Source: an uncultured Lachnospiraceae bacterium (GTDB lineage: Bacteria > Bacillota > Clostridia > Lachnospirales > Lachnospiraceae). From it: DNA of 54,922 bases. Shown piece after piece: positions 1 to 54,922 of this stretch. The notes beneath the pieces are model-generated. The model was not told the origin of the DNA and ran no database searches. It saw only the letters and a list, made by a program, of their open reading frames with translations. The stretch lies in the NCBI GenBank assembly GCA_944381515.1, contig CALWLM010000088.1, positions 1 to 54,922 of the forward strand. The letters run 5' to 3'. Each line of letters begins with the position of its first letter. The stretch's first letter is position 1. A program made the position numbers and the translations under genes.

Positions 1-163
1 CTTCGGTTTCCGCAGTCGTCCCCTCCTCCACAATGGCCTCTGTGCTGGCCGGAGTCTCCCCTTCGGCGGGCGCTGCCAGCGCAGAGATCGACGTAGGCAG
101 CAGCGTTACGCACATCACCAGCGCACAAACAATACTGAGTATGCGCTTTGTCTTGGTTTTCAT
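1..163 (-). CDS. Secreted wall-anchored surface protein, N-terminal part only (cassette 1)
   Basis: Only the first 54 codons are in the window; the gene continues past the left edge. The start is the ATG at 161-163, preceded by AAAAGGAGGAAAATGT, a strong ribosome site. The protein opens with a basic stretch (MKTKTKRIL), a hydrophobic signal peptide and an ALA cleavage site near residue 30, then a Thr/Glu-rich segment. The first 30 residues are almost identical to those of the surface proteins at 1553-4816 and 6393-9437, so this is the third member of the family. It follows the degenerate integrase gene at 217-1041 by 53 bases and is probably cotranscribed with it. The central domains cannot be seen, so its binding function is unknown. 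Confidence 0.85.
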   Translation of the reverse strand, partial: MKTKTKRILSIVCALVMCVTLLPTSISALAAPAEGETPASTEAIVEEGTTAETE

Positions 164-186
164 ACATTTTCCTCCTTTTGGATCTT

Positions 187-225
187 GTTTGCGGATGCAA
201 ACATTATTAGCGGGTGTTATCCCGC
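187..225 (-). promoter_or_regulatory. Two tandem hairpins between integrase-like gene and surface gene (cassette 1)
   Basis: In the mRNA sense, GCGGG-ATAACA-CCCGC (210-225) overlaps the stop codon of the integrase-like gene. It is followed by GTTTGC-ATCC-GCAAAC (187-202), and then the AGGAGG of the surface gene. Equivalent hairpin pairs lie at 4846-4885 and 9459-9497 with different bases but pairing retained. A role in mRNA processing, attenuation or translation control is inferred. Confidence 0.5.
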
Positions 226-1041
226 GTTAATCTCATGCCCCTCCTTCCATCCGACCGTGGCCTGTTCGGCCTGTAGTAGCTGGTTGTAGGCCTGACGAAG
301 CAGCTGCTCCATCTGGGCAGAGATTTCATTTTGAGTGGTCTGATACAAATTGCGCAGCGCCCGGGGATTTCCCTTTTCCTCCGACACGCCGGCCAGCCGG
401 CACAGCTCGCGCATCTCCCGGAAGAGATTGGACCGATCCAGGGGTTTTCCGTTCCGCGTCACAAAAATGGGGCCATGATCGATATTGGCTTCCGCCATAA
501 ACTCAAGCAATTCCTGCTGCATATAATCCGGCAGGCGAAATTCCACCCGGCTTCCCCGGCAATTCAGCCATCCTCCGCTGGATTGCACCAGTTCCGCCGT
601 AATCTGCTCCAGACATTGCAGGGGCAAATCCGTTGTGGCAAACAATTTGATAATCAAGTAAAGCCGATGACGTCCCAGCGTTCGGGCCGTGCATAACAAT
701 CGAAGATATTCCGGGCGGGTCAGCTCAGGACTATGAGCACAAGAAGCGGTACGGCAATGACGCATGACTAATTCCGGCCGTCCGCACCACCGGAAATATC
801 CATTCGCCGCTGTGATATGTAAGTTAATGCTGCGCTCCTGGTAACCTCTCGTTCGCAGCTCCTGCTGCCAGCGTATAAGCATTTGTGAGGTAAGCGGACC
901 ATTGCGCTGCACAAAATTCTGCAATTCAAGCAATGCGCTGCGATAAATTCGCTGCGTATCTTCTTCCAAAGGCTTGCCTCCTGTACGGCGCAGAAAATCT
1001 TCAATCGAGCATCCCGGCAGAATCTCATCCCGTCCATTCAT
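217..1041 (-). CDS. Catalytically degenerate tyrosine-recombinase-like protein (cassette 1)
   Basis: About 274 residues with an N-terminal SAM-like core-binding region (about 10-105) and a C-terminal integrase-like domain. The stretch GPIFVTRNGKPLDRSNLFRE is typical of clostridial tyrosine integrases. The catalytic residues appear lost. Box I reads TTDLPLQCL, with Pro where the first Arg is expected. Box II reads PRALRNL, keeping only the Arg of HxLRH. The region that should carry the nucleophilic Tyr is replaced by a Gln-rich tail ending near VGWKEG. It is therefore unlikely to cut DNA; a DNA-binding regulator is inferred. The ATG at 1041 sits 8 bases after a GGGGGG run; an in-frame TTG at 1047 is possible because the third copy must use TTG. 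It lies just upstream of the surface protein gene. Confidence 0.8.
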   Translation of the reverse strand: MNGRDEILPGCSIEDFLRRTGGKPLEEDTQRIYRSALLELQNFVQRNGPLTSQMLIRWQQELRTRGYQERSINLHITAANGYFRWCGRPELVMRHCRTASCAHSPELTRPEYLRLLCTARTLGRHRLYLIIKLFATTDLPLQCLEQITAELVQSSGGWLNCRGSRVEFRLPDYMQQELLEFMAEANIDHGPIFVTRNGKPLDRSNLFREMRELCRLAGVSEEKGNPRALRNLYQTTQNEISAQMEQLLRQAYNQLLQAEQATVGWKEGHEINAG

Positions 1042-1079
1042 AGGCAAAGCCCCCCTTTTTTTCTTAAAAATACGGACTT

Positions 1080-1109
1080 ATAGTATCACGAAAAAAGAAT
1101 AAATGTCAA
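1080..1109 (-). promoter_or_regulatory. Promoter of cassette 1
   Basis: On the minus strand TTGACA (1104-1109), an 18-base spacer and TACTAT (1080-1085), followed by AAGTCCGTATTTT. The same arrangement with the same downstream sequence occurs at 5859-5888 and 10377-10406. Confidence 0.7.
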
Positions 1110-1459
1110 GTCAATACATGATTTTTAGTATTGTTTTTGTATGAAATGTAATCTAAAAGAATTAATTTCTGACTATTTACAACATATTAAAAAATATGTT
1201 GTTGTAAAATGGGTCGTTTTTTTGTTCCTATTATTTCCACAAAGTAAAAATACATGGGATTATTTTTTATAAAAATTGGAATATTTTCTAATTACTGGAT
1301 ACAATATACATTTTTTAGTGGATTAGTTTTTTATTTCCTATTATTTGCAGAATATTTTGTATTTATTTAATTTTACTTATTATTTTATGTCTATATCTAT
1401 TTTTCACCTTTGAATTCATTTGGTTTTCAGTTCTTCTTGTTCTAACCAAACAATTTTGT
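1110..1459. other. AT-rich intergenic region of cassette 1 with conserved palindrome
   Basis: No gene is visible. The region is strongly AT-rich. It holds a perfect palindrome, ACAACATATT-AAAA-AATATGTTGT, at 1179-1202. Its left edge lies 70 bases upstream of the -35 element. The same palindrome at the same distance is found at 5958-5981. The rest (1203-1459) shows no further recognisable signal. Confidence 0.6.
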
Positions 1460-1500
1460 AAAAAGAGAGACGCGCCCATCTGTTCAAGATGAAGCGCGCC
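1460..1500 (-). terminator. Rho-independent terminator after surface protein 2
   Basis: In mRNA sense GGCGCGC-TT-CATCT-loop-AGATG-G-GCGCGTC, followed by TCTCTCTTTTT. It lies just downstream of the stop of the gene at 1553-4816. Confidence 0.75.
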
Positions 1501-1552
1501 TTTCTTTCAGTAGGTATACGGAAGAATGAATCTCATAAGCTAAATTAATTTC

Positions 1553-4500
1553 TTATTTTTCCAATACACCTTTCTTCTTCAGCACTACCAGCACAATGGC
1601 TGCCGCTGCCACCAGAGCAACTGCAAAGAGCGGCCCGATGGGAGCATTGTCGCCTGTGGAGGAGCTGTCACCCGTTGAAGGGTTCTGCGGCTGAGGAGGA
1701 TTCGGATTGGAAGGCGAGGTCGTCGGCTGGGTCGGAGCCTCAGTGGGCGCCTCGGTAGGTGCTTCCGTAGGAGCTTCCGTCGTGGGCTCGGTGGGCTCGG
1801 TAGCCGGCTCTTCTACCACGTACTCAACCTCAGGCACGGGGAATTCCTTTCTGCCAGGATTGTCATCCGTGGATACATAGTCGATATACGCCTCTTCATT
1901 GGTCGGCGGATAGTAAGTACCCGGCGCCGTCTCTTTATTTACCAGCTGCAACGTATACGTCAGCTGCAGGCCCTTGGCGTTCTCTACCGGCACATTGATC
2001 TGCCAGCTGAACTGCTCGCGGGCATCCGCGTCGGTACCGTTGGGATAATAGGTAACCACATAGGGGTAAACATTATTCTCGTCAGCCGCGCCGAAGTATA
2101 CCGTATTGCCCTCGGTCAAGGCTGCTTCCACGCTTTCGCCGCCAACAGTCAGGCGGAAGCTGCCGATACCTGCCAGATCAAAGTTATCTCCGATGACATC
2201 GGTAACCGTACCGCTCTGGATTGCATAAAGGATGGAACTCTCCACGCCGTCAAACATACCCGTCACATCGGAGGGAACAGCGCCGGAGGTGCCGCCGATG
2301 GTTCCCAGGCTCTCCACCCAGTCAGGTCCCCAGGGATACGACACTGCATAATCCTGCTCTGCGTAGGCATAGACCTGATAACCGCTGTTTACAAGCTCCT
2401 GCCAAACGGTAGCTGCCATATAAACTGCCGCATCATTGGCATTGGCATGCTGCGTCAGCAGCTCGCCGGGAATATAATCGCCATCTACAAATCCAGAATT
2501 TACATAAGTAGAATCGGTTCCCTGTCCCTTTACGTCGGGCTGATACTGTCCGGCCCCATAAACATGCTGGTATTCCTCAATATCCTGCGCATAACTGCTG
2601 TGATCCTGCATCCATTTTGCCATGTCTGCGAACTCAGCCAGATAGCTCTCCAGATCCGGATGATGGGCTGTCATCATATCGTTGCCCGCATTGAGGGACT
2701 CTTCCATTGTACCGCTCTGCTCACTGTAAATACTGTAGATATCGCTTCCATCCTCCGCACGGCCCTCGCCCCACAGATAGGTAACGCCATCCGTCACCAA
2801 TACCAGGTGCTTTGCCGCTGCATCCACGGAAGTATCCGCATCCAGCATTGCTTTGCCTGCCAGCAGACCGGCATAGACATTGGTACCGCTGCTGGTTTCC
2901 TCCATCATAGCTGACCGGATTATATCGTAGGTTTCGGTGCTCAGCTCCGTCAGAGGCAGTTCTTCATATACGGTTTTGTTAAAGATAACGACGCCCACCT
3001 TGATGCGGTTTTCACCGGCGCGGGTCATCAGCTCATCCAGCATGGCAACGGCCGACTCGCGAATGTCCACGCTGACCGATTTGTCAAAGACAAATACCAC
3101 GTCGGATACAGTCTGATCCTGCTTGGCGCCGATCGTCAGAGTCACATCTGTCTGATCGTTCTCATCAAGAGGCGTGGCCTCCTTATCGATTACCACATCG
3201 TCCTCCGGCTCTGCCGGTTCTTCCTCGGTCACCCAGTAAACGGCGTCCTTAAACCAGGTAAAGGTCAGCAGGAAATTCTCCGGGTCATCCACGCCGAACT
3301 TCAGTACCGTGGAGCCCTCGGCATTTGCTTTGTCGATAGCAGCTTTTACCTGCTCGGCGGCATCCGACGGATTTCCGCCTCCCGTCATATCTTCCTTACC
3401 GGTCCAAAGCCAGTATCCACGGCTTCCCTCCGGCGCCTCATAGGTTGCATGCATTTCAATCTGGCCCGACACCTTGCTGCCGGTGACAACAAAGGAATTG
3501 GCGTTCATGGTATTATTCTGAAGAACGTTATCCGTAGTGCCTTCGTTATCCTCCAAATTCACCAGGCCGATAATTGCATTCTCAAGCGTATTGTTTGCAA
3601 TGTTTATGGTATAGCCGTTGCTCTCCTTATTCTCAGAATCCACAAACAGATCCTCGAAATAAGCCTTATTATACAGCTCCGACGTACCTATAACCGTATT
3701 ATTGGTAAAGGAATAGGTCCCATGAGTCGGATTTTCCGCATTGCGGTCTGCATCACCGGCATACTCATGGATGGCAAAGCCGCAGTTGGTAAAGCGGTTG
3801 TTATCAATCACAACGGTTCCAACATCTGCTCCGTCGGACTGTCCGCGGATGCCTTCCATAAAGTTCGTAAAGGTGCAGCCCTCAATGGTAAAGGAACTGA
3901 ACTTGCTGATGGAGACAGCCACATTGCCGTTGCCCTGACCGCTCATATCGCCGGTGCCGACAAAATTGCAGTTACGGATCGTAAAATTGTCCGCATATTC
4001 CCCAGCTTCATTGTGGTTGCTGACGGCAGCCGCCATATGATGGGTATTGGCGTCATCGTCGACCACTATGATTTCCAGTCCTTCCAGGGTCACGCCATCG
4101 GCGGCCCACAGCTGAATGCCGCCCAGATCCATCCAGTTTCCGGAATTGAAAGGGACATCCGCCGGAACCGAACCATTCAGTGTATTGACTACCACCAGTT
4201 CGCCTTCGGCCGCCTGAATGGTAAGGCCATCCAGACCGCTCAGCACGACAAACCGGTCATAGGTGCCCGCGCTCACCGTGATTGTCCATCCGGTGGGGTC
4301 ATCCTGCCCGCTAATATAGTTGATGGCCGCCTGAATCGTGGTGTAGGTGCTCTCATCTGCACCGTCGTCATCCACGTACAGTGTCTTGCTCTCATTATTC
4401 GATACGGTCTCAGCTGCAGACTCGCCATCGTTTATGTTTGCAATACCATCATTCGCTGCAGGGGTACTCTCTTCTTCCGTCTCTGCTGCAGTAGTCGTCT

Positions 4501-4816
4501 CCTGAGGAGCAGCGGTGGACGTCTCCTCCTGCGCAGGGGCAGAGGTCTCCTCCGTCCCCGCCGTGGTGGTTTCCTCCGGCTTGCTTTCTCCTTCCGCACC
4601 GGTCTCGCTCTCAGCCGGCGCAGTCGTCTCTACATTACCCGCTTCGGTTGTCTCGTCTTCTACCGCAGCGGTGGATTCATCCGTCACTACAGCTTCCGTG
4701 CTGGCCGGGGTCTCCGGCTCAGACGCTGCCAACGCAGAGATTGACGTAGGCAGCAGCGTCACGCACATTACCAACGCACAAACGACGCTCAGTATGCGCT
4801 TTGTCTTGGACTTCAT
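1553..4816 (-). CDS. Wall-anchored surface protein with beta-helix and VWA domains (cassette 2)
   Basis: 1087 residues. The ATG at 4816 is chosen because AAGGAGGAAAACGT precedes it; the 13 codons upstream have no ribosome site. Order: signal peptide (1-30); Thr/Glu-rich stalk (to about 130); right-handed beta-helix-like repeats starting LYVDDDGADESTYTTIQAAI (about 145-460), resembling carbohydrate-binding or pectate-lyase-like folds; a VWA domain with a MIDAS-like DKSVS (about 570-800); a beta-sandwich-like region; a TEAPTEAP repeat; then NPSTGDSSSTGDNAP, a hydrophobic segment and KKKGVLEK. The ending is a sortase-type signal, though not a textbook LPXTG. The class B sortase at 41920-42798 is a possible but unproven partner. 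Adhesion to host or diet glycans is inferred. Confidence 0.85.
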   Translation of the reverse strand: MKSKTKRILSVVCALVMCVTLLPTSISALAASEPETPASTEAVVTDESTAAVEDETTEAGNVETTAPAESETGAEGESKPEETTTAGTEETSAPAQEETSTAAPQETTTAAETEEESTPAANDGIANINDGESAAETVSNNESKTLYVDDDGADESTYTTIQAAINYISGQDDPTGWTITVSAGTYDRFVVLSGLDGLTIQAAEGELVVVNTLNGSVPADVPFNSGNWMDLGGIQLWAADGVTLEGLEIIVVDDDANTHHMAAAVSNHNEAGEYADNFTIRNCNFVGTGDMSGQGNGNVAVSISKFSSFTIEGCTFTNFMEGIRGQSDGADVGTVVIDNNRFTNCGFAIHEYAGDADRNAENPTHGTYSFTNNTVIGTSELYNKAYFEDLFVDSENKESNGYTINIANNTLENAIIGLVNLEDNEGTTDNVLQNNTMNANSFVVTGSKVSGQIEMHATYEAPEGSRGYWLWTGKEDMTGGGNPSDAAEQVKAAIDKANAEGSTVLKFGVDDPENFLLTFTWFKDAVYWVTEEEPAEPEDDVVIDKEATPLDENDQTDVTLTIGAKQDQTVSDVVFVFDKSVSVDIRESAVAMLDELMTRAGENRIKVGVVIFNKTVYEELPLTELSTETYDIIRSAMMEETSSGTNVYAGLLAGKAMLDADTSVDAAAKHLVLVTDGVTYLWGEGRAEDGSDIYSIYSEQSGTMEESLNAGNDMMTAHHPDLESYLAEFADMAKWMQDHSSYAQDIEEYQHVYGAGQYQPDVKGQGTDSTYVNSGFVDGDYIPGELLTQHANANDAAVYMAATVWQELVNSGYQVYAYAEQDYAVSYPWGPDWVESLGTIGGTSGAVPSDVTGMFDGVESSILYAIQSGTVTDVIGDNFDLAGIGSFRLTVGGESVEAALTEGNTVYFGAADENNVYPYVVTYYPNGTDADAREQFSWQINVPVENAKGLQLTYTLQLVNKETAPGTYYPPTNEEAYIDYVSTDDNPGRKEFPVPEVEYVVEEPATEPTEPTTEAPTEAPTEAPTEAPTQPTTSPSNPNPPQPQNPSTGDSSSTGDNAPIGPLFAVALVAAAAIVLVVLKKKGVLEK

Positions 4817-4845
4817 ACGTTTTCCTCCTTGCTTTTTTGAAGCCT

Positions 4846-4885
4846 GTTTGCTCATGCAAACGTTTATTTTGCGGTATTAGCCCGC
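4846..4885 (-). promoter_or_regulatory. Tandem hairpins between integrase-like gene and surface gene (cassette 2)
   Basis: In mRNA sense GCGG-GCTAATA-CCGC spans the stop codon of the integrase-like gene (4871-4885), then GTTTGC-ATGA-GCAAAC (4846-4861). They are counterparts of the hairpins at 187-225 and 9459-9497. Confidence 0.5.
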
Positions 4886-5707
4886 ATGAATCTCCTGCCC
4901 CTCCTTCCATCCGACTGTCGCCTGTTCGGCCTGTAATAGTTGGTTGTAAGCCTGACGAAGCAGCTGCTCCATCTGGGCAGAGATCTCATTTTGAGTGGTA
5001 TGATAGAGATTGCGCAGCGCCCTGAGATTTCCCTTTTCCCCCGGCACTCCTGCCGCCCGACATAATTCCCGCATCTCACGAAATAGATTAGAACGATCCA
5101 GCGGCTTTCCATTGCGCGTCACAAAGACCGGTCCTTGACTGATCTCATTTTCAGCCATATAATCCAGCAATTCCTTCTGTAAATGCTCCGGCAGTCGAAA
5201 ATCCATCTGACTGCCCCGGCAGTTCAGCTTTCCGCCGCTGGACTGCACCAGCTCTGCCGTAACCTGATCCAGACACTGCAAAGGCAGATCCGTGGCAGCA
5301 AACAACTTGACAATCAAATAAAGACGATGTCGTCCCTGCGTACGCGCTGTACACAAAAGGCGGAGATACTCCGGACGAGTCAGCTCTGGACTTTGGGCCG
5401 GCGTAACCGTACGGCAATGACGCATAACCAGCTCCGGTCTTCCGCACCAGCGAAAATATCCGTTAGCTGCGGTGATATGTAAATTGACGCTGCGCTCCTG
5501 GTAACCCTTTTCCCCCAGCTCCTGCCGCCAGCGAACTAACAGCTGCGAAGTGGGCGCACCATTTCGCTTCAAAAAATCCCGCAATTCCAGCAGCGCATTA
5601 CGATAAATCCGTCTCGTATCCTCCTCCAAAGGCTTATCTCCCTCATGGCACAAGAAGTCATCAATCGAACGACCCGGCAGGATTTCATCCCCTTTATCCA
5701 TAAGCAT
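4877..5707 (-). CDS. Catalytically degenerate tyrosine-recombinase-like protein (cassette 2)
   Basis: 276 residues, closely similar to the proteins at 217-1041 and 9489-10319. The core-binding region precedes an integrase fold with GPVFVTRNGKPLDRSNLFRE. Box I is ATDLPLQCL (no Arg), box II is LRALRNL (His residues lost), and no Tyr sits at the nucleophile position, about 33 residues after the retained Arg. The ATG at 5707 is preferred because it lies 7 bases after AGGGGA; ATG 5701 and TTG 5713 are alternatives. The gene precedes the surface protein gene by 60 bases on the same strand. Like its paralogues it is more likely a DNA-binding regulator or structural protein than a recombinase; this is inference from the missing residues. 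Confidence 0.8.
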   Translation of the reverse strand: MLMDKGDEILPGRSIDDFLCHEGDKPLEEDTRRIYRNALLELRDFLKRNGAPTSQLLVRWRQELGEKGYQERSVNLHITAANGYFRWCGRPELVMRHCRTVTPAQSPELTRPEYLRLLCTARTQGRHRLYLIVKLFAATDLPLQCLDQVTAELVQSSGGKLNCRGSQMDFRLPEHLQKELLDYMAENEISQGPVFVTRNGKPLDRSNLFREMRELCRAAGVPGEKGNLRALRNLYHTTQNEISAQMEQLLRQAYNQLLQAEQATVGWKEGQEIHAG

Positions 5708-5858
5708 AAGCAAGTCCCCTTTTCCTTTTTGGACACGTATCTGGTAATAAAATGTGATTTTGTTGTATTTACATATTTGTTTGTTTTTTCCGCTGTGAAG
5801 GCAACTAAAAATAGGCCTCTGCTGCTGCCTTTTTTTAACACCTTGAAAATATGGACTT

Positions 5859-5888
5859 ATATTACCATGGGGATATTTGAAATGTCAA
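5859..5888 (-). promoter_or_regulatory. Promoter of cassette 2
   Basis: TTGACA (5883-5888), an 18-base spacer and TAATAT (5859-5864) on the minus strand, followed by AAGTCCATATTTTCAAGG, nearly identical to the other two cassette promoters. Confidence 0.7.
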
Positions 5889-5956
5889 GTCAACACTCGC
5901 TTTTTAACATTATTTTTATGTTAAACCCTTATTTTTGGTATTAATATCTGAAAATT

Positions 5957-5982
5957 CACAACATATTAAAAAATATGTTGTG
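5957..5982. promoter_or_regulatory. Conserved palindrome upstream of cassette 2 promoter
   Basis: CACAACATATT-AAAA-AATATGTTGTG is a perfect inverted repeat. It starts 69-70 bases upstream of the -35, as in cassette 1 (1179-1202). It looks like a dimer binding site; the binding protein is not known. Confidence 0.6.
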
Positions 5983-6303
5983 ATATGCCAAGACCTATTT
6001 CCTACCTTATTTTTCTTTAAAAGAGAATAACTGGGGATTTTTAAGTTCCATTGTTGGAAGAATTGGTATTAAATAGCACAAAAATAAATCTTTTTAGAAT
6101 TGATTTCATTTATTAATTATAATAATGATATGTCCGACAATTCTTCTTTTTGTTATCTGTTTGTGGCTTTTATCTCTTTTTGATTGAATTCAAGATTCAT
6201 TTAATAATTATAATAATAAAATTTCAGCCCCATATATCACCTCGCACAATTATCCAATATAATTTCATAAAAGGCCCCTGCAAATAAATCCGTATATGGA
6301 AGA
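5983..6303. other. AT-rich intergenic sequence
   Basis: About 320 bases of very AT-rich sequence between the cassette 2 palindrome and the terminator of surface protein 3. Apart from short A/T runs and the repeated TTTAATAATTATAATAATA-like motif near 6110 and 6200, nothing recognisable is seen. Confidence 0.5.
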
Positions 6304-6337
6304 GAGACGCATCATATCGCAAACGACATGACGCGTC
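6304..6337 (-). terminator. Terminator-like hairpin after surface protein 3
   Basis: In mRNA sense a 14-bp stem, GACGCGTCATGTCG with CGATATGATGCGTC and a TTTG loop, with two G-U pairs and a short TCTCTCTT tail. It occupies the same place as the terminator at 1460-1500. Confidence 0.6.
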
Positions 6338-6392
6338 CCTTTTAAGTAGGTATACAGGAGAATGAACCTTATAACCTAATATTTAGCGAAAA

Positions 6393-9300
6393 TTATCTTT
6401 CTAGTACGCCTTTCTTTTTCAGCACCACCAACAGAACAATTGCTGCTGCCGCCACCACGATCACTGCAAAAAGCGTGACTACGGGGGCATTGTCACCAGT
6501 GGAAGTGTTGCTTCCAGCCGAAGGAGTCTGAGGCTGTGAAGGCGTCGGGTCGGGATTCGGATTGGGATTAGGGTTAGACGGCGCAGTATAGGTGTTTGTG
6601 ATCGTCCATTTTCCCTCGGAAGACGTCGCCGCAGCCTCGTAGCCAGCCGGCACATTGGTCTCCTGAACGCTCCAGCTGTAGGCTTCGTCCAAATCCTCCC
6701 AGAAATAATACCAACCGTTCTCTGCTGTCAGGGTCACCGTCCCAAAGGCTTGCCCATTTCGCAGCAGTGTAATTTCCACACTGGTCGGACGGCTGCCCGC
6801 CTGATCTCCTACCCAGATCTTTGCCACAGACATATCTACGCCGCGGGCAAGGACCGGTGTAGCTACCGTAGAAGTATAAGCATAGTCAATTGCATCATTA
6901 ATTGCGGCGCTGAATCCTTGCAGATCTGTAGAGGCAAAGACCTTATCCGCTATCTTCTCCATATTCTCCTGCGAAGAAGGCAGAGTACTTTCCGGCACTT
7001 GCTGAAGCACACTGATTATCTGTACCCCCTCAGCCTTAATTGCATTTGCCTCAGAAACACCGTAGTATTCTTCCGGTACTTCTCCGGGATAGAAAGGCTG
7101 CCCATCGGAGATAAAGATAACCGTTAAATTACGGTCCGGGTAATTCTCCTGGTGCTGCTTCACCAGTTCCAGCGCCCCTTTAAGTCCCACTGAATAATTC
7201 GTATTGGACTCATAATTGACGATATTATTCCAGATATAATTCTGTGCCTCCTGCGCTTCCTCTTTACTAAAGAAGGACGAAACCTCTCCTTCTGTCTCAC
7301 CAAAGGTAGAGAAGGCCACCAGGGTATCCAGCTCTGTTGAAGACAACAGTTCATCTGCCACATCCATCATTTTGGACTGCATGTTATAAAAGTTGCTGTT
7401 CATAGCATCGTCGCTGCCAAACCCGGCCATAGAATTGGAGCAGTCTGCAACAAAGATGAAGTCCATCTGCTGCATGGTAGTATAATAGGCCTTGATCTGC
7501 ACTTCTGCAATAGTCTTTATTTCGTCAGCCCATCTTGCTTCCTTCGTAATCTGCGTATCGCCCACTGTCTCTGCCGAATTATTTGCACCTGTTTTTACGG
7601 ATGTCCAGCCATCGGGCACAATGGTATCGATCGGTGCGGAAAGATCCGGAAGATTGTATGTCCCATTCAAAATTGCCTGCACCCGTTCGTGAATTCCCGG
7701 TATATCCACCAATGAATCACTGTAGCCAAGCCTGACTTCCTCGCCGATATTAATCTCCGTCAAGGAATCACAGCCGGTAAATGCATGAGCGCCTACATAC
7801 TGGCAGCCTTCGCCGATGATCACTGTAGCCAAATTATTAAAGCCTCTAAAGGCATAATCGCCAATATACGCAACATTATTCAATGTAATAAGAGTGACGT
7901 TATTGCCAAGAGTTTCGTCATATACTTTGAAAGTACCTTCAGAAATCTCTGCAACATTTTCAATGGTCAAATTCGTTAAACCCTTGCATCCCCCAAATAC
8001 ATTTTCGCCCAGCTCCGTGACGCCGGAAAGCGTCAAATCCGTGATTGTTGAGCTCTGGAACGCACTGTCTGCAATTGATTCGATGTTTTCAAGCTTCAAG
8101 GTATCTACCTTGACCATATAAAAAGCAGCGCTTTCTATGGTACAGTCTGTCAGAGTAAGCTCCTCAATAGGCGCACCCGAAGACATAAATGCATGTTCTC
8201 CAACGGAAACACAATTTTCAATGGTTACATTCGTCAGACCAGAATCAAAGGCAAACGCAGAATCACCAATCGATTCGCAGGAGCCAATGGTTACCGTCTT
8301 CAGATTTTTCAGATAGGTAAAGGCACTCGAACCGATAGTTCCACAGCTTCCAATTTCCAATGTTTCCAGCGGTCCTCCGGCAAACATGTTTGCATTATCA
8401 ACAAAGGCATGGCTGGCAATGTCTCCGCATTCATCGAGCTTTACCGTCACCAATCCGGTCTTGTCAAAGGCTCCCTGTCCGATGTCTCCACACTTTTTAA
8501 TGTATATCCCCGTCAGGGCCGAACAGCCATTAAAGGCATTCTTCCCAATATTTCCGCAGGTACCTATCTCCACTGTGGAAAGCTTGGACTGATTATAAAA
8601 CACATTGTCTGCGATGTCGCCGCACTCCGTGATTTTAACCGTTTCTAATCCGCTGCATCCTTTAAATGTATCGGTTACAAAATTGCCGCAGCTATCGATC
8701 TTTATGCTTCCCAGCGCACCGCATTGGCCAAAAGCACGATCGCCAATATTTCCGCAGATTCCAATATTGACTGTCTCCAATTTGCTGCAAAAATTGAAAG
8801 CACGGTCTTTGATATCGCCGCAGCTTATAATCTCCAGCTCTGTTGCAGCATTGAATTGGTAAAAGGCATAGGAGCCAATGATAATGTCTGCTCCATCGAC
8901 CACAATTTTCTCCGCCTGACTACGGTAAGCATGATACGGACGAGTTGAAACAGTACTTGTCGTATAATCTCCAGTGCTCGCTGTAATGGTCAGTGTTTTG
9001 GTTTCCTCATTCCAGACAAAACCTTCGCCAGTGACATCTGCCAATAACACCGGAGGTTCCTCGCCATCCGTCACAGTAATTCCATTCTCTGCCGGAACAC
9101 TGGTCTCTACTTCTGCTTTTGTTTCTGTCTTTATCTCTTCTCCCTCGCCGGTTGTCTCTCCCTCTGCTTTTTCCCCAGCACTTTGTTCCGCTGCGGTTGT
9201 TGCAGCAGTCCCGCTGCTTGTCAAAGCAGTCTGATTCTCATTGCTTTCAACAACTGACTCCTCCGCTGCAGAATCGTTCTCCGCAGGAGAAGTCTCCTCC

Positions 9301-9437
9301 ACCAGCGTTTCAAGACTGGCAATTGACTCCTCCGTACCGGAGGGAGCCGCCAACGCTGAAATTGATGTAGGCAGCAGCGTCACGCACATAACCAGCGCAC
9401 AAACGACACCAAGTATGCGCTTTGTCTTGATTTTCAT
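6393..9437 (-). CDS. Wall-anchored surface protein with BspA-type LRRs, VWA and Cna-B-like domain (cassette 3)
   Basis: 1014 residues. ATG 9437 follows AAGGAGGAAGACCT. The signal peptide nearly matches that of cassettes 1 and 2. A Thr/Glu-rich stalk is followed by about 18 leucine-rich repeats of the BspA/LRR_5 type (about 145-610). They have a recurring pattern such as LETVKITECGDIADNVF. Next is a VWA domain with MIDAS DCSNSM (about 650-850). Then comes a Cna-B/SpaA-like beta-sandwich starting near AKIWVGDQ and ending TNTY, an Asn-Pro repeat, TSTGDNAP, a membrane segment and KKKGVLER. BspA-like repeats often mediate host or matrix binding; the ligand here is unknown. The anchor is shared with the gene at 1553-4816, so the middle of the protein is the variable part. 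Confidence 0.85.
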   Translation of the reverse strand: MKIKTKRILGVVCALVMCVTLLPTSISALAAPSGTEESIASLETLVEETSPAENDSAAEESVVESNENQTALTSSGTAATTAAEQSAGEKAEGETTGEGEEIKTETKAEVETSVPAENGITVTDGEEPPVLLADVTGEGFVWNEETKTLTITASTGDYTTSTVSTRPYHAYRSQAEKIVVDGADIIIGSYAFYQFNAATELEIISCGDIKDRAFNFCSKLETVNIGICGNIGDRAFGQCGALGSIKIDSCGNFVTDTFKGCSGLETVKITECGDIADNVFYNQSKLSTVEIGTCGNIGKNAFNGCSALTGIYIKKCGDIGQGAFDKTGLVTVKLDECGDIASHAFVDNANMFAGGPLETLEIGSCGTIGSSAFTYLKNLKTVTIGSCESIGDSAFAFDSGLTNVTIENCVSVGEHAFMSSGAPIEELTLTDCTIESAAFYMVKVDTLKLENIESIADSAFQSSTITDLTLSGVTELGENVFGGCKGLTNLTIENVAEISEGTFKVYDETLGNNVTLITLNNVAYIGDYAFRGFNNLATVIIGEGCQYVGAHAFTGCDSLTEINIGEEVRLGYSDSLVDIPGIHERVQAILNGTYNLPDLSAPIDTIVPDGWTSVKTGANNSAETVGDTQITKEARWADEIKTIAEVQIKAYYTTMQQMDFIFVADCSNSMAGFGSDDAMNSNFYNMQSKMMDVADELLSSTELDTLVAFSTFGETEGEVSSFFSKEEAQEAQNYIWNNIVNYESNTNYSVGLKGALELVKQHQENYPDRNLTVIFISDGQPFYPGEVPEEYYGVSEANAIKAEGVQIISVLQQVPESTLPSSQENMEKIADKVFASTDLQGFSAAINDAIDYAYTSTVATPVLARGVDMSVAKIWVGDQAGSRPTSVEITLLRNGQAFGTVTLTAENGWYYFWEDLDEAYSWSVQETNVPAGYEAAATSSEGKWTITNTYTAPSNPNPNPNPDPTPSQPQTPSAGSNTSTGDNAPVVTLFAVIVVAAAAIVLLVVLKKKGVLER

Positions 9438-9458
9438 AGGTCTTCCTCCTTTTTGCTT

Positions 9459-9497
9459 TGCCCGTAGATCAGGCATATTTTGCAGGTGCTATCCTGC
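9459..9497 (-). promoter_or_regulatory. Tandem hairpins between integrase-like gene and surface gene (cassette 3)
   Basis: In mRNA sense GCAGG-ATAGCA-CCTGC (9482-9497) over the integrase stop codon, then TGCC-N9-GGCA (9459-9475). Compared with cassette 1 the middle G-C pair of the first stem has become A-U, a paired change. Confidence 0.5.
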
Positions 9498-10319
9498 GCT
9501 TATCTCATGCCCTTCTTTCCATCCGATCGCAGTCTGTTCCGTTTGTAATAATTGATTGTATGCCTGACGGATCAGCTGGTCCATCTGGGCTGAGATATCA
9601 TTCTGTGTGGTCTGATACAGATTGCGCAGCGCCCGGGGATTTCCTTTCTCCTCAGAAACACCGGCCGCGCGGCACAGTTCGCGCATCTCGCGAAAAAGGT
9701 TGGAACGGTCCAGAGGCTTTCCATTACGGGTCACAAAAATCGCCCCCTGCCGGATCTCAATCTCCGCCGCATAATCCAGCAGTTCCTGCTGCAAATAGAC
9801 GGATATACTGTATTCCTGCCGGTTCCCCCGCCAATTCAGCTCGCCGCCTCCGGCCTGTACCAGCTCGAGGGTAACCTGCTCCAGACATTGCTGTGGTAAA
9901 TCTGTAGTGGCAAATAATTTGATAATCAGATAAAGTCTATGACGTCCCTTGGCACGGGCCGTATATAACAGACGCAGATACTCCTGCCGGGTTAGCTCCA
10001 AACCGCGCACAGAGTGCACCGGACGGCAATGACGCATATTTAATTCCAGATGACCGCACCAGCGAAAATACCGGTTGGCCGCTGAAATATGCAGATTGAT
10101 GCTGCTCTCCTGGTAGCCCTTGTCTCTCAATTCCTGCTGCCAGAGCTCCAGTCTTTGAGTCGTGGGCGGACCACTGCGCTCCAGGAAACTGCGCAGCTCC
10201 CGCAGCGCATTGCGGTACCGGCGCTGCGTATCCTCCTCCAGCGGTCTGTCTCCGCCATTACGCAAAAAATCATCGATTGCCTGATCCGGCAAAATTTCAT
10301 CTTGTCCAGTCTTAGTCAA
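9489..10319 (-). CDS. Catalytically degenerate tyrosine-recombinase-like protein (cassette 3)
   Basis: 276 residues, third member of the family. Box I reads TTDLPQQCL and box II PRALRNL, so the catalytic Arg I, both His and the Tyr are missing, while the GAIFVTRNGKPLDRSNLFRE core is kept. No in-frame ATG occurs before residue 95, so translation very likely starts at TTG 10319, nine bases after GAGGG. The stop codon lies inside the first conserved hairpin. The gene is 51 bases upstream of the LRR surface protein. Being retained in three copies while catalytically dead suggests selection for a non-recombinase role; this is inferred. Confidence 0.8.
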   Translation of the reverse strand: MTKTGQDEILPDQAIDDFLRNGGDRPLEEDTQRRYRNALRELRSFLERSGPPTTQRLELWQQELRDKGYQESSINLHISAANRYFRWCGHLELNMRHCRPVHSVRGLELTRQEYLRLLYTARAKGRHRLYLIIKLFATTDLPQQCLEQVTLELVQAGGGELNWRGNRQEYSISVYLQQELLDYAAEIEIRQGAIFVTRNGKPLDRSNLFREMRELCRAAGVSEEKGNPRALRNLYQTTQNDISAQMDQLIRQAYNQLLQTEQTAIGWKEGHEISAG

Positions 10320-10376
10320 AGCCTTTTTCCCTCATGCCGTATCCGTCTCTTGAACATACCTTGAAAATACGGATTT

Positions 10377-10406
10377 ATAATACCATAAAATGGATGTAAT
10401 CGCCAA
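10377..10406 (-). promoter_or_regulatory. Promoter of cassette 3
   Basis: TTGGCG (10401-10406), an 18-base spacer and TATTAT (10377-10382), followed by AAATCCGTATTTTCAAGG. The -35 is weaker than in cassettes 1 and 2. Confidence 0.6.
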
Positions 10407-10486
10407 TAAAATATAGCCTTTTTGTTGTTGTTTTATCTATAATATTTCGTATTTTATATAATAATCCGAATATTTATACCGGAATA

Positions 10487-10500
10487 AAAAATCTGTTGTG
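10487..10500. promoter_or_regulatory. Decayed copy of the cassette palindrome
   Basis: AAAATCTGTTGTG matches the right half of the palindromes at 1179-1202 and 5957-5982 except for one base. It ends 94 bases beyond the -35, exactly as in cassette 2. The left half is not conserved. Confidence 0.35.
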
Positions 10501-10587
10501 TATTTAGAGGAAGAAAAACCCCTCTCTCCCTGTAATAAGCTCAGTTAATTAAACAAACTGTTTCTTTGAGAAAGAATAAGAAACAAA

Positions 10588-10632
10588 AAAATACCGAAAC
10601 CTCTTTGATTCAAAAAGAAATTTCGGTATTTT
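10588..10632. terminator. Bidirectional terminator-like hairpin
   Basis: AAAATACCGAAA (10588-10599) pairs with TTTCGGTATTTT (10621-10632), with flanking A and T runs on the two sides. It lies between cassette 3 and the remnant at 10796. Confidence 0.55.
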
Positions 10633-10795
10633 CGTGGGTATGTTATGTATTTACCAATATTCAATTGGGTATATACAGACAGCTACTAATTTAATATTTC
10701 AGTATAAATATTTGCCTGCAATCAAGCCTTCTGTTGGATTCTGGCCTTTTGCTCCTGTCATCTTGGCTGCAATTATGGTGGGATTACTTATGCTC

Positions 10796-10943
10796 CTATC
10801 GCTGCTTATCCCTGCGCTCGATCAGTTTCTGTGCCAGAACCTTGAAATCCTCGGCACTCATCATCTGGCGCTGGGCATGGACCATAAGAATATCTACCGC
10901 TATCTCCTCGGATATTTTTCACAATATATTTTTGGATGTTCAT
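10796..10943 (-). pseudogene. Small frameshifted gene remnant
   Basis: The minus strand encodes KISEEIAVDILMVHAQRQMM and continues to a stop at 10796, but a TGA interrupts it upstream. Removing one A from the A-run near 10915-10919 would join it to an ATG at 10943 and give about 48 residues. No clear ribosome site precedes that ATG. The family is not recognised. The rest of 10633-11039 shows no gene I can support. Confidence 0.3.
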
Positions 10944-10956
10944 TTCTGTTGAGATG

Positions 10957-11002
10957 ATAAAAAATTAGAAGCAAAGACTTTATTTTCCCTGATTCTAATT
11001 TT
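10957..11002 (-). terminator. Terminator for the two accessory genes
   Basis: AAAATTAGAA (10961-10970) pairs with TTCTAATTTT (10993-11002); in the minus sense a T-run follows the stem. It lies 38 bases after the stop of the gene at 11040-11282. Confidence 0.55.
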
Positions 11003-11039
11003 AAGATTAGATCTTTTTTCTGACAATGCAGCTATTTAA

Positions 11040-11282
11040 TCACCTGAGTTTATAACCACAATTTTGGCAATGCTTTAAGTTTAGCGGCCTCCATATAAGC
11101 ATATGCCCACATTTTGGACAACGATAATAAGCAGCCCCGATTAGCATTCCTAAAATTATGATTGCTATCCCCAACCCGAAAACAATATTAACTGTTTTCC
11201 AAAATAAAACCGATAGGCCACTTACACACAGTCCAACTAAAATGAGCGTAAAGCGAAGAAGATTAGCTACTTTATAATTCAT
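11040..11282 (-). CDS. Small membrane protein with zinc-ribbon tail
   Basis: 80 residues. Two hydrophobic segments (about 8-28 and 33-52) are followed by a cytosolic or exposed tail with CPKC and CQNC pairs, the usual layout of a short zinc ribbon. The family is not recognised further. It lies 14 bases downstream of the secreted protein gene at 11297-12250, so the two are probably one transcript ending at the hairpin 10957-11002. Base composition is lower in G+C than the operons around it, which fits an acquired accessory island. No function is proposed beyond membrane location and likely zinc binding. Confidence 0.65.
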   Translation of the reverse strand: MNYKVANLLRFTLILVGLCVSGLSVLFWKTVNIVFGLGIAIIILGMLIGAAYYRCPKCGHMLIWRPLNLKHCQNCGYKLR

Positions 11283-11296
11283 TCAATAGCCCTGCC

Positions 11297-12250
11297 TTAG
11301 TTTATCATTCCCGGAAAATCGGGATTAACTAAATTGACAGTTTCCACGGTTTTACCTTCTATACCGTTGATTACAATTCGAGTTATTCTTGCATCATCAT
11401 ATAAATCTGCCCCCAAGAATGCATTTACGGCTTTGGCAGTGTCATTATAATTTGTCGGGGTTGCAGAACCGCTATAATATTTAGTAATAGCGGAAGCTAT
11501 AGCACCGTTTGTACCATATTCAAGCGTAGGCGTTACAACAGTAACAGAAGCTGTTGCTTTGCTGTATTGTGCGCCCATCACCCATTCTCCAGTTGTTGAT
11601 TTGACATACACAAATACGCATGTCTCACCGACATTCCATGTATATGAAGAACTAATATTAGTTACTGTTGTTGTAGGTGAAAATGCATTAATATAGCTTT
11701 GTAATGCACCATATACCGTCTGAACAACTCCTATACTGTCAGAGGCAAGTCCAATTGCAGCTTCAGCTGTAATACCAATAAACTTCATGGCATTTGCTAG
11801 CGCGCTTACAGAATTCTTAACTGCTGTAACACCAGTCATATATAAATCACTACCTGTGGTTGGAGTAGCATATACACGCATGATGTCATAGCTTTTTCCG
11901 GCTGTAATGTATGTACTATATACGGTTTCAAATACCGTACCGCTCCGAGAGGAAAAAGTATTTTCATTACCTGTCAGAGTGTTGAGTTCAGCTAATGAAA
12001 TGGTACTCATTCCATTGCTGCGTAACTCAGCTGTTAAATTCGCAACCTCTTCATAATCTCCATTTAAATATGCCTGATTTCTCTCTTCCACTAATGCATC
12101 AATATCTTCGATTGTAGCAGATATAGCATTTCTAGTTTCAGAGCTGGATACTATAAACTCCGATGATGTCCCAGATCCTAAGGCAATCATAGGAGTCAAT
12201 GTAACAAGCAATAATGTCATAAATAATGTGATCGCTTTTTTGATTTTCAT
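11297..12250 (-). CDS. Secreted protein of unknown function
   Basis: 317 residues. ATG 12250 is chosen because AACAGGAG lies 8 bases upstream; an ATG six codons earlier has no good site. A Lys-rich start and hydrophobic stretch ending near ALGSG form a signal peptide. The mature part has a short helical segment (about 45-85), a predicted beta-rich region with YTWNVGETCVFVYVKSTTGE, and a C-terminal region. No wall anchor or catalytic motif is seen and I do not recognise the family. The gene is AT-rich and sits with a small membrane protein between the surface cassettes and the yhf-like operon, suggesting acquired accessory DNA. Confidence 0.7.
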   Translation of the reverse strand: MKIKKAITLFMTLLLVTLTPMIALGSGTSSEFIVSSSETRNAISATIEDIDALVEERNQAYLNGDYEEVANLTAELRSNGMSTISLAELNTLTGNENTFSSRSGTVFETVYSTYITAGKSYDIMRVYATPTTGSDLYMTGVTAVKNSVSALANAMKFIGITAEAAIGLASDSIGVVQTVYGALQSYINAFSPTTTVTNISSSYTWNVGETCVFVYVKSTTGEWVMGAQYSKATASVTVVTPTLEYGTNGAIASAITKYYSGSATPTNYNDTAKAVNAFLGADLYDDARITRIVINGIEGKTVETVNLVNPDFPGMIN

Positions 12251-12316
12251 AGTAAATCTCCTGTTCATAATTTAGCCGCATTGCCCAGAAAACAGCATCT
12301 TCCTTTAATAGTAAAT

Positions 12317-12334
12317 ATACCATAAAATTGGTAC
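12317..12334. promoter_or_regulatory. Inverted repeat ATACCA-N6-TGGTAC
   Basis: It lies about 70 bases upstream of the secreted protein start, close to a possible -10 (TATATT on the minus strand). It matches the ATACCA-N6-TGGTAT repeats at 38033-38050 and 38363-38380 at 11 of 12 positions. An operator role is inferred. Confidence 0.3.
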
Positions 12335-12360
12335 CTGATCATCGCAAATAAGTAAACTTC

Positions 12361-12858
12361 TTACAAAATGAAAGTAAAGTCCAAAGTTGTGCTGATCTGT
12401 CAGAACTATTACGCCTGCGGGAGGCAATCCTGTAGCAGATCAATAACTATTTCTACGAACAGATCGAGGTAGTGAATATTCTGCAAAGCTTTGAAGAGCT
12501 TCCCGCCAATTCGGATTACGATTTCATCATCTCCTCCGTACCAAACAGCGAAGCCATAGCAGGCTGTATTTTTATCGATGTGCTTTTTACCCCCTTCAAC
12601 AGGAGGCAGATCAAAAAGGAAATTATGAAGTATATAAAAAAGCAGAAGGAGCTTGCCTTCCGCCATCATATTCTTCCCTATTTCGATCCAGAGCTTTTTT
12701 CTGCAACCATCCGATCAGCGATGGAGAAAAAATTCTTTCTCTGCTGAATGGTATCCTGCTTGAGAAGAAAATTGTCCCCGAGTCTTTTTTGGAGAGCGTA
12801 TACAAAAGAGAGGAGCTATCCTCCACCGCCTTTTACGGCCAGTTTGCCATCGCGCATG
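12361..12858 (+). pseudogene. Remnant of a BglG/MtlR-type PTS regulator (EIIB and EIIA-like parts)
   Basis: Plus-strand fragments in successive frames give VVLICQNYYACG, then QINNYFYEQIEVVNILQSFE, YDFIISSVPNSEAIAG, and finally REELSSTAFYGQFAIAH. This order matches the EIIB-like and EIIA-like domains at the C-terminus of PRD-containing transcriptional regulators. The reading frame is broken by a frameshift near 12415, a TAG at about 12432, and a TGA at 12745 with a further shift. The N-terminal HTH and PRD parts are absent and the EIIA part is cut at the terminator of the facing operon. It is a clear remnant without a start. Confidence 0.6.
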
Positions 12859-12886
12859 AAAAAGCCGCCGCTAAAAAAGCGGCGGC
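12859..12886 (-). terminator. Terminator of the yhf-like operon
   Basis: In mRNA sense GCCGCCGCT-TTTTT-AGCGGCGGC followed by TTTTT, 45 bases after the nagB-like stop. Confidence 0.85.
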
Positions 12887-12930
12887 GGTCTTTTGTCCTG
12901 TTCAATTTATCAGGAAATTTACAATACTTC

Positions 12931-13659
12931 TCACACCAGGCTCAGGGCATCCTCATCGGCAATCAGCGTTGCGTCGGGATGGAATTTCAGGATGGAAGCC
13001 GGCACGTGAGGCGTTACCGGTCCATGGATCAGCTCGCGCAGAATCGGGGCCTTGGCCTTGCCGCTGGCCACGATCAGAACACGCTTGGCGGACATAATCT
13101 CACCGATACCCATGGTGTAGGCATAGCGGGGCACGTCGGCCTCGCTGGCAAAGAACCGTGCGTTGGCCTTAATGGTGCTCTCTGTAAGCTCCACGCAGTG
13201 CACGCGCTCGGCAAAATCCTCAGCCGGCTCGTTAAAGCCGATATGACCATTGTTGCCAATGCCCAAAAGCTGCAGATCAACGCCGCCCATGCTCTCGATG
13301 ACCTGATGGTAGCGGGCGCACTCGCCCTCTGCATCCATATTCATGCCGTTAGGCAGATGGGTCTGCTCCCGGTCGATGTTAATGTGCTTAAAGAAATTCT
13401 CATTCATGAAATAATAATAGCTCTGATCATGCTCTCTGGGCAGTCCCTGATACTCGTCCAGATTGACGCTGCGCACTTTGGCAAAATCCAGGTCTCCCTT
13501 CTGATACCAGCCAATCAAAGTCCGATAGATCCCCAGAGGTGTAGAACCGGTAGCCAGGCCCAGCACGGAATCCGGTTTTAAAATCACCTGTGCAGAGATA
13601 ACATTGGCTGCCTTGCGGCTCATGTCATCATAATCTCTTGTTCTGATAACTTTCAACAT
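12931..13659 (-). CDS. nagB: Glucosamine-6-phosphate deaminase family protein (NagB-like)
   Basis: 242 residues, the usual length of Gram-positive NagB, which turns glucosamine-6-phosphate into fructose-6-phosphate and ammonia. Recognisable blocks are LGLATGSTPLGIY near the N-terminus, VNLDEY with the catalytic Asp, and LGIGNNGHIGFNEP with the catalytic His region. It is the last gene of the ten-gene operon, starting one base after the YhfW-like stop and read before the terminator at 12859-12886. Enterobacterial yhf operons do not normally include nagB, so its presence suggests that the pathway here handles an amino sugar phosphate. Whether it works on GlcN6P itself or a related compound cannot be told from sequence. 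Confidence 0.9.
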   Translation of the reverse strand: MLKVIRTRDYDDMSRKAANVISAQVILKPDSVLGLATGSTPLGIYRTLIGWYQKGDLDFAKVRSVNLDEYQGLPREHDQSYYYFMNENFFKHINIDREQTHLPNGMNMDAEGECARYHQVIESMGGVDLQLLGIGNNGHIGFNEPAEDFAERVHCVELTESTIKANARFFASEADVPRYAYTMGIGEIMSAKRVLIVASGKAKAPILRELIHGPVTPHVPASILKFHPDATLIADEDALSLV

Positions 13660-13660
13660 A

Positions 13661-14881
13661 TCATCCTTCCCCCTTCTTTAGAAGATTCAGGAAAGAGGTT
13701 CCGTTCTGCGGAGCCCTCACCCCGAAATAATCGCATACGGTGGCTCCCACATCAGACAGAGAGGAGCGCAGTCCCAGATTCACGCCGGTCAGGCCTTTCT
13801 TATACACCAGCAGAGGAACGTTTTCCCTGGTGTGCTTGTTGTGCCCGATATCGGGATCGTTGCCGTGATCCGCCATGACAAGAAGAATATCGTCATCCGT
13901 AAGAAGCGGCAGCATACCGGCAATCTTTACATCCGCGATCTCCAGAAGCCTCCTGTACCAGTCGCTGTCCTGGCTGTGTCCGGCCAGGTCTGTCTCCTGT
14001 ACATTGGTGCAGATAAAGCCTGTCTCCATGGTGCGAATCTCCTGAAGCGTCAGATCCAGAACCTCGTCGGTGGGCACACAGGAAATACTCTTGCCCCCAT
14101 CGTTAGCCACAATGTCGGCCACCTTCCCCAATAGCGTAACCGGGATTCCTGCATTTGTCAAGATGGTAGGCGCCTGAACATTTTTATCGACTCCATAGCC
14201 CAGATGGCGGCATTGGTAGCCGTGATTGTAAGAGCCGGATTTGACCGCATGAATGCCGATGTACTTATCCTCCCGAATCTCCTCTGCATTCAGGATATCC
14301 TCTATGGTAGTGCCCGTTCCTCCAAAGGGAATTACCCGGTTCACAGTAGCGATATCCCGGACCAGATGACCGATCTCCAGTTCCTTCTCAAAGGAAATAT
14401 AATCGAGAGGAGCCGTGCAGTTATACGCCATTCCATAATCCGCATCGATATTGTCCGCTACGGTCACATAATCGTCCACCAGCAGATAGCGAAGACCGGC
14501 GGTCATACGCACCTCCACCTTGTGTCCGTTCTTTTCCAGATGCTCCTTGATGGCGTCTACCTTTTCCTGGAAGGGCTGAGCCACAGGCTTTTTGGGAAGA
14601 GTACCCATGATCTCCTGATGTCCCATGAAGGTATCCGCCCCCCAGTGCATCAGCTCCGCCTTTCCAGCATTAGCGACAGGTGAAAATTTCATCCGCTGAC
14701 TCTCATGACCGAAGGCGTTCATCAGTCCCAGCTTTTCCAGCGTCGGAAAGCAGCTGTCCGGGTAATCCTTAAGAATGCTGCCCAGAGTGCTGGCCTTCTC
14801 GTCGCCGGGACGCACCTCATGGGCGTCCCGCATGGCTCCCATTCCAAAGCCATCCAATACAATCACGATAAAGCGTTTCAT
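13661..14881 (-). CDS. yhfW: YhfW-like phosphopentomutase-family enzyme
   Basis: 406 residues of the alkaline phosphatase superfamily, closest in layout to phosphopentomutase (DeoB). The N-terminal FIVIVLDGFGMG carries a metal Asp. ADTFMGHQEIMGT holds the residue equivalent to the phosphorylated Thr of DeoB. NVQETDLAGHSQD and MADHGNDPDIGHNKHTRE supply the other metal ligands. It is placed between the YhfX-like and NagB-like genes in the operon, with short gaps on both sides. A mutase moving a phosphate on a sugar or sugar-like substrate is likely from the family; the true substrate of YhfW proteins is, to my knowledge, not settled. Genuine DeoB is the alternative, but the neighbours favour YhfW. 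Confidence 0.85.
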   Translation of the reverse strand: MKRFIVIVLDGFGMGAMRDAHEVRPGDEKASTLGSILKDYPDSCFPTLEKLGLMNAFGHESQRMKFSPVANAGKAELMHWGADTFMGHQEIMGTLPKKPVAQPFQEKVDAIKEHLEKNGHKVEVRMTAGLRYLLVDDYVTVADNIDADYGMAYNCTAPLDYISFEKELEIGHLVRDIATVNRVIPFGGTGTTIEDILNAEEIREDKYIGIHAVKSGSYNHGYQCRHLGYGVDKNVQAPTILTNAGIPVTLLGKVADIVANDGGKSISCVPTDEVLDLTLQEIRTMETGFICTNVQETDLAGHSQDSDWYRRLLEIADVKIAGMLPLLTDDDILLVMADHGNDPDIGHNKHTRENVPLLVYKKGLTGVNLGLRSSLSDVGATVCDYFGVRAPQNGTSFLNLLKKGEG

Positions 14882-14893
14882 TTTTAGTCCTCC

Positions 14894-16066
14894 TTACAAC
14901 CGATCCGACGGCAATTTTTCATTTCCCAGGCTGTCGTACACCCCGACTATTCTGGGACATCCCTCCGACACGCCCTCTAACAGGACCAGATCGCTGCGGG
15001 TCACAAAAATCTGATAGCGGAAGGCCATGATCACGGTCTCGCCGACCGCACAGGGTTCCGGAAGCTCAAAATGATAATCGATACTCTCCAGGCTCGGCGG
15101 CGTTACCTGCATCTGGCGCAGGCTGCCAGCCTCCCTGCCCACCAGGGCTCCGGCCAGATGGGAACGGCGGTAATGACCGCCGCCATAGCAGTAGGCCTTG
15201 CCGTCAAAATTGTGGGAGATCTCGCTGACATAGGCTATGCAGCTTTTCTCCGGCAGATCCATAACCGCATGGGCCGGCGTAGTGGCCGTAAGGCCATGGC
15301 CGGGCTCGCCGCAGTTGCCTCCCAGACGGCTCATCAGCTCCAGTGTGCGCACGCAGGTGGCCGAAGGAGTATTGATAATCTCCGGCTCATAGCCGCAGGT
15401 CCTCATGATCTCCGCGCCCTTGAGCACCGTCTTCAGATTGGGCGTAGGCGCGATATCTCCCAGCTCCTCCTGATACAAATAGCAGGGGAAGGAGGTGACG
15501 CCCACCGGACGAATGGAGGTGCACTCACGCAGCCTGTTCAGAAAATCCGGCAGCTCTCCCAGGGAAATACCGGCGGTCTGACCGCTGTAAATCATATCCG
15601 AATCGTCAAAAACCCGGACCAGAATCTTCTGAATCTTGCCGGTCTTTTTCGCAGCCCGGTCTATACTCCTTGCCTTCTCTTCCGTAAATACCGTGACAAC
15701 CTCAGGCCCATATGCCACGACCTTTTCCAGTAACCCCTCCGGAGTCTGCACCAGATGGCCCACGTTGCTGATAGGAATATGGTGGCGCATCATTACCTGC
15801 GCCTCCTTAAAATCCACCACCACGGCTCCCTCGTAGCCCATATCCGTAAGCTCACGGGCCAGAACCGGATTGCGTCCCAGCTGCTTGAGCATAAAATACA
15901 GGCGGATTCCTCTCTCATCTGCCGCCTTTTTGACGGCTGCGGCATTTAACCGAAACTGCTCCAGATCCACCACATAGGAATCCGGCAGCAGCTGTCCGGA
16001 CTGATGCAGATGACAGATAGCCTCGATCAGCCGCGGGTTGTCCTTTTGCAGTTTATTCAAAAACAT
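14894..16066 (-). CDS. yhfX: YhfX-like PLP-dependent (alanine racemase fold) protein
   Basis: 390 residues. The N-terminal half looks like a fold-type III PLP barrel, with DSYVVDLEQFRLNAAAVKKA and LYFMLKQLGRNP, where the Lys is the likely Schiff-base residue. Further blocks include NVGHLVQTP and GNCGEPGHGLTATTP, and a C-terminal beta domain follows. The start overlaps the end of the YhfS-like gene by ten bases, a sign of translational coupling. Family knowledge suggests amino acid racemisation or a related PLP reaction. Two PLP enzymes in one operon (with YhfS) point to an amino acid or amine substrate. The specific reaction is unknown. Confidence 0.8.
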   Translation of the reverse strand: MFLNKLQKDNPRLIEAICHLHQSGQLLPDSYVVDLEQFRLNAAAVKKAADERGIRLYFMLKQLGRNPVLARELTDMGYEGAVVVDFKEAQVMMRHHIPISNVGHLVQTPEGLLEKVVAYGPEVVTVFTEEKARSIDRAAKKTGKIQKILVRVFDDSDMIYSGQTAGISLGELPDFLNRLRECTSIRPVGVTSFPCYLYQEELGDIAPTPNLKTVLKGAEIMRTCGYEPEIINTPSATCVRTLELMSRLGGNCGEPGHGLTATTPAHAVMDLPEKSCIAYVSEISHNFDGKAYCYGGGHYRRSHLAGALVGREAGSLRQMQVTPPSLESIDYHFELPEPCAVGETVIMAFRYQIFVTRSDLVLLEGVSEGCPRIVGVYDSLGNEKLPSDRL

Positions 16067-17160
16067 CCTCTCACCCTTTCCATGGCCTCCTTAAGAATGC
16101 GGATTATCGTATCGTCTCCGCTTCTCATTGGATTGATGCGAATCATTCTCTTTGTGATGCCGGGATCGGCTGCCCTAAAGGTGCCCGACACCCGGTAGAA
16201 CATGGGAACGATCTCATAGCGTGACTCCGCCCCTACCGGATTAGGTGCAGCTCCCAGTTTTTCGGCCTCTTTAAGAACCTCCTCCGCGATAGGCTCCTCA
16301 AATTCCACCAAAAGCACCTTGGACTGCGCATTGGCCAGAAAAGCATCCTTGACGCCTGCAAGCTCGCCTCCCCTCAGTCGTTCCACCAGCCGGTCATTTA
16401 CCGAAGCCTGAATCGCCAGAGCCACCGGAGCATATACCATCCCCCGCAGCACCTCCAGAGCCTCATGCCCCTGGGTCTGACAGCCTCCGGAATAATGATG
16501 CTTGATCAGAATATCGATATATTCGGCCTTGCCGGTAATACAGCCAATACCCTCCGGCCCCAAAAGCTTGAAGGTGGAAAAGCAGGCCAGGTCTGCTCCG
16601 CACTGACTTCCGTTTTTTCTTACCTTCATCACTGCATAATTATCATCGGTCACTACCGGAATGTTCCGGCATTCCTTGATGGTACGGATGACCTCCTCCA
16701 TATCGTAGGAGTCTCCGATACTCTGCCTGGTGTACTGCACCAAAGCAGCCTTGATCTCCGGGTGCTCCCCCATTACCCGGCGTATATCCGACAAATCATT
16801 AAAATCTGCCGCTATTGTTTTAATTCCCAGCATGTCCACCGTAGTCTGCGTGGTGCTGTAGACTGGAGATGTATGAATCAACAGCGTCTCTCCTGCCTTC
16901 ATCACAGCAAAGAGCGCATAGCGGATAGCACCGGTCCCGGCTCCCCGTACCAGCAGGCTTTTTTCCGCGTCAAAGACGCGGGCAATAACTTTTTCTGCCT
17001 TCAGAGTTGTCACCGGCTTATTGAGACCCGGCACCACTCCCAGATCGCCGCAGGTAAGGAATTCATGTCCCTCGAATTCCTTCGTGATGCAGTCCACCAC
17101 CTTAAACTGCAGAGCCTGCGCCTCCTCTATGGAAATACTGTTAAGCGGATATGTCTTCAT
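16057..17160 (-). CDS. yhfS: YhfS-like PLP-dependent aminotransferase-fold enzyme
   Basis: 367 residues of fold-type I PLP enzymes (aminotransferase class V/Cys-Met metabolism type). Visible are VRGAGTGAIRYALFAV near residue 75 for phosphate binding, PVVTDDNYAVMKV with a cofactor-binding Asp, and CFSTFKLLGPEGIGCITG, where FKLLGPEG contains the PLP Lys. It starts after GAGGAAGAAACG and ends overlapping the YhfX-like gene. The gene lies 37 bases after the amidase-like gene. It probably acts on an amino acid derivative supplied by the transporter YhfT and the hydrolases of the operon; this is inference from context. Confidence 0.8.
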   Translation of the reverse strand: MKTYPLNSISIEEAQALQFKVVDCITKEFEGHEFLTCGDLGVVPGLNKPVTTLKAEKVIARVFDAEKSLLVRGAGTGAIRYALFAVMKAGETLLIHTSPVYSTTQTTVDMLGIKTIAADFNDLSDIRRVMGEHPEIKAALVQYTRQSIGDSYDMEEVIRTIKECRNIPVVTDDNYAVMKVRKNGSQCGADLACFSTFKLLGPEGIGCITGKAEYIDILIKHHYSGGCQTQGHEALEVLRGMVYAPVALAIQASVNDRLVERLRGGELAGVKDAFLANAQSKVLLVEFEEPIAEEVLKEAEKLGAAPNPVGAESRYEIVPMFYRVSGTFRAADPGITKRMIRINPMRSGDDTIIRILKEAMERVRGCF

Positions 17161-17197
17161 CGTTTCTTCCTCTTTTCTCCATTACTATAAAAGCCCA

Positions 17198-18256
17198 TCA
17201 CTGCAATGTAAAGGCTCCTCCATCCAGATATTGATCCAAATTGCCAAAATACCATTCCGTCATCTCATCCCGGCAGGGCTGCACGCCGGCCGCCGCGGCA
17301 AGCATACGCCTCACCGTCTCCGGCTCCGAACGGCAGATCCACAGGCCTGCGCAGCCCAGGGCGCTCTCCGGCATTGTCAGAGCGCTGGCCCCTGCCATAT
17401 TGACGACCCGCAGCAGCCCTTTTCCCGACTGTCTCTGTTCCCGCGCTGTCTCTTCGTCAAAATGGCCGAAAATCGAGTCTCCCATTGCCTTCACATCCAC
17501 AGGTCCTTCCCGGCTGATCAGCCAGTCGCACTGCGGCAGAACTTCCATCAGAAATGCAATGAGTTCCCGGCGTCCGCCGGCAGGATCGGGGGCCGGACCC
17601 AGCCTCTTTTCACCCTGATAAAGGCCGTCCTTTTCTACCCGGTACACTCTGGGCGGCTCGGACGCAGCTCCGGCCGCCTCTGCTCCGTCATCGGGCAAAT
17701 CAAGCAGGGCCTCCACTCCCCGCGCAAGCTCCTCATATTCTCTGGCAATCAGGCCCAGAGAAGGGAAAAAGGAGATCCCGTCGGTGGAACGCTTTTCTCT
17801 TTTTTTCATGACTTCCGTACAGAAAAGGGGGCTGATAAAGCCGTAGAGATTCAGACTCATAGCCGGGGCCAGCACCGATCCGCCTCCGTCGGTTCCCAGC
17901 CCCAGATCGTTGAAATGCAGAAATACATTGACTGCGGTGCCGCTGCTGCTGCCGGTCATCGGACGGCCGGTCACCGGGTTGGCCAGCCCCATATCCACCG
18001 CCCTGCCTCCAAAGGAGGCACGGTCCAGGGTATGGAGGGCATAGCCTGCCCGTTTTAGCCTTTCCACCGCCTCTGCCGGTATGGCAGAGACATTTTTGAT
18101 TCCCAGATAACCGCGCCCGCCTTCCCGGACATAACTGTTGATAGCCAGGGGGAAAACCTTTTCTACGCTGCCGTATGGATTTTTCTCTGCCGCCATGGTC
18201 ATCTTGGCATGAAGCAGAATAGCTTCCTCCCGCCCGGCCACGGCTTTACTCTCCAT
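17198..18256 (-). CDS. Amidase-signature-like protein in the yhf operon
   Basis: 352 residues. ATG 18256 overlaps the phosphotriesterase-homologue stop by 11 bases; the extra codons upstream are unlikely. The core GRPMTGSSSGTAVNVF and LGLGTDGGGSVLAPA correspond to the cis-Ser and nucleophile-Ser blocks of the amidase signature family. PAEAVERLKRAGY matches the helix before them. The usual VKD block with the catalytic Lys is not visible: the matching stretch seems to be FPLAINSYVREGG, with Arg or nothing in place of Lys. The protein is also shorter than typical amidases (450-500 residues). It may be a divergent hydrolase or a non-catalytic relative. The E. coli yhf operon has no counterpart that I know of. 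Confidence 0.7.
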   Translation of the reverse strand: MESKAVAGREEAILLHAKMTMAAEKNPYGSVEKVFPLAINSYVREGGRGYLGIKNVSAIPAEAVERLKRAGYALHTLDRASFGGRAVDMGLANPVTGRPMTGSSSGTAVNVFLHFNDLGLGTDGGGSVLAPAMSLNLYGFISPLFCTEVMKKREKRSTDGISFFPSLGLIAREYEELARGVEALLDLPDDGAEAAGAASEPPRVYRVEKDGLYQGEKRLGPAPDPAGGRRELIAFLMEVLPQCDWLISREGPVDVKAMGDSIFGHFDEETAREQRQSGKGLLRVVNMAGASALTMPESALGCAGLWICRSEPETVRRMLAAAAGVQPCRDEMTEWYFGNLDQYLDGGAFTLQ

Positions 18257-19127
18257 ACAGGATGCGCTTCGGATTATCAACCAGCATTTTCTGGATGCTT
18301 TCCTCAGCTATTCCTGCCTCTTTAAGCATCGGCAAAAACGTCTCGATGAGATAGCTGTAACCGATGCCGCCCTTATAGGCCAGGTGAGACTTGCGGGTCA
18401 AATCCATGGACAGCACTACCTGACCCAGCATTCCCTCTGCTTCCAGCGCCTTCAGAAACTCCACGCGGGTCTCGTCGGGCAGATAGGCCTTCTTTCCCAC
18501 TGTGTCAAATCCGATGGTCACACCGGTAGCCAGAACACGGCGGATATAATCCAGATCTCCCGACAGATCCATATGGCCGATAACCACACGGCTCAAATCC
18601 AGACTGGACCGGCGCAGATACAGCGCCTGCTCCAGACCGCAGGTTCCAAGAGTCGTATGCGTATAGATCGGGGCCTTCGTCTCCTCTGCCGCCAGAATCG
18701 CCGCGTCAAAAACCTTGCGTTCTTCGTCAGTCATCACATCTTTGCTGGTTCCGATCTCTCCGATCATCCCTGCCTTTGGTCCATTCTCAATGCCCTTCGT
18801 GACCTCTCCGATCATCCACTGCGCCAGCTGCTCCACTGTGGACCCATAGACACGCTCCGGCAGGAACGGTTCCTTATAAAATCCGGTGGACTGTACAATA
18901 TGAACTCCAGTTTCCTCTTCCACGCGGCTCACGTACTCAGGGTTTCTTCCCATGCCGTCGCAGGTCACATCCACAATCGTTCCAACACCCAGTTCATGGA
19001 GGCGATGGTATTCCTTTACAGTCTCATCGTAGCAGTCCAGCCGGCAATCCATATCTTTTTTTACGCCGGACAGATCAATTGTCGTATGCTCGTGCATCAG
19101 TGTATAACCACTCATCGTTTCGTTCAT
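18246..19127 (-). CDS. php: Phosphotriesterase homology protein (Php/YhfV-like)
   Basis: 293 residues of the amidohydrolase superfamily. GYTLMHEHTTIDLSG gives the HxH metal motif. GMIGEIGTS sits at the usual bridging-ligand position. PIYTHTTLGTCGLEQ and VVIGHMDLSGD supply the two further His ligands, and VVLSMDLTRKSHL the final Asp. The overall pattern, including DCRLDCYD and TCDGMGRNPEYV, is close to E. coli Php. Family members are binuclear metal hydrolases with unsettled natural substrates. ATG 19127 sits too close to AGAGG; ATG 19115 is the alternative start. It is preceded by a GC-rich hairpin (19192-19233) that separates it from yhfT. Confidence 0.85.
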   Translation of the reverse strand: MNETMSGYTLMHEHTTIDLSGVKKDMDCRLDCYDETVKEYHRLHELGVGTIVDVTCDGMGRNPEYVSRVEEETGVHIVQSTGFYKEPFLPERVYGSTVEQLAQWMIGEVTKGIENGPKAGMIGEIGTSKDVMTDEERKVFDAAILAAEETKAPIYTHTTLGTCGLEQALYLRRSSLDLSRVVIGHMDLSGDLDYIRRVLATGVTIGFDTVGKKAYLPDETRVEFLKALEAEGMLGQVVLSMDLTRKSHLAYKGGIGYSYLIETFLPMLKEAGIAEESIQKMLVDNPKRILYGE

Positions 19128-19191
19128 CCTCTTTTAATTATAAAACTTTCTGTCCACCTCGCAGCAGACAGGCATACACTTATAAAAGTAA

Positions 19192-19233
19192 GCGGGGGCG
19201 TTCCAGCGCCTCTGTGTGCGTGGACGCCCCCGC
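19192..19233. promoter_or_regulatory. GC-rich hairpin inside the yhf operon
   Basis: GCGGGGGCGT (19192-19201) and ACGCCCCCGC (19224-19233) form a perfect 10-bp stem with a 22-base loop between yhfT and php. No long T-run follows, so a partial terminator or mRNA-stability element is more likely than a full stop. Confidence 0.55.
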
Positions 19234-19266
19234 CCGATTACATTAACATTACTGTATCGTTTCTTG

Positions 19267-20577
19267 TCAAGCGGCAACAGGCATTGCAATCAGGCCGATC
19301 ACCAGCAGAATATTCAGAAGAATACCGAATATAATGCAGGCCACGGGGCCGACAGCCATCTCAACAATGGGCTTTTTGGAGCGGCGATTCAAAAGCAGGC
19401 AGCCGATGACGAACAGAGCGCCGATACCGGACATGCCGGCAGCCTGAGAAGCCATAGCCTCAGCAGCTACCACAGAACCTACCAACAGGGATACTTCCAG
19501 AACCTTGTTCATGGAGGTACGGATATGCTCGCCCATATCCTTCACGCCAGGGAATTTGTCCATGCCCTTGGCAAAAACATTGATCAGCAGCAGCTCTACG
19601 AACATAACTGCGGCGCCCAGCAGCAGAGCCAGGATCGGGTTTCCATGCAGAGCAAGACCAACCACGAAAACGAAGGTACATCCGGAAGTGCCGTACACAC
19701 CGGTAACAATCGCCGTCGTAAATACCAGCGGAACGAATCCGATTGCTCTTGCAAAGGCAGCCAGAGCTGCGTCGGCATAAGCGCCCTCAGCCAGCAGAGC
19801 CAGAGAGGTGGGGTCGCCGGCGATGATGGAAAGGCTGGTGCCGCAGGCAAGCAGACCGCCCATGATTACCAGCAGAGGCCAGTTTTTACGAATTCTTGCC
19901 ACCTGATCGGAGAACACATGCACCAGAGACGTATTGGCATCTCCGTCGCCCTTTACCTGAGCGGCATAGATCAGCATAACAATGGTGCCGACCAGCATGG
20001 ACATACCTTCTGCGTTCAGGGTTACGCTGTAGCTTCCCAGGGAGAAGGTACCGAATTTCTTAATCAGGAAATAAGCCAGTACCGTGATAACTGCCGTAAT
20101 AACGCCCTTCTTAAATCCATGCTGATAAGCCACAGCCACAGCAGGGAAAATGGCGAATACAACGGTTACGTAGGTGGAAACGCTTCCCAGGCTGTCCAGG
20201 AAGTTGTAAGGCAGCAGAGCGAAGAGGTTAACGATAGCCTCCAGGCCTACCAGAATACCCAGACCATACACGCCGCCAATGACGCCGGCCAGGATCATAC
20301 CAGTCTTGCTGTCCGGGCACCAGGTACCGATAATATCGGTGGTCAGCAGCAGGCAGTGAATCAGGATGATAGTTGCCGCAATGGAAGTAGGAATACCAAA
20401 GCCTACCACCAGGCCGAAGCTCACGGCAAAGCTCATGGCTGCCAGCTCTTTACGGCTGATCTTGCCGTCAAAATACTGAGGAACAATAGGACGGAATCCA
20501 TCGTTAAACACAGCGATTCCACGGTTTGACAGAATCGATGCCAGAGCACCGATGCAGATGATAACAATGTACTTCAT
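19267..20577 (-). CDS. yhfT: YhfT-like membrane transporter
   Basis: 436 residues with about 11-12 hydrophobic segments spread over the whole length, starting MKYIVIICIGALASILSNRG. No ABC, PTS or MFS signature is visible. The layout, and the position directly after the YhfU-like gene (6-base gap), match YhfT of the enterobacterial cluster. Loops such as PIVPQYFDGKISRKELAAMS and GWCPDSKTG-like TWCPDSKTGM may face the substrate. It probably imports the operon's substrate, which is unknown. Paired YhfU-type and YhfT-type proteins resemble small cytosolic plus membrane partners, but a shared mechanism is not established. Confidence 0.8.
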   Translation of the reverse strand: MKYIVIICIGALASILSNRGIAVFNDGFRPIVPQYFDGKISRKELAAMSFAVSFGLVVGFGIPTSIAATIILIHCLLLTTDIIGTWCPDSKTGMILAGVIGGVYGLGILVGLEAIVNLFALLPYNFLDSLGSVSTYVTVVFAIFPAVAVAYQHGFKKGVITAVITVLAYFLIKKFGTFSLGSYSVTLNAEGMSMLVGTIVMLIYAAQVKGDGDANTSLVHVFSDQVARIRKNWPLLVIMGGLLACGTSLSIIAGDPTSLALLAEGAYADAALAAFARAIGFVPLVFTTAIVTGVYGTSGCTFVFVVGLALHGNPILALLLGAAVMFVELLLINVFAKGMDKFPGVKDMGEHIRTSMNKVLEVSLLVGSVVAAEAMASQAAGMSGIGALFVIGCLLLNRRSKKPIVEMAVGPVACIIFGILLNILLVIGLIAMPVAA

Positions 20578-20583
20578 ACTCTT

Positions 20584-20955
20584 TTACTCTCCTTCTTTTT
20601 CTGTAATGGCTTTGAGCAGAACCGGCAGCACATTTTCCGCATGCTGTGCCGTAAAGCCAAAGGCCTTCTTTCCATTTTGAACCGCAGCAATGATCTCCTC
20701 ATCGGGGAAAATCTTGCCCGGCATGGAAATGGTAGCGCAGTTTTCCGCCCCCAGAAGGGCCAGCGCCAGGGCTAAGGCCCCGCCGCCTCCGGTGTTGCAG
20801 GCGCCGATGTAATAGTCATACTGGCCATTTTTGAGCGCCATAGCGGCATCCAGGTCCCCTTTGATGTCCACAGATGCCTTGTCACCGAGGAATTTTTTCG
20901 TGAAGTCCGCAATTTCCTGTTTGTTGATCTGTCCTCCTACGACAATCCTTATCAT
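20584..20955 (-). CDS. yhfU: YhfU-like DUF2620 protein
   Basis: 123 residues, matching the length of YhfU. It begins MIRIVVGGQINKQEIADF and contains the glycine-rich segment YYIGACNTGGGGALALALAL, which resembles a phosphate- or nucleotide-binding loop. It has no signal peptide or membrane segment, so it is cytosolic. AGAAAGGAGGAGGTTTGC gives a strong ribosome site. The family has no agreed function; its strict pairing with YhfT suggests a regulatory or coupling subunit of the transporter, which is inference. Confidence 0.8.
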   Translation of the reverse strand: MIRIVVGGQINKQEIADFTKKFLGDKASVDIKGDLDAAMALKNGQYDYYIGACNTGGGGALALALALLGAENCATISMPGKIFPDEEIIAAVQNGKKAFGFTAQHAENVLPVLLKAITEKEGE

Positions 20956-21071
20956 GCAAACCTCCTCCTTTCTGCTTTGCTGTTTATCGGCAACCGCTCC
21001 CCGGCTCTGTCCATAAAGCCAAAGCAGTTACGTTCTTTTTTCATATGGACCTCAAGCTGCATGGCCGGGCC

Positions 21072-21419
21072 TCATTCGCTTAACATGCTGCAGATGTGAA
21101 GCAGCATAAAACGTCTCTCCCCTTCGGAAAATTCCACCGGGCAAAACGTCATCATCTCGTCCATAAAATCCTCAGCCTGCGAGAAATGCTCGTTTCCCTG
21201 GATGTCATCCCAGATCTCTTCTCCCAGATCGCTTACGGTCTCTCCCTTTCGGATTCTCTCCGCGGCCATTGCCAGATGAGTGGTGAACATCTCCAGCCTC
21301 TCCTTCTCTGTCTGCGGGAACCGCTCTGCCAGCAGATCAATAACCCGATCCACAAAATCAGCAATCTCCGGACTGATCACTCCTGCATTCCTTAGAATTC
21401 CAATTCTTCGTTTCAGCAT
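21072..21419 (-). CDS. yhfY: PRD-domain protein (YhfY-like)
   Basis: 115 residues, a single stand-alone PRD-like helical domain: EIADFVDRVIDLLAERFPQT, then FTTHLAMAAERIRKG with the typical conserved His. There is no HTH, EIIA or EIIB part, so it cannot bind DNA alone. PRDs are phosphorylated by PTS proteins in larger regulators. E. coli carries a similar single-domain gene (yhfY) next to yhfZ, and the same neighbour is present here. It probably modulates the regulator YhfZ or senses PTS state; this is inferred. The gene has its own AGGGAGG site and a candidate operator upstream at 21436-21452. Confidence 0.75.
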   Translation of the reverse strand: MLKRRIGILRNAGVISPEIADFVDRVIDLLAERFPQTEKERLEMFTTHLAMAAERIRKGETVSDLGEEIWDDIQGNEHFSQAEDFMDEMMTFCPVEFSEGERRFMLLHICSMLSE

Positions 21420-21435
21420 GATTCCTCCCTAAACA

Positions 21436-21452
21436 TGTACATATTTTTGTAT
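21436..21452. promoter_or_regulatory. Candidate YhfZ operator upstream of the PRD gene
   Basis: TGTACA-N6-TGTAT, the same pattern as at 22531-22547 in front of yhfZ. It lies 17 bases before the start codon of the PRD gene. Binding by YhfZ is inferred from the shared motif only. Confidence 0.4.
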
Positions 21453-21545
21453 ATTAAGGATAAAAAATAACTCATCTATTTTTTGCGGGACGCCTCCCAC
21501 AAAATATTTCCGAACAGGTCCCTCCCGGCAGCTTAATAATTCAGC

Positions 21546-22466
21546 TTAATAATCCGCAGGAATAGTCCCCGATTTTACACCCTTTTGAATCTCTCTGACC
21601 TCCTCCGGCTTTACATAACGCCTGAGAAGCTGTCCCAAAGCCTCCTCTCCCCGCCGGATCACCAGCACCGCTGAGGAAAAGCTGCTCACATCCAGAATAT
21701 TATCCAAAAACACCATATGCAGATCCCGGTAGCCGGATTCCACAATCTCGTCCACGTTCCACACGCCGGCGTCAATTATGCCCTCCCGGATCGCCGTGAC
21801 CGTCTGGTGAGCCCGCAGCTCTACGAACTGGATACCGCTGATCCCCGCCGTAATCTGTCCGGTGATATCCCTCTGGTCCAGAGACGTCCTGTCATAGGCA
21901 ACCTTCATTCCCGGCTCAATTCCGACAGCATTTTTATCCCGAAGAATCAGTACGTGACGGGACAGATAGGTGCCGGCTCCCAGATCGACCGCAATCTCCA
22001 CATCCAGATGGTTCTTGATGGATTCCTCCGCCGCGTAGCGGCTGCAGGCTGTAAACTGGTAGACACCGTCACTGACAAGCATCAGACGGCTCTCGGAACC
22101 TCTGGTATATACCAGATTGAATTCAAATGGCTGAAGCTCGTGGTAAAGGGCCGTAGCCAGTCCCTGATACAAAATCGAGTAAGGCAAAGGCATGCTTCCA
22201 AGCAATCCCTTATTCAGGCTGCATTCCTGGAGCTTGCGATAATCCAGATGCTCGATAAAGGTACCCATATGGCCGCGGCTGACAAGGATGACCGCTCCCT
22301 TTTCCTTGAGGTAGGCGAAGCTGTTCTGCACCGTTCCCCTGGACACCTGGAGCTTTTCCTGATACTCGGAAATGGAAGGAATCCTCTCTCCCTCCGCCCG
22401 GCTCATCAAGTCCTGCGCCATCCGGCTCACGGTAAGACCAATCTTCTGATACAATGTGCTGCCCAT
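21546..22466 (-). CDS. yhfZ: YhfZ-like transcriptional regulator (GntR-like HTH plus effector domain)
   Basis: 306 residues. The N-terminus (about 1-80) is a winged helix with RIPSISEYQEKLQVSRGTVQ, close to the GntR pattern of a recognition helix, followed by an RGHMGTF wing. The remainder resembles a periplasmic-binding-type effector fold, with VDLGAGTYLSRHVLIL and IIDAGVWNVDE, as described for YhfZ proteins. It is the first gene of the operon. Its own promoter (22560-22588) is followed by a TGTACA-N6-TGTAT site placed just after the expected transcription start. Autorepression relieved by the operon substrate is a reasonable inference. ATG 22466 follows GGGGAGG at a suitable distance. Confidence 0.8.
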   Translation of the reverse strand: MGSTLYQKIGLTVSRMAQDLMSRAEGERIPSISEYQEKLQVSRGTVQNSFAYLKEKGAVILVSRGHMGTFIEHLDYRKLQECSLNKGLLGSMPLPYSILYQGLATALYHELQPFEFNLVYTRGSESRLMLVSDGVYQFTACSRYAAEESIKNHLDVEIAVDLGAGTYLSRHVLILRDKNAVGIEPGMKVAYDRTSLDQRDITGQITAGISGIQFVELRAHQTVTAIREGIIDAGVWNVDEIVESGYRDLHMVFLDNILDVSSFSSAVLVIRRGEEALGQLLRRYVKPEEVREIQKGVKSGTIPADY

Positions 22467-22530
22467 CTGCCACGCCTCCCCTCCGCATCTGCCGCTGGTT
22501 CACAGCCCCCGGCCGGAGGCCGCCTATCAA

Positions 22531-22547
22531 TGTACAAAAAAATGTAT
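22531..22547. promoter_or_regulatory. Candidate operator in front of yhfZ
   Basis: TGTACA-AAAAAA-TGTAT lies a few bases downstream of the expected transcription start of the yhf-like operon. A matching site is at 21436-21452. Confidence 0.45.
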
Positions 22548-22559
22548 TTTGTTATCTAA

Positions 22560-22588
22560 ACTTTAACACGTATCCCGCCGCCTGTCAA
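22560..22588 (-). promoter_or_regulatory. Promoter of the yhf-like operon
   Basis: TTGACA (22583-22588), a 17-base spacer and TAAAGT (22560-22565) on the minus strand, about 95 bases before the yhfZ start. Confidence 0.65.
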
Positions 22589-22707
22589 TCCTTTTTTATA
22601 TTTTTTTTATATTTTTTCAGTGAGAAGCCTCCAAAGGGCGGCAGAGCAGGCGCCTGCAAACGCCTGTATCTGCGCCATTTCAGAGCTTTCCGGCCTTCAT
22701 TTTTCGC

Positions 22708-23724
22708 TTACTGCTTCTGCGGCGAATTCGTCAGATGTACATCCAGCTGATTGTAGGGAATCTCTATCCCGGCTGCGTCAAATTCCAATTTGATCTGTTC
22801 GTTGAGACGCCATTTTGCTTTCCAATAGTCGCCGTTATTTACCCAGAACCGGAGTCCCAGAATCACAGCGCTGTCCCCCAGCGCCGACACGAATACGTTC
22901 ATTTCCTGATCCTCCAGGCGGGCAGGATCTTCCCGCACCAGCCTCTCTAATATGGCCTTGGCAGCCTGTAAATCGGCGTTGTAGGAAATTCCCACAGTTA
23001 TATCCAGCCGTCTGGTTGTGCTGGAGGTAACGTTTGTCAGGCTGTCGTCGGACAGCTGTCCATTGGGGATCATCACCACCCGGTTATCGCCGGTCAGAAG
23101 CTTCGTATATACCAGTCCGATCTCTGTGACCGTCCCCTCGTCGCTTCCCTGAATAATATAGTCGCCGATAACAAAGGGTTTCATTAACAGGATCAGAATG
23201 CCGCCGGCCAGATTGGACAGACTGCCCTGCAGCGCCAGGCCGATCGTTACGCCGGCCGAAGCAAAGGCCGCCGTAAGAGAGGTGGCCGCCACTCCTACCG
23301 TCTGCAGCAGGATCATAACCAGGCACACATAACCCACGGCCGTCAGCACATTACGCAGGAATTTGCGCACCGTCACCTCCACGCCGTGACGTTCCAGCGT
23401 TCGGTCCATCAGACGCACCAGGGATCGTATCACTTTGCGTCCCACAGCAAAAATTATCAGAGCCAGGGCAATCCGCAGAATATAATCCACCACCACCGGC
23501 ACGTAGGTATCCAAAAAGTCCGCCAGGCTGATCCCTTTCCAGCGATCCACCTGCCCTGCCAGCTCTTCCGCCAAAAGCTCCATGCTTTCAGTCTCGGCGA
23601 CGGTCCCTGCAGCAGTTTCTGCGGCGGTTTCCACAGCGGTCTCAGCCGCCGCAGCTGCCGACGAGGCCATCGTCAGAGCGGAGGCTTTCACAGCCCAAAA
23701 ACGCGTCATCCAAAAATCAATCAT
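22708..23724 (-). CDS. mscS: MscS-family mechanosensitive ion channel
   Basis: 338 residues. An N-terminal Ala/Glu/Thr-rich segment (about 18-55) is followed by membrane helices (about 75-95 and 115-145). The pore-lining helix is rich in Ala and Gly (SLTAAFASAGVTIGLALQG). It ends in LSNLAGGILILLMKPF and the cytosolic beta domain begins GDYIIQGSDEGTVTEIG. VMIPNGQL is also typical of the family. Such channels open under membrane tension and release solutes during osmotic downshock. The start follows AGGAGGAAGAG. It lies 37 bases after the esterase gene at 23762-24766, so the two may be cotranscribed. Confidence 0.9.
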   Translation of the reverse strand: MIDFWMTRFWAVKASALTMASSAAAAAETAVETAAETAAGTVAETESMELLAEELAGQVDRWKGISLADFLDTYVPVVVDYILRIALALIIFAVGRKVIRSLVRLMDRTLERHGVEVTVRKFLRNVLTAVGYVCLVMILLQTVGVAATSLTAAFASAGVTIGLALQGSLSNLAGGILILLMKPFVIGDYIIQGSDEGTVTEIGLVYTKLLTGDNRVVMIPNGQLSDDSLTNVTSSTTRRLDITVGISYNADLQAAKAILERLVREDPARLEDQEMNVFVSALGDSAVILGLRFWVNNGDYWKAKWRLNEQIKLEFDAAGIEIPYNQLDVHLTNSPQKQ

Positions 23725-23761
23725 TCTCTTCCTCCTGTCTGCATTATTTCAGTCCTGCCTC

Positions 23762-24766
23762 TCAGTTCCATAAATCTTCTATCCAGCGGGCAATCCGATC
23801 CACCGTATCGCAGGCCAGCTCCTTCTGTCCTGCCGCCGCCTCAAAGCGAGAACGGGAATTGAAGGTGTGCTCGATGAAGCCGTGACGCGCCTCGCTGCAA
23901 TACAGCTCTGTGACCGCCACCCCCGCGCTCTCCAAAAGCTTTCCATACCGCTGCCCCTCCAGACACAGGCTGTCCCGTCCGCAGGTAAGAAGCAGAGCCG
24001 GCGGCAGTCCCTCAAGCTCCTCCTTCTTCGCCAAAACCGGGGACATCAGGCTCTCTGCCGTCCTCCCCTGTCCGCCATCGTAGGCCCGCCGGAAAATCTC
24101 CATCATGCCGGGAGTTATGGCCTCCGGCATATCCGGCCGGTCTTCACAGTCCATCTGAAGATCCAGATAGGGGTAGTCTAACACCTGAGCCCGCGGCATG
24201 AGCAGCTCCTCCCGGCCTGCAAGCAGACAGTAGGAGGCCGCCAGATTCCCTCCGGCGCTGTGTCCCATAATAATCATCTGCTCCGGCGAAATATCCCAGG
24301 GCTTCTCCCGGCACAGCCACTTGATCTGAGCCGCAATATCCCAGAGAGCCGTCGGATAAGGATACGCCGGCGCTTTACGATAATCCAGAGAAATCACGGC
24401 GATGCCCAGCTTCCGGTGATAATAATCGCACAGTTCATCGTCGGCTCCGGCCGTCCCCTCCACAAAGCCCCCTCCGTGTATATCCAAAAGCACCGGTCCC
24501 TTTCGTCGGATCTGCTCCACATAGCACAGAGGCCTTAACTCGTCCGGCCCGGCGAAGGCCCCGGCGGACAGCCCGTCAGACAGTTCGTCGGGCAGCTTGA
24601 TGGACAGTTCGCTGGCCAGCTCGTCAGGCAGTTCGCCGGGCAGCTGCACTCGCTGACCGCGCAGACGCCAGCCCTGTTCTTCCATGCGCTCCCTTCGCCA
24701 TGCTTTCTCATACAGCCCCGATGCAATAATCTTGTCCGCCTTTTCCCTCCAACGATCCTTTCCCAT
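23762..24766 (-). CDS. Alpha/beta hydrolase, hormone-sensitive-lipase type
   Basis: 334 residues. LLDIHGGGFVEG gives the oxyanion HGGG motif and IIMGHSAGGNLA the nucleophile elbow. Candidate acid and base residues follow in LLTCGRDSL and ARHGFIEHTF. This is the usual layout of HSL-type esterases acting on short acyl esters. An unusual acidic insertion (about 45-75) is made of repeated LPDEL/ELPDEL units before the catalytic domain; in DNA it appears as short degenerate tandem repeats. No signal peptide is present, so the enzyme is cytosolic. The natural ester is not known. It lies upstream of the MscS gene on the same strand. Confidence 0.85.
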   Translation of the reverse strand: MGKDRWREKADKIIASGLYEKAWRRERMEEQGWRLRGQRVQLPGELPDELASELSIKLPDELSDGLSAGAFAGPDELRPLCYVEQIRRKGPVLLDIHGGGFVEGTAGADDELCDYYHRKLGIAVISLDYRKAPAYPYPTALWDIAAQIKWLCREKPWDISPEQMIIMGHSAGGNLAASYCLLAGREELLMPRAQVLDYPYLDLQMDCEDRPDMPEAITPGMMEIFRRAYDGGQGRTAESLMSPVLAKKEELEGLPPALLLTCGRDSLCLEGQRYGKLLESAGVAVTELYCSEARHGFIEHTFNSRSRFEAAAGQKELACDTVDRIARWIEDLWN

Positions 24767-24908
24767 TCTCCGTCTCCTTTAATCTCCTTTGTCTGCTTTG
24801 TCTGCTTTAAGGATACTATAATTTAAGTCTCTCCGCAAATACAAAACGGCAAACATGAAACCATGTCCGCCGGGCGGCCATAATCTCCCGCCGGGGAATG
24901 CACAAAAC

Positions 24909-24939
24909 ACAAAAAGAGCCGGCGGTTTCCCACCGGCTC
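24909..24939 (-). terminator. Terminator after rplL
   Basis: In mRNA sense GAGCCGG-TGGGAAACCG-CCGGCTC followed by TTTTTGTGTTTTG, 47 bases after the rplL stop. Confidence 0.85.
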
Positions 24940-24985
24940 CATACTCTGCCGTAAATCTGCGCAGATAAAATAATTCCAGGAGAAA

Positions 24986-25357
24986 TTATTTCAGAGTAAC
25001 CTTGGCTCCAACTTCCTCCAGAGCCTTCTTGGCAGCCTCTGCCTCTTCCTTGGACACGCCCTGCTTGAGCACCTTGGGAGCGCCATCGACAGCCTCCTTG
25101 GCTTCCTTCAGGCCCAGGCCGGTCAGCTCGCGGACAGCCTTGATAACCTTTACCTTCTCGGAACCGATCTCGGTCAGCTCCACATCAAACTCGGTCTTCT
25201 CCTCAGCCTCAGCAGCGGGGCCGGCAGCAGCCACAACCACGCCAGCAGCGGCGGATACGCCAAACTCTTCCTCGCAAGCCTTTACCAGCTCGTTCAGCTC
25301 CAGTACGCTCAGCTCTTTGATCGCTTCGATAAACTCAGCAGTAGTCAACTTTGCCAT
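24986..25357 (-). CDS. rplL: Ribosomal protein L7/L12
   Basis: 123 residues. ATG 25357 follows CGGAGGAAATAAAA; seven upstream codons are not used. The N-terminal dimerisation helix region starts [15 protein letters not shown]. An Ala/Gly/Glu hinge (about 38-55) leads to the globular C-terminal domain with [20 protein letters not shown], which recruits translation factors. It is the last gene of the rplJ-rplL unit and is followed by a strong terminator rather than rpoB. Confidence 0.97.
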
Positions 25358-25434
25358 TTTTATTTCCTCCGTTTTCAAAAATTAAAATATGAATAATACG
25401 AAAATATAAGTTCCGTTTTATGCTGCGGACAGCA

Positions 25435-25923
25435 TTATGCCTCTTTGGACTCGGCGATCTGATTCAGAACGCGGGCCAGGTTGGTGATAGGGGACTGAAT
25501 GCTGCCAAGCAGCTTGCCCAGAAGGACCTCTCTGCTGGGGATCGTAGCGATCACCTGGATACCCTTCTCGTCATAATAAGTGCCTTCTACTACGCCGCCC
25601 TTCAGCTCCAGAGCGGGAGCCTTCTTGGCGAACTCATACAGAATTCTGGCAGGCGCGGAAGCGTCCGTGCTCGACACAGCCAGGGCCGTAGGGCCTTCCA
25701 GCTTGCCGGCCATTGCTTCGTAGTCGGTACCCTTGAACGCAAAGTTCAGCATGGTGTTCTTGTACACCTTGTAGGTAACGCCGGCTTCTCTCATCTGCTT
25801 ACGCAGAGCAGTGTCCTGCTCCACGGTCAGGCCGCGGTAATCTGCCAGCACAGCTGCCTTGGCATCCTTGAGAAGCTCGGATATCTCGGCAACTACAGGC
25901 TGCTTTAATTCTACCTTTGCCAT
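25435..25923 (-). CDS. rplJ: Ribosomal protein L10
   Basis: 162 residues. The N-terminal rRNA-binding domain includes VLADYRGLTVEQDTALRKQM and TYKVYKNTMLNFA, and the C-terminal helix for L7/L12 dimers follows SPITNLARVLNQIAE. L10 forms the base of the ribosomal stalk. The gene follows its own promoter and an L10 leader RNA (25966-26091), which in Firmicutes lets excess L10 repress the operon. AAGGAGG precedes the start. Confidence 0.97.
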   Translation of the reverse strand: MAKVELKQPVVAEISELLKDAKAAVLADYRGLTVEQDTALRKQMREAGVTYKVYKNTMLNFAFKGTDYEAMAGKLEGPTALAVSSTDASAPARILYEFAKKAPALELKGGVVEGTYYDEKGIQVIATIPSREVLLGKLLGSIQSPITNLARVLNQIAESKEA

Positions 25924-25965
25924 CTTTTTTCCTCCTTATTTAAATTTTAACCGCCGGTGAGTTTA

Positions 25966-26091
25966 AAAGAGAAAACCCTCTTTGCCAAAAGACAAAGAGG
26001 GCATAAGGATTCTTATCAAAAAATCTCATCTTCCTCGGCAGGCGACTGTGCTTACACCCAAAGGGTACCTGCTGTCTTCGGCAGTTTTACT
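25966..26091 (-). ncRNA. Ribosomal protein L10 leader with attenuator
   Basis: Between the rplJ promoter and rplJ the transcript contains GTACCCTTTGGGTGTAAGCA and CCTGCCGAGGAAGATGAG, typical of L10 leaders. These are followed by the terminator stem CCCTCTTTG with CAAAGAGGG (25976-26001) and TTTTCTCTTTT. The layout implies autoregulation by L10(L12)4 binding. Confidence 0.8.
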
Positions 26092-26097
26092 TTTGAC

Positions 26098-26126
26098 ACC
26101 ATATCATAAAACCATCGGGCTGTCAA
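26098..26126 (-). promoter_or_regulatory. Promoter of rplJ-rplL
   Basis: TTGACA (26121-26126), a 17-base spacer and TATGGT (26098-26103) on the minus strand, just before the L10 leader. Confidence 0.75.
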
Positions 26127-26182
26127 GCCTTTCGGCCCAGCATTTTATCGATGTTCCGGCCAAAACGGCCGATTCGGATCGA

Positions 26183-26878
26183 TTATGCCTGCAGCTTGAT
26201 GGGGTTGACCTTAACGCCAGGGCCCATGGTGGAGGTCAGGGTCACGCTCTTTAAGAACTGGCCCTTCACTGCGGCGGGTCTCGCCTTGACGATAGCGTCG
26301 GTCAGTGCCTTGAAATTATCAGCCAGCTGCTCTTCGGTGAAGGAAACCTTGCCGATGGGGCAGTGGATGATGTTGGTCTTGTCCAGTCTGTACTCGATTT
26401 TACCAGCCTTGATATCGGCAATAGCCTTGGTCACGTCCATGGTAACGGTACCAGCCTTGGGGTTGGGCATCAGGCCCTTGGGGCCCAGCACACGACCCAG
26501 CCGGCCTACTACGCCCATCATGTCGGGGGTGGCCACAACTACGTCGAAATCCAGCCAGCCTTCCTTCTGAATGCGGGGAATCAGCTCCTCGCCGCCTACA
26601 AAGTCTGCACCGGCAGCCTGAGCCTCGTCGGCCTTGACGCCTTTAGCAAACACCAGCACACGGACAGTCTTGCCGGTGCCGTGAGGCAGTACAACAGCGC
26701 CGCGGATCTGCTGATCAGCATGACGGCCATCGCAGCCTGTGCGGATATGAACTTCAACGGTCTCATCAAACTTAGCGCCGGCGGTCTTCTTTACCAGAGC
26801 CACAGCCTCCTCGGTATCATACAGCTGCGTGCGGTCTACCAGCTTTGCGCTCTCGATATATTTCTTTCCTCTTTTCAT
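26183..26878 (-). CDS. rplA: Ribosomal protein L1
   Basis: 231 residues of standard length. Blocks include [20 protein letters not shown] at the start, [20 protein letters not shown] for rRNA contact, and [13 protein letters not shown]1 forms the mobile L1 stalk near the exit site and represses its own operon by binding the mRNA leader. It lies 14 bases after rplK with an AGGAG site. Confidence 0.97.
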
Positions 26879-26892
26879 TCCTTACTCCTCCA

Positions 26893-27318
26893 TTAGTCCT
26901 CTACTACGATACCCATGCTCTTAGCGGTACCCTCGATCATGCTGGTGGCAGCCTCGATGCTGGCCGCGTTCAGATCGGGCATCTTGAGCTCGGCGATCTT
27001 GCGAACCTCTTCTCTGGAGATCTTGGCCACCTTGTTCTTGTTGGGCTGACCGGAAGCAGTTTTCAGCTTGCAGGCCTTCTTGAGAAGTACAGCAGCCGGG
27101 GGAGTCTTGGTAATGAAGCTGAAGCTTCTGTCGGCGTAAACCGTGATCACCACAGGGATCACCAGATCGCCCTGATCGGCGGTTCTGGCGTTGAATTCCT
27201 TAGTGAACTGCACGATATTCACACCATGCTGACCCAGCGCAGGACCAACCGGCGGAGCCGGAGTGGCTTTGCCGGCAGGAATCTGTAATTTGATGTAACC
27301 AGTTACTTTCTTTGCCAT
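26893..27318 (-). CDS. rplK: Ribosomal protein L11
   Basis: 141 residues. ATG 27318 follows TTAGGAGGTGCCAAAA; three upstream codons are excluded. It has [20 protein letters not shown] and [15 protein letters not shown], the usual N-terminal domain, and a C-terminal rRNA-binding domain ending [12 protein letters not shown]11 binds the GTPase centre of 23S rRNA and is the site of action of thiopeptides. A structured leader lies upstream at 27343-27381. Confidence 0.97.
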
Positions 27319-27342
27319 TTTTGGCACCTCCTAATTTTTAAT

Positions 27343-27381
27343 GTCCCGGGCTAACCCCGGACACAACACGAAGGTGTTGTG
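27343..27381 (-). promoter_or_regulatory. Paired hairpins in the rplK-rplA leader (possible L1-binding site)
   Basis: In mRNA sense CACAACAC-CTTC-GTGTTGTG (27362-27381) is followed by GTCCGGGG-TTAG-CCCGGGAC (27343-27362), close before the rplK ribosome site. This position fits the autoregulatory L1 target of many bacteria. The exact L1 consensus cannot be confirmed by eye. The rest of 27382-27526 shows further GC-rich short repeats but no gene. Confidence 0.45.
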
Positions 27382-27526
27382 GTACCAGCGGGAAAATCCC
27401 TCCCACCTGCGGCAGCTTTTCCTCATATCGGAGTCCTGCCGCCTATCATGAAGATCTCTCCTGCGTTTTCGCAGCAGGATCTTGCACGCGAATCTTATTC
27501 AGCCGCCAGCTGCGGCTCTCTTATTG

Positions 27527-28042
27527 TCACAGCTTCTTGATCTCGTCGAAGCCTAATTCGACCGGCGTCTCGCGGCCGAACATATCTACATGGATGGTGA
27601 CGCTCTGCTTGCCTTCATTGATGGAGGCGATAACGCCTGCCGTACCTTCCCAGACACCGGAAGTAACCGTCACGGAATCGCCCACCTCGAAATCCACCAC
27701 CACAGGGCTCTCGCCCCCTGCCAGACCGGCGATCTCCTCCGCAGAAAGAGGTACGGGCTTGGAACCCGGTCCCACAAAGCCGGTGACGCCGCGGGTGTTG
27801 CGGACTACATACCAGGTTTCGTCGTTCATCACCATGTTAATCAGGACATAGCCGGGAAACATCTTTTTGGCTACCGTCTTGCGGACGCCGTTTTTCAGCT
27901 CCACCACGTCCTGCATGGGAACAGAGACCTCCAGGATCTGATCGTGCAGCTTGCGGTTCTCGATGGTCTTTTCGATATCCATCTTTACTTTGTTCTCATA
28001 ACCCGAGTAGGTATGAACCACATACCAGTTTGCTTCTGCCAT
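27527..28042 (-). CDS. nusG: Transcription termination/antitermination protein NusG
   Basis: 171 residues. The N-terminal NGN domain begins NWYVVHTYSGYENKVKMDIE and includes KKMFPGYVLINMVMNDETWY. The C-terminal KOW domain carries GDSVTVTSGVWEGTAGVIAS. NusG binds RNA polymerase and links transcription to Rho, pausing or ribosomes. It is placed between secE and rplK as in most bacteria. Confidence 0.97.
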   Translation of the reverse strand: MAEANWYVVHTYSGYENKVKMDIEKTIENRKLHDQILEVSVPMQDVVELKNGVRKTVAKKMFPGYVLINMVMNDETWYVVRNTRGVTGFVGPGSKPVPLSAEEIAGLAGGESPVVVDFEVGDSVTVTSGVWEGTAGVIASINEGKQSVTIHVDMFGRETPVELGFDEIKKL

Positions 28043-28062
28043 ACAATCACCTTACCCTAAAA

Positions 28063-28251
28063 TCAGACAATGAAACCGACCAGATATTTGATTACCATAT
28101 CCAGCAAGCCCACGATCAGACCGATGCAGATGGACAAGGTAATAACAGCTACTGTCTGCTTTCCCGTGGTCTTCTTGTCCGGCCAGATGATCTTCTTAAA
28201 TTCGGCTTTCAGCGTTTTCCACTTGCTGGTTTTTTTCTTTGCTTCTTCCAT
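28063..28251 (-). CDS. secE: Preprotein translocase subunit SecE
   Basis: 62 residues, a short single-span SecE as found in Gram-positive bacteria. A basic amphipathic helix with KWKTLKAEFKKIIWPDKKTT precedes one membrane segment (about 33-58). SecE clamps SecY in the translocon. It is located between rpmG and nusG. Confidence 0.95.
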   Translation of the reverse strand: MEEAKKKTSKWKTLKAEFKKIIWPDKKTTGKQTVAVITLSICIGLIVGLLDMVIKYLVGFIV

Positions 28252-28279
28252 TTAAAATCACTCTCTCTGATCCGGCTGA

Positions 28280-28429
28280 TTATTTGGTTTCCTTGTGCAT
28301 CGTATGTCTCTTGCAGAACGGGCAGTACTTCTTCGTCTCCATTCTCTCAGGGTGGAGCTTCTTTTCTTTTGTCATGTTGTAATTCCGCTGTTTGCACTCG
28401 GTACATGCCAAAGTAATTCTCGTGCGCAT
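28280..28429 (-). CDS. rpmG: Ribosomal protein L33
   Basis: 49 residues. ATG 28429 follows GGAGGTGTACACG; the longer reading upstream is not used. CTECKQRNY and CPFCKRH provide the four Cys of the zinc-binding (C+) form. It starts the rpmG-secE-nusG unit, with the promoter at 28512-28540. Confidence 0.95.
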
Positions 28430-28511
28430 CGTGTACACCTCCAACTCACTTTTGTTTTGTCTATTTTCAAGGCACAAAAAAAAGAACCTAGGCCCTTTTC
28501 ATCGCTTTCTA

Positions 28512-28540
28512 AGCGTACCATAACCCACGCATTCCGTCAA
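28512..28540 (-). promoter_or_regulatory. Promoter of rpmG-secE-nusG
   Basis: TTGACG (28535-28540), a 17-base spacer and TACGCT (28512-28517) on the minus strand. Confidence 0.55.
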
Positions 28541-28669
28541 GGGATTTTTGAAATTTTCCCCCGAAAAACGGACAAAAACACAAAAATCCCCTTCCTTTTC
28601 CGCTTCACTTTAACCGAACCTGAGCATCCTCATGTGTTTAACGAACCCAGCAGACGTTTATTTAATATT

Positions 28670-29830
28670 TTACCGGGCCTGCAAAAGCTCGGCCTTTAGT
28701 TCGTCCTCCAACCGCAGAAGCTCCGCCTCGACGGCCTGGCGCTTCTCGCGGCCCTCCTTTTGGATCTTGATGGTCTCCTGTATCGTGGAGATCAGCTGGC
28801 TGTTGACGGTTTTCAGCGTCTCCAGCTCCACAATGCCCTCCTCGGAGGCTTTGGCCGTCTCGATGGTGTTGGTTTTTAAAAGCTCCGCGTTTTTCGTCAG
28901 CAGATCATTGGTGGCGTCCATGATGTCCTGCTGGAGCCGCAGGGTCTTCTGCTGGTTCTGCAGGCCCAGAGCGATGACGATCTGCCCCTTCCAGATCGGT
29001 ATCGTATTCAGGATGGCCGTCTGGATACGGTCCACCAAAAGCTTGTCGTTGTTCTGGATCAGCTTAATCTGCGGGGCCGTCTGGATGGCAATGGTCTTGC
29101 TCAGCTTCAGATCGTGGATTTTCTTCTCAAACCGATTGACCGTGTCCTCAAAATCGCTGACCAGCTGGGCCTGCATCGGCTCGCCGGAGGCCGCCGCCTC
29201 CGCCCGGAGCCTGGGCAGAGTATTCTCCCGCATCTCCCCCACCGTCTCTTCGCCGGCGGCGATGTAGAGCTTCAGCTCATTGAAATATTCCAGGTTTTTC
29301 TGGTACATCACATCAAACAGACCGATATCCTTGAGCATCTGCATCCGAGCCTTCTCCAGCTCGCCCTCGATGCGGTCGATCTGAACCTCCACCTTGGCAT
29401 AGCGCTCCTTCAAACGGCGCAGGCTCTGCCTGGCGTTTTTAAAGAAAGGCAGCTTATCAAGCAGGCTCTCATCCTGCCCCGGAGCCGATACGTCCAGCTC
29501 CTTTACGTTCACCACCAGCTCCGTCAAAAGCTCGCCCACATAGCCGCTGTCCTTGGAACGGACGCTCCCAAGCACCGAGTCCGCAAACTCAGCCAGACTG
29601 CGCTGGGCTCCAACCCCGTACTGAACCGCCGCCTGGGAATCGGTCAGATCGATGGCCCCTTTGATCTCCTCGATCCGCTTTCTTTCTTCTTCACTGAAAG
29701 CAGGAGCCTGCATCTGCTCTTCCAGCTCCCGGAGCGCGCCGCCCTCCTTTTCTCTGCTGCTCTCCTGCTGCCCGGCCGCTTCCTGTATTCCTCTGGCCTT
29801 TGCCAGATCCGCAAGGGTAATCTCCGCCAT
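28670..29830 (-). CDS. telA: TelA/KlaA-type toxic anion resistance protein
   Basis: 386 residues of the TelA family. The N-terminal acidic helix region is followed by long coiled-coil helices with DKLPFFKNARQSLRRLKERY and IQTAPQIKLIQNNDKLLVDR, both typical. IWKGQIVIALGLQNQQKTLR is the most conserved block. The protein has no membrane segment. Family members are linked to resistance to tellurite, some antimicrobial peptides and cell-envelope stress, though the biochemical role is unclear. It is the last gene of a four-gene unit with an XpaC-like protein and two solute-binding-type proteins. Confidence 0.9.
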   Translation of the reverse strand: MAEITLADLAKARGIQEAAGQQESSREKEGGALRELEEQMQAPAFSEEERKRIEEIKGAIDLTDSQAAVQYGVGAQRSLAEFADSVLGSVRSKDSGYVGELLTELVVNVKELDVSAPGQDESLLDKLPFFKNARQSLRRLKERYAKVEVQIDRIEGELEKARMQMLKDIGLFDVMYQKNLEYFNELKLYIAAGEETVGEMRENTLPRLRAEAAASGEPMQAQLVSDFEDTVNRFEKKIHDLKLSKTIAIQTAPQIKLIQNNDKLLVDRIQTAILNTIPIWKGQIVIALGLQNQQKTLRLQQDIMDATNDLLTKNAELLKTNTIETAKASEEGIVELETLKTVNSQLISTIQETIKIQKEGREKRQAVEAELLRLEDELKAELLQAR

Positions 29831-29914
29831 AATTTATTCTCCTATTCTCCCTCCCACTCCGGATATCGAAGCGGGAAGCTTCTTTATTCAATATAGGCCG
29901 TGTCGTCTCATCCC

Positions 29915-30973
29915 TTAGGACAGGCCGTCTATAATCTGCCTCATCGCGTCATAATCCGGCACCGGAATCACCTGGGTCACCTCCGAGGCCACGCCTGTCA
30001 CTCCGCCGGGAACGGTTTCCTGCGTAATACCGTATCCGCTTGTGCGAAAACCGTGCTTCTCCCAGGCCAGCCGCTGCACCTCTTCATCAAGAAGGGCCTG
30101 AACTCCCGCCTCGCCTGCTTCTGTCAGGGCGATATACACATGGGTGGACCAGACCGTGGGCGTCGGGTAAATCATAACCAGATCGTCCTTAAGCCTTTCA
30201 TAATCTTCCGGATTTTCCACGGCAAACTCAATGATCTGACTTTCGTATCCTGCAATCATCGGATTGGCCCCTACTCCCATATTCAAAAACTGGTTAAACA
30301 GATCCGAAGACGACGTCTCCATATAACCCAGCCGGCCGAATATTACCTCCAGCATAGGCAGTATCTGCGCCACATCCCCCTCGGTCACCGTTTTTCCCCC
30401 GTTGCATACATTGGCAAGAAGCGCGGCGAACATGTTTCCCGAATTGGATTTCGTGGGGTCGGTGGTATCTACCGACACACTGCCATAGAGTTCAGGAAGT
30501 CCCATATCTGCCCAGGCAGTCCCATCCAGAATCAGCTGGGTCAGCTTTTCCATATCGGCATAGAGAACGCCGTCCTGCTCCGTCACCACTCCCTGAGCCT
30601 TCAAAGCATCCGATACCAGTCTGTGGGAATAGATTACAATCGGCGTGTTAAACACAATCTCGCTGGCCAGAGGCCGGCCGTGTTCATCTTCATAATATTC
30701 CAAAGCAGTCTGACTGGAGGGGAACAGATAATCCCGTCCTGTCTGATCTGCCGTGACCATATCCAGAGAGCCTGCCCTCGAATATTCAAACTGAATATGA
30801 TACCGGTCCGCCAGAATCTCCGCCACCTCTTCATCCTCATAGAGACCAATTTTCTCACCGCCCAGATAGCCGTCCAGGACAGTAATCTGATTTTCTGAAC
30901 GGATCAGATAATAGATGCCGGCGGCGGCAATCACAGCCACCAGGAGGATCAGTCCTGCCAATTTTGATTTCAT
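29915..30973 (-). CDS. Membrane-tethered solute-binding-type protein of the TelA operon
   Basis: 352 residues. An N-terminal hydrophobic segment (about 5-24) without a lipobox Cys anchors the protein. The rest resembles a type II periplasmic binding fold, with a ligand-site-like stretch SVDTTDPTKSNSGNMFAALL and MGVGANPMIAGYESQIIEFA. Related sequences bind oxyanions or small anions, which would suit the TelA context, but the ligand is not known. The ATG overlaps the XpaC-like stop (ATGA), showing tight coupling. Confidence 0.75.
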   Translation of the reverse strand: MKSKLAGLILLVAVIAAAGIYYLIRSENQITVLDGYLGGEKIGLYEDEEVAEILADRYHIQFEYSRAGSLDMVTADQTGRDYLFPSSQTALEYYEDEHGRPLASEIVFNTPIVIYSHRLVSDALKAQGVVTEQDGVLYADMEKLTQLILDGTAWADMGLPELYGSVSVDTTDPTKSNSGNMFAALLANVCNGGKTVTEGDVAQILPMLEVIFGRLGYMETSSSDLFNQFLNMGVGANPMIAGYESQIIEFAVENPEDYERLKDDLVMIYPTPTVWSTHVYIALTEAGEAGVQALLDEEVQRLAWEKHGFRTSGYGITQETVPGGVTGVASEVTQVIPVPDYDAMRQIIDGLS

Positions 30974-31605
30974 AGAGGTCCCTCCATCTTTATTGTCTGT
31001 TCTAAAACTCTGATCTCTGCATCCATGTCCATCAGCTCATTGCTCATCAGCCTCTGGAACTGCCCATCAAAAGCCTGGTTTAATGCGGCAAGCGCCTGCC
31101 CCGTCTTCTTTTTGAGGCCGGCGGCGTCAGCGGTATCAAGGCCGCTGTCCTCCAGCTCCACATATTTTGCCAGCAGGGAAGAGGCCGTGTCCTGATAATA
31201 GTCAATAAAACGACGCGCCAGTTTGATCTTATTTGGATGCTTTTCCAGATAGGCCAGAATAGATCCCGCCGTCTCGTGGAGATGACGGGACTGAGCGCGG
31301 ACGGTCTCATCCTCCACCTGTTCCATCAAACGTCCGATATTGTCCAGGTCCTCCCTGGCCTCCTCCAGCTTCTGATAAAGCTCCTCTCCGCCGGATACGG
31401 CCGACACTTCCATCTGCCCTATCTTTTTCTGCGGTCTGATCAGCAGCGCAAGGGCGATAAACAGCGCCACCGACAACCCTGCGCAAAGGAAAAAATTCCA
31501 CTGAAACGCAAAAAAGAGGAGGAGAAATGCGGCCGCCGCCGCAATGCCAGCCAGGAGACTTGCCGCGGTCTCTGCCTGTTTCTTCTTTTTTTTATGTGAT
31601 TCCAC
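30970..31605 (-). CDS. xpaC: XpaC-family membrane protein
   Basis: 211 residues. I chose GTG 31605 because GGAGAGGGG lies 9 bases upstream; a GTG at 31644 would overlap the previous gene by 20 bases and lacks a ribosome site. After a Lys-rich start, two hydrophobic segments (about 15-55) lead to a long helical cytosolic domain with KIKLARRFIDYYQDTASSLL, typical of the family once named for X-phosphate hydrolysis. XpaC-like and TelA proteins are widely encoded together. A role in envelope or anion stress is inferred. Confidence 0.8.
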   Translation of the reverse strand: MESHKKKKKQAETAASLLAGIAAAAAFLLLFFAFQWNFFLCAGLSVALFIALALLIRPQKKIGQMEVSAVSGGEELYQKLEEAREDLDNIGRLMEQVEDETVRAQSRHLHETAGSILAYLEKHPNKIKLARRFIDYYQDTASSLLAKYVELEDSGLDTADAAGLKKKTGQALAALNQAFDGQFQRLMSNELMDMDAEIRVLEQTIKMEGPL

Positions 31606-31624
31606 CGTCTGCTTCCCCTCTCCG

Positions 31625-33310
31625 TCAATTATATCCTTTGACACTGCGGAAAGCGCCGATCAGATCTTCCCTTCCGTCAAAAACCCGGGCGTTGGAAAGA
31701 TCGGCGAGTTCCTCCAGCTGTTCCTCTTCGGCATCGCCGAACATAATGGAAAACACCGGGACGTCTACGCCGCTGTCCAGATAAAATTCTTTAAATTCCT
31801 CGTAGTCCATACCGCTGTTGCTCATCCCGTCCGTCAGAAGAATTACTGCCGGCGTATACTGGCTCAGATCATAATCCGAGGCAATCCGGCGAATACCTTC
31901 CGCCGCAGCCTGGTAAATATCGGTTCCTCCTGCACACGCCTCCTCTTCAATCTGCTCATACAGGGCCATAAGGCTCTCCTCCGACGAATCCGGCGCAGTC
32001 CACACATCCACCACATTATCGTCAAAGGGAATAACAATATTCACCTCGTTTTCACCGGCCTGCAGCAGATTGCGCTGCGCATTCTCCTGGATCAGTATCT
32101 GGGCCATGGCCTCCACCAGCTGCTCGTTGCCTTCTCCTGACATACTGCCGGAGTAATCCAGACAATATACGGTCAGAGACGGCTTTTTAAACTGGGTCTG
32201 ATACAAATTAAGAGCCTCCATCAGCACATCGGCTGCCGGCATGGGGATAGGTGAAAGCACCCGGTCCACGTCGATGCCCCAGTCCTCTCGAAACACATCC
32301 CGATTTTCCTCGCTGACGCCAAGATTCGACGACCGCCTCCCCGTGCGCTGGATTTCATTTTGCGCTTCATTGGAAAGAAGATACTCCTGCACTTCCAAAA
32401 AAGCCTCCTCCTTACTCTCGTCCCCGTGATCCACGTAGGCAAAAGGAGAATCTGCCAGGCTCAGGCCATCATAGGGATAGACCGTATAGAGCGTTTCCCG
32501 CCCCGCCTCCTCCAGCTCTCTGTTTGCGCTGATAATCAGACATTCATAATTCACCATGGCGTCATAGTCGCCGTTCAGGAACATCTCTTTCAGCCAGTCC
32601 GAGCTGCCGGAGCTGCGGTCGATGCCGGAGAGAAGCTCCGTGATCTCTGCCTTAAGTCCTTCATCCTGAAGATCCTCGGCCGTCATGGCCTGCTGCTTGC
32701 CCATCAGCGCGTACAAAAAGCCAATATAAGCGCTGGCACCGGAATTAGACTGGGTAGCGCTGGTCATGCAGAAAGACATTTTCCCCTCCTGTATGGCCGA
32801 CAGGATATCCTTTACCGATACTTCCCGGCCTACAAATCCCAGCTCCTGCGCCAGGCTCTCTCGTATTCCAAAAACCACCGGCGTTGTAGAAACAGACTGG
32901 GCATGTTTGACCAGATGGTCCGTATCTCCCAGAGAAATCCAGAGACTGCTGGCCGGCCAGACCACATCGTAGCCCCCCGCCCCCTGCTCCAGAGTCCGCA
33001 TGATGTCCACCGACCCCAGATAGGTGATCTCAATGTTAACCCCGGTCTCCCTGGCACAGTCCTCCAGAATATGTTCCAGTTCCTGATTTTCCGAACCCGA
33101 CACAATTCGCAGCGTCTCCCCTCCGGCCGAACCTTCGAACCGGCTGTCGCCTGCCGAATTTTCCGCCTCCCCGCTGCATGCAGCCAGCGCAAGGCACGCA
33201 GCCGCAGCCATAAGCAGCACAAACAGCCTCCTGACGTTGCAGGCCAGGCGGCATGGGCTGTAATTCCGACACTTTCTTTTTAAAATCAGGAAACGATAAT
33301 ACAATGACAT
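31625..33310 (-). CDS. Lipoprotein with solute-binding and VWA domains
   Basis: 561 residues. A long basic N-terminus precedes a signal with the lipobox LAAC near residue 45. The first half is a binding-protein-like fold containing SATQSNSGASAYIGFL, parallel to TDPTKSNSGN in the neighbour at 29915-30973. The second half (about 375-560) is a VWA domain with the full MIDAS DYSGSMSG and LLTDGMSNSG. Such fusions are found next to TelA/XpaC genes. The first gene of the unit, it is exported and membrane-bound; the VWA part may link sensing of a ligand to protein partners. This is inferred. Confidence 0.8.
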   Translation of the reverse strand: MSLYYRFLILKRKCRNYSPCRLACNVRRLFVLLMAAAACLALAACSGEAENSAGDSRFEGSAGGETLRIVSGSENQELEHILEDCARETGVNIEITYLGSVDIMRTLEQGAGGYDVVWPASSLWISLGDTDHLVKHAQSVSTTPVVFGIRESLAQELGFVGREVSVKDILSAIQEGKMSFCMTSATQSNSGASAYIGFLYALMGKQQAMTAEDLQDEGLKAEITELLSGIDRSSGSSDWLKEMFLNGDYDAMVNYECLIISANRELEEAGRETLYTVYPYDGLSLADSPFAYVDHGDESKEEAFLEVQEYLLSNEAQNEIQRTGRRSSNLGVSEENRDVFREDWGIDVDRVLSPIPMPAADVLMEALNLYQTQFKKPSLTVYCLDYSGSMSGEGNEQLVEAMAQILIQENAQRNLLQAGENEVNIVIPFDDNVVDVWTAPDSSEESLMALYEQIEEEACAGGTDIYQAAAEGIRRIASDYDLSQYTPAVILLTDGMSNSGMDYEEFKEFYLDSGVDVPVFSIMFGDAEEEQLEELADLSNARVFDGREDLIGAFRSVKGYN

Positions 33311-33417
33311 TCTCCACTCCTTCTCCCGACGCCATATATTTCGCCGCTTTTTGTTTTGAGCTTAGCATGGCTTTGTAAGCGTTAAGAAAGAAAAAGGGCA
33401 AATTCCTGTAAAAGAAA

Positions 33418-34170
33418 TCACTCGTCATTTTCTCCGATACAAATACAGACCAGGCGCACCTCCCTTGCTCCTGCCGCCAGCAGGCTGCGGGTGCAGGCCT
33501 GAGCCGTGGCTCCGGTTGTATAAATATCATCCAGCAGGATCACTCCCATACCTGCCACCGTTTGTCTGCCAGCCCGGAAAGCTCCTTCCAGATTACGTCC
33601 GCGTTCTCCTCTCCCCAGAAGCTTCTGCGCTCTGGTATTGCGGCCGCGGACCAGAGCCCGGCTCAAAACCGGCAGCTCCAGCTTTTTTCCCAGCCGCCTT
33701 GCCACCAGCTCCGCCTGGTTGTAGCCGCGGCGTCCAAGACGGCTGCGATGAACCGGCACCGGCACCAGACAATCTGCCCGGGCCGCCTTCAGCTCTGCGC
33801 CGAATTTCTCCCACAGGGCCTGCGCATACCAGTCGGCATAATCCATTCTTCCTCCATTCTTAAAGCGGGAGAGCGATTCCCTCATGGTCCTGTCGTATAC
33901 CGCCATGGCATAGCCCCGGACAAAGGAGCGCTCATGGCGGCTGCAGTCATAGCAGTATTCTGCCTCCTGGGCGGCAATTTCCTTGCCGCAGCGCAGGCAG
34001 ACCGGCTCCTTTACCATGCGGACTCTGGCCAGGCACTGCGGACAGATCAGACCTCGCCCCATGGGAATTACATCGTCGCAGACCGGACAGCGGCGGGGAT
34101 ACAGCAGATTCAAAAGAAACCGGCCGGACTTTTCCGCCGCTTTGTTCGCTTTATTCCATTTTATTTTCAC
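33418..34170 (-). CDS. comF: ComF-family phosphoribosyltransferase-like protein
   Basis: 250 residues. The start is GTG 34170, six bases after AGGAGG; the longer reading lacks a site. An N-terminal zinc-finger part carries CPVCDD, CPQC, CLRCG and CYDC. The C-terminal PRTase fold has the 13-residue type motif VILLDDIYTTGATA. ComF is needed for natural transformation in some Gram-positive bacteria and works after DNA uptake, possibly with helicase partners. Here it is downstream of recD2, a plausible functional neighbour. Confidence 0.92.
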   Translation of the reverse strand: MKIKWNKANKAAEKSGRFLLNLLYPRRCPVCDDVIPMGRGLICPQCLARVRMVKEPVCLRCGKEIAAQEAEYCYDCSRHERSFVRGYAMAVYDRTMRESLSRFKNGGRMDYADWYAQALWEKFGAELKAARADCLVPVPVHRSRLGRRGYNQAELVARRLGKKLELPVLSRALVRGRNTRAQKLLGRGERGRNLEGAFRAGRQTVAGMGVILLDDIYTTGATAQACTRSLLAAGAREVRLVCICIGENDE

Positions 34171-34284
34171 GGGAATCCTCCTGTAAGATGTTTGCAAGGC
34201 ATTTGTAAGGCATTTGATATCTATGGATTTGAAAAATCAATATGAAATGAATCAGACAGCCGCAAAAAAGCGGCCAAAATACAA

Positions 34285-34312
34285 AGGCAAAAGGCGGCTC
34301 GGCCATGAGCCG
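34285..34312 (-). terminator. Terminator after recD2
   Basis: In mRNA sense CGGCTC-ATGGCC-GAGCCG followed by CCTTTTGCCTTTG, directly after the recD2 stop. Confidence 0.55.
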
Positions 34313-34326
34313 TGCTGCCGTCCGCT

Positions 34327-36552
34327 CTAATGCGGCAGCACGGCCAGCTCCCGAAGCCGCTCGTCCAGACTGGAGTAGCGGCGCTGCTCGGCAGCGTTGT
34401 CGACCATAGCGTCAAAGGTCTCCGGCAGACCCACGATGCAGACGCATTTTTTGGCGCGGGTCACCGCCGTATAGAGGAGATTGCGGTTCATCAGCATCCG
34501 GGGGCCGGACAGCAGGGGAATCACCACAGCGGGATATTCGCTTCCCTGAGACTTGTGTACCGTGATGGCATAGGCCAACTCCAGCTCCTCCGCCTGACCA
34601 AAGCTGTAAGTCACCATTCTCCCTTCATCGAACTCCACCTCGATCTGCTCGGTAAAAAGATTGACCTGACGCACCAGCCCCATATCGCCGTTGAAAACGC
34701 CGGTTCCCTTTTCCACCGCAATACCGTAGCGGCTGCGCACCTCCCACTCGATCTGATAATTGTTCTTGGTCTGCATGACCTTGTCCCCCTCGCGAAAGAT
34801 ACCGTGGGGAAGCTCCTTCTCCGCCTTGCCCTCGTCGGGAGGATTGAGATAATGCTGAAGAATTACATTGAGACGTTCCACGCCCAGAGCTCCCTTTCGC
34901 ATCGGAGTCATAACCTGAATATCGTACATGGAGGCTCCCACGTAGGCCGGAAGCTTGCGGCTCACCAGCGTGATGGAAGCATTGATAATGGCATTGGCAT
35001 CCTCCCGCCGGATAAAGAGGAAATCCCGGCTGCCGCTCTTTTTTTCAATGCGTTCGCCCCGGTTGATCCGATGGGCGCCCACAATAATGTCGCTGTGCTC
35101 GGCCTGGCGGAAAATCCGGGACAGCTTCACCACATGAAAGCACTGGGACTCAATCATGTCCCGCAGTACGTTTCCCGGCCCCACCGACGGCAGCTGGTCC
35201 ACGTCTCCTACCAGAATCAGCCTCGTACCCACCGGCACGGCTTTTAAGAGCGAATACATCAGCTGTATATCCACCATGGACATTTCATCGATGATAATCA
35301 CGTCCGCTTCCAGGGGATTGAGCTCATTTCTCTCAAAATTCCCCTGGACCCCGCTGTCGTCCGGCGCTCCATTCACCTCCAGCAGCCGGTGGATGGTCTT
35401 TGCTTCTCTCCCGGTGGCCTCCGCCATCCTTTTGGCCGCACGGCCCGTAGGCGCCGCCAGCAGAATCTCCATTTCCTCCGCCTCAAAGAAACGGATCATC
35501 GTCAGGATCGTCGTGGTCTTGCCGGTGCCGGGGCCTCCTGTGACGATCAGCAGTCCGTTGGCCGCCGCCTCCAGCACGGCCTGGCGCTGCAGTTCATCTA
35601 GGGTTATCCCCTCTTCGGCCTCGATTTTTCCGATACTCTCCAGAATCTCCTGGCTCTTCACCGGCGTGCTGATATTCAGATCGTGCAGCATCCGGGCGGA
35701 GTTGAGCTCCATATAATAATAGCGGGAAGCGTAGAGGATACGCCCCTCCGGCGTATCGCGCACCACTATTTTCTTCTCCATCATCATATCGGAGATATGG
35801 CGGGTCAGCTCGCCGGGGTCCACCTGCAAAAGCTCGCGGGTCTTCTCCCTTACCTCCTCCTCAGGCAGATAGGTGTGCCCGTTTCCAAGAGCCTGCTGCA
35901 GCACATAGAGGATGCCGCTGCGTATGCGAAAATCCGAATCCACTTCAATCCCGGCCTTCATCGCTATATCGTCCGCAATCCGAAAACCGATGCCGGAGAT
36001 ATCCTCGGCCAGACGGTAAGGATTCTTTTCAATGATTCGGTACAGCTCATTTCCGTACTGTTCAAAGATTCGGGCCGCCAGATTCAGGGAGATCCCATAG
36101 CGCTGCAAATAGATCATCGCCTCCCGCATATCCCGTTTTTCAGCCACCTGACTGCCGATCTTTAGGGCCATCTTCTCGCTGATCCCTTTGACCTGGGCCA
36201 GGCGCTCCGGCTCCTCCTCAATCACCCGAAAGGTATCCTCGCCAAATTTTTTGACAATCCGGGCCGCCAGCGCCGTCCCGACGCCCTTGATAGCGCCGCT
36301 GCCCAGATAATGCTCGATGGCGGCCTTGTCCTCCGGAACGCGGATCTGAAAGCTCTGCACCGAAAACTGCTCCCCGTACAGAGGATGCATCGTCCGCATC
36401 CCTTCTGCGTCTATGTACTCCCCCTCATCGATCTGAGGCAGAATCCCCACTATGGTCAGCTCTTTGCCCTCATCCACAATCTCCGCTACCGCATAGCCGG
36501 TCTCCTCATTGCGGTATACAATATGCTCGATATATCCTCCCACCGTTTCCAA
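34327..36552 (-). CDS. recD2: RecD2-type ATP-dependent DNA helicase
   Basis: 741 residues. TTG 36552 is chosen because GGAGGAGG lies 8 bases upstream; ATG 36576 in the same frame has no site. Family members start with an OB-like region similar to YIEHIVYRNEETGYAVAEIV. HhH repeats follow (about 95-200). The Walker A is VTGGPGTGKTTT, Walker B IIIDEMSMVD, a further motif LVGDVDQLPSVG, and motif VI ITVHKSQGSEYP with TAVTRAKK. RecD2 is a 5'-3' helicase for repair and fork stability in bacteria lacking RecBC. Confidence 0.93.
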   Translation of the reverse strand: METVGGYIEHIVYRNEETGYAVAEIVDEGKELTIVGILPQIDEGEYIDAEGMRTMHPLYGEQFSVQSFQIRVPEDKAAIEHYLGSGAIKGVGTALAARIVKKFGEDTFRVIEEEPERLAQVKGISEKMALKIGSQVAEKRDMREAMIYLQRYGISLNLAARIFEQYGNELYRIIEKNPYRLAEDISGIGFRIADDIAMKAGIEVDSDFRIRSGILYVLQQALGNGHTYLPEEEVREKTRELLQVDPGELTRHISDMMMEKKIVVRDTPEGRILYASRYYYMELNSARMLHDLNISTPVKSQEILESIGKIEAEEGITLDELQRQAVLEAAANGLLIVTGGPGTGKTTTILTMIRFFEAEEMEILLAAPTGRAAKRMAEATGREAKTIHRLLEVNGAPDDSGVQGNFERNELNPLEADVIIIDEMSMVDIQLMYSLLKAVPVGTRLILVGDVDQLPSVGPGNVLRDMIESQCFHVVKLSRIFRQAEHSDIIVGAHRINRGERIEKKSGSRDFLFIRREDANAIINASITLVSRKLPAYVGASMYDIQVMTPMRKGALGVERLNVILQHYLNPPDEGKAEKELPHGIFREGDKVMQTKNNYQIEWEVRSRYGIAVEKGTGVFNGDMGLVRQVNLFTEQIEVEFDEGRMVTYSFGQAEELELAYAITVHKSQGSEYPAVVIPLLSGPRMLMNRNLLYTAVTRAKKCVCIVGLPETFDAMVDNAAEQRRYSSLDERLRELAVLPH

Positions 36553-36666
36553 AGGACTCACCTCCTCCCGGCTCATATGCCCGACCGGTTTTCCAATATC
36601 CTGACAGCGTCCAGGCCGCCCGCCTCGATCCACCGTCCATTAAATCTGTTTCCGTCAGCAGCAAAG

Positions 36667-36706
36667 AGGGGCTGCCAGCCGCTGTTAGCGTATACGGGCA
36701 GCCCCT
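36667..36706 (-). terminator. Terminator after mreB-like gene
   Basis: AGGGGCTGCC and GGCAGCCCCT form a perfect 10-bp stem with a 20-base loop, followed on the minus strand by CTTTGCTGC. The T-run is weak. Confidence 0.5.
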
Positions 36707-36806
36707 GTGTTATTTGGTTTCCGTTATATCCGTCTCGCGTTGTCCTGCACCGGGCCAGTCCGGCATTGGAACCGGCCCGCGTCGGGCCACTGGATACGGC
36801 CTGTCT

Positions 36807-37811
36807 TTAGTCCTCTACGCTGTTCTTGCTGCCATGGCTGTATTCGATGCACTTGCCGGTACCGATGGCCACAGCTGTCAGCGGGTCCTCAGCGATCATG
36901 CAGTTGATTCCGGTCTTCTCCTCCAGCAGCAGATCCAGACCATTAAGCAGGCTGCCGCCGCCGGTCATCACAATGCCGCGGTCATAGATATCCGCTGCCA
37001 ATTCCGGGGGCGTGCGCTCCAGCACATTGTGTACGGCCTCCACAATCTGCATGGCGGGCTCTCTCAGGGCCTCCAGGGTCTCATCGGAAGTGATGGTAAT
37101 GGTCTTGGGCAAACCGGTAACCAGGTTGCGGCCTCTGACCTCCATGGTAGCAAGCTCTGGCCGCTTGTAGGCGGAACCAATATTGATCTTGATATCCTCG
37201 GCCGTTCTCTCACCGATTAACAGGTTATGCTTCTTGCGCATATAGCGGACAATCGCCTCGTCAAAATCATCGCCGGCCGTCTTTACAGAGGTGCTGACCA
37301 CCGTGCCGCCCAGGGAGATTACGGCGATATCTGCCGTACCGCCTCCGATATCCACGATCATGTTGCCGCAGGCCTTATAAATATCGATGCCCGCTCCGAT
37401 GGCTGCCGCCACAGGCTCCTCGATAATGGTCACCTCTCTGGCGCCGGCCTCATAGGTAGCGTCCTCCACAGCCTTCTTCTCCACCTCAGTGGCGCCGCTG
37501 GGGATGCAGACGCTGATGCGGGGCTTGCGCAGGGTACGGGTGCCGGTGGCCTTCTTAATAAAATATTTGAGCATCTTCTCCGTCACCGTGTAATCGGAAA
37601 TGACGCCCTGACGCAGAGGGCGGACCGCCACAATATTGCCCGGCGTTCTGCCAATCATCAGACGGGCCTCCTCGCCGATGGCCTTGATATCTCCGGTATC
37701 ACGATCCAGGGCCACTACGGAGGGCTCTTTCAAAACAACGCCCTTTCCTTTTATATAAACCAGTATGCTGGCGGTACCCAGATCAATTCCGATATCATAC
37801 GACAACATCAT
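36807..37811 (-). CDS. mreB: Rod-shape protein MreB/Mbl family
   Basis: 334 residues, actin-like ATPase. The phosphate 1 motif IGIDLGTASILVY, the connect motif, phosphate 2 MIVDIGGGTADIAVISLGG and the adenosine motif IVMTGGGSLLNGL are all present, and EEPVAAAIGAG is typical of MreB. It polymerises along the membrane and directs cell-wall synthesis. The gene is alone; mreC and mreD do not follow, which suggests a paralogue (Mbl or MreBH type) rather than the mreBCD operon copy. Its upstream region also holds the first small-RNA promoter on the other strand. Confidence 0.92.
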   Translation of the reverse strand: MMLSYDIGIDLGTASILVYIKGKGVVLKEPSVVALDRDTGDIKAIGEEARLMIGRTPGNIVAVRPLRQGVISDYTVTEKMLKYFIKKATGTRTLRKPRISVCIPSGATEVEKKAVEDATYEAGAREVTIIEEPVAAAIGAGIDIYKACGNMIVDIGGGTADIAVISLGGTVVSTSVKTAGDDFDEAIVRYMRKKHNLLIGERTAEDIKINIGSAYKRPELATMEVRGRNLVTGLPKTITITSDETLEALREPAMQIVEAVHNVLERTPPELAADIYDRGIVMTGGGSLLNGLDLLLEEKTGINCMIAEDPLTAVAIGTGKCIEYSHGSKNSVED

Positions 37812-37898
37812 ATCATTTTTCCTCCTGTAAATATTATTTCCGCTATTAAAAGCCTCAGGAAAGGCATACTTTCCCTGTTATTCTCGTCCAGTTCCTTT

Positions 37899-37904
37899 AT
37901 TATA
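37899..37904 (-). promoter_or_regulatory. Possible -10 element for mreB
   Basis: TATAAT on the minus strand within GTATATAATAAAG; a matching -35 is poor (TTTAAA-like). Confidence 0.35.
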
Positions 37905-37951
37905 TACAATCCCGTGGGATTTTTAAAGTTCTTTTTTTTAAATAATAGGAT

Positions 37952-37968
37952 TTTAAGGATTTATAAAG
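37952..37968 (+). promoter_or_regulatory. Response-regulator-like direct repeat TTTAAG-N5-ATAAAG
   Basis: The second copy at 38282-38298 reads TTTAAG-N5-AGTAAG. This resembles the TTTAAG-N5-TTTAAG boxes of CiaR-like OmpR-family regulators. Each lies about 36 bases upstream of the -35 of its RNA. The regulator is not encoded in the window. Confidence 0.45.
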
Positions 37969-38003
37969 GATTTTCATCTTTTTTTTATGCTGTCCTCACA
38001 ATC

Positions 38004-38031
38004 TGGACACATTTCTCCTCTAAACTATAAC
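38004..38031 (+). promoter_or_regulatory. Promoter of small RNA 1
   Basis: TGGACA (38004-38009), a 16-base spacer and TATAAC (38026-38031), identical in the second copy. Confidence 0.55.
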
Positions 38032-38032
38032 C

Positions 38033-38156
38033 ATACCACAGAAATGGTATAAAGCTTTTTCATACTCACGCCCGGTGGGCGACCATCGGGCAACCCCCTC
38101 CAAAAAATACCTCTTATTGAAAGCATTGCCGTGTTCCCCTCACGGCAATGTTTTCG
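38033..38156 (+). ncRNA. Candidate anti-SD small RNA, copy 1
   Basis: About 120 bases. Order: inverted repeat ATACCA-N6-TGGTAT (38033-38050), which may be a 5' hairpin or an operator; stem GCCCGGTGG-GCGA-CCATCGGGC (38070-38091) with a GNRA loop; an unpaired AACCCCCTCC (38092-38101) complementary to strong Shine-Dalgarno sequences; an A/U-rich linker; and a 15-bp terminator stem (38119-38155) with loop TTCCCCT, also SD-complementary, ending in TTTTC. The G-U pair in the first stem is G-A to U-paired in copy 2, keeping structure. No ORF with a ribosome site is seen. The architecture resembles streptococcal csRNAs; function is inferred. Confidence 0.65.
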
Positions 38157-38333
38157 TCTGGAAATATCTCCAAAGCAATCCGCCGCCTCCGGCATCCGGA
38201 CAGACAGTTTGAAACGAAGCTTGATGTATCCATATTTTACGCACGGCGCGTCCTTTTTATGTCCCTTTTATGTAACAGGATTTTAAGTATTTAGTAAGGA
38301 TTTTCATTCTTTTTTTATGTCGCCCTCACAATC

Positions 38334-38361
38334 TGGACACATTTCTCTTCTATACTATAAC
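38334..38361 (+). promoter_or_regulatory. Promoter of small RNA 2
   Basis: TGGACA (38334-38339), a 16-base spacer and TATAAC (38356-38361), with the direct repeat TTTAAG-N5-AGTAAG at 38282-38298 upstream. Confidence 0.55.
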
Positions 38362-38362
38362 C

Positions 38363-38487
38363 ATACCACAGAAATGGTATAAAGCTTTTTCATACTCACG
38401 CCCGATGGGCGACCATCGGGCAACCCCCTCCAAAAAAATACCTCTTATTGAAAACATTGCCGTGTTCCCCTCACGGCAATGTTTTCG
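38363..38487 (+). ncRNA. Candidate anti-SD small RNA, copy 2
   Basis: Same architecture as copy 1: ATACCA-N6-TGGTAT (38363-38380); a perfect 9-bp stem GCCCGATGG-GCGA-CCATCGGGC (38400-38421); CCCCCTCC (38424-38431); and a perfect 15-bp terminator stem GAAAACATTGCCGTG with CACGGCAATGTTTTC (38450-38486) and loop TTCCCCT. Both stems differ from copy 1 only by changes between G-U and A-U pairs, which supports a folded RNA. It ends 57 bases before the stop of the convergent gene at 38544. Confidence 0.65.
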
Positions 38488-38543
38488 TATACAGAACGCA
38501 TCAAACAGTCATACGGAAGCAGACAGATATGTGGGGAAGTCCG

Positions 38544-39413
38544 TCAGGACTTCCCCCTTGTCTCGTTCCATTTCTTTCTCGCCTCGTCAAAAAATTCTTC
38601 CATCCTGCCCATAGTAGCGCTGGGATGGCGTCTGCGCAGCCGTCCTCTGGCAATACGCAGCTCGGCAAGCCTCTCCTCGTTCTGCTGACGAAGCTGCGCC
38701 AGGCGGGCCGCCAGCTCTTCCCGATTCTGATCCATGCGCTGCGCCCACTCTTCCCGGCTCTGGTCGATGCGCTGCGCCAGCTCCTCCCGGCTCTGGTCGA
38801 TACGCTGCGCCAGCTCCTCCCGCTGCCGCTCCAGGCGCTCTGCCAGCTCCTTTTGCAGCCGGTCCATGTCTGCCCGCAGCTTTTCTGCCGCCACCAGCAG
38901 ACGGCGCATATCCAGGGCCTCCTTGACGCTGACGGCCACATCGCAGACGAAATAGACCGTAAAAGCCGCCACTGCCGCAATCACCTGCCAGTCCGGCCGT
39001 CCCAGCACCAGCCGCTCCACCGGCGCATGAAGAACGCGGACCAGAAGGACTGTCAGCACGCCCCAAAACAAAGAGGAGGAAAGGCAGATATACCCCCCAA
39101 ACTGTATTTTGTGATGGCTGTAGTCCCAGTAACGCACCTTAAACAAACGTTCCATAGCCCAGCCGGTCACCAGCTCCAAAAGAGTGGCTCCCACCATACC
39201 TGCCAGATAAGTGAGCGCCAGACTGTCCCGAAACGGCTGCGTTACCAGAAGCATCATCACCGCTCCGCTGCCATAGATGGGGATCACGGGCCCGTGCAGG
39301 AACCCCCGGTTCACAAACTTTCTCTTACAGACCGATACATAGGAGGTCTCCCAGATCCATCCCAGCACGCAGTAAATATAGAAAAAAGCCATCCACTGAT
39401 ACACTTTGTACAT
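38544..39413 (-). CDS. PF06541-type membrane protein with coiled-coil tail
   Basis: 289 residues. The N-terminal part has 4-5 membrane segments with FYIYCVLGWIWETSYVS, FVNRGFLHGPVIPIYGSGAV and WDYSHHKIQFGGYICL, the hallmarks of the family often named putative ABC transporter permease. The C-terminal third is a long charged helix in which the 11-residue unit EELAQRIDQSR repeats about four times; the DNA shows 33-bp repeats. An 11-residue period suggests a coiled coil. The first domain's biochemical role is unknown; the tail may tether a partner or sense membrane state. The repeat block can vary in number by slippage. Confidence 0.8.
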   Translation of the reverse strand: MYKVYQWMAFFYIYCVLGWIWETSYVSVCKRKFVNRGFLHGPVIPIYGSGAVMMLLVTQPFRDSLALTYLAGMVGATLLELVTGWAMERLFKVRYWDYSHHKIQFGGYICLSSSLFWGVLTVLLVRVLHAPVERLVLGRPDWQVIAAVAAFTVYFVCDVAVSVKEALDMRRLLVAAEKLRADMDRLQKELAERLERQREELAQRIDQSREELAQRIDQSREEWAQRMDQNREELAARLAQLRQQNEERLAELRIARGRLRRRHPSATMGRMEEFFDEARKKWNETRGKS

Positions 39414-39551
39414 GCCAAATTCTCCCCGCTTTATCCGTTTCCATTTTGGAAAGCGACCGATACAGTAACTGCAAAGAATATCAAAAGTTTACTATCTTTC
39501 CATACTTCTGTCAACCGCCCGGCCCGGGATGAAGGTTTGCCCCATAAATTT

Positions 39552-39583
39552 GTCCGGGCCGCATTAAAGCCAGCTGCCCGGAC
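39552..39583 (-). terminator. Hairpin after glutamine synthetase gene
   Basis: GTCCGGGC (39552-39559) pairs with GCCCGGAC (39576-39583), 25 bases after the glnN stop. The tail is AAATTTAT rather than a T-run, so termination may be weak. Confidence 0.45.
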
Positions 39584-39607
39584 AATGATTATACGCCTAT
39601 TTTGTTA

Positions 39608-41722
39608 TCAAACCTCAAAAATCAGATCTCCATAGGAAGGCATAGGCCAGTATTCCTTATCCACCAGCATCTCCAGCTTGTCAACGGGAGCACGCAGAGC
39701 AGCCATAGCCGGCACCACCTCATCCTTATAGAAGTGGGCCATCCCTTCAGCGCCGGAGATTGCGATTCCCTCCGCCTGACGCTGCTGCAAAGCGGACAAA
39801 GCTACCTTGGTCTCAGAGAGCAGGGCGCTGACTTCCAGGAGAAGCTCCTTCTGCACGCTTACATCCGCCTCAGGGCAGGCTTCCGTCACAGCAGTCATAG
39901 AGGAGGCAAGCTCCGTAGTATAGGAAATCACTGCGGGAATGATCTGCTTGCCAGCCATATCGATCATGGTCAGAGCCTCAATGTTGATGGCCTTGGAATA
40001 GGTCTCATAGAGCACCTCCGCTCTGGACTGCAGCTCTGCTCTGGTGAAAATACCGAATTTCTCATAAAGAGCCACCGCCTTGTCGGTGGTCAGAGCAGGA
40101 ATCGCATCCACCATCGTGCGGATATTGGGCAGCCCTCTTCTCTCGGCCTCGGCGACCCACTCGTCCGAATAGCCGTTGCCGTTGAAGATAATCCGCTGAT
40201 GCTCCGTCAGATATTTCTTGATCAGATCATGGACAGCCCCGTCAAAATCATCGGCCGCCTCCAGAATATCCGCCGCCTCGCAAAATGCCTCCGCAACGAT
40301 GGCATTGAGGGTGGTATTGGGGCTGGCGATGGAATCGGAAGAACCCACCATACGGAATTCAAACTTATTGCCGGTAAAGGCAAAGGGCGAGGTGCGATTG
40401 CGGTCCGTGGCATCCTTGGCCAGCACAGGCAGGGAATGAACGCCGGTGTTAAGCTTGCCTCCCTTTATGGAAGAGGTGGCCTCGCCCGTTTCCACCAGCT
40501 GCTTTACCACATCCTCCAGCTGAGCGCCAAGGAAAATGGAGATGATTGCCGGCGGCGCCTCATTGGCCCCCAGACGATGATCGTTGCCCACATCGGCAGC
40601 CGATTCTCTGAGCAGGTCCGCATGAATGTCCACAGCCTTGATAATGCAGGCCAGCACCAGCAAAAACTGAATATTCTCGTGAGGCGTCTTGCCGGGGTCC
40701 AGCATATTGACGCCGTCGTCGCTGATCAGCGACCAGTTATTGTGTTTGCCGGAGCCGTTGACCCCCGCAAAAGGCTTCTCATTCAGCAGGCAGTGCATGC
40801 CATGACGGCCCGCCACCTTTTTCATGGTCTCCATAATCAGCTGATTGTGGTCGGTGGCGATATTAGCCTCCTCATAGATGGGAGCCAGCTCATGCTGCGC
40901 GGGCGCCACTTCATTGTGCTGCGTCTTGGCCGGAATGCCCAGCTTCCACAGCTCCACATTCAGGTCCTTCATGAACGCGCCGATCCGCTCGCGGATGGTG
41001 CCAAAGTAGTGATCCTCCAGCTCCTGGCCCTTGGGCGCCGGCGCGCCGAAAAGGGTCCGTCCCGCATAGATCAGATCCTTTCTCTGCAAATACTTCTCCC
41101 GGTCTACCAGGAAATATTCCTGCTCCGGTCCCACAGAAGGCGTCACTTTAGTGACCGCAGTGTTGCCAAACAGCTTCAGTATCCGTACCGCCTGATCGCT
41201 CAGAGCCTCCATGGAACGCAGCAGAGGCGTTTTCTTGTCCAGGGCCTCACCGGTATAGGAGCAGAAGGCCGTAGGAATACACAGAATCTTGCCGGTGGCA
41301 TCCTCTTTCAAAAATGCAGGAGAGGTGCAGTCCCAGGCGGTATAGCCTCTCGCCTCAAAGGTAGCGCGCAGGCCGCCGGAGGGGAAGGAAGAGGCATCCG
41401 GCTCACCCTTAATGAGCTCCTTGCCGGAGAACTCCAGCAAAGTCTTTCCATTGATGGGAGCCGTCACAAAAGAGTCATGCTTTTCAGCCGTGATACCAGT
41501 CAAAGGCTGAAACCAATGGGTAAAATGGGTGGCCCCCTTCTCCACCGCCCAATCCTTCATAGCATTGGCTACCACATCGGCTGTGGCCTGAGACATTTCT
41601 GCTCCGCTCTCGATGGTTCGTCTGATCTCGGCATACACCTTTTTGGGCAGACGCTCCCGCATCACGGCGTCGCTAAAAACATTGGTGCCGAAAATTTCCG
41701 CCATATTGATTTTCTCACTCAT
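39608..41722 (-). CDS. glnN: Glutamine synthetase type III
   Basis: 704 residues, the length of GSIII, a dodecameric enzyme that joins ammonia to glutamate using ATP. It has [18 protein letters not shown] and [20 protein letters not shown] (GSIII-specific), [10 protein letters not shown] for metal binding, AVNGSGKH-like [15 protein letters not shown] and [29 protein letters not shown] precedes the start. It stands alone between two hairpins; no regulator is adjacent. A long antisense reading frame covers it but is a composition effect. Confidence 0.95.
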
Positions 41723-41783
41723 AAGCTTTCCTCTCCTTGAAATATTGATTGAACAATTCTTTTACTGAAGCAAACCCTTGCAT

Positions 41784-41814
41784 AAAAAGAAAGATGTCCC
41801 CGAAGGAACATCTT
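41784..41814 (-). terminator. Terminator between sortase and glnN
   Basis: In mRNA sense AGATGTTCC-TTCG-GGGACATCT followed by TTCTTTTT. Its position also allows a role as glnN leader attenuator. A second hairpin, CCCGAAAAAG with CTTTTTTCGGG, lies at 41891-41916 right after the sortase stop. Confidence 0.7.
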
Positions 41815-41919
41815 TGTTCTCAGCTGACATCATTCTCTGCTTATTCCTCTGCGCAGGAAATTTAACATGAATATAAAGTACCTCAGTTTTCCCGAAAAAG
41901 CAAGCACTTTTTTCGGGTG

Positions 41920-42798
41920 TCAGATCCTTTTGGCATGTACGACAAAACGCAGGGTTGTATCATTGGCGCAAGTGGACAAAGTGACGATGCTGTCATCCTT
42001 CGTCACGGTAATCCCCGCGTCATAGATAGAGTATGACATGACCCGGTCGATATATGCCTGGAAATTGTCATCGCTGCCAAAGCCGAAATAGTAAATATCT
42101 GCATCGAGCTGCGCCTCGTAAGCAGAAAAGACCTGATAGACCCGCAGGCCTTCCGGTGTGGTAATGTAAATATAGCGGTTGGCGTCCCAGAAATCTCTCC
42201 TGGAATAACGGTTCAGACGGCTGAACATGGTGCCGCTCTTCAGATTATGGCCATGGATAATCGGATTCTTGTCGTCAAGACCGTCCTCAATGGCTGCGTC
42301 CAAAAAGATGGCTCCCCCGGAATTCTCCGTCCCGGAATAAGTGTGCGTCAGATAATACTCGTTATCGCTGCCCTGAACAATCGGGTAATTGATATTGGTT
42401 CCCGGAATCTGTATCCAGCCAACCACATCGCTGTTGACGCTCTGAAGATAGGCAAAGTCAGGGACAGTCAGAGAAAACTTCGCCGGCTGGGTCGTGTCTG
42501 TCTCCCCCTCTGCACCGGCAGTCTCCGCCGCCTGGTTTTCGTTTTCACCGCCCTCATCCTCTTCGGTCTCCGGCACGGGGGCAGTCATCTCCACCTCATC
42601 CATATGAGACAGAATCTCCTCGTAATCCGCTTCGCCCTCATGATATTCCAGCAGGATCGAAGAAAGCTGCCACAGAGAAACCGCCAGCACCACTACAGCC
42701 ACCAGCATAATCAGCTTCCAGACAAGGGACATCTGCTTTTTGGCGCCATTCTTCGATTTTTTCTCCGGTTTCACCGCATTTTCCTTTTTATCAGACAT
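41920..42798 (-). CDS. srtB: Class B sortase
   Basis: 292 residues. A Lys-rich cytosolic start, one membrane segment (about 27-50), an acidic Glu-rich linker (about 60-105) and the sortase domain follow. Catalytic residues are visible: His in PIIHGHNLKSG, Cys in VTLSTCAND and Arg in LRFVVHAKR. VVGWIQIPGTNINYPIVQGS is typical of class B. The linker is longer than usual. It could anchor the surface proteins at 1-9.4 kb, whose ends contain NPSTGD or TSTGDNAP, but other sortases elsewhere may do so. It follows sfsA by 27 bases. Confidence 0.92.
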   Translation of the reverse strand: MSDKKENAVKPEKKSKNGAKKQMSLVWKLIMLVAVVVLAVSLWQLSSILLEYHEGEADYEEILSHMDEVEMTAPVPETEEDEGGENENQAAETAGAEGETDTTQPAKFSLTVPDFAYLQSVNSDVVGWIQIPGTNINYPIVQGSDNEYYLTHTYSGTENSGGAIFLDAAIEDGLDDKNPIIHGHNLKSGTMFSRLNRYSRRDFWDANRYIYITTPEGLRVYQVFSAYEAQLDADIYYFGFGSDDNFQAYIDRVMSYSIYDAGITVTKDDSIVTLSTCANDTTLRFVVHAKRI

Positions 42799-42825
42799 TT
42801 TGATCTCCTCTCCATTTTCGATCGG

Positions 42826-43524
42826 TCAGGCCCTCTCTGTCAGATCCACCAAAACCGGCCGGTTCAGAACCATTTCATCCTCCCGAACCAGACAGTCGTA
42901 GGCCAAAACCTTCACTCCGGCCTGCTGCGCCCGCAAAAGAGCCTGTCCAAACTCTGCATGGGTCTCCCAGTTTGGCCTGAACAGATCCATCCCCTCTGTC
43001 TGTATGACAAAGAGAACAGCCGCCCCGTTTCCGGCCCGACGGCATGAAGCCAGCTCCTCCAGATGCTTTACCCCACGGGCAGTAGGCGCATCTGGAAAAC
43101 GGGCGACTCCGTCCGCAAACAGCGTCACTCCTTTAACCTCCACAAACCAGGGACCTTCTTCCGTCCTGAGATACAGGTCGAAGCGGGAATTTCCATAGGT
43201 TTTTTCCCGTTTAACTTCCAGTATCTTTCCAAACAGTCCGTCCGCCCCGGCCTGAGCCCATTCAAAGGCTGCCAGATTAGGAGCCTGGGAATCCATATTT
43301 ACCAGTCTGTCTCCTTTATACACTCCAATGACCGAGGCCGCCGTCTTGCGAAGCGGATTATCGCTTCTCTCCAGCACCAGCCTGGCCCCCGCCGCCAAAA
43401 GCTCCCGGCAGCGCCCTGTATTCTTTACATGGGCCGTCACTTCTTTCCCATCCATCATCACCTTTGCAATGAAACGATTGGGACGGGAGAGAAAAATACC
43501 GCCGGCAATTTTATCGTATCTCAT
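42826..43524 (-). CDS. sfsA: SfsA family protein
   Basis: 232 residues. ATG 43524 follows AAAAAGGAGAAAAT; thirteen upstream codons are excluded. The OB-like start (FLSRPNRFIAKVMMDGKEVT) and nuclease-like core with YGNSRFDLYLRTEEGPWFVE and VKGVTLFADGVARFPDAPTA match SfsA, which was found as a sugar fermentation stimulator and has a nuclease-like fold. The exact function is uncertain. It is probably cotranscribed with the sortase. Confidence 0.93.
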   Translation of the reverse strand: MRYDKIAGGIFLSRPNRFIAKVMMDGKEVTAHVKNTGRCRELLAAGARLVLERSDNPLRKTAASVIGVYKGDRLVNMDSQAPNLAAFEWAQAGADGLFGKILEVKREKTYGNSRFDLYLRTEEGPWFVEVKGVTLFADGVARFPDAPTARGVKHLEELASCRRAGNGAAVLFVIQTEGMDLFRPNWETHAEFGQALLRAQQAGVKVLAYDCLVREDEMVLNRPVLVDLTERA

Positions 43525-43663
43525 ATTTTCTCCTTTTTCCCGATTATAGACCAAAATTTTCATTCTGTAAATGCCCTTCTCCTGCGGCCGTCATAGGATA
43601 ATACAGGAGCTTCGATCTCATCGATCCCATAAGCGCCGCAAAATAAACAAAAAGGGGAGCCAA

Positions 43664-43897
43664 ATGACAGATGAAATTTACCCTCTAAATAGAATCAGAC
43701 CGGGAGAAAGCGCCGTCATCGTCAGCCTGACCGGCGGCGACGGCATCCGCCGCCGTCTTCTGGATCTGGGTTTTTCCAATGGCACAAAGGTTTTCTGCGT
43801 CCTGAGCCAGCGCCGAAATGAGGGCGCCGCCTATCTGGTGCGGGGCACAGTCATTGCCCTGCGCAAGGAGGACGCCGCCGGGATTCTGGTGCGCTGA
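43664..43897 (+). CDS. feoA: Orphan FeoA-domain protein
   Basis: 77 residues. ATG 43664 follows AAAGGGGAGCCAA. The SH3-like FeoA fold is suggested by LNRIRPGESAVIVSLTGGDG, IRRRLLDLGFSNGTKVFCVL and RGTVIALRKEDAAGILVR. FeoA normally assists the ferrous iron transporter FeoB, but no feoB is near; a terminator follows at once. It may act as a stand-alone regulator of FeoB elsewhere, or of another partner. Confidence 0.85.
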   Translation: MTDEIYPLNRIRPGESAVIVSLTGGDGIRRRLLDLGFSNGTKVFCVLSQRRNEGAAYLVRGTVIALRKEDAAGILVR

Positions 43898-43938
43898 TTT
43901 GGGGATGGACAGACGCGCGCACAGACGCGCCAACGAAA

Positions 43939-43981
43939 AAAGCTCTGCCGGCCTGCAAAAACCGCAGATCAGCAGAGCTTT
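43939..43981. terminator. Bidirectional terminator between feoA and the MerR gene
   Basis: AAAGCTCTGC (43939-43948) pairs with GCAGAGCTTT (43972-43981), with A-run on the left and T-rich tail on the right, between convergent genes. Confidence 0.75.
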
Positions 43982-44002
43982 ATAATTTAGTTTATTGCAG
44001 CC

Positions 44003-44812
44003 CTATTCCAGCCGTGCCCGAATCAGCACCAGATACTTGGCCTTTTTTTGCGAATAATCGGTAACCAAAATCCAGCCCGTAGAGCTGTCGGTAAAGTGAA
44101 AACGGTGCTCCCGTACATAGGAAATCATGGGCGCCAGCTGCTTCGGATAAATACAGAAAAGATCGTCCACCGCCACGAAAGTACGGATACTCAGACCTCC
44201 CGGTACCGTCTTGACCGGAGGCTGCACGGAAAGGCCCAGCATATCCCGATATCTTGCAATACATCCCATACCGACCCGTACGTCATATTTTTCCGTTCGG
44301 GAGAAATCCATCAGCTGCTCTCTTGGTATACTCAAGGTCAAATATGTATAGGGCATGGCATCGACCCACTGTTTGGCCAGCCCCTCCGGCACGTCCTCTA
44401 TGTTTTCCCCCAAAAGATACAGGGCCGAAAAATCGTCCTCCCAGTTGACCAGCTCCACAGCGCCCTGATTGGCAATCGTCATCTCCATATAGTGATGTAT
44501 TTCCCGGATGTGCTGCCGGTCATGCTGCAGCATTTCGATTTGACGGGAAAGCTCCTGCTCCTTTTCTTCCAGCCAGACCAGCTGGCTCTTAGCCGAGCGG
44601 CCGTTTATGATATCATGCACTCCGCCAATGGACAAGTCCATGCTCCGGTAACGGCGCACAGACAGAGCCCGGACTGCATCCAGCTCGTCATAGTAATAAT
44701 AACCGTTTTCCGGGTTCTGTTCAGGAGACAGCAGTCCCAGGTTTTTGTAATGCCGGATCGTCTCCTGTGTAATCCCCAGCTTTCCGGCCAGTGCATGAAT
44801 CGTATATTTCAC
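44003..44812 (-). CDS. MerR-family transcriptional regulator with GyrI-like effector domain
   Basis: 269 residues. GTG 44812 is chosen because GGGGAG lies 8 bases upstream; a GTG at 44821 has poor spacing. The MerR winged helix begins YTIHALAGKLGITQETIRHY, followed by KNLGLLSPEQNPENGYYYYD. A dimerisation helix (about 80-115) leads to a C-terminal domain (about 125-269) of the drug-binding GyrI-like kind. It is 24 bases downstream of the flavoprotein lipoprotein gene, so it probably controls that gene in response to a small molecule. No typical MerR promoter with long spacer was identified. Confidence 0.85.
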   Translation of the reverse strand: MKYTIHALAGKLGITQETIRHYKNLGLLSPEQNPENGYYYYDELDAVRALSVRRYRSMDLSIGGVHDIINGRSAKSQLVWLEEKEQELSRQIEMLQHDRQHIREIHHYMEMTIANQGAVELVNWEDDFSALYLLGENIEDVPEGLAKQWVDAMPYTYLTLSIPREQLMDFSRTEKYDVRVGMGCIARYRDMLGLSVQPPVKTVPGGLSIRTFVAVDDLFCIYPKQLAPMISYVREHRFHFTDSSTGWILVTDYSQKKAKYLVLIRARLE

Positions 44813-44836
44813 CTTTCTCACTCCCCGATGACAAAA

Positions 44837-46378
44837 TCACCCTTTATCGCTGGCATATGCCGCGGCGTTTATACCCGCGATTTTGCCAAACACACAGTCT
44901 GTCGGCACGGGATTGGCTCCATAAAGTCCGTCCCCGGCGCATTCTCCTGCGGCATACAGTCCTTCTATCACATTGCCCTGCTCATCCAGGGCTCTGGTCT
45001 CTTCGTCAATCCAGATTCCTCCAAAGGTTCCCTGCATGGCCGGAGTCAGCTCTACAGCATAGTAAGGCCCCTCTGACAAATCCGTCTGAAACAGCGTACG
45101 GCCAAACTCATCCTCGCCTGCCGCCGCACTCTCGGCAAAGCTCGCAAGAGTATTCTGAAGTCCCTCCGCGTCAATACCCAATGTCTCAGCCAGTTCCTGG
45201 ACCGACTCATAAGCGTCCGTGCTGACATCCGGAGCCTCCAAAAGTCCCCGGCTCTCCTCATTATAAATCAAATATACGGTTTTGTCTTCAAGAGCCATAA
45301 TATTGGGACTGAAATAATAATTAGCGTGCTCATTGCCGATTCTCTCTCCGTCCAGATTTACAACGATGCCCGGATTAGAATAGGTTCCTATCATCGTATA
45401 GGAGGATGTATCCTCATTATAATAGAGAAAAGGATTGCACTTCATCACATCCATATAAGCCAGAGCGGCCCCAATATCCTCCGTCATTTTGTGCCCGTCG
45501 CCCGTATTTCCCGTACTGCTTATAAATCCCAGGCCGGCATATTGCGGATTGTACTCCGCCACCATCTCGTTATTGGAAGAAAAGCCTCCCGTAGCCATAA
45601 TTACGCTGTCTGCCTGAATCTTATACTGTCCGTCCTCCGTGCTGACAACAGCTCCGATTACGCTGCCCTGCTCGTCCGTCAATAGTTCCGTTCCTCTGGT
45701 GTTAAGCCTTATATCCACTCCCAGCTCTTCCAGCTGCTCTTTGCAGGCGGCGGTCACCATGCTGCCCAGGCTGTGATTCTTGGGTACAATGGTAAAGTCG
45801 CCGCTCACTCCTTCGAACTCCACTCCATTATCCATGAGCCAGTCTGCCGCTTCTCCGGTACCCTCCGCCAGAATCCTCAGCATATTTTCATCCCCGTCTG
45901 GATAGGTAGCCAGATAGTTTTCCAGCTGGTCCTGCGCCGTTGCCGTGATCCCGTTTTCCGTCTGATAAGCGGAAGCCGAACAGCCAAATACGCCCCTGGC
46001 CATGACTGTATTTCCTCCCAAAAGGCCCTGCTTCTCTACCAGAATAACGTCAGCCCCTTCGGAAGCGGCAAAAATGGCTGAAACCATTCCCGCTCCGCCG
46101 CCGCCGATAACCAGTACGTCCGTCTCTGTATCTCCCTGAGAGGGTTCTTCTGCCTGCGTTGTCTCTGTTTCTGCCTCCGACTGCAGCTCCGTTACCGGAT
46201 CAGCCTCCGAAACCTGCTGCTGCGTCTGCCCTGCCGTTTCTGCCTGGCCCTCGTTTGCAGAGCACCCGGCAAATAACACCAGCAGACTCAGAATCAATAA
46301 AATGCAGCCGATTCTTTTGCCGACTCTCTTTCCTTTTTTTCTCCCCGCGTTCGTTTCCTGTACGCCTTTTTTCTGCAT
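44837..46378 (-). CDS. FAD-dependent reductase-like lipoprotein
   Basis: 513 residues. ATG 46378 follows AGGAGGTTTGTGT. A basic start and signal end in the lipobox LFAGC near residue 38. A Glu/Thr/Gln-rich linker follows. The FAD domain starts DVLVIGGGGAGMVSAIFAAS and GGNTVMARG, of the fumarate reductase/succinate dehydrogenase flavoprotein superfamily. The C-terminus reads GLYAAGECAGDGLYGANPVP, lacking the Arg-rich NRLGG of classical fumarate reductases. There is no FMN-binding domain. It probably reduces an unknown compound at the cell surface, using electrons from a flavinylated partner such as the next gene; this is inferred. MerR control is likely. Confidence 0.85.
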   Translation of the reverse strand: MQKKGVQETNAGRKKGKRVGKRIGCILLILSLLVLFAGCSANEGQAETAGQTQQQVSEADPVTELQSEAETETTQAEEPSQGDTETDVLVIGGGGAGMVSAIFAASEGADVILVEKQGLLGGNTVMARGVFGCSASAYQTENGITATAQDQLENYLATYPDGDENMLRILAEGTGEAADWLMDNGVEFEGVSGDFTIVPKNHSLGSMVTAACKEQLEELGVDIRLNTRGTELLTDEQGSVIGAVVSTEDGQYKIQADSVIMATGGFSSNNEMVAEYNPQYAGLGFISSTGNTGDGHKMTEDIGAALAYMDVMKCNPFLYYNEDTSSYTMIGTYSNPGIVVNLDGERIGNEHANYYFSPNIMALEDKTVYLIYNEESRGLLEAPDVSTDAYESVQELAETLGIDAEGLQNTLASFAESAAAGEDEFGRTLFQTDLSEGPYYAVELTPAMQGTFGGIWIDEETRALDEQGNVIEGLYAAGECAGDGLYGANPVPTDCVFGKIAGINAAAYASDKG

Positions 46379-46493
46379 ACACAAACCTCCTGAATTCATT
46401 CATTGTTATTTTCCACACAATCTCGCTGTGCTCTGTCAAGAAGTATAAAGTCTGCTGTAACCACAGAGTCAAGGCTTTTTGTGATTTTTTCGG

Positions 46494-46555
46494 CAAAAAA
46501 ACATCCCCGCAGACCGCCGGAGAGCTTACTGCTCCCACGGTATCCGCGGGGATGT
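46494..46555 (-). terminator. Terminator after the FMN/FAD reductase-like gene
   Basis: AACATCCCCGC with GCGGGGATGTT, a long loop and a run of T (minus sense), about 60 bases after the stop at 46613. Confidence 0.75.
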
Positions 46556-46612
46556 TCTTATTCGTTTCCTCCGGCCCCATCTAAGGGCCGTCAGAATTTC
46601 TTATTACTGATA

Positions 46613-48442
46613 TTACTGATTTTCCTGAACTGCTGCGGCAGCAGAATTTCCTGCATTGTAGCCGCTGGTAACAGCCCAGCCGAACAGGCTGCCGCCCAGA
46701 TAGATGTCGCCTTCCAGGCCGCCTACAACCTCGCCGGCAGCATACAGACCCTCAATGGGCTCCTGTGCCGTGTTGAGCACCTGCATCTGATCATTGATGT
46801 GCAGGCCGCCCAGGGTTGCATAATACCGCAGCCACATCTGAACTGCATAGTAAGGGCCGTCATCGGAAAGCTTCAGAGTCAGGGTTCTGCCAAACTCATC
46901 GGTTCCCTCGTCCACAGCTGCATTATATGCCTCAGCAGCAGCCGTCAGAGAGCCCTCGGGCAGATTCAGCGTAGCAGCCAGGTCATCCAGGGTCTCGCCC
47001 TGTACCATCACAGGGTTGGAAGAACCGTTGTTGGCCAGCCAGGTCTCTACATCCTCAGCCGTGTAAATGTTGCTGTTCTCCATGCCGGCGTTGAAGGCAT
47101 CGAAGGAAGCCTGATCCATGATCAGGTAATTCGCCGCATTGGGCTTCATAGCCTGAATCAGATCGTATGCGTTGCCCTGCTCATTGGCAAAGCGCTCGCC
47201 GTTCTCATTTACCAGGAATGCACCGCTGGTGCTGTAGGCTCCGCCCACGCCAGGGTTGCAGTACTGGCCCAGTCCGCTGGGCAGCACGATGCTGTTGGGC
47301 TGCACGTTAACAAACTCCATGTTGATCAGATCTGCATCCAGCTCCTCTACCATGGCCAGTGCATCACCGGTAGCGCCTGCAGCGCCTGCATAAACATACT
47401 GCTGATACTCCTCGGGAACCAGCTCGTCATTGGCGCCAAAGCCGCCGGTAGCCAGGATTACAGCCTTTGCGTTGATTGTATAGATGGTGTCGTCGCTCTC
47501 AGCTACCACACCTACCACCTTGCCGTCCTCTACGATCAGCTCGGTAGCGGGGGTATCCAGGTAAACCTCACCGCCGGCTTCCTCAACGCCGCTCATAAGG
47601 GTATTTACCACAGCAGCGCCGCGGCCGGTAGCAGACAGGGTACGGCTGGTGGCCGGACGTCCATACTCTACGTTGCCGCCCTCGGGATCTACCAGCCAGT
47701 CAAAGGCCTCGCCCACAGAGTTGACAAAGATGTCCACGGTACCCTCGTCGTTGTAATTATGTCCATTCTCCAGAAGGTCTGCCTTCAGCTGCTCAGGCGT
47801 ATCCTCCACGCCGTCCTCTTCCAGCACCTGGCTGCCGGTAGCAATGGTTCCGCCTCCAGCCATAGCAGTAGCTCCGCCGGCAATAGCCATCTTCTCTACC
47901 AGTACTACGCTTGCGCCGTTCTGCAGAGCAGACAGGGAAGCAGTCAGGCCAGCGCCGCCGGCGCCCACCACTGCGATATCGGTATCAATGGTAACCTCTT
48001 CCTTCTCGGCAGGCTCCTCCGTCGTCGTCTGGGAGAACTTCTCCACATCCAGACCAGCGTTAGTGATAGCAGCCTCCAGTGCCTCACGGAAACCGTTAGA
48101 AGTCATCGTAGCTCCGGAAACAGAGTCAACATTGATGGTCTGCCCCGCCAGAGCCTCCTCCACCAGTGTCGGCAAAGCTGCAGCGCCAATGCCTTCCGTC
48201 TCTGTGTGTTCCGTCACCTGAATGTCGGTGATCGTCTCTCCATCCACCGTGATTTCTACGGTGATATCGCCATGATATCCCGTACCGGTACCGGTAAATG
48301 TTCCGCCCGCGGCCTCTGTTGCAGCTGCTGTCGTCTCAGCAGTCGTCTCTGCGGCAGTGGTCTCGGTTGATCCGGTACTGCACGCCGACAGCATCAAGGA
48401 CGCCGCCAGTACAAAGGGCAGTACTTTTCTCATGAGTTTCAT
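46613..48442 (-). CDS. Secreted FMN-binding/FAD reductase-like lipoprotein
   Basis: 609 residues. ATG 48442 follows AAGGAGGAAGAAACTT. Lipobox LSAC near residue 22, then a Thr/Ala/Glu-rich stretch. The FMN-binding domain (about 50-130) carries SGATMTSNG, which fits the motif for covalent FMN attachment by ApbE. The FAD domain begins IAVVGAGGAGLTASLSALQN. The end has YYATLGGLHINDQMQVLN and GLYAAGEVVGGLEGDIYLGG; the Arg of fumarate reductases (NRLGG) is replaced by IYLGG. The layout matches urocanate/fumarate reductase-type extracellular electron acceptor enzymes with a different, unknown substrate. Its own promoter is at 48484-48512. Confidence 0.88.
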   Translation of the reverse strand: MKLMRKVLPFVLAASLMLSACSTGSTETTAAETTAETTAAATEAAGGTFTGTGTGYHGDITVEITVDGETITDIQVTEHTETEGIGAAALPTLVEEALAGQTINVDSVSGATMTSNGFREALEAAITNAGLDVEKFSQTTTEEPAEKEEVTIDTDIAVVGAGGAGLTASLSALQNGASVVLVEKMAIAGGATAMAGGGTIATGSQVLEEDGVEDTPEQLKADLLENGHNYNDEGTVDIFVNSVGEAFDWLVDPEGGNVEYGRPATSRTLSATGRGAAVVNTLMSGVEEAGGEVYLDTPATELIVEDGKVVGVVAESDDTIYTINAKAVILATGGFGANDELVPEEYQQYVYAGAAGATGDALAMVEELDADLINMEFVNVQPNSIVLPSGLGQYCNPGVGGAYSTSGAFLVNENGERFANEQGNAYDLIQAMKPNAANYLIMDQASFDAFNAGMENSNIYTAEDVETWLANNGSSNPVMVQGETLDDLAATLNLPEGSLTAAAEAYNAAVDEGTDEFGRTLTLKLSDDGPYYAVQMWLRYYATLGGLHINDQMQVLNTAQEPIEGLYAAGEVVGGLEGDIYLGGSLFGWAVTSGYNAGNSAAAAVQENQ

Positions 48443-48483
48443 AAGTTTCTTCCTCCTTTTTAGATTATCTTTGTAGCGCATAT

Positions 48484-48512
48484 ATAGTAGCACTTTCCAT
48501 ATCCAAATTCAA
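48484..48512 (-). promoter_or_regulatory. Promoter of the FMN/FAD reductase-like gene
   Basis: TTGAAT (48507-48512), a 17-base spacer and TACTAT (48484-48489) on the minus strand. Confidence 0.6.
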
Positions 48513-48607
48513 CAGCCCGGCAGTGCTTTTATAATTTTTTCACAATATCTTAATATGATCTTAATCATAAATATTTCCAAATATCCATAAACATTCTTTT
48601 CACTTTT

Positions 48608-49099
48608 TTATTCTTCCGGAGGCGCATCGCAGCGCGTATCCGCCTCATACATTCTCTCCATAAGCCCGTCGTCTCCCCGGACCATCGTAAGAAAGCTCCA
48701 GCCGCATTTTTCATAAAAATCGGTGTGATCCGTCACCAGATACAGTTTTTCGATTCCCATACCGGCCATATCCTCCCGCACACGCCTCAGAATATAGCGG
48801 GCCATCCCCTGTCCGCGCCAGTTTTCCTCTACGAAAAGAGCGCAGAGATTGGGATGAAGGTCTTTCCGGTCATGAAAATCGTTCTCGATGACCCCGGCTC
48901 CAGCCACAATCCTTTCCTCTCCATCCAGAATGACATACCACTGCGGCACGCCTGTACCATTTAGGATACACTGGTCGATGCTCTCCTCATATTCCGCCGG
49001 AGGAATTCCCCACTTGCCGGCAAACCAGCCGGCAGCCCTGTCACGCAGCCCCGCATTCTCCCGCAGCCGCTTAAATTCAAAACCCGTCAAATCCGCCAT
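48608..49099 (-). CDS. GNAT-family N-acetyltransferase
   Basis: 163 residues. The GNAT fold shows acetyl-CoA-binding LFVEENWRGQGMARYILRRV and LYLVTDHTDFYEKCGWSFL at the C-terminus. The acceptor substrate is not identifiable. The start lies five bases after the PHP phosphatase stop, with CTGGAGG inside that gene's end, so both are cotranscribed. Confidence 0.88.
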   Translation of the reverse strand: MADLTGFEFKRLRENAGLRDRAAGWFAGKWGIPPAEYEESIDQCILNGTGVPQWYVILDGEERIVAGAGVIENDFHDRKDLHPNLCALFVEENWRGQGMARYILRRVREDMAGMGIEKLYLVTDHTDFYEKCGWSFLTMVRGDDGLMERMYEADTRCDAPPEE

Positions 49100-49104
49100 T
49101 TCAA

Positions 49105-49962
49105 TTAATCCTCCAGTTCATGCCAAAGGGGCTCCATCTGGCTGTAGGTACAATACTCCTTAAATCTCAATCTTATCAGTTCCTGCTTGGTCTCCCCCAG
49201 ATACGCCCCCAAATGCTCCTTTTTGTGGCTGTCGCTGCCGATTGTCAGAACCCTGCCGCCCAATTCATGATAAAGCCGCAGAATATCCCGGGACGGCGTC
49301 AGATCCGGGAGGCCATACCGGTGGCTGGAGGTATTGACCTCGATACCCTTGCCGTCTGCAATTACCGTTTTTAAAATCTCCGTAAGAACAGGCTTCAGCT
49401 TCTCAAAGGGATAAACGCCTGCCTCGTCATAGCGGGTAATCAGATCCAGATGGCCCAGCACGCTGTAATTGTGATACCGGCGAACCAGCTCCAGAATTTC
49501 TTCGTAATAACGGGTCACATACTCCTGCTGCGTACGTCCCCGCTGGAAATCCTGCGTCCACAATTCCTTATCCTCCACCTGATGGACCGACAGAATGATA
49601 AAATCAAAGGGATACCGCGCAAAAAGCTGTTCGTATTGGGGAATCGTGTGAACCTGCATTCCAAATTCCAGTCCCATGCGAATCTGCAGCTGTCCGCGGT
49701 ACTTATCCTGCAAATCCTGAATCTGTGCCGTATACTTAGGATAATCCACATTGGCAATCGGCGTTACCGCCGGCTCTCCCGCCCCGCCGGACCGGTATTC
49801 CACTCCTCTGGGATCATCCCAGTCCCTCTTAACACCGTAATCCACATGATCGGTAAAACAGATCTCATCAAGTCCCATGGCAACAGCGTCCTGTACCACC
49901 GCCTCCATGGGGTATTCCGAATCGTCGCTGTAAACGGTGTGAACATGATAATCGGCAAGCAT
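49105..49962 (-). CDS. hisJ: PHP-domain histidinol-phosphatase-type protein
   Basis: 285 residues. YHVHTVYSDDSEYPMEAVVQ at the start and ICFTDHVDYG supply metal ligands, FIILSVHQVEDKEL and VLGHLDLITRYD others, and VLTIGSDSHKKEHLGAYLGE ends the domain. The fold is that of the HisJ/YtvP histidinol phosphatase family, the last phosphatase step of histidine synthesis. No other his genes are near, so a different phosphate ester is possible. Confidence 0.88.
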   Translation of the reverse strand: MLADYHVHTVYSDDSEYPMEAVVQDAVAMGLDEICFTDHVDYGVKRDWDDPRGVEYRSGGAGEPAVTPIANVDYPKYTAQIQDLQDKYRGQLQIRMGLEFGMQVHTIPQYEQLFARYPFDFIILSVHQVEDKELWTQDFQRGRTQQEYVTRYYEEILELVRRYHNYSVLGHLDLITRYDEAGVYPFEKLKPVLTEILKTVIADGKGIEVNTSSHRYGLPDLTPSRDILRLYHELGGRVLTIGSDSHKKEHLGAYLGETKQELIRLRFKEYCTYSQMEPLWHELED

Positions 49963-50080
49963 GGTTTTCTTTCCTCCTCATAATATAATCTCTTCATATA
50001 TAGTCTCTAAAATGTATAGTCTCGTAATAAAGGTTTATCATCCAGGCGCTTCCATTAAAGGCTGCGGCCCGTCCGTCAGC

Positions 50081-51253
50081 TCAATGGGAAGCGGTTTTTC
50101 GGATAAGCTTCTCGTGCATAAAGACCATGAGAACCAGAATTACCAGCAGGTAAAAAGGCAGCAAAGACACCGATATCCGGCTGGCTATCAGACCAAACAC
50201 CGGGGGCATCAGACAGGTTCCCACATAGGCGCTGGCCATCTGCACACCGATAAACGCCTGGGAACGCTCTGCTCCAAAATGTGCCGGCGTGGAATGTATA
50301 ATGCAGGGGTAGATAGGCGCGCAGCCCAGCCCGATCAGAATAAAGCCCAAAAGCGCCGGCATATGTTTTCCCCAAATAAACAGGACAATCACGCCCACGC
50401 CGATGATAATCTGCCCCATCCGTATCATCCGTTCGTCATCCAGTCTCATGGTCAAAAAACCGCTTAAAAACCGGCCGATGGTAATCCCCATAAAAAACAT
50501 GCTGGCAAAGCCGGCCGCCTGTTCCGCACTCAGTCTCGTATAGAGATTCAGGTAGCTGCCGGCCCACAGCCCCACAGTCTGCTCCAGGGCGCAGTAGCAA
50601 AAAAAGCAGATCATGACCTCTCTGGCTCCGGAAATACCAAAGATCTCCCGCAGCGAAAGCGGCCTTCCCGCCTCCTGCGCCGTCCCTTTTTCTTCCGCAG
50701 AAGCTTGACGGTTCTTCCATAGGGGAAGGCTGAAAAACAGAATCGCCGTCAGTATGATCTGCATTGCTCCCACCAGACGGTATCCGCCATTCCAGCCGCC
50801 CTCCCCCGTCAGAGCGTAACTCATAATATAGGGCCCCAGAGTGGCACCCACTCCCCACATACAATGCAGCCAGCTCATATGCCAGCTCTTATAATGGAGC
50901 GCCACATAATTATTCAGCGCCGCGTCCACGCTTCCCGCCCCCAAGCCGTAAGGTACGGCCCAAAGGCACAGCTGCCAGAATTCACTTGATATGGAAAAGC
51001 CAAACAGGGCCGCCGCCGTCATGGCCACGCTGAATACCGTAACCCGTCCCGGTCCCAGACTTCTGGTCAGACGGTCACTTTGCAGACTGGAAAAGATCGT
51101 CCCCAACGCAATAATCATGGAAATGATGCCGGCGCAGGAGACCGGAACCTGAAACTGGGGATATATGGACGGCCAGGCCGCTCCCAGCAGCCCATCCGGC
51201 AGCCCCAGGCTGATAAAAGCCAGATAAATAATCGGCAAAAGAAGCTGTGTCAT
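50081..51253 (-). CDS. Major facilitator superfamily transporter
   Basis: 390 residues. ATG 51253 follows GGGAGGAACACAAG; 27 upstream codons are excluded. About 12 hydrophobic segments are visible, with a first loop SDRLTRSLGPGRVTVFS resembling the MFS loop 2-3 motif. The family resembles sugar or fucose-type permeases (IYLAFISLGLPDGLLGAAWP at the start). Substrate unknown. It is divergent from the AraC regulator at 51479-52384, which probably controls it. Confidence 0.85.
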   Translation of the reverse strand: MTQLLLPIIYLAFISLGLPDGLLGAAWPSIYPQFQVPVSCAGIISMIIALGTIFSSLQSDRLTRSLGPGRVTVFSVAMTAAALFGFSISSEFWQLCLWAVPYGLGAGSVDAALNNYVALHYKSWHMSWLHCMWGVGATLGPYIMSYALTGEGGWNGGYRLVGAMQIILTAILFFSLPLWKNRQASAEEKGTAQEAGRPLSLREIFGISGAREVMICFFCYCALEQTVGLWAGSYLNLYTRLSAEQAAGFASMFFMGITIGRFLSGFLTMRLDDERMIRMGQIIIGVGVIVLFIWGKHMPALLGFILIGLGCAPIYPCIIHSTPAHFGAERSQAFIGVQMASAYVGTCLMPPVFGLIASRISVSLLPFYLLVILVLMVFMHEKLIRKTASH

Positions 51254-51399
51254 CTTGTGTTCCTCCCGGATTTCTGTTAAGATACCCCTATCCGCCCCTT
51301 TGCGGATATCGATATGAGTATACCAGCAAACCAAATATTTTGTTAGGAGAAAACTCCCCTGTTTTTATGATAATACCGTCAAAATTCTTTCCGGCGCAC

Positions 51400-51444
51400 T
51401 TACGTCCGGCATATTTATGTCCGGCATACTTATGTCCTGCTTAT
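51400..51444. repeat. Three tandem 15-bp repeats between MFS and AraC genes
   Basis: Units TTACGTCCGGCATAT, TTATGTCCGGCATAC and TTATGTCCTGCTTAT follow each other without a gap, with a weaker fourth unit at 51385-51399. They lie 34 bases before the AraC start, a likely regulator binding array. Confidence 0.7.
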
Positions 51445-51478
51445 ATATTTCCAGCGACTGCTTTTCGGGAGGTAAACC

Positions 51479-52384
51479 ATGCTGTCTGACTGCAACTCCA
51501 CCGTAGATCAATACAATCAGGAAAAGCTGCGCCACGGCACGGCCGCCTTTCCTCTGGCCTGCTACCACGACGACCTGAGCCGCGACAGCGTCCCCTGGCA
51601 CTGGCACGAGGAGCTGGAGGCTGTTCTCGTAACTGCAGGGGAAACTCTGGTCACCATAGGGCAGCGCTCTTTTGTAATCCACGCGGGAGAAGGATTTTTT
51701 GTCAATTCCGGTGTGCTCCACAGCTGCCAGCCAGCCGGAAGCACGCCCTGTCTCTTTCACTCTCTGGTGTTTCACCCCAGGCTCATCGGCGGGAGCCTGG
51801 AGAGTATATTCTATCGGCACTACGTACTGCCCATTACAGAAAACAGGGGATTGGAGGGGCTGCATCTGCAGCCCTCCATCCCCTGGCATTCAGAAATTCT
51901 TTCCCGTATCGAACAGACCTGGCAGGCCTGCGTCCACGAGTTCCCTCACTATGAACTGACGGCACGCAGCCGCCTTTCTGAGCTTCTGTCTTTTTTGGTC
52001 GACCAGCTCTCGCAGGAACCGGTCCGTTCCAACCAAAAACACGCGCGCAATGCCGACCGCATCAAACAGATGCTCCAGTACATCCACGACCATTTCAGCG
52101 AGGAGCTGGTGACTGCGGATATAGCGGCCAGCGCCGCCGTCAGCGAAAGCGAATGTCTGCGCTGCTTCCGTACCGTTATGGACACAACGCCGATCCGTTA
52201 TCTGCGGGAATACCGCATCGATCAGGCCGCCGGCCTTCTGTCCGGCAGCCATGACCCCATCTGCGATATTGCCGCCCGCTGCGGCTTTGCGGATGTAAGT
52301 TATTTTACCAAGACCTTCCGGGAGCTTAAAGGCTGCACCCCGGGGGCATACCGAGAGAAGTTCCATCCCCGCTGCCGCAGTTAG
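51479..52384 (+). CDS. AraC-family transcriptional regulator with cupin domain
   Basis: 301 residues. GGGAGGTAAACC precedes the ATG. The N-terminal cupin (about 25-110) shows WHWHEELEAVLVTAGETLVT, AGEGFFVNSGVLHSC and HSLVFHP. The C-terminal double HTH (about 195-300) has ELVTADIAASAAVSESECLR and DPICDIAARCGFADVSYFTK, then FRELKGCTPGAYR, the AraC signature. Cupin-type AraC proteins sense sugars or related small molecules. It is divergent from the MFS gene, with tandem repeats between them, pointing to control of that transporter and of itself. Confidence 0.92.
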   Translation: MLSDCNSTVDQYNQEKLRHGTAAFPLACYHDDLSRDSVPWHWHEELEAVLVTAGETLVTIGQRSFVIHAGEGFFVNSGVLHSCQPAGSTPCLFHSLVFHPRLIGGSLESIFYRHYVLPITENRGLEGLHLQPSIPWHSEILSRIEQTWQACVHEFPHYELTARSRLSELLSFLVDQLSQEPVRSNQKHARNADRIKQMLQYIHDHFSEELVTADIAASAAVSESECLRCFRTVMDTTPIRYLREYRIDQAAGLLSGSHDPICDIAARCGFADVSYFTKTFRELKGCTPGAYREKFHPRCRS

Positions 52385-52390
52385 ACGCAG

Positions 52391-53650
52391 TTAGAACTTT
52401 CTGCCCTTTCCTCCGCGCTGATCGGCAGCGCTTCGGGAAGAACTCTCGCGTTTCTCTTCCCGGCGCTCCCGCTCCTCGCTTTCCTCCTGTTCTCTTTCCC
52501 GTTCTCTGCGGCGTTCCTCTCGTTCCTCGCGTTCTCTCTCTTCTCTTTCCTCTCGCTCTCTTTCCTTTCGGATCCGCCGTCTCTCGGCAATTTCCCGACT
52601 TCTCTTATCTGCGTCCCGTCTCTCCCATTCCAGAAGCTCATCCTCCTGCAAAGCTGCAATGGTCCCCAGATCCTGCATGCCTTCGCCGTCTTCTCCCTTT
52701 TCATTTACCTTTATGGTAATCTCTGTTTTTGTACTCCGCAGATCGCGAATCTTGCCGCTTCCCTTCTTTTGATAGGTTCCGCCCTTCGGCGTTTTCTCAT
52801 TGCTGCCGCCTGTATGGAGGCTGTCGACCACCACCAGGCCAACCACCATGGATATCAGCAGACGCACGATGGTTTTAAACGGCGAAAAGGCCCTCTCCAG
52901 AGTAGTCCGGTCGTCTACTGGAGGCTCTCCATCCCCGTCCGCTTCTCCTGCGGCCGGCAGCGTTTCTTCGCTCTCGGTCTCCCCTTCCTGCGTCACACTC
53001 TCGCTCTCCTGCTCCTTGGCCGTCTCTGTTTCCTGGGCAGACTCCTGCGTCCCCTGCTCTTCGTCTGTCTCTGCTGCGGCGCTGCTCTCCGCTTCGGCTC
53101 CGGTCTCTGTCTCCGGCTCCGCCGCATCTGACACAGCTCCGCTCTCCGATTCGCCCTGGGAAGGCTCCTCTCCCGCTGCAATCCCCATCTGCTGCGCCGT
53201 CTCCAGAAACTCTCCACAGGCTCCGTAGCTGTCATCCTCATACATAAAGGCGATAATGCGGTCCAGCATTTCATCCAGCACATCATCCGGATATGTATCC
53301 ACCGCAGTTCCCGCCGTATAGAGAAATATCTCGCTGTTATCCATGTCGATCAAAAACAGGAGGCCCGACTGGTCGTCCGTCTCATACCCAAAGGCATTAA
53401 TCTCATAAAAGGCCCTGGCGTACTCTTCGGCCGACATCCCTCTGGCATCATCCTCTGTTACAATAACCAAATCCAGAGACAGCTCCGGCGCAAGGGTCTG
53501 AATCTGCTGCTGCAGCTGCTCCTCTTCCTCCTCGCTTAACAGATCGGCATTATCAAAAACCTTATCGTCCAGATTATCATAACCGCACAGAAGCAAAAGG
53601 GCCCACAGCGCCACCGCCGCCATCATCCATTTAATGGTTCTCTTCATCAT
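52391..53650 (-). CDS. TPM-domain (DUF477) exported protein
   Basis: 419 residues. ATG 53650 overlaps the TGA of the gene before it; the longer reading is unlikely. A signal with LLLLCGYD (possible lipobox Cys) is followed by the TPM domain (about 25-170) with VFDNADLLSEEEEEQLQQQI, DLVIVTEDDARGMSAEEYAR and SGLLFLIDMDNSEIFLYTAG. A long Glu/Ser/Thr linker follows, then a membrane helix (about 255-275) and a C-terminal tail of Arg/Glu repeats (EREREEREE). TPM domains are found in membrane-associated proteins of uncertain function, some tied to photosystem repair or rhomboid-like complexes. It is coupled to the zinc-ribbon protein upstream. Confidence 0.85.
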   Translation of the reverse strand: MMKRTIKWMMAAVALWALLLLCGYDNLDDKVFDNADLLSEEEEEQLQQQIQTLAPELSLDLVIVTEDDARGMSAEEYARAFYEINAFGYETDDQSGLLFLIDMDNSEIFLYTAGTAVDTYPDDVLDEMLDRIIAFMYEDDSYGACGEFLETAQQMGIAAGEEPSQGESESGAVSDAAEPETETGAEAESSAAAETDEEQGTQESAQETETAKEQESESVTQEGETESEETLPAAGEADGDGEPPVDDRTTLERAFSPFKTIVRLLISMVVGLVVVDSLHTGGSNEKTPKGGTYQKKGSGKIRDLRSTKTEITIKVNEKGEDGEGMQDLGTIAALQEDELLEWERRDADKRSREIAERRRIRKEREREEREEREREEREERRREREREQEESEERERREEKRESSSRSAADQRGGKGRKF

Positions 53651-54708
53651 AACCGACCTCCCAGCAAAATACTGATCAGACTCAGCGCGCAGAAACAGGC
53701 ACCCGCTGCCAGTCCCCACCAGGCAAATGCCTTCTTTTTGCACAGAGGAAGCTCACCGGTAAAAAGGCCGGTCTGTCCGTTCATCATAAAGCTGTAATTC
53801 TTTCCCTTGTAGGTGTAATGCAGAGCCCAGACAGGGAGCATTACATACTCCGTTTTCGTTGCGCGTATCTTCGCTCTCTGGTCCGTAAGAGTAAGCGTAT
53901 CATATCCCTTATCGTGCTCCTCCATGGCCTTTCTGCCCAGCTCCACCGCCGCCGTGATCGCCCGGTCCTTGGCATTCTCTGAGAAAGTATCGCTGCCCTT
54001 GCCATACTTCTCCGCCAGATAGCCGGAAAGGAAGCTCATGTCAAAATCTCTCAGCTTGCTGTAGTCGAACGGCTCCAGCCTGCCCATCAGTTCATCATCC
54101 ATCTTTTCGGAAGCGTCCGCCGGAATTCTCTCGTATGCAGAATCCATATTGCAGTAAAGACGATAGTGCTCCGTGTAGATATATTCCACATCGTCATGGC
54201 TTCTTTTGTAGCTGCGGGTAGCTTTGGCCTTCAAGGCCATGTTCACCTCATAGCTGTACAGCCAGTAGGGCACGTAGACTCCCGTCATCCGGTCCACCAC
54301 GGTTCTGCCCAGGAATCCCTTGGGCACCAGCTTATTCTTACCTGCCCAGGACAAGAAGCATTCCTTCGCCTCCTCCTTTGAAATCTGGAAAGGAATCACA
54401 GCCGATGGCCTGCGCGCTCCCTCCATACGATCCGCAATCAGACCGGGACTGCCGCAGAATGCACATACCGTCGCCGCCGTATTTTCATCGGTCACAAGCT
54501 CCGCCCCGCATGTCGGGCAGCGATATCCGGGCATCTCCTCCACCGTCTCCGGCTGAGATTCATCCACAAAGGTCGATTCGCCAAGAGGGGTATCTTCCTC
54601 CAGATCGATCTCCGGCTCTGCATCGTCCTGTCCGCCGTTCTCCTGCTCACCCTCCTGCTCACCCTCCTGCTTGTCCTCCTGGCCGGACTGCCCCGTCAAT
54701 ATATGCAC
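53647..54708 (-). CDS. Zinc-ribbon membrane protein, probably missing its N-terminus
   Basis: 353 residues as read from GTG 54708. It begins in an acidic Gln/Glu-rich linker, then a zinc ribbon YRCPTCGAELVTDENTAATV and CAFCGSPG (about 60-85). A conserved body follows with VIPFQISKEEAKECFLSWAG, VYVPYWLYSYEVNMALKAKA and LPVWALHYTYKGKNYSFMMN, and a C-terminal membrane helix. Relatives in Lachnospiraceae usually start with another CPNCG-type ribbon before the acidic linker. That part is absent, and no ribosome site precedes the GTG. It may be a truncated gene cut by an element on the right. Confidence 0.7.
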   Translation of the reverse strand: MHILTGQSGQEDKQEGEQEGEQENGGQDDAEPEIDLEEDTPLGESTFVDESQPETVEEMPGYRCPTCGAELVTDENTAATVCAFCGSPGLIADRMEGARRPSAVIPFQISKEEAKECFLSWAGKNKLVPKGFLGRTVVDRMTGVYVPYWLYSYEVNMALKAKATRSYKRSHDDVEYIYTEHYRLYCNMDSAYERIPADASEKMDDELMGRLEPFDYSKLRDFDMSFLSGYLAEKYGKGSDTFSENAKDRAITAAVELGRKAMEEHDKGYDTLTLTDQRAKIRATKTEYVMLPVWALHYTYKGKNYSFMMNGQTGLFTGELPLCKKKAFAWWGLAAGACFCALSLISILLGGRL

Positions 54709-54901
54709 AACAAGGAAAATGCCGTAACCATGCGGCTTTCAGCACATTAAAGACAATTAAACAACCCCTATAATTACACCTAAAACGCCGTAGCAAGGTT
54801 GGACAAGCTAGTGATAGTATAAAAATAGTACAAAGTAAAGATGCCATGTATACCTAAATCATGTATGATAAGAAAGATGATATGAAGGAGGAAGCACAGA
54901 C

Positions 54902-54922
54902 ATGGCAAAAGGTACGAAATAT
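54902..54922 (+). CDS. Start of a gene running off the right edge
   Basis: GAAGGAGGAAGCACAGAC precedes an ATG at 54902 with MAKGTKY before the window ends. Nothing more can be read. The sequence in between, 54709-54901, is AT-rich and contains TGGACAAGCTAG at 54800, which could be an insertion-sequence end. A transposase is one possibility, not shown. Confidence 0.5.

What the first reader, a model, noticed from the sequence alone, without database searches (positions are those of the whole stretch)
37951..38487. Tandem csRNA-like small RNAs with anti-Shine-Dalgarno sequences
Two copies 330 bp apart each have a regulator-like direct repeat (TTTAAG-N5-xxxAAG), a promoter, a GNRA-capped 9-bp stem, an exposed CCCCCTCC, and a 15-bp terminator stem with a TTCCCCT loop. 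Substitutions between copies swap A-U and G-U pairs and leave the C-rich stretches intact. The design parallels streptococcal CiaR-controlled csRNAs that block ribosome sites, but in a Clostridia genome. Targets with GGAGGGG or GGGGG sites, such as the cassette 1 integrase-like gene or nagB, are conceivable.
Basis: partly seen in the sequence, partly recalled or inferred. Interest (0 to 1): 0.85.

Follow-up and report, generated by a model that had tools for sequence, protein, structure and literature searches.

The report
Twin stress-controlled small RNA genes
Two tandem copies of a small-RNA gene, members of an RNA family of Lachnospiraceae bacteria that matches no Rfam model, have a promoter pattern also found before the quality-control protease gene htrA and are predicted to shut off translation of selected messages by covering ribosome-binding sites and start codons, probably during protein-secretion stress.

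Summary
Window 38033-38157 and 38363-38488 are two predicted sRNA genes of about 125 nt, 92% alike over a 172-nt block and 330 bp apart. They match no Rfam family but belong to an RNA family found in 71 of 299 Lachnospiraceae genomes at E<=0.001 (51 at <=1e-5; many of these supplied the model); the two matches outside that family among 391 genomes of the class look like chance. The hairpin covaries, and 102 of 104 copies chosen by promoter and core alone have it. It sits between an unpaired anti-start-codon stretch (UUUUUCAUACUCA) and an unpaired C-rich anti-Shine-Dalgarno run. The conserved site is another 11-bp direct repeat, CACANTTTNGACACATTT-N6-TATACT. It also precedes the best htrA gene in 25 of 30 genomes, this one included, and further RNAs of similar design. 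Best reading: a stress regulon of HtrA plus translation-blocking sRNAs, working like streptococcal CiaR/csRNAs but with other RNA and another site. Expression, regulator protein and targets are untested.

The parts
37997..38014 (+). copy 1: predicted response-regulator site, direct repeat CACAATCTGGA/CACATTT, 11-bp period
   Evidence: conserved in the family and before htrA
38021..38026 (+). copy 1: -10 element TAAACT, 6 nt after the box
38033..38157 (+). copy 1: predicted sRNA, about 125 nt (start placed 7 nt after the -10; end at the terminator stem)
   Evidence: fold; family conservation; no transcript shown
38033..38050 (+). copy 1: 5' hairpin
38056..38068 (+). copy 1: unpaired UUUUUCAUACUCA (anti-start-codon)
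38070..38091 (+). copy 1: covarying hairpin
38094..38101 (+). copy 1: unpaired CCCCCTCC (anti-Shine-Dalgarno)
38119..38155 (+). copy 1: 15-pair terminator-like hairpin, loop TTCCCCT
   Evidence: not called by the scan
38327..38344 (+). copy 2: predicted response-regulator site CACAATCTGGACACATTT
38351..38356 (+). copy 2: -10 element TATACT
38363..38488 (+). copy 2: predicted sRNA, about 126 nt
   Evidence: covariance model E=3.8e-11 (these copies are in the model)
38363..38380 (+). copy 2: 5' hairpin
38386..38398 (+). copy 2: unpaired UUUUUCAUACUCA
38400..38421 (+). copy 2: covarying hairpin
38424..38431 (+). copy 2: unpaired CCCCCTCC
38450..38486 (+). copy 2: terminator-like hairpin, loop TTCCCCT
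37952..37968 (+).
36807..37811 (-). mreB, divergent neighbour, found beside 78 of 119 family copies
   Evidence: NCBIfam NF010539 and TIGR00904 above cut-off; synteny

Best explanation
The two loci encode twin copies of a predicted structured small RNA that is likely switched on, together with the envelope protease HtrA, by a CssR/CiaR-type response regulator and that would block translation of target mRNAs by pairing its CUUUUUCAUA element with the start-codon region and its C-rich run with the Shine-Dalgarno sequence. Shown: the two loci; the conserved, covarying hairpin; the shared promoter architecture (11-bp direct repeat plus -10) before these RNAs, before other RNAs of similar design and before htrA; and the complementarity to AUGAAAAA and to Shine-Dalgarno sequences. 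Inferred: that the RNAs are made, that a response regulator binds the repeat, that the signal is misfolded exported protein, and that pairing occurs in trans. In the model the hairpin between the two antisense elements is looped out on the target, so that the C-run covers the SD while CAUA covers the AUG. Starts with ATGAAAAA are enriched for proteins with a hydrophobic N-terminus, so the expected effect is to lower the load of newly made exported protein while HtrA clears misfolded protein.
For: Hairpin: all 10 pairs show changes on both sides over 93 sequences; covariation score 0.596 against 0.204 in shuffles and at most 0.116 for slid pairings (rows had been kept for having a stem, see evidence against). 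Without that filter, of 104 copies chosen by promoter score and core, 102 have a stem of 7 bp or more (3.3% of shuffled sequences) and 102 hold CCCC. Exact scan for AAGCTTTTTCATACTCA without asking for stem or C-run: the hits titled as Lachnospiraceae have hairpin and C-run; none of the hits titled as other phyla has the box by my simple pattern, although a few hold a CCCC by chance. Family: 71 of 299 genomes. Promoter: PWM from 52 sRNA promoters scores above 8 in 45 of 46 members not identical to the training set. Searching that box without RNA sequence in 38 sRNA-bearing genomes led to further RNAs with UUUUUCAU, a hairpin and a pyrimidine run (L333, L336, L337, L338, L339, L342) and to an HtrA gene (L340; Pfam Trypsin_2 and PDZ). 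htrA: in 23 of 30 genomes the region before the best htrA scores above all 2791 background windows (maximum 5.6), in 25 of 30 after scanning whole loci; L340's genome is one of them and is not independent. This genome's htrA scores 34.8. 6 of 8 genomes with no model match also have it. In relatives the C-run is replaced by CCTCCC or TTCCTCC, also anti-SD. ATGAAAAA starts: 13 of 24 have a hydrophobic N-terminus against 83 of 508 other ATG starts; 7 of 12 against 73 of 472 without loci fetched by seed patterns. Strict terminator after 75 of 104 copies, 5 of 400 control windows.
Against: No transcript, regulator protein or target was shown. UUUUUCAUACUCA is invariant in the alignment by construction (copies were found by it); in RNAs found by promoter alone only UUUUUCAU is shared. 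The alignment kept 93 of 124 rows with a stem and CCC, which flatters; the outermost pair is unpaired in 60 of 93. The CssR octamer TTTTCACA (at most 1 mismatch) is in 19 of 25 htrA promoters and this genome's htrA, but in only 52 of 135 sRNA promoters (shuffled mean 11) and in neither window copy (2 mismatches at best). No two-component genes were seen by eye beside htrA in six regions. No other site in this genome matches 17 nt of the core's complement with up to 2 mismatches; no gene recurred among the 30 loci translated (other rows not translated); duplex means for 63 starts were near shuffled. The best CAUA-element hit there was this genome's htrA leader, but htrA leaders as a group are at chance (2 of 25 at 5%). 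5 of 30 htrA loci and 29 of 104 terminators fail. In G277 a copy lies directly before an htrA gene with no terminator seen and would act as its leader.
Confidence: 0.6

Rival explanations
1. The RNAs are co-regulated with htrA but act mainly by binding a protein or the ribosome (for example the 30S platform or an RNA chaperone), not by pairing with particular mRNAs.
For: No conserved mRNA target was found.
Against: The shared single-stranded parts are anti-start and anti-SD; in relatives the C-run changes to other anti-SD forms, as expected for mRNA pairing. Target search was partial.
Confidence: 0.2
2. The promoter repeat is read by another OmpR-family regulator (WalR- or PhoP-like) and the signal is cell-wall growth or another envelope cue, with htrA as one member of that regulon.
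For: mreB lies divergently beside 78 of 119 copies; 11-bp direct repeats are usual for this regulator class (recalled); the window's promoters lack a close TTTTCACA.
Against: The pst promoter of this genome has TTTACA repeats, read by eye, not the CACA box; htrA promoters show TTTCACA.
Confidence: 0.3
3. Chance repeats or a mobile element rather than RNA genes.
For: Tandem near-identical copies could be a simple duplication.
Against: Hairpin, promoter and C-run conserved over many genera; the same place beside mreB; no match in the plasmid collection.
Confidence: 0.01

Closest known systems
csRNAs of the CiaRH regulon (Streptococcus)
   Same: several short sRNAs per genome with unpaired anti-SD and anti-AUG stretches beside stem-loops; promoters with a direct repeat close to the -10 (PMC3091779, passages); CiaR also activates htrA (PMC12826053, passages).
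   Different: no NTTAAG-N5-NTTAAG in 106 promoters examined, a CACA-type repeat instead; another class of bacteria; a review says CiaRH is not found in another genus (PMC8186281, passage).
LhrC1-5 of Listeria (LisRK)
   Same: multicopy, CU-rich sites in loops and single strands, controlled by a two-component system under cell-envelope stress, impedes translation (PMC4132741, passages).
   Different: our loci match no Rfam model; no anti-start element was mentioned in the passages read; no LisR consensus was known in that paper.
CssRS secretion-stress regulon (Bacillus subtilis)
   Same: htrA genes with TTTTCACA boxes (PMC6749698, passage); a near match in 19 of 25 htrA promoters here.
   Different: no sRNA of this kind in the passages read; the window's two sRNA promoters have no match with at most 1 mismatch; regulator not identified.
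RsaE and FsrA
   Same: C-rich motif that binds SD sequences (named in a passage of PMC4132741).
   Different: no Rfam match of our loci; other regulators (recalled).

Membership tests
csRNA (CiaR-dependent sRNA) | promoter NTTAAG-N5-TTTAAG, 10 nt before the -10 (PMC3091779) | tested here: not met
csRNA (CiaR-dependent sRNA) | unpaired anti-SD and anti-AUG stretches beside stem-loops | tested here: met
   folds of both copies; here a hairpin separates the two stretches
csRNA (CiaR-dependent sRNA) | regulator shared with htrA | tested here: inconclusive
   same promoter PWM before the best htrA in 25 of 30 genomes; binding itself not tested
csRNA (CiaR-dependent sRNA) | dependence on CiaR | not testable with these tools
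   no expression data; CiaRH reported only in streptococci (PMC8186281)
LhrC, RsaE and other Rfam families | match to a curated covariance model | tested here: not met
   window: only a ribosomal L10 leader elsewhere and one sub-threshold human lncRNA match on the other strand; 17 related loci: tRNAs in L333 only
CssRS regulon | TTTTCACA box before htrA | tested here: met
   19 of 25 htrA promoters with at most 1 mismatch, shuffled mean 1.7, maximum 7
CssRS regulon | TTTTCACA box before the sRNAs | tested here: inconclusive
   52 of 135 with at most 1 mismatch (shuffled mean 11, maximum 20); neither window copy
CssRS regulon | binding by CssR and induction by secretion stress | not testable with these tools
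   needs experiment; regulator gene not identified here

The most novel reading that the evidence does not exclude
A secretion-stress circuit spread through Lachnospiraceae in which one two-component regulator makes HtrA and a battery of multicopy sRNAs that act as a two-point clamp, anti-AUGAAAAA plus anti-SD with a hairpin folded out between, to switch off exported proteins as a class through the codons that begin their signal peptides (Met-Lys-Lys).
Probability: 0.33. Interest if true: 0.82.

Novelty: new variant of a known kind. Interest (0 to 1): 0.65.

Why it matters
My searches listed no paper that describes trans-acting sRNAs of Lachnospiraceae, an abundant gut family; most listed papers were not opened. 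This gives a defined RNA family with a promoter code, a partner gene (htrA) and a testable mechanism. If right, the pairing of an HtrA-controlling two-component system with multicopy translation-blocking sRNAs exists outside streptococci, in another class, and sRNAs could recognise a class of proteins by the start of their signal peptides.

Tried and rejected
TTTAAG repeat as regulator site: rejected. Phosphate regulator: this genome's pst promoter shows another repeat by eye. One dedicated long target: none found (in one search the backward control pattern also gave matches in many genomes). htrA mRNA as pairing target: rejected. Two-component genes beside htrA: none seen by eye in six regions. 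My first box pattern was wrong and matched nothing. The first terminator test was too lax (161 of 300 controls) and was replaced. The first start-codon statistic counted one gene three times and was redone with one row per start region. Rows dropped before counts: 30 of 124 without stem or CCC, and L186 by hand; five rows that my filter put under chance (L078, L097, L134, L162, L184) carry hairpin and C-run and score above 8, and L157, filed as family, looks like chance. Seven of the 52 genomes have only matches that I judged gene starts or chance. Promoter scans cover loci chosen for the sRNA, box or htrA, not whole genomes. Infernal's stricter filters may lose weak members. Literature: search listings and passages only, no whole paper.

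Full report
OBSERVATION. The block 37936-38107 recurs at 38266-38437 with 92% identity, and the following 64 nt at 94%. Both copies fold into a 5' hairpin, a 9-bp GNRA-capped hairpin and a 15-bp terminator-like hairpin (0 of 200 shuffles as stable; z -7.1 and -8.9). Unpaired between them lie AAAGCUUUUUCAUACUCAC and AACCCCCUCCAAAAAA. No Rfam family matches the region at the gathering score; the only sub-threshold match is a human lncRNA motif on the other strand. blastn in this genome finds only these two copies apart from short or self-complementary matches. A consensus scan calls neither sigma-70 promoters nor terminators for the two genes; a poor -35 would fit an activator-dependent promoter, and the terminator's T stretch is short.

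FAMILY. blastn reaches four of six other genomes of the genus. Weak matches in three other genera of the family fell on the same stretch, CTTTTTCATACTCA. A pattern of that stretch followed by CCCC hit 52 of 299 family genomes, seven of them only at what look like gene starts or chance; the backward control pattern hit four genomes once each. Those titled as Lachnospiraceae (Hungatella, Enterocloster, Lacrimispora, Lachnoanaerobaculum and others) are followed by a hairpin and a C-run; hits titled as other phyla lack the hairpin and box, a few with a CCCC by chance. 93 sequences were aligned, after 30 of 124 rows without stem or CCC and one more had been left out. All 10 pairs show changes on both sides, 88.2% of cells pair (the outermost pair in only 33 of 93), covariation score 0.596 against 0.204 in shuffles and at most 0.116 when slid. 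Because that alignment was filtered for stems, I repeated the test on copies chosen by promoter score and core only: 102 of 104 have a stem of 7 bp or more and 96 of 9 or more, against 3.3% and 0.1% of shuffled sequences, and 102 hold CCCC. A covariance model finds 71 of 299 family genomes at E<=0.001, 51 at E<=1e-5; many of these gave sequences to the model. Among 391 genomes of the class it finds 9, of which two (G500, G660) lie outside the family and look like chance. mreB lies divergently upstream within 2.5 kb of 78 of 119 copies; 13 of the 119 held less than 1.2 kb upstream.

PROMOTER. Aligned on the -10, 60 copies share CACANTTTNGNCACATTT-N6-TATAMT, an 11-bp direct repeat, preceded in most by TTTAT elements. 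The window has CACAATCTGGACACATTT in both copies. The box-plus-minus-10 pattern matched 35 of 38 sRNA-bearing genomes, in most rows at the sRNA itself.

REGULON. Matches of that pattern away from the known copies led to two things. First, RNAs of similar design: UUUUUCAU, a hairpin (often GCCGGC), then a pyrimidine run, CCUCCC or UUCCUC(C) in L333, L336, L339 and L342, UCUCCUU in L338 and UUCCUUUCC in L337; L026 and L029 hold others with CCCCC. The covariance model also found relatives with TCCTCCC in another genus and TTCCTCC in G594. Second, an htrA gene in a genus-mate (L340). Other pattern matches lie before unrelated genes or inside genes. All 30 genomes then searched have htrA-like genes. 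In 23 of 30 the region before the best one scores above every one of 2791 background windows (maximum 5.6); whole-locus scanning raises this to 25 of 30, two starts having been misplaced; five fail. One of the 25 is L340's genome and not independent. This genome's htrA (L346) scores 34.8. Of eight genomes without a model match, six have the box before htrA. In 3.6 million scanned positions of the fetched loci, 186 distinct sites exceed 8, and 135 of them are followed by the core within 190 nt. TTTTCACA, given as the canonical CssR sequence (PMC6749698, passage), occurs with at most one mismatch in 19 of 25 htrA and 52 of 135 sRNA promoters (shuffled means 1.7 and 11.0), in this genome's htrA promoter, but in neither window sRNA promoter. 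So the shared CACA repeat is well supported, and its reading as a CssR site only moderately. In G277 one copy lies directly before an htrA gene.

MECHANISM. CUUUUUCAUA is the complement of UAUGAAAAAG, a start codon followed by two lysine codons; the C-run (CCUCC in some relatives) is the complement of a Shine-Dalgarno sequence. Their order in the RNA fits the order of SD and start codon on an mRNA if the hairpin between is looped out (complementarity read from the sequence; pairing inferred). One row per start region, genes starting ATGAAAAA have a hydrophobic N-terminus in 13 of 24 cases against 83 of 508 for other ATG starts (odds ratio 6.1), and in 7 of 12 against 73 of 472 without loci fetched by seed patterns. 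I found no conserved target: no second site within 2 mismatches of 17 nt of the core's complement in this genome, no recurring gene among 30 translated loci, near-shuffled duplex energies for 63 starts (shuffles on 40 of them). The best CAUA-element hit in that scan was this genome's htrA leader, but htrA leaders as a group are at chance (2 of 25). Short pairing with several targets is therefore the likeliest mode and remains inference. Strict terminators follow 75 of 104 copies (5 of 400 controls); lengths predicted for those 75 are 112-239 nt, median 160.

COMPARISON. csRNAs have CiaR sites TTTAAG-N5-TTTAAG and anti-SD and anti-AUG stretches (passages), and CiaR also controls htrA (passages); LhrC is multicopy, LisRK-dependent and induced by envelope stress (passages). 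Ours works like them but fails the csRNA promoter test and matches no Rfam model, so it is not filed as a member of either. My searches for earlier descriptions listed none, though most listed papers were not opened. One metagenome screen of structured RNAs (PMC8040213) does not name mreB, htrA, Hungatella or Lachnospiraceae in its main text; its supplementary lists could not be read, so an unnamed entry there is possible.

Noticed in passing
window 25961-26099 (-): Ribosomal protein L10 leader (RF00557, 79.1 bits).
   Followed up: no
L326, L334, L335 downstream of the box: Another box-driven stretch without the core, with ACUC(U/A)UACAUCCCCCUUUU shared by all three before a hairpin; possibly a third sRNA type, beside divergent genes of which two look like lipoproteins.
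   Followed up: partly
L062 (G277:C25:199096-200207): A family element lies directly upstream of an htrA gene, so there it may be a cis-acting leader.
   Followed up: partly
L070 1450-1520 (G000:C22): Several TCACA/GACAC repeats between a phosphofructokinase-like gene and an FMN-binding-like lipoprotein gene in the window's genome (gene names by eye).
   Followed up: no
many family members, between the C-run and the terminator: A second shared stretch, UAUACCUACCAUUCCC, in a large subset, a further possible pairing element; the window has UACCUCUUAUU there.
   Followed up: no
window 38694-38858: 33-bp direct repeats inside the minus-strand gene 38544-39413.
   Followed up: no
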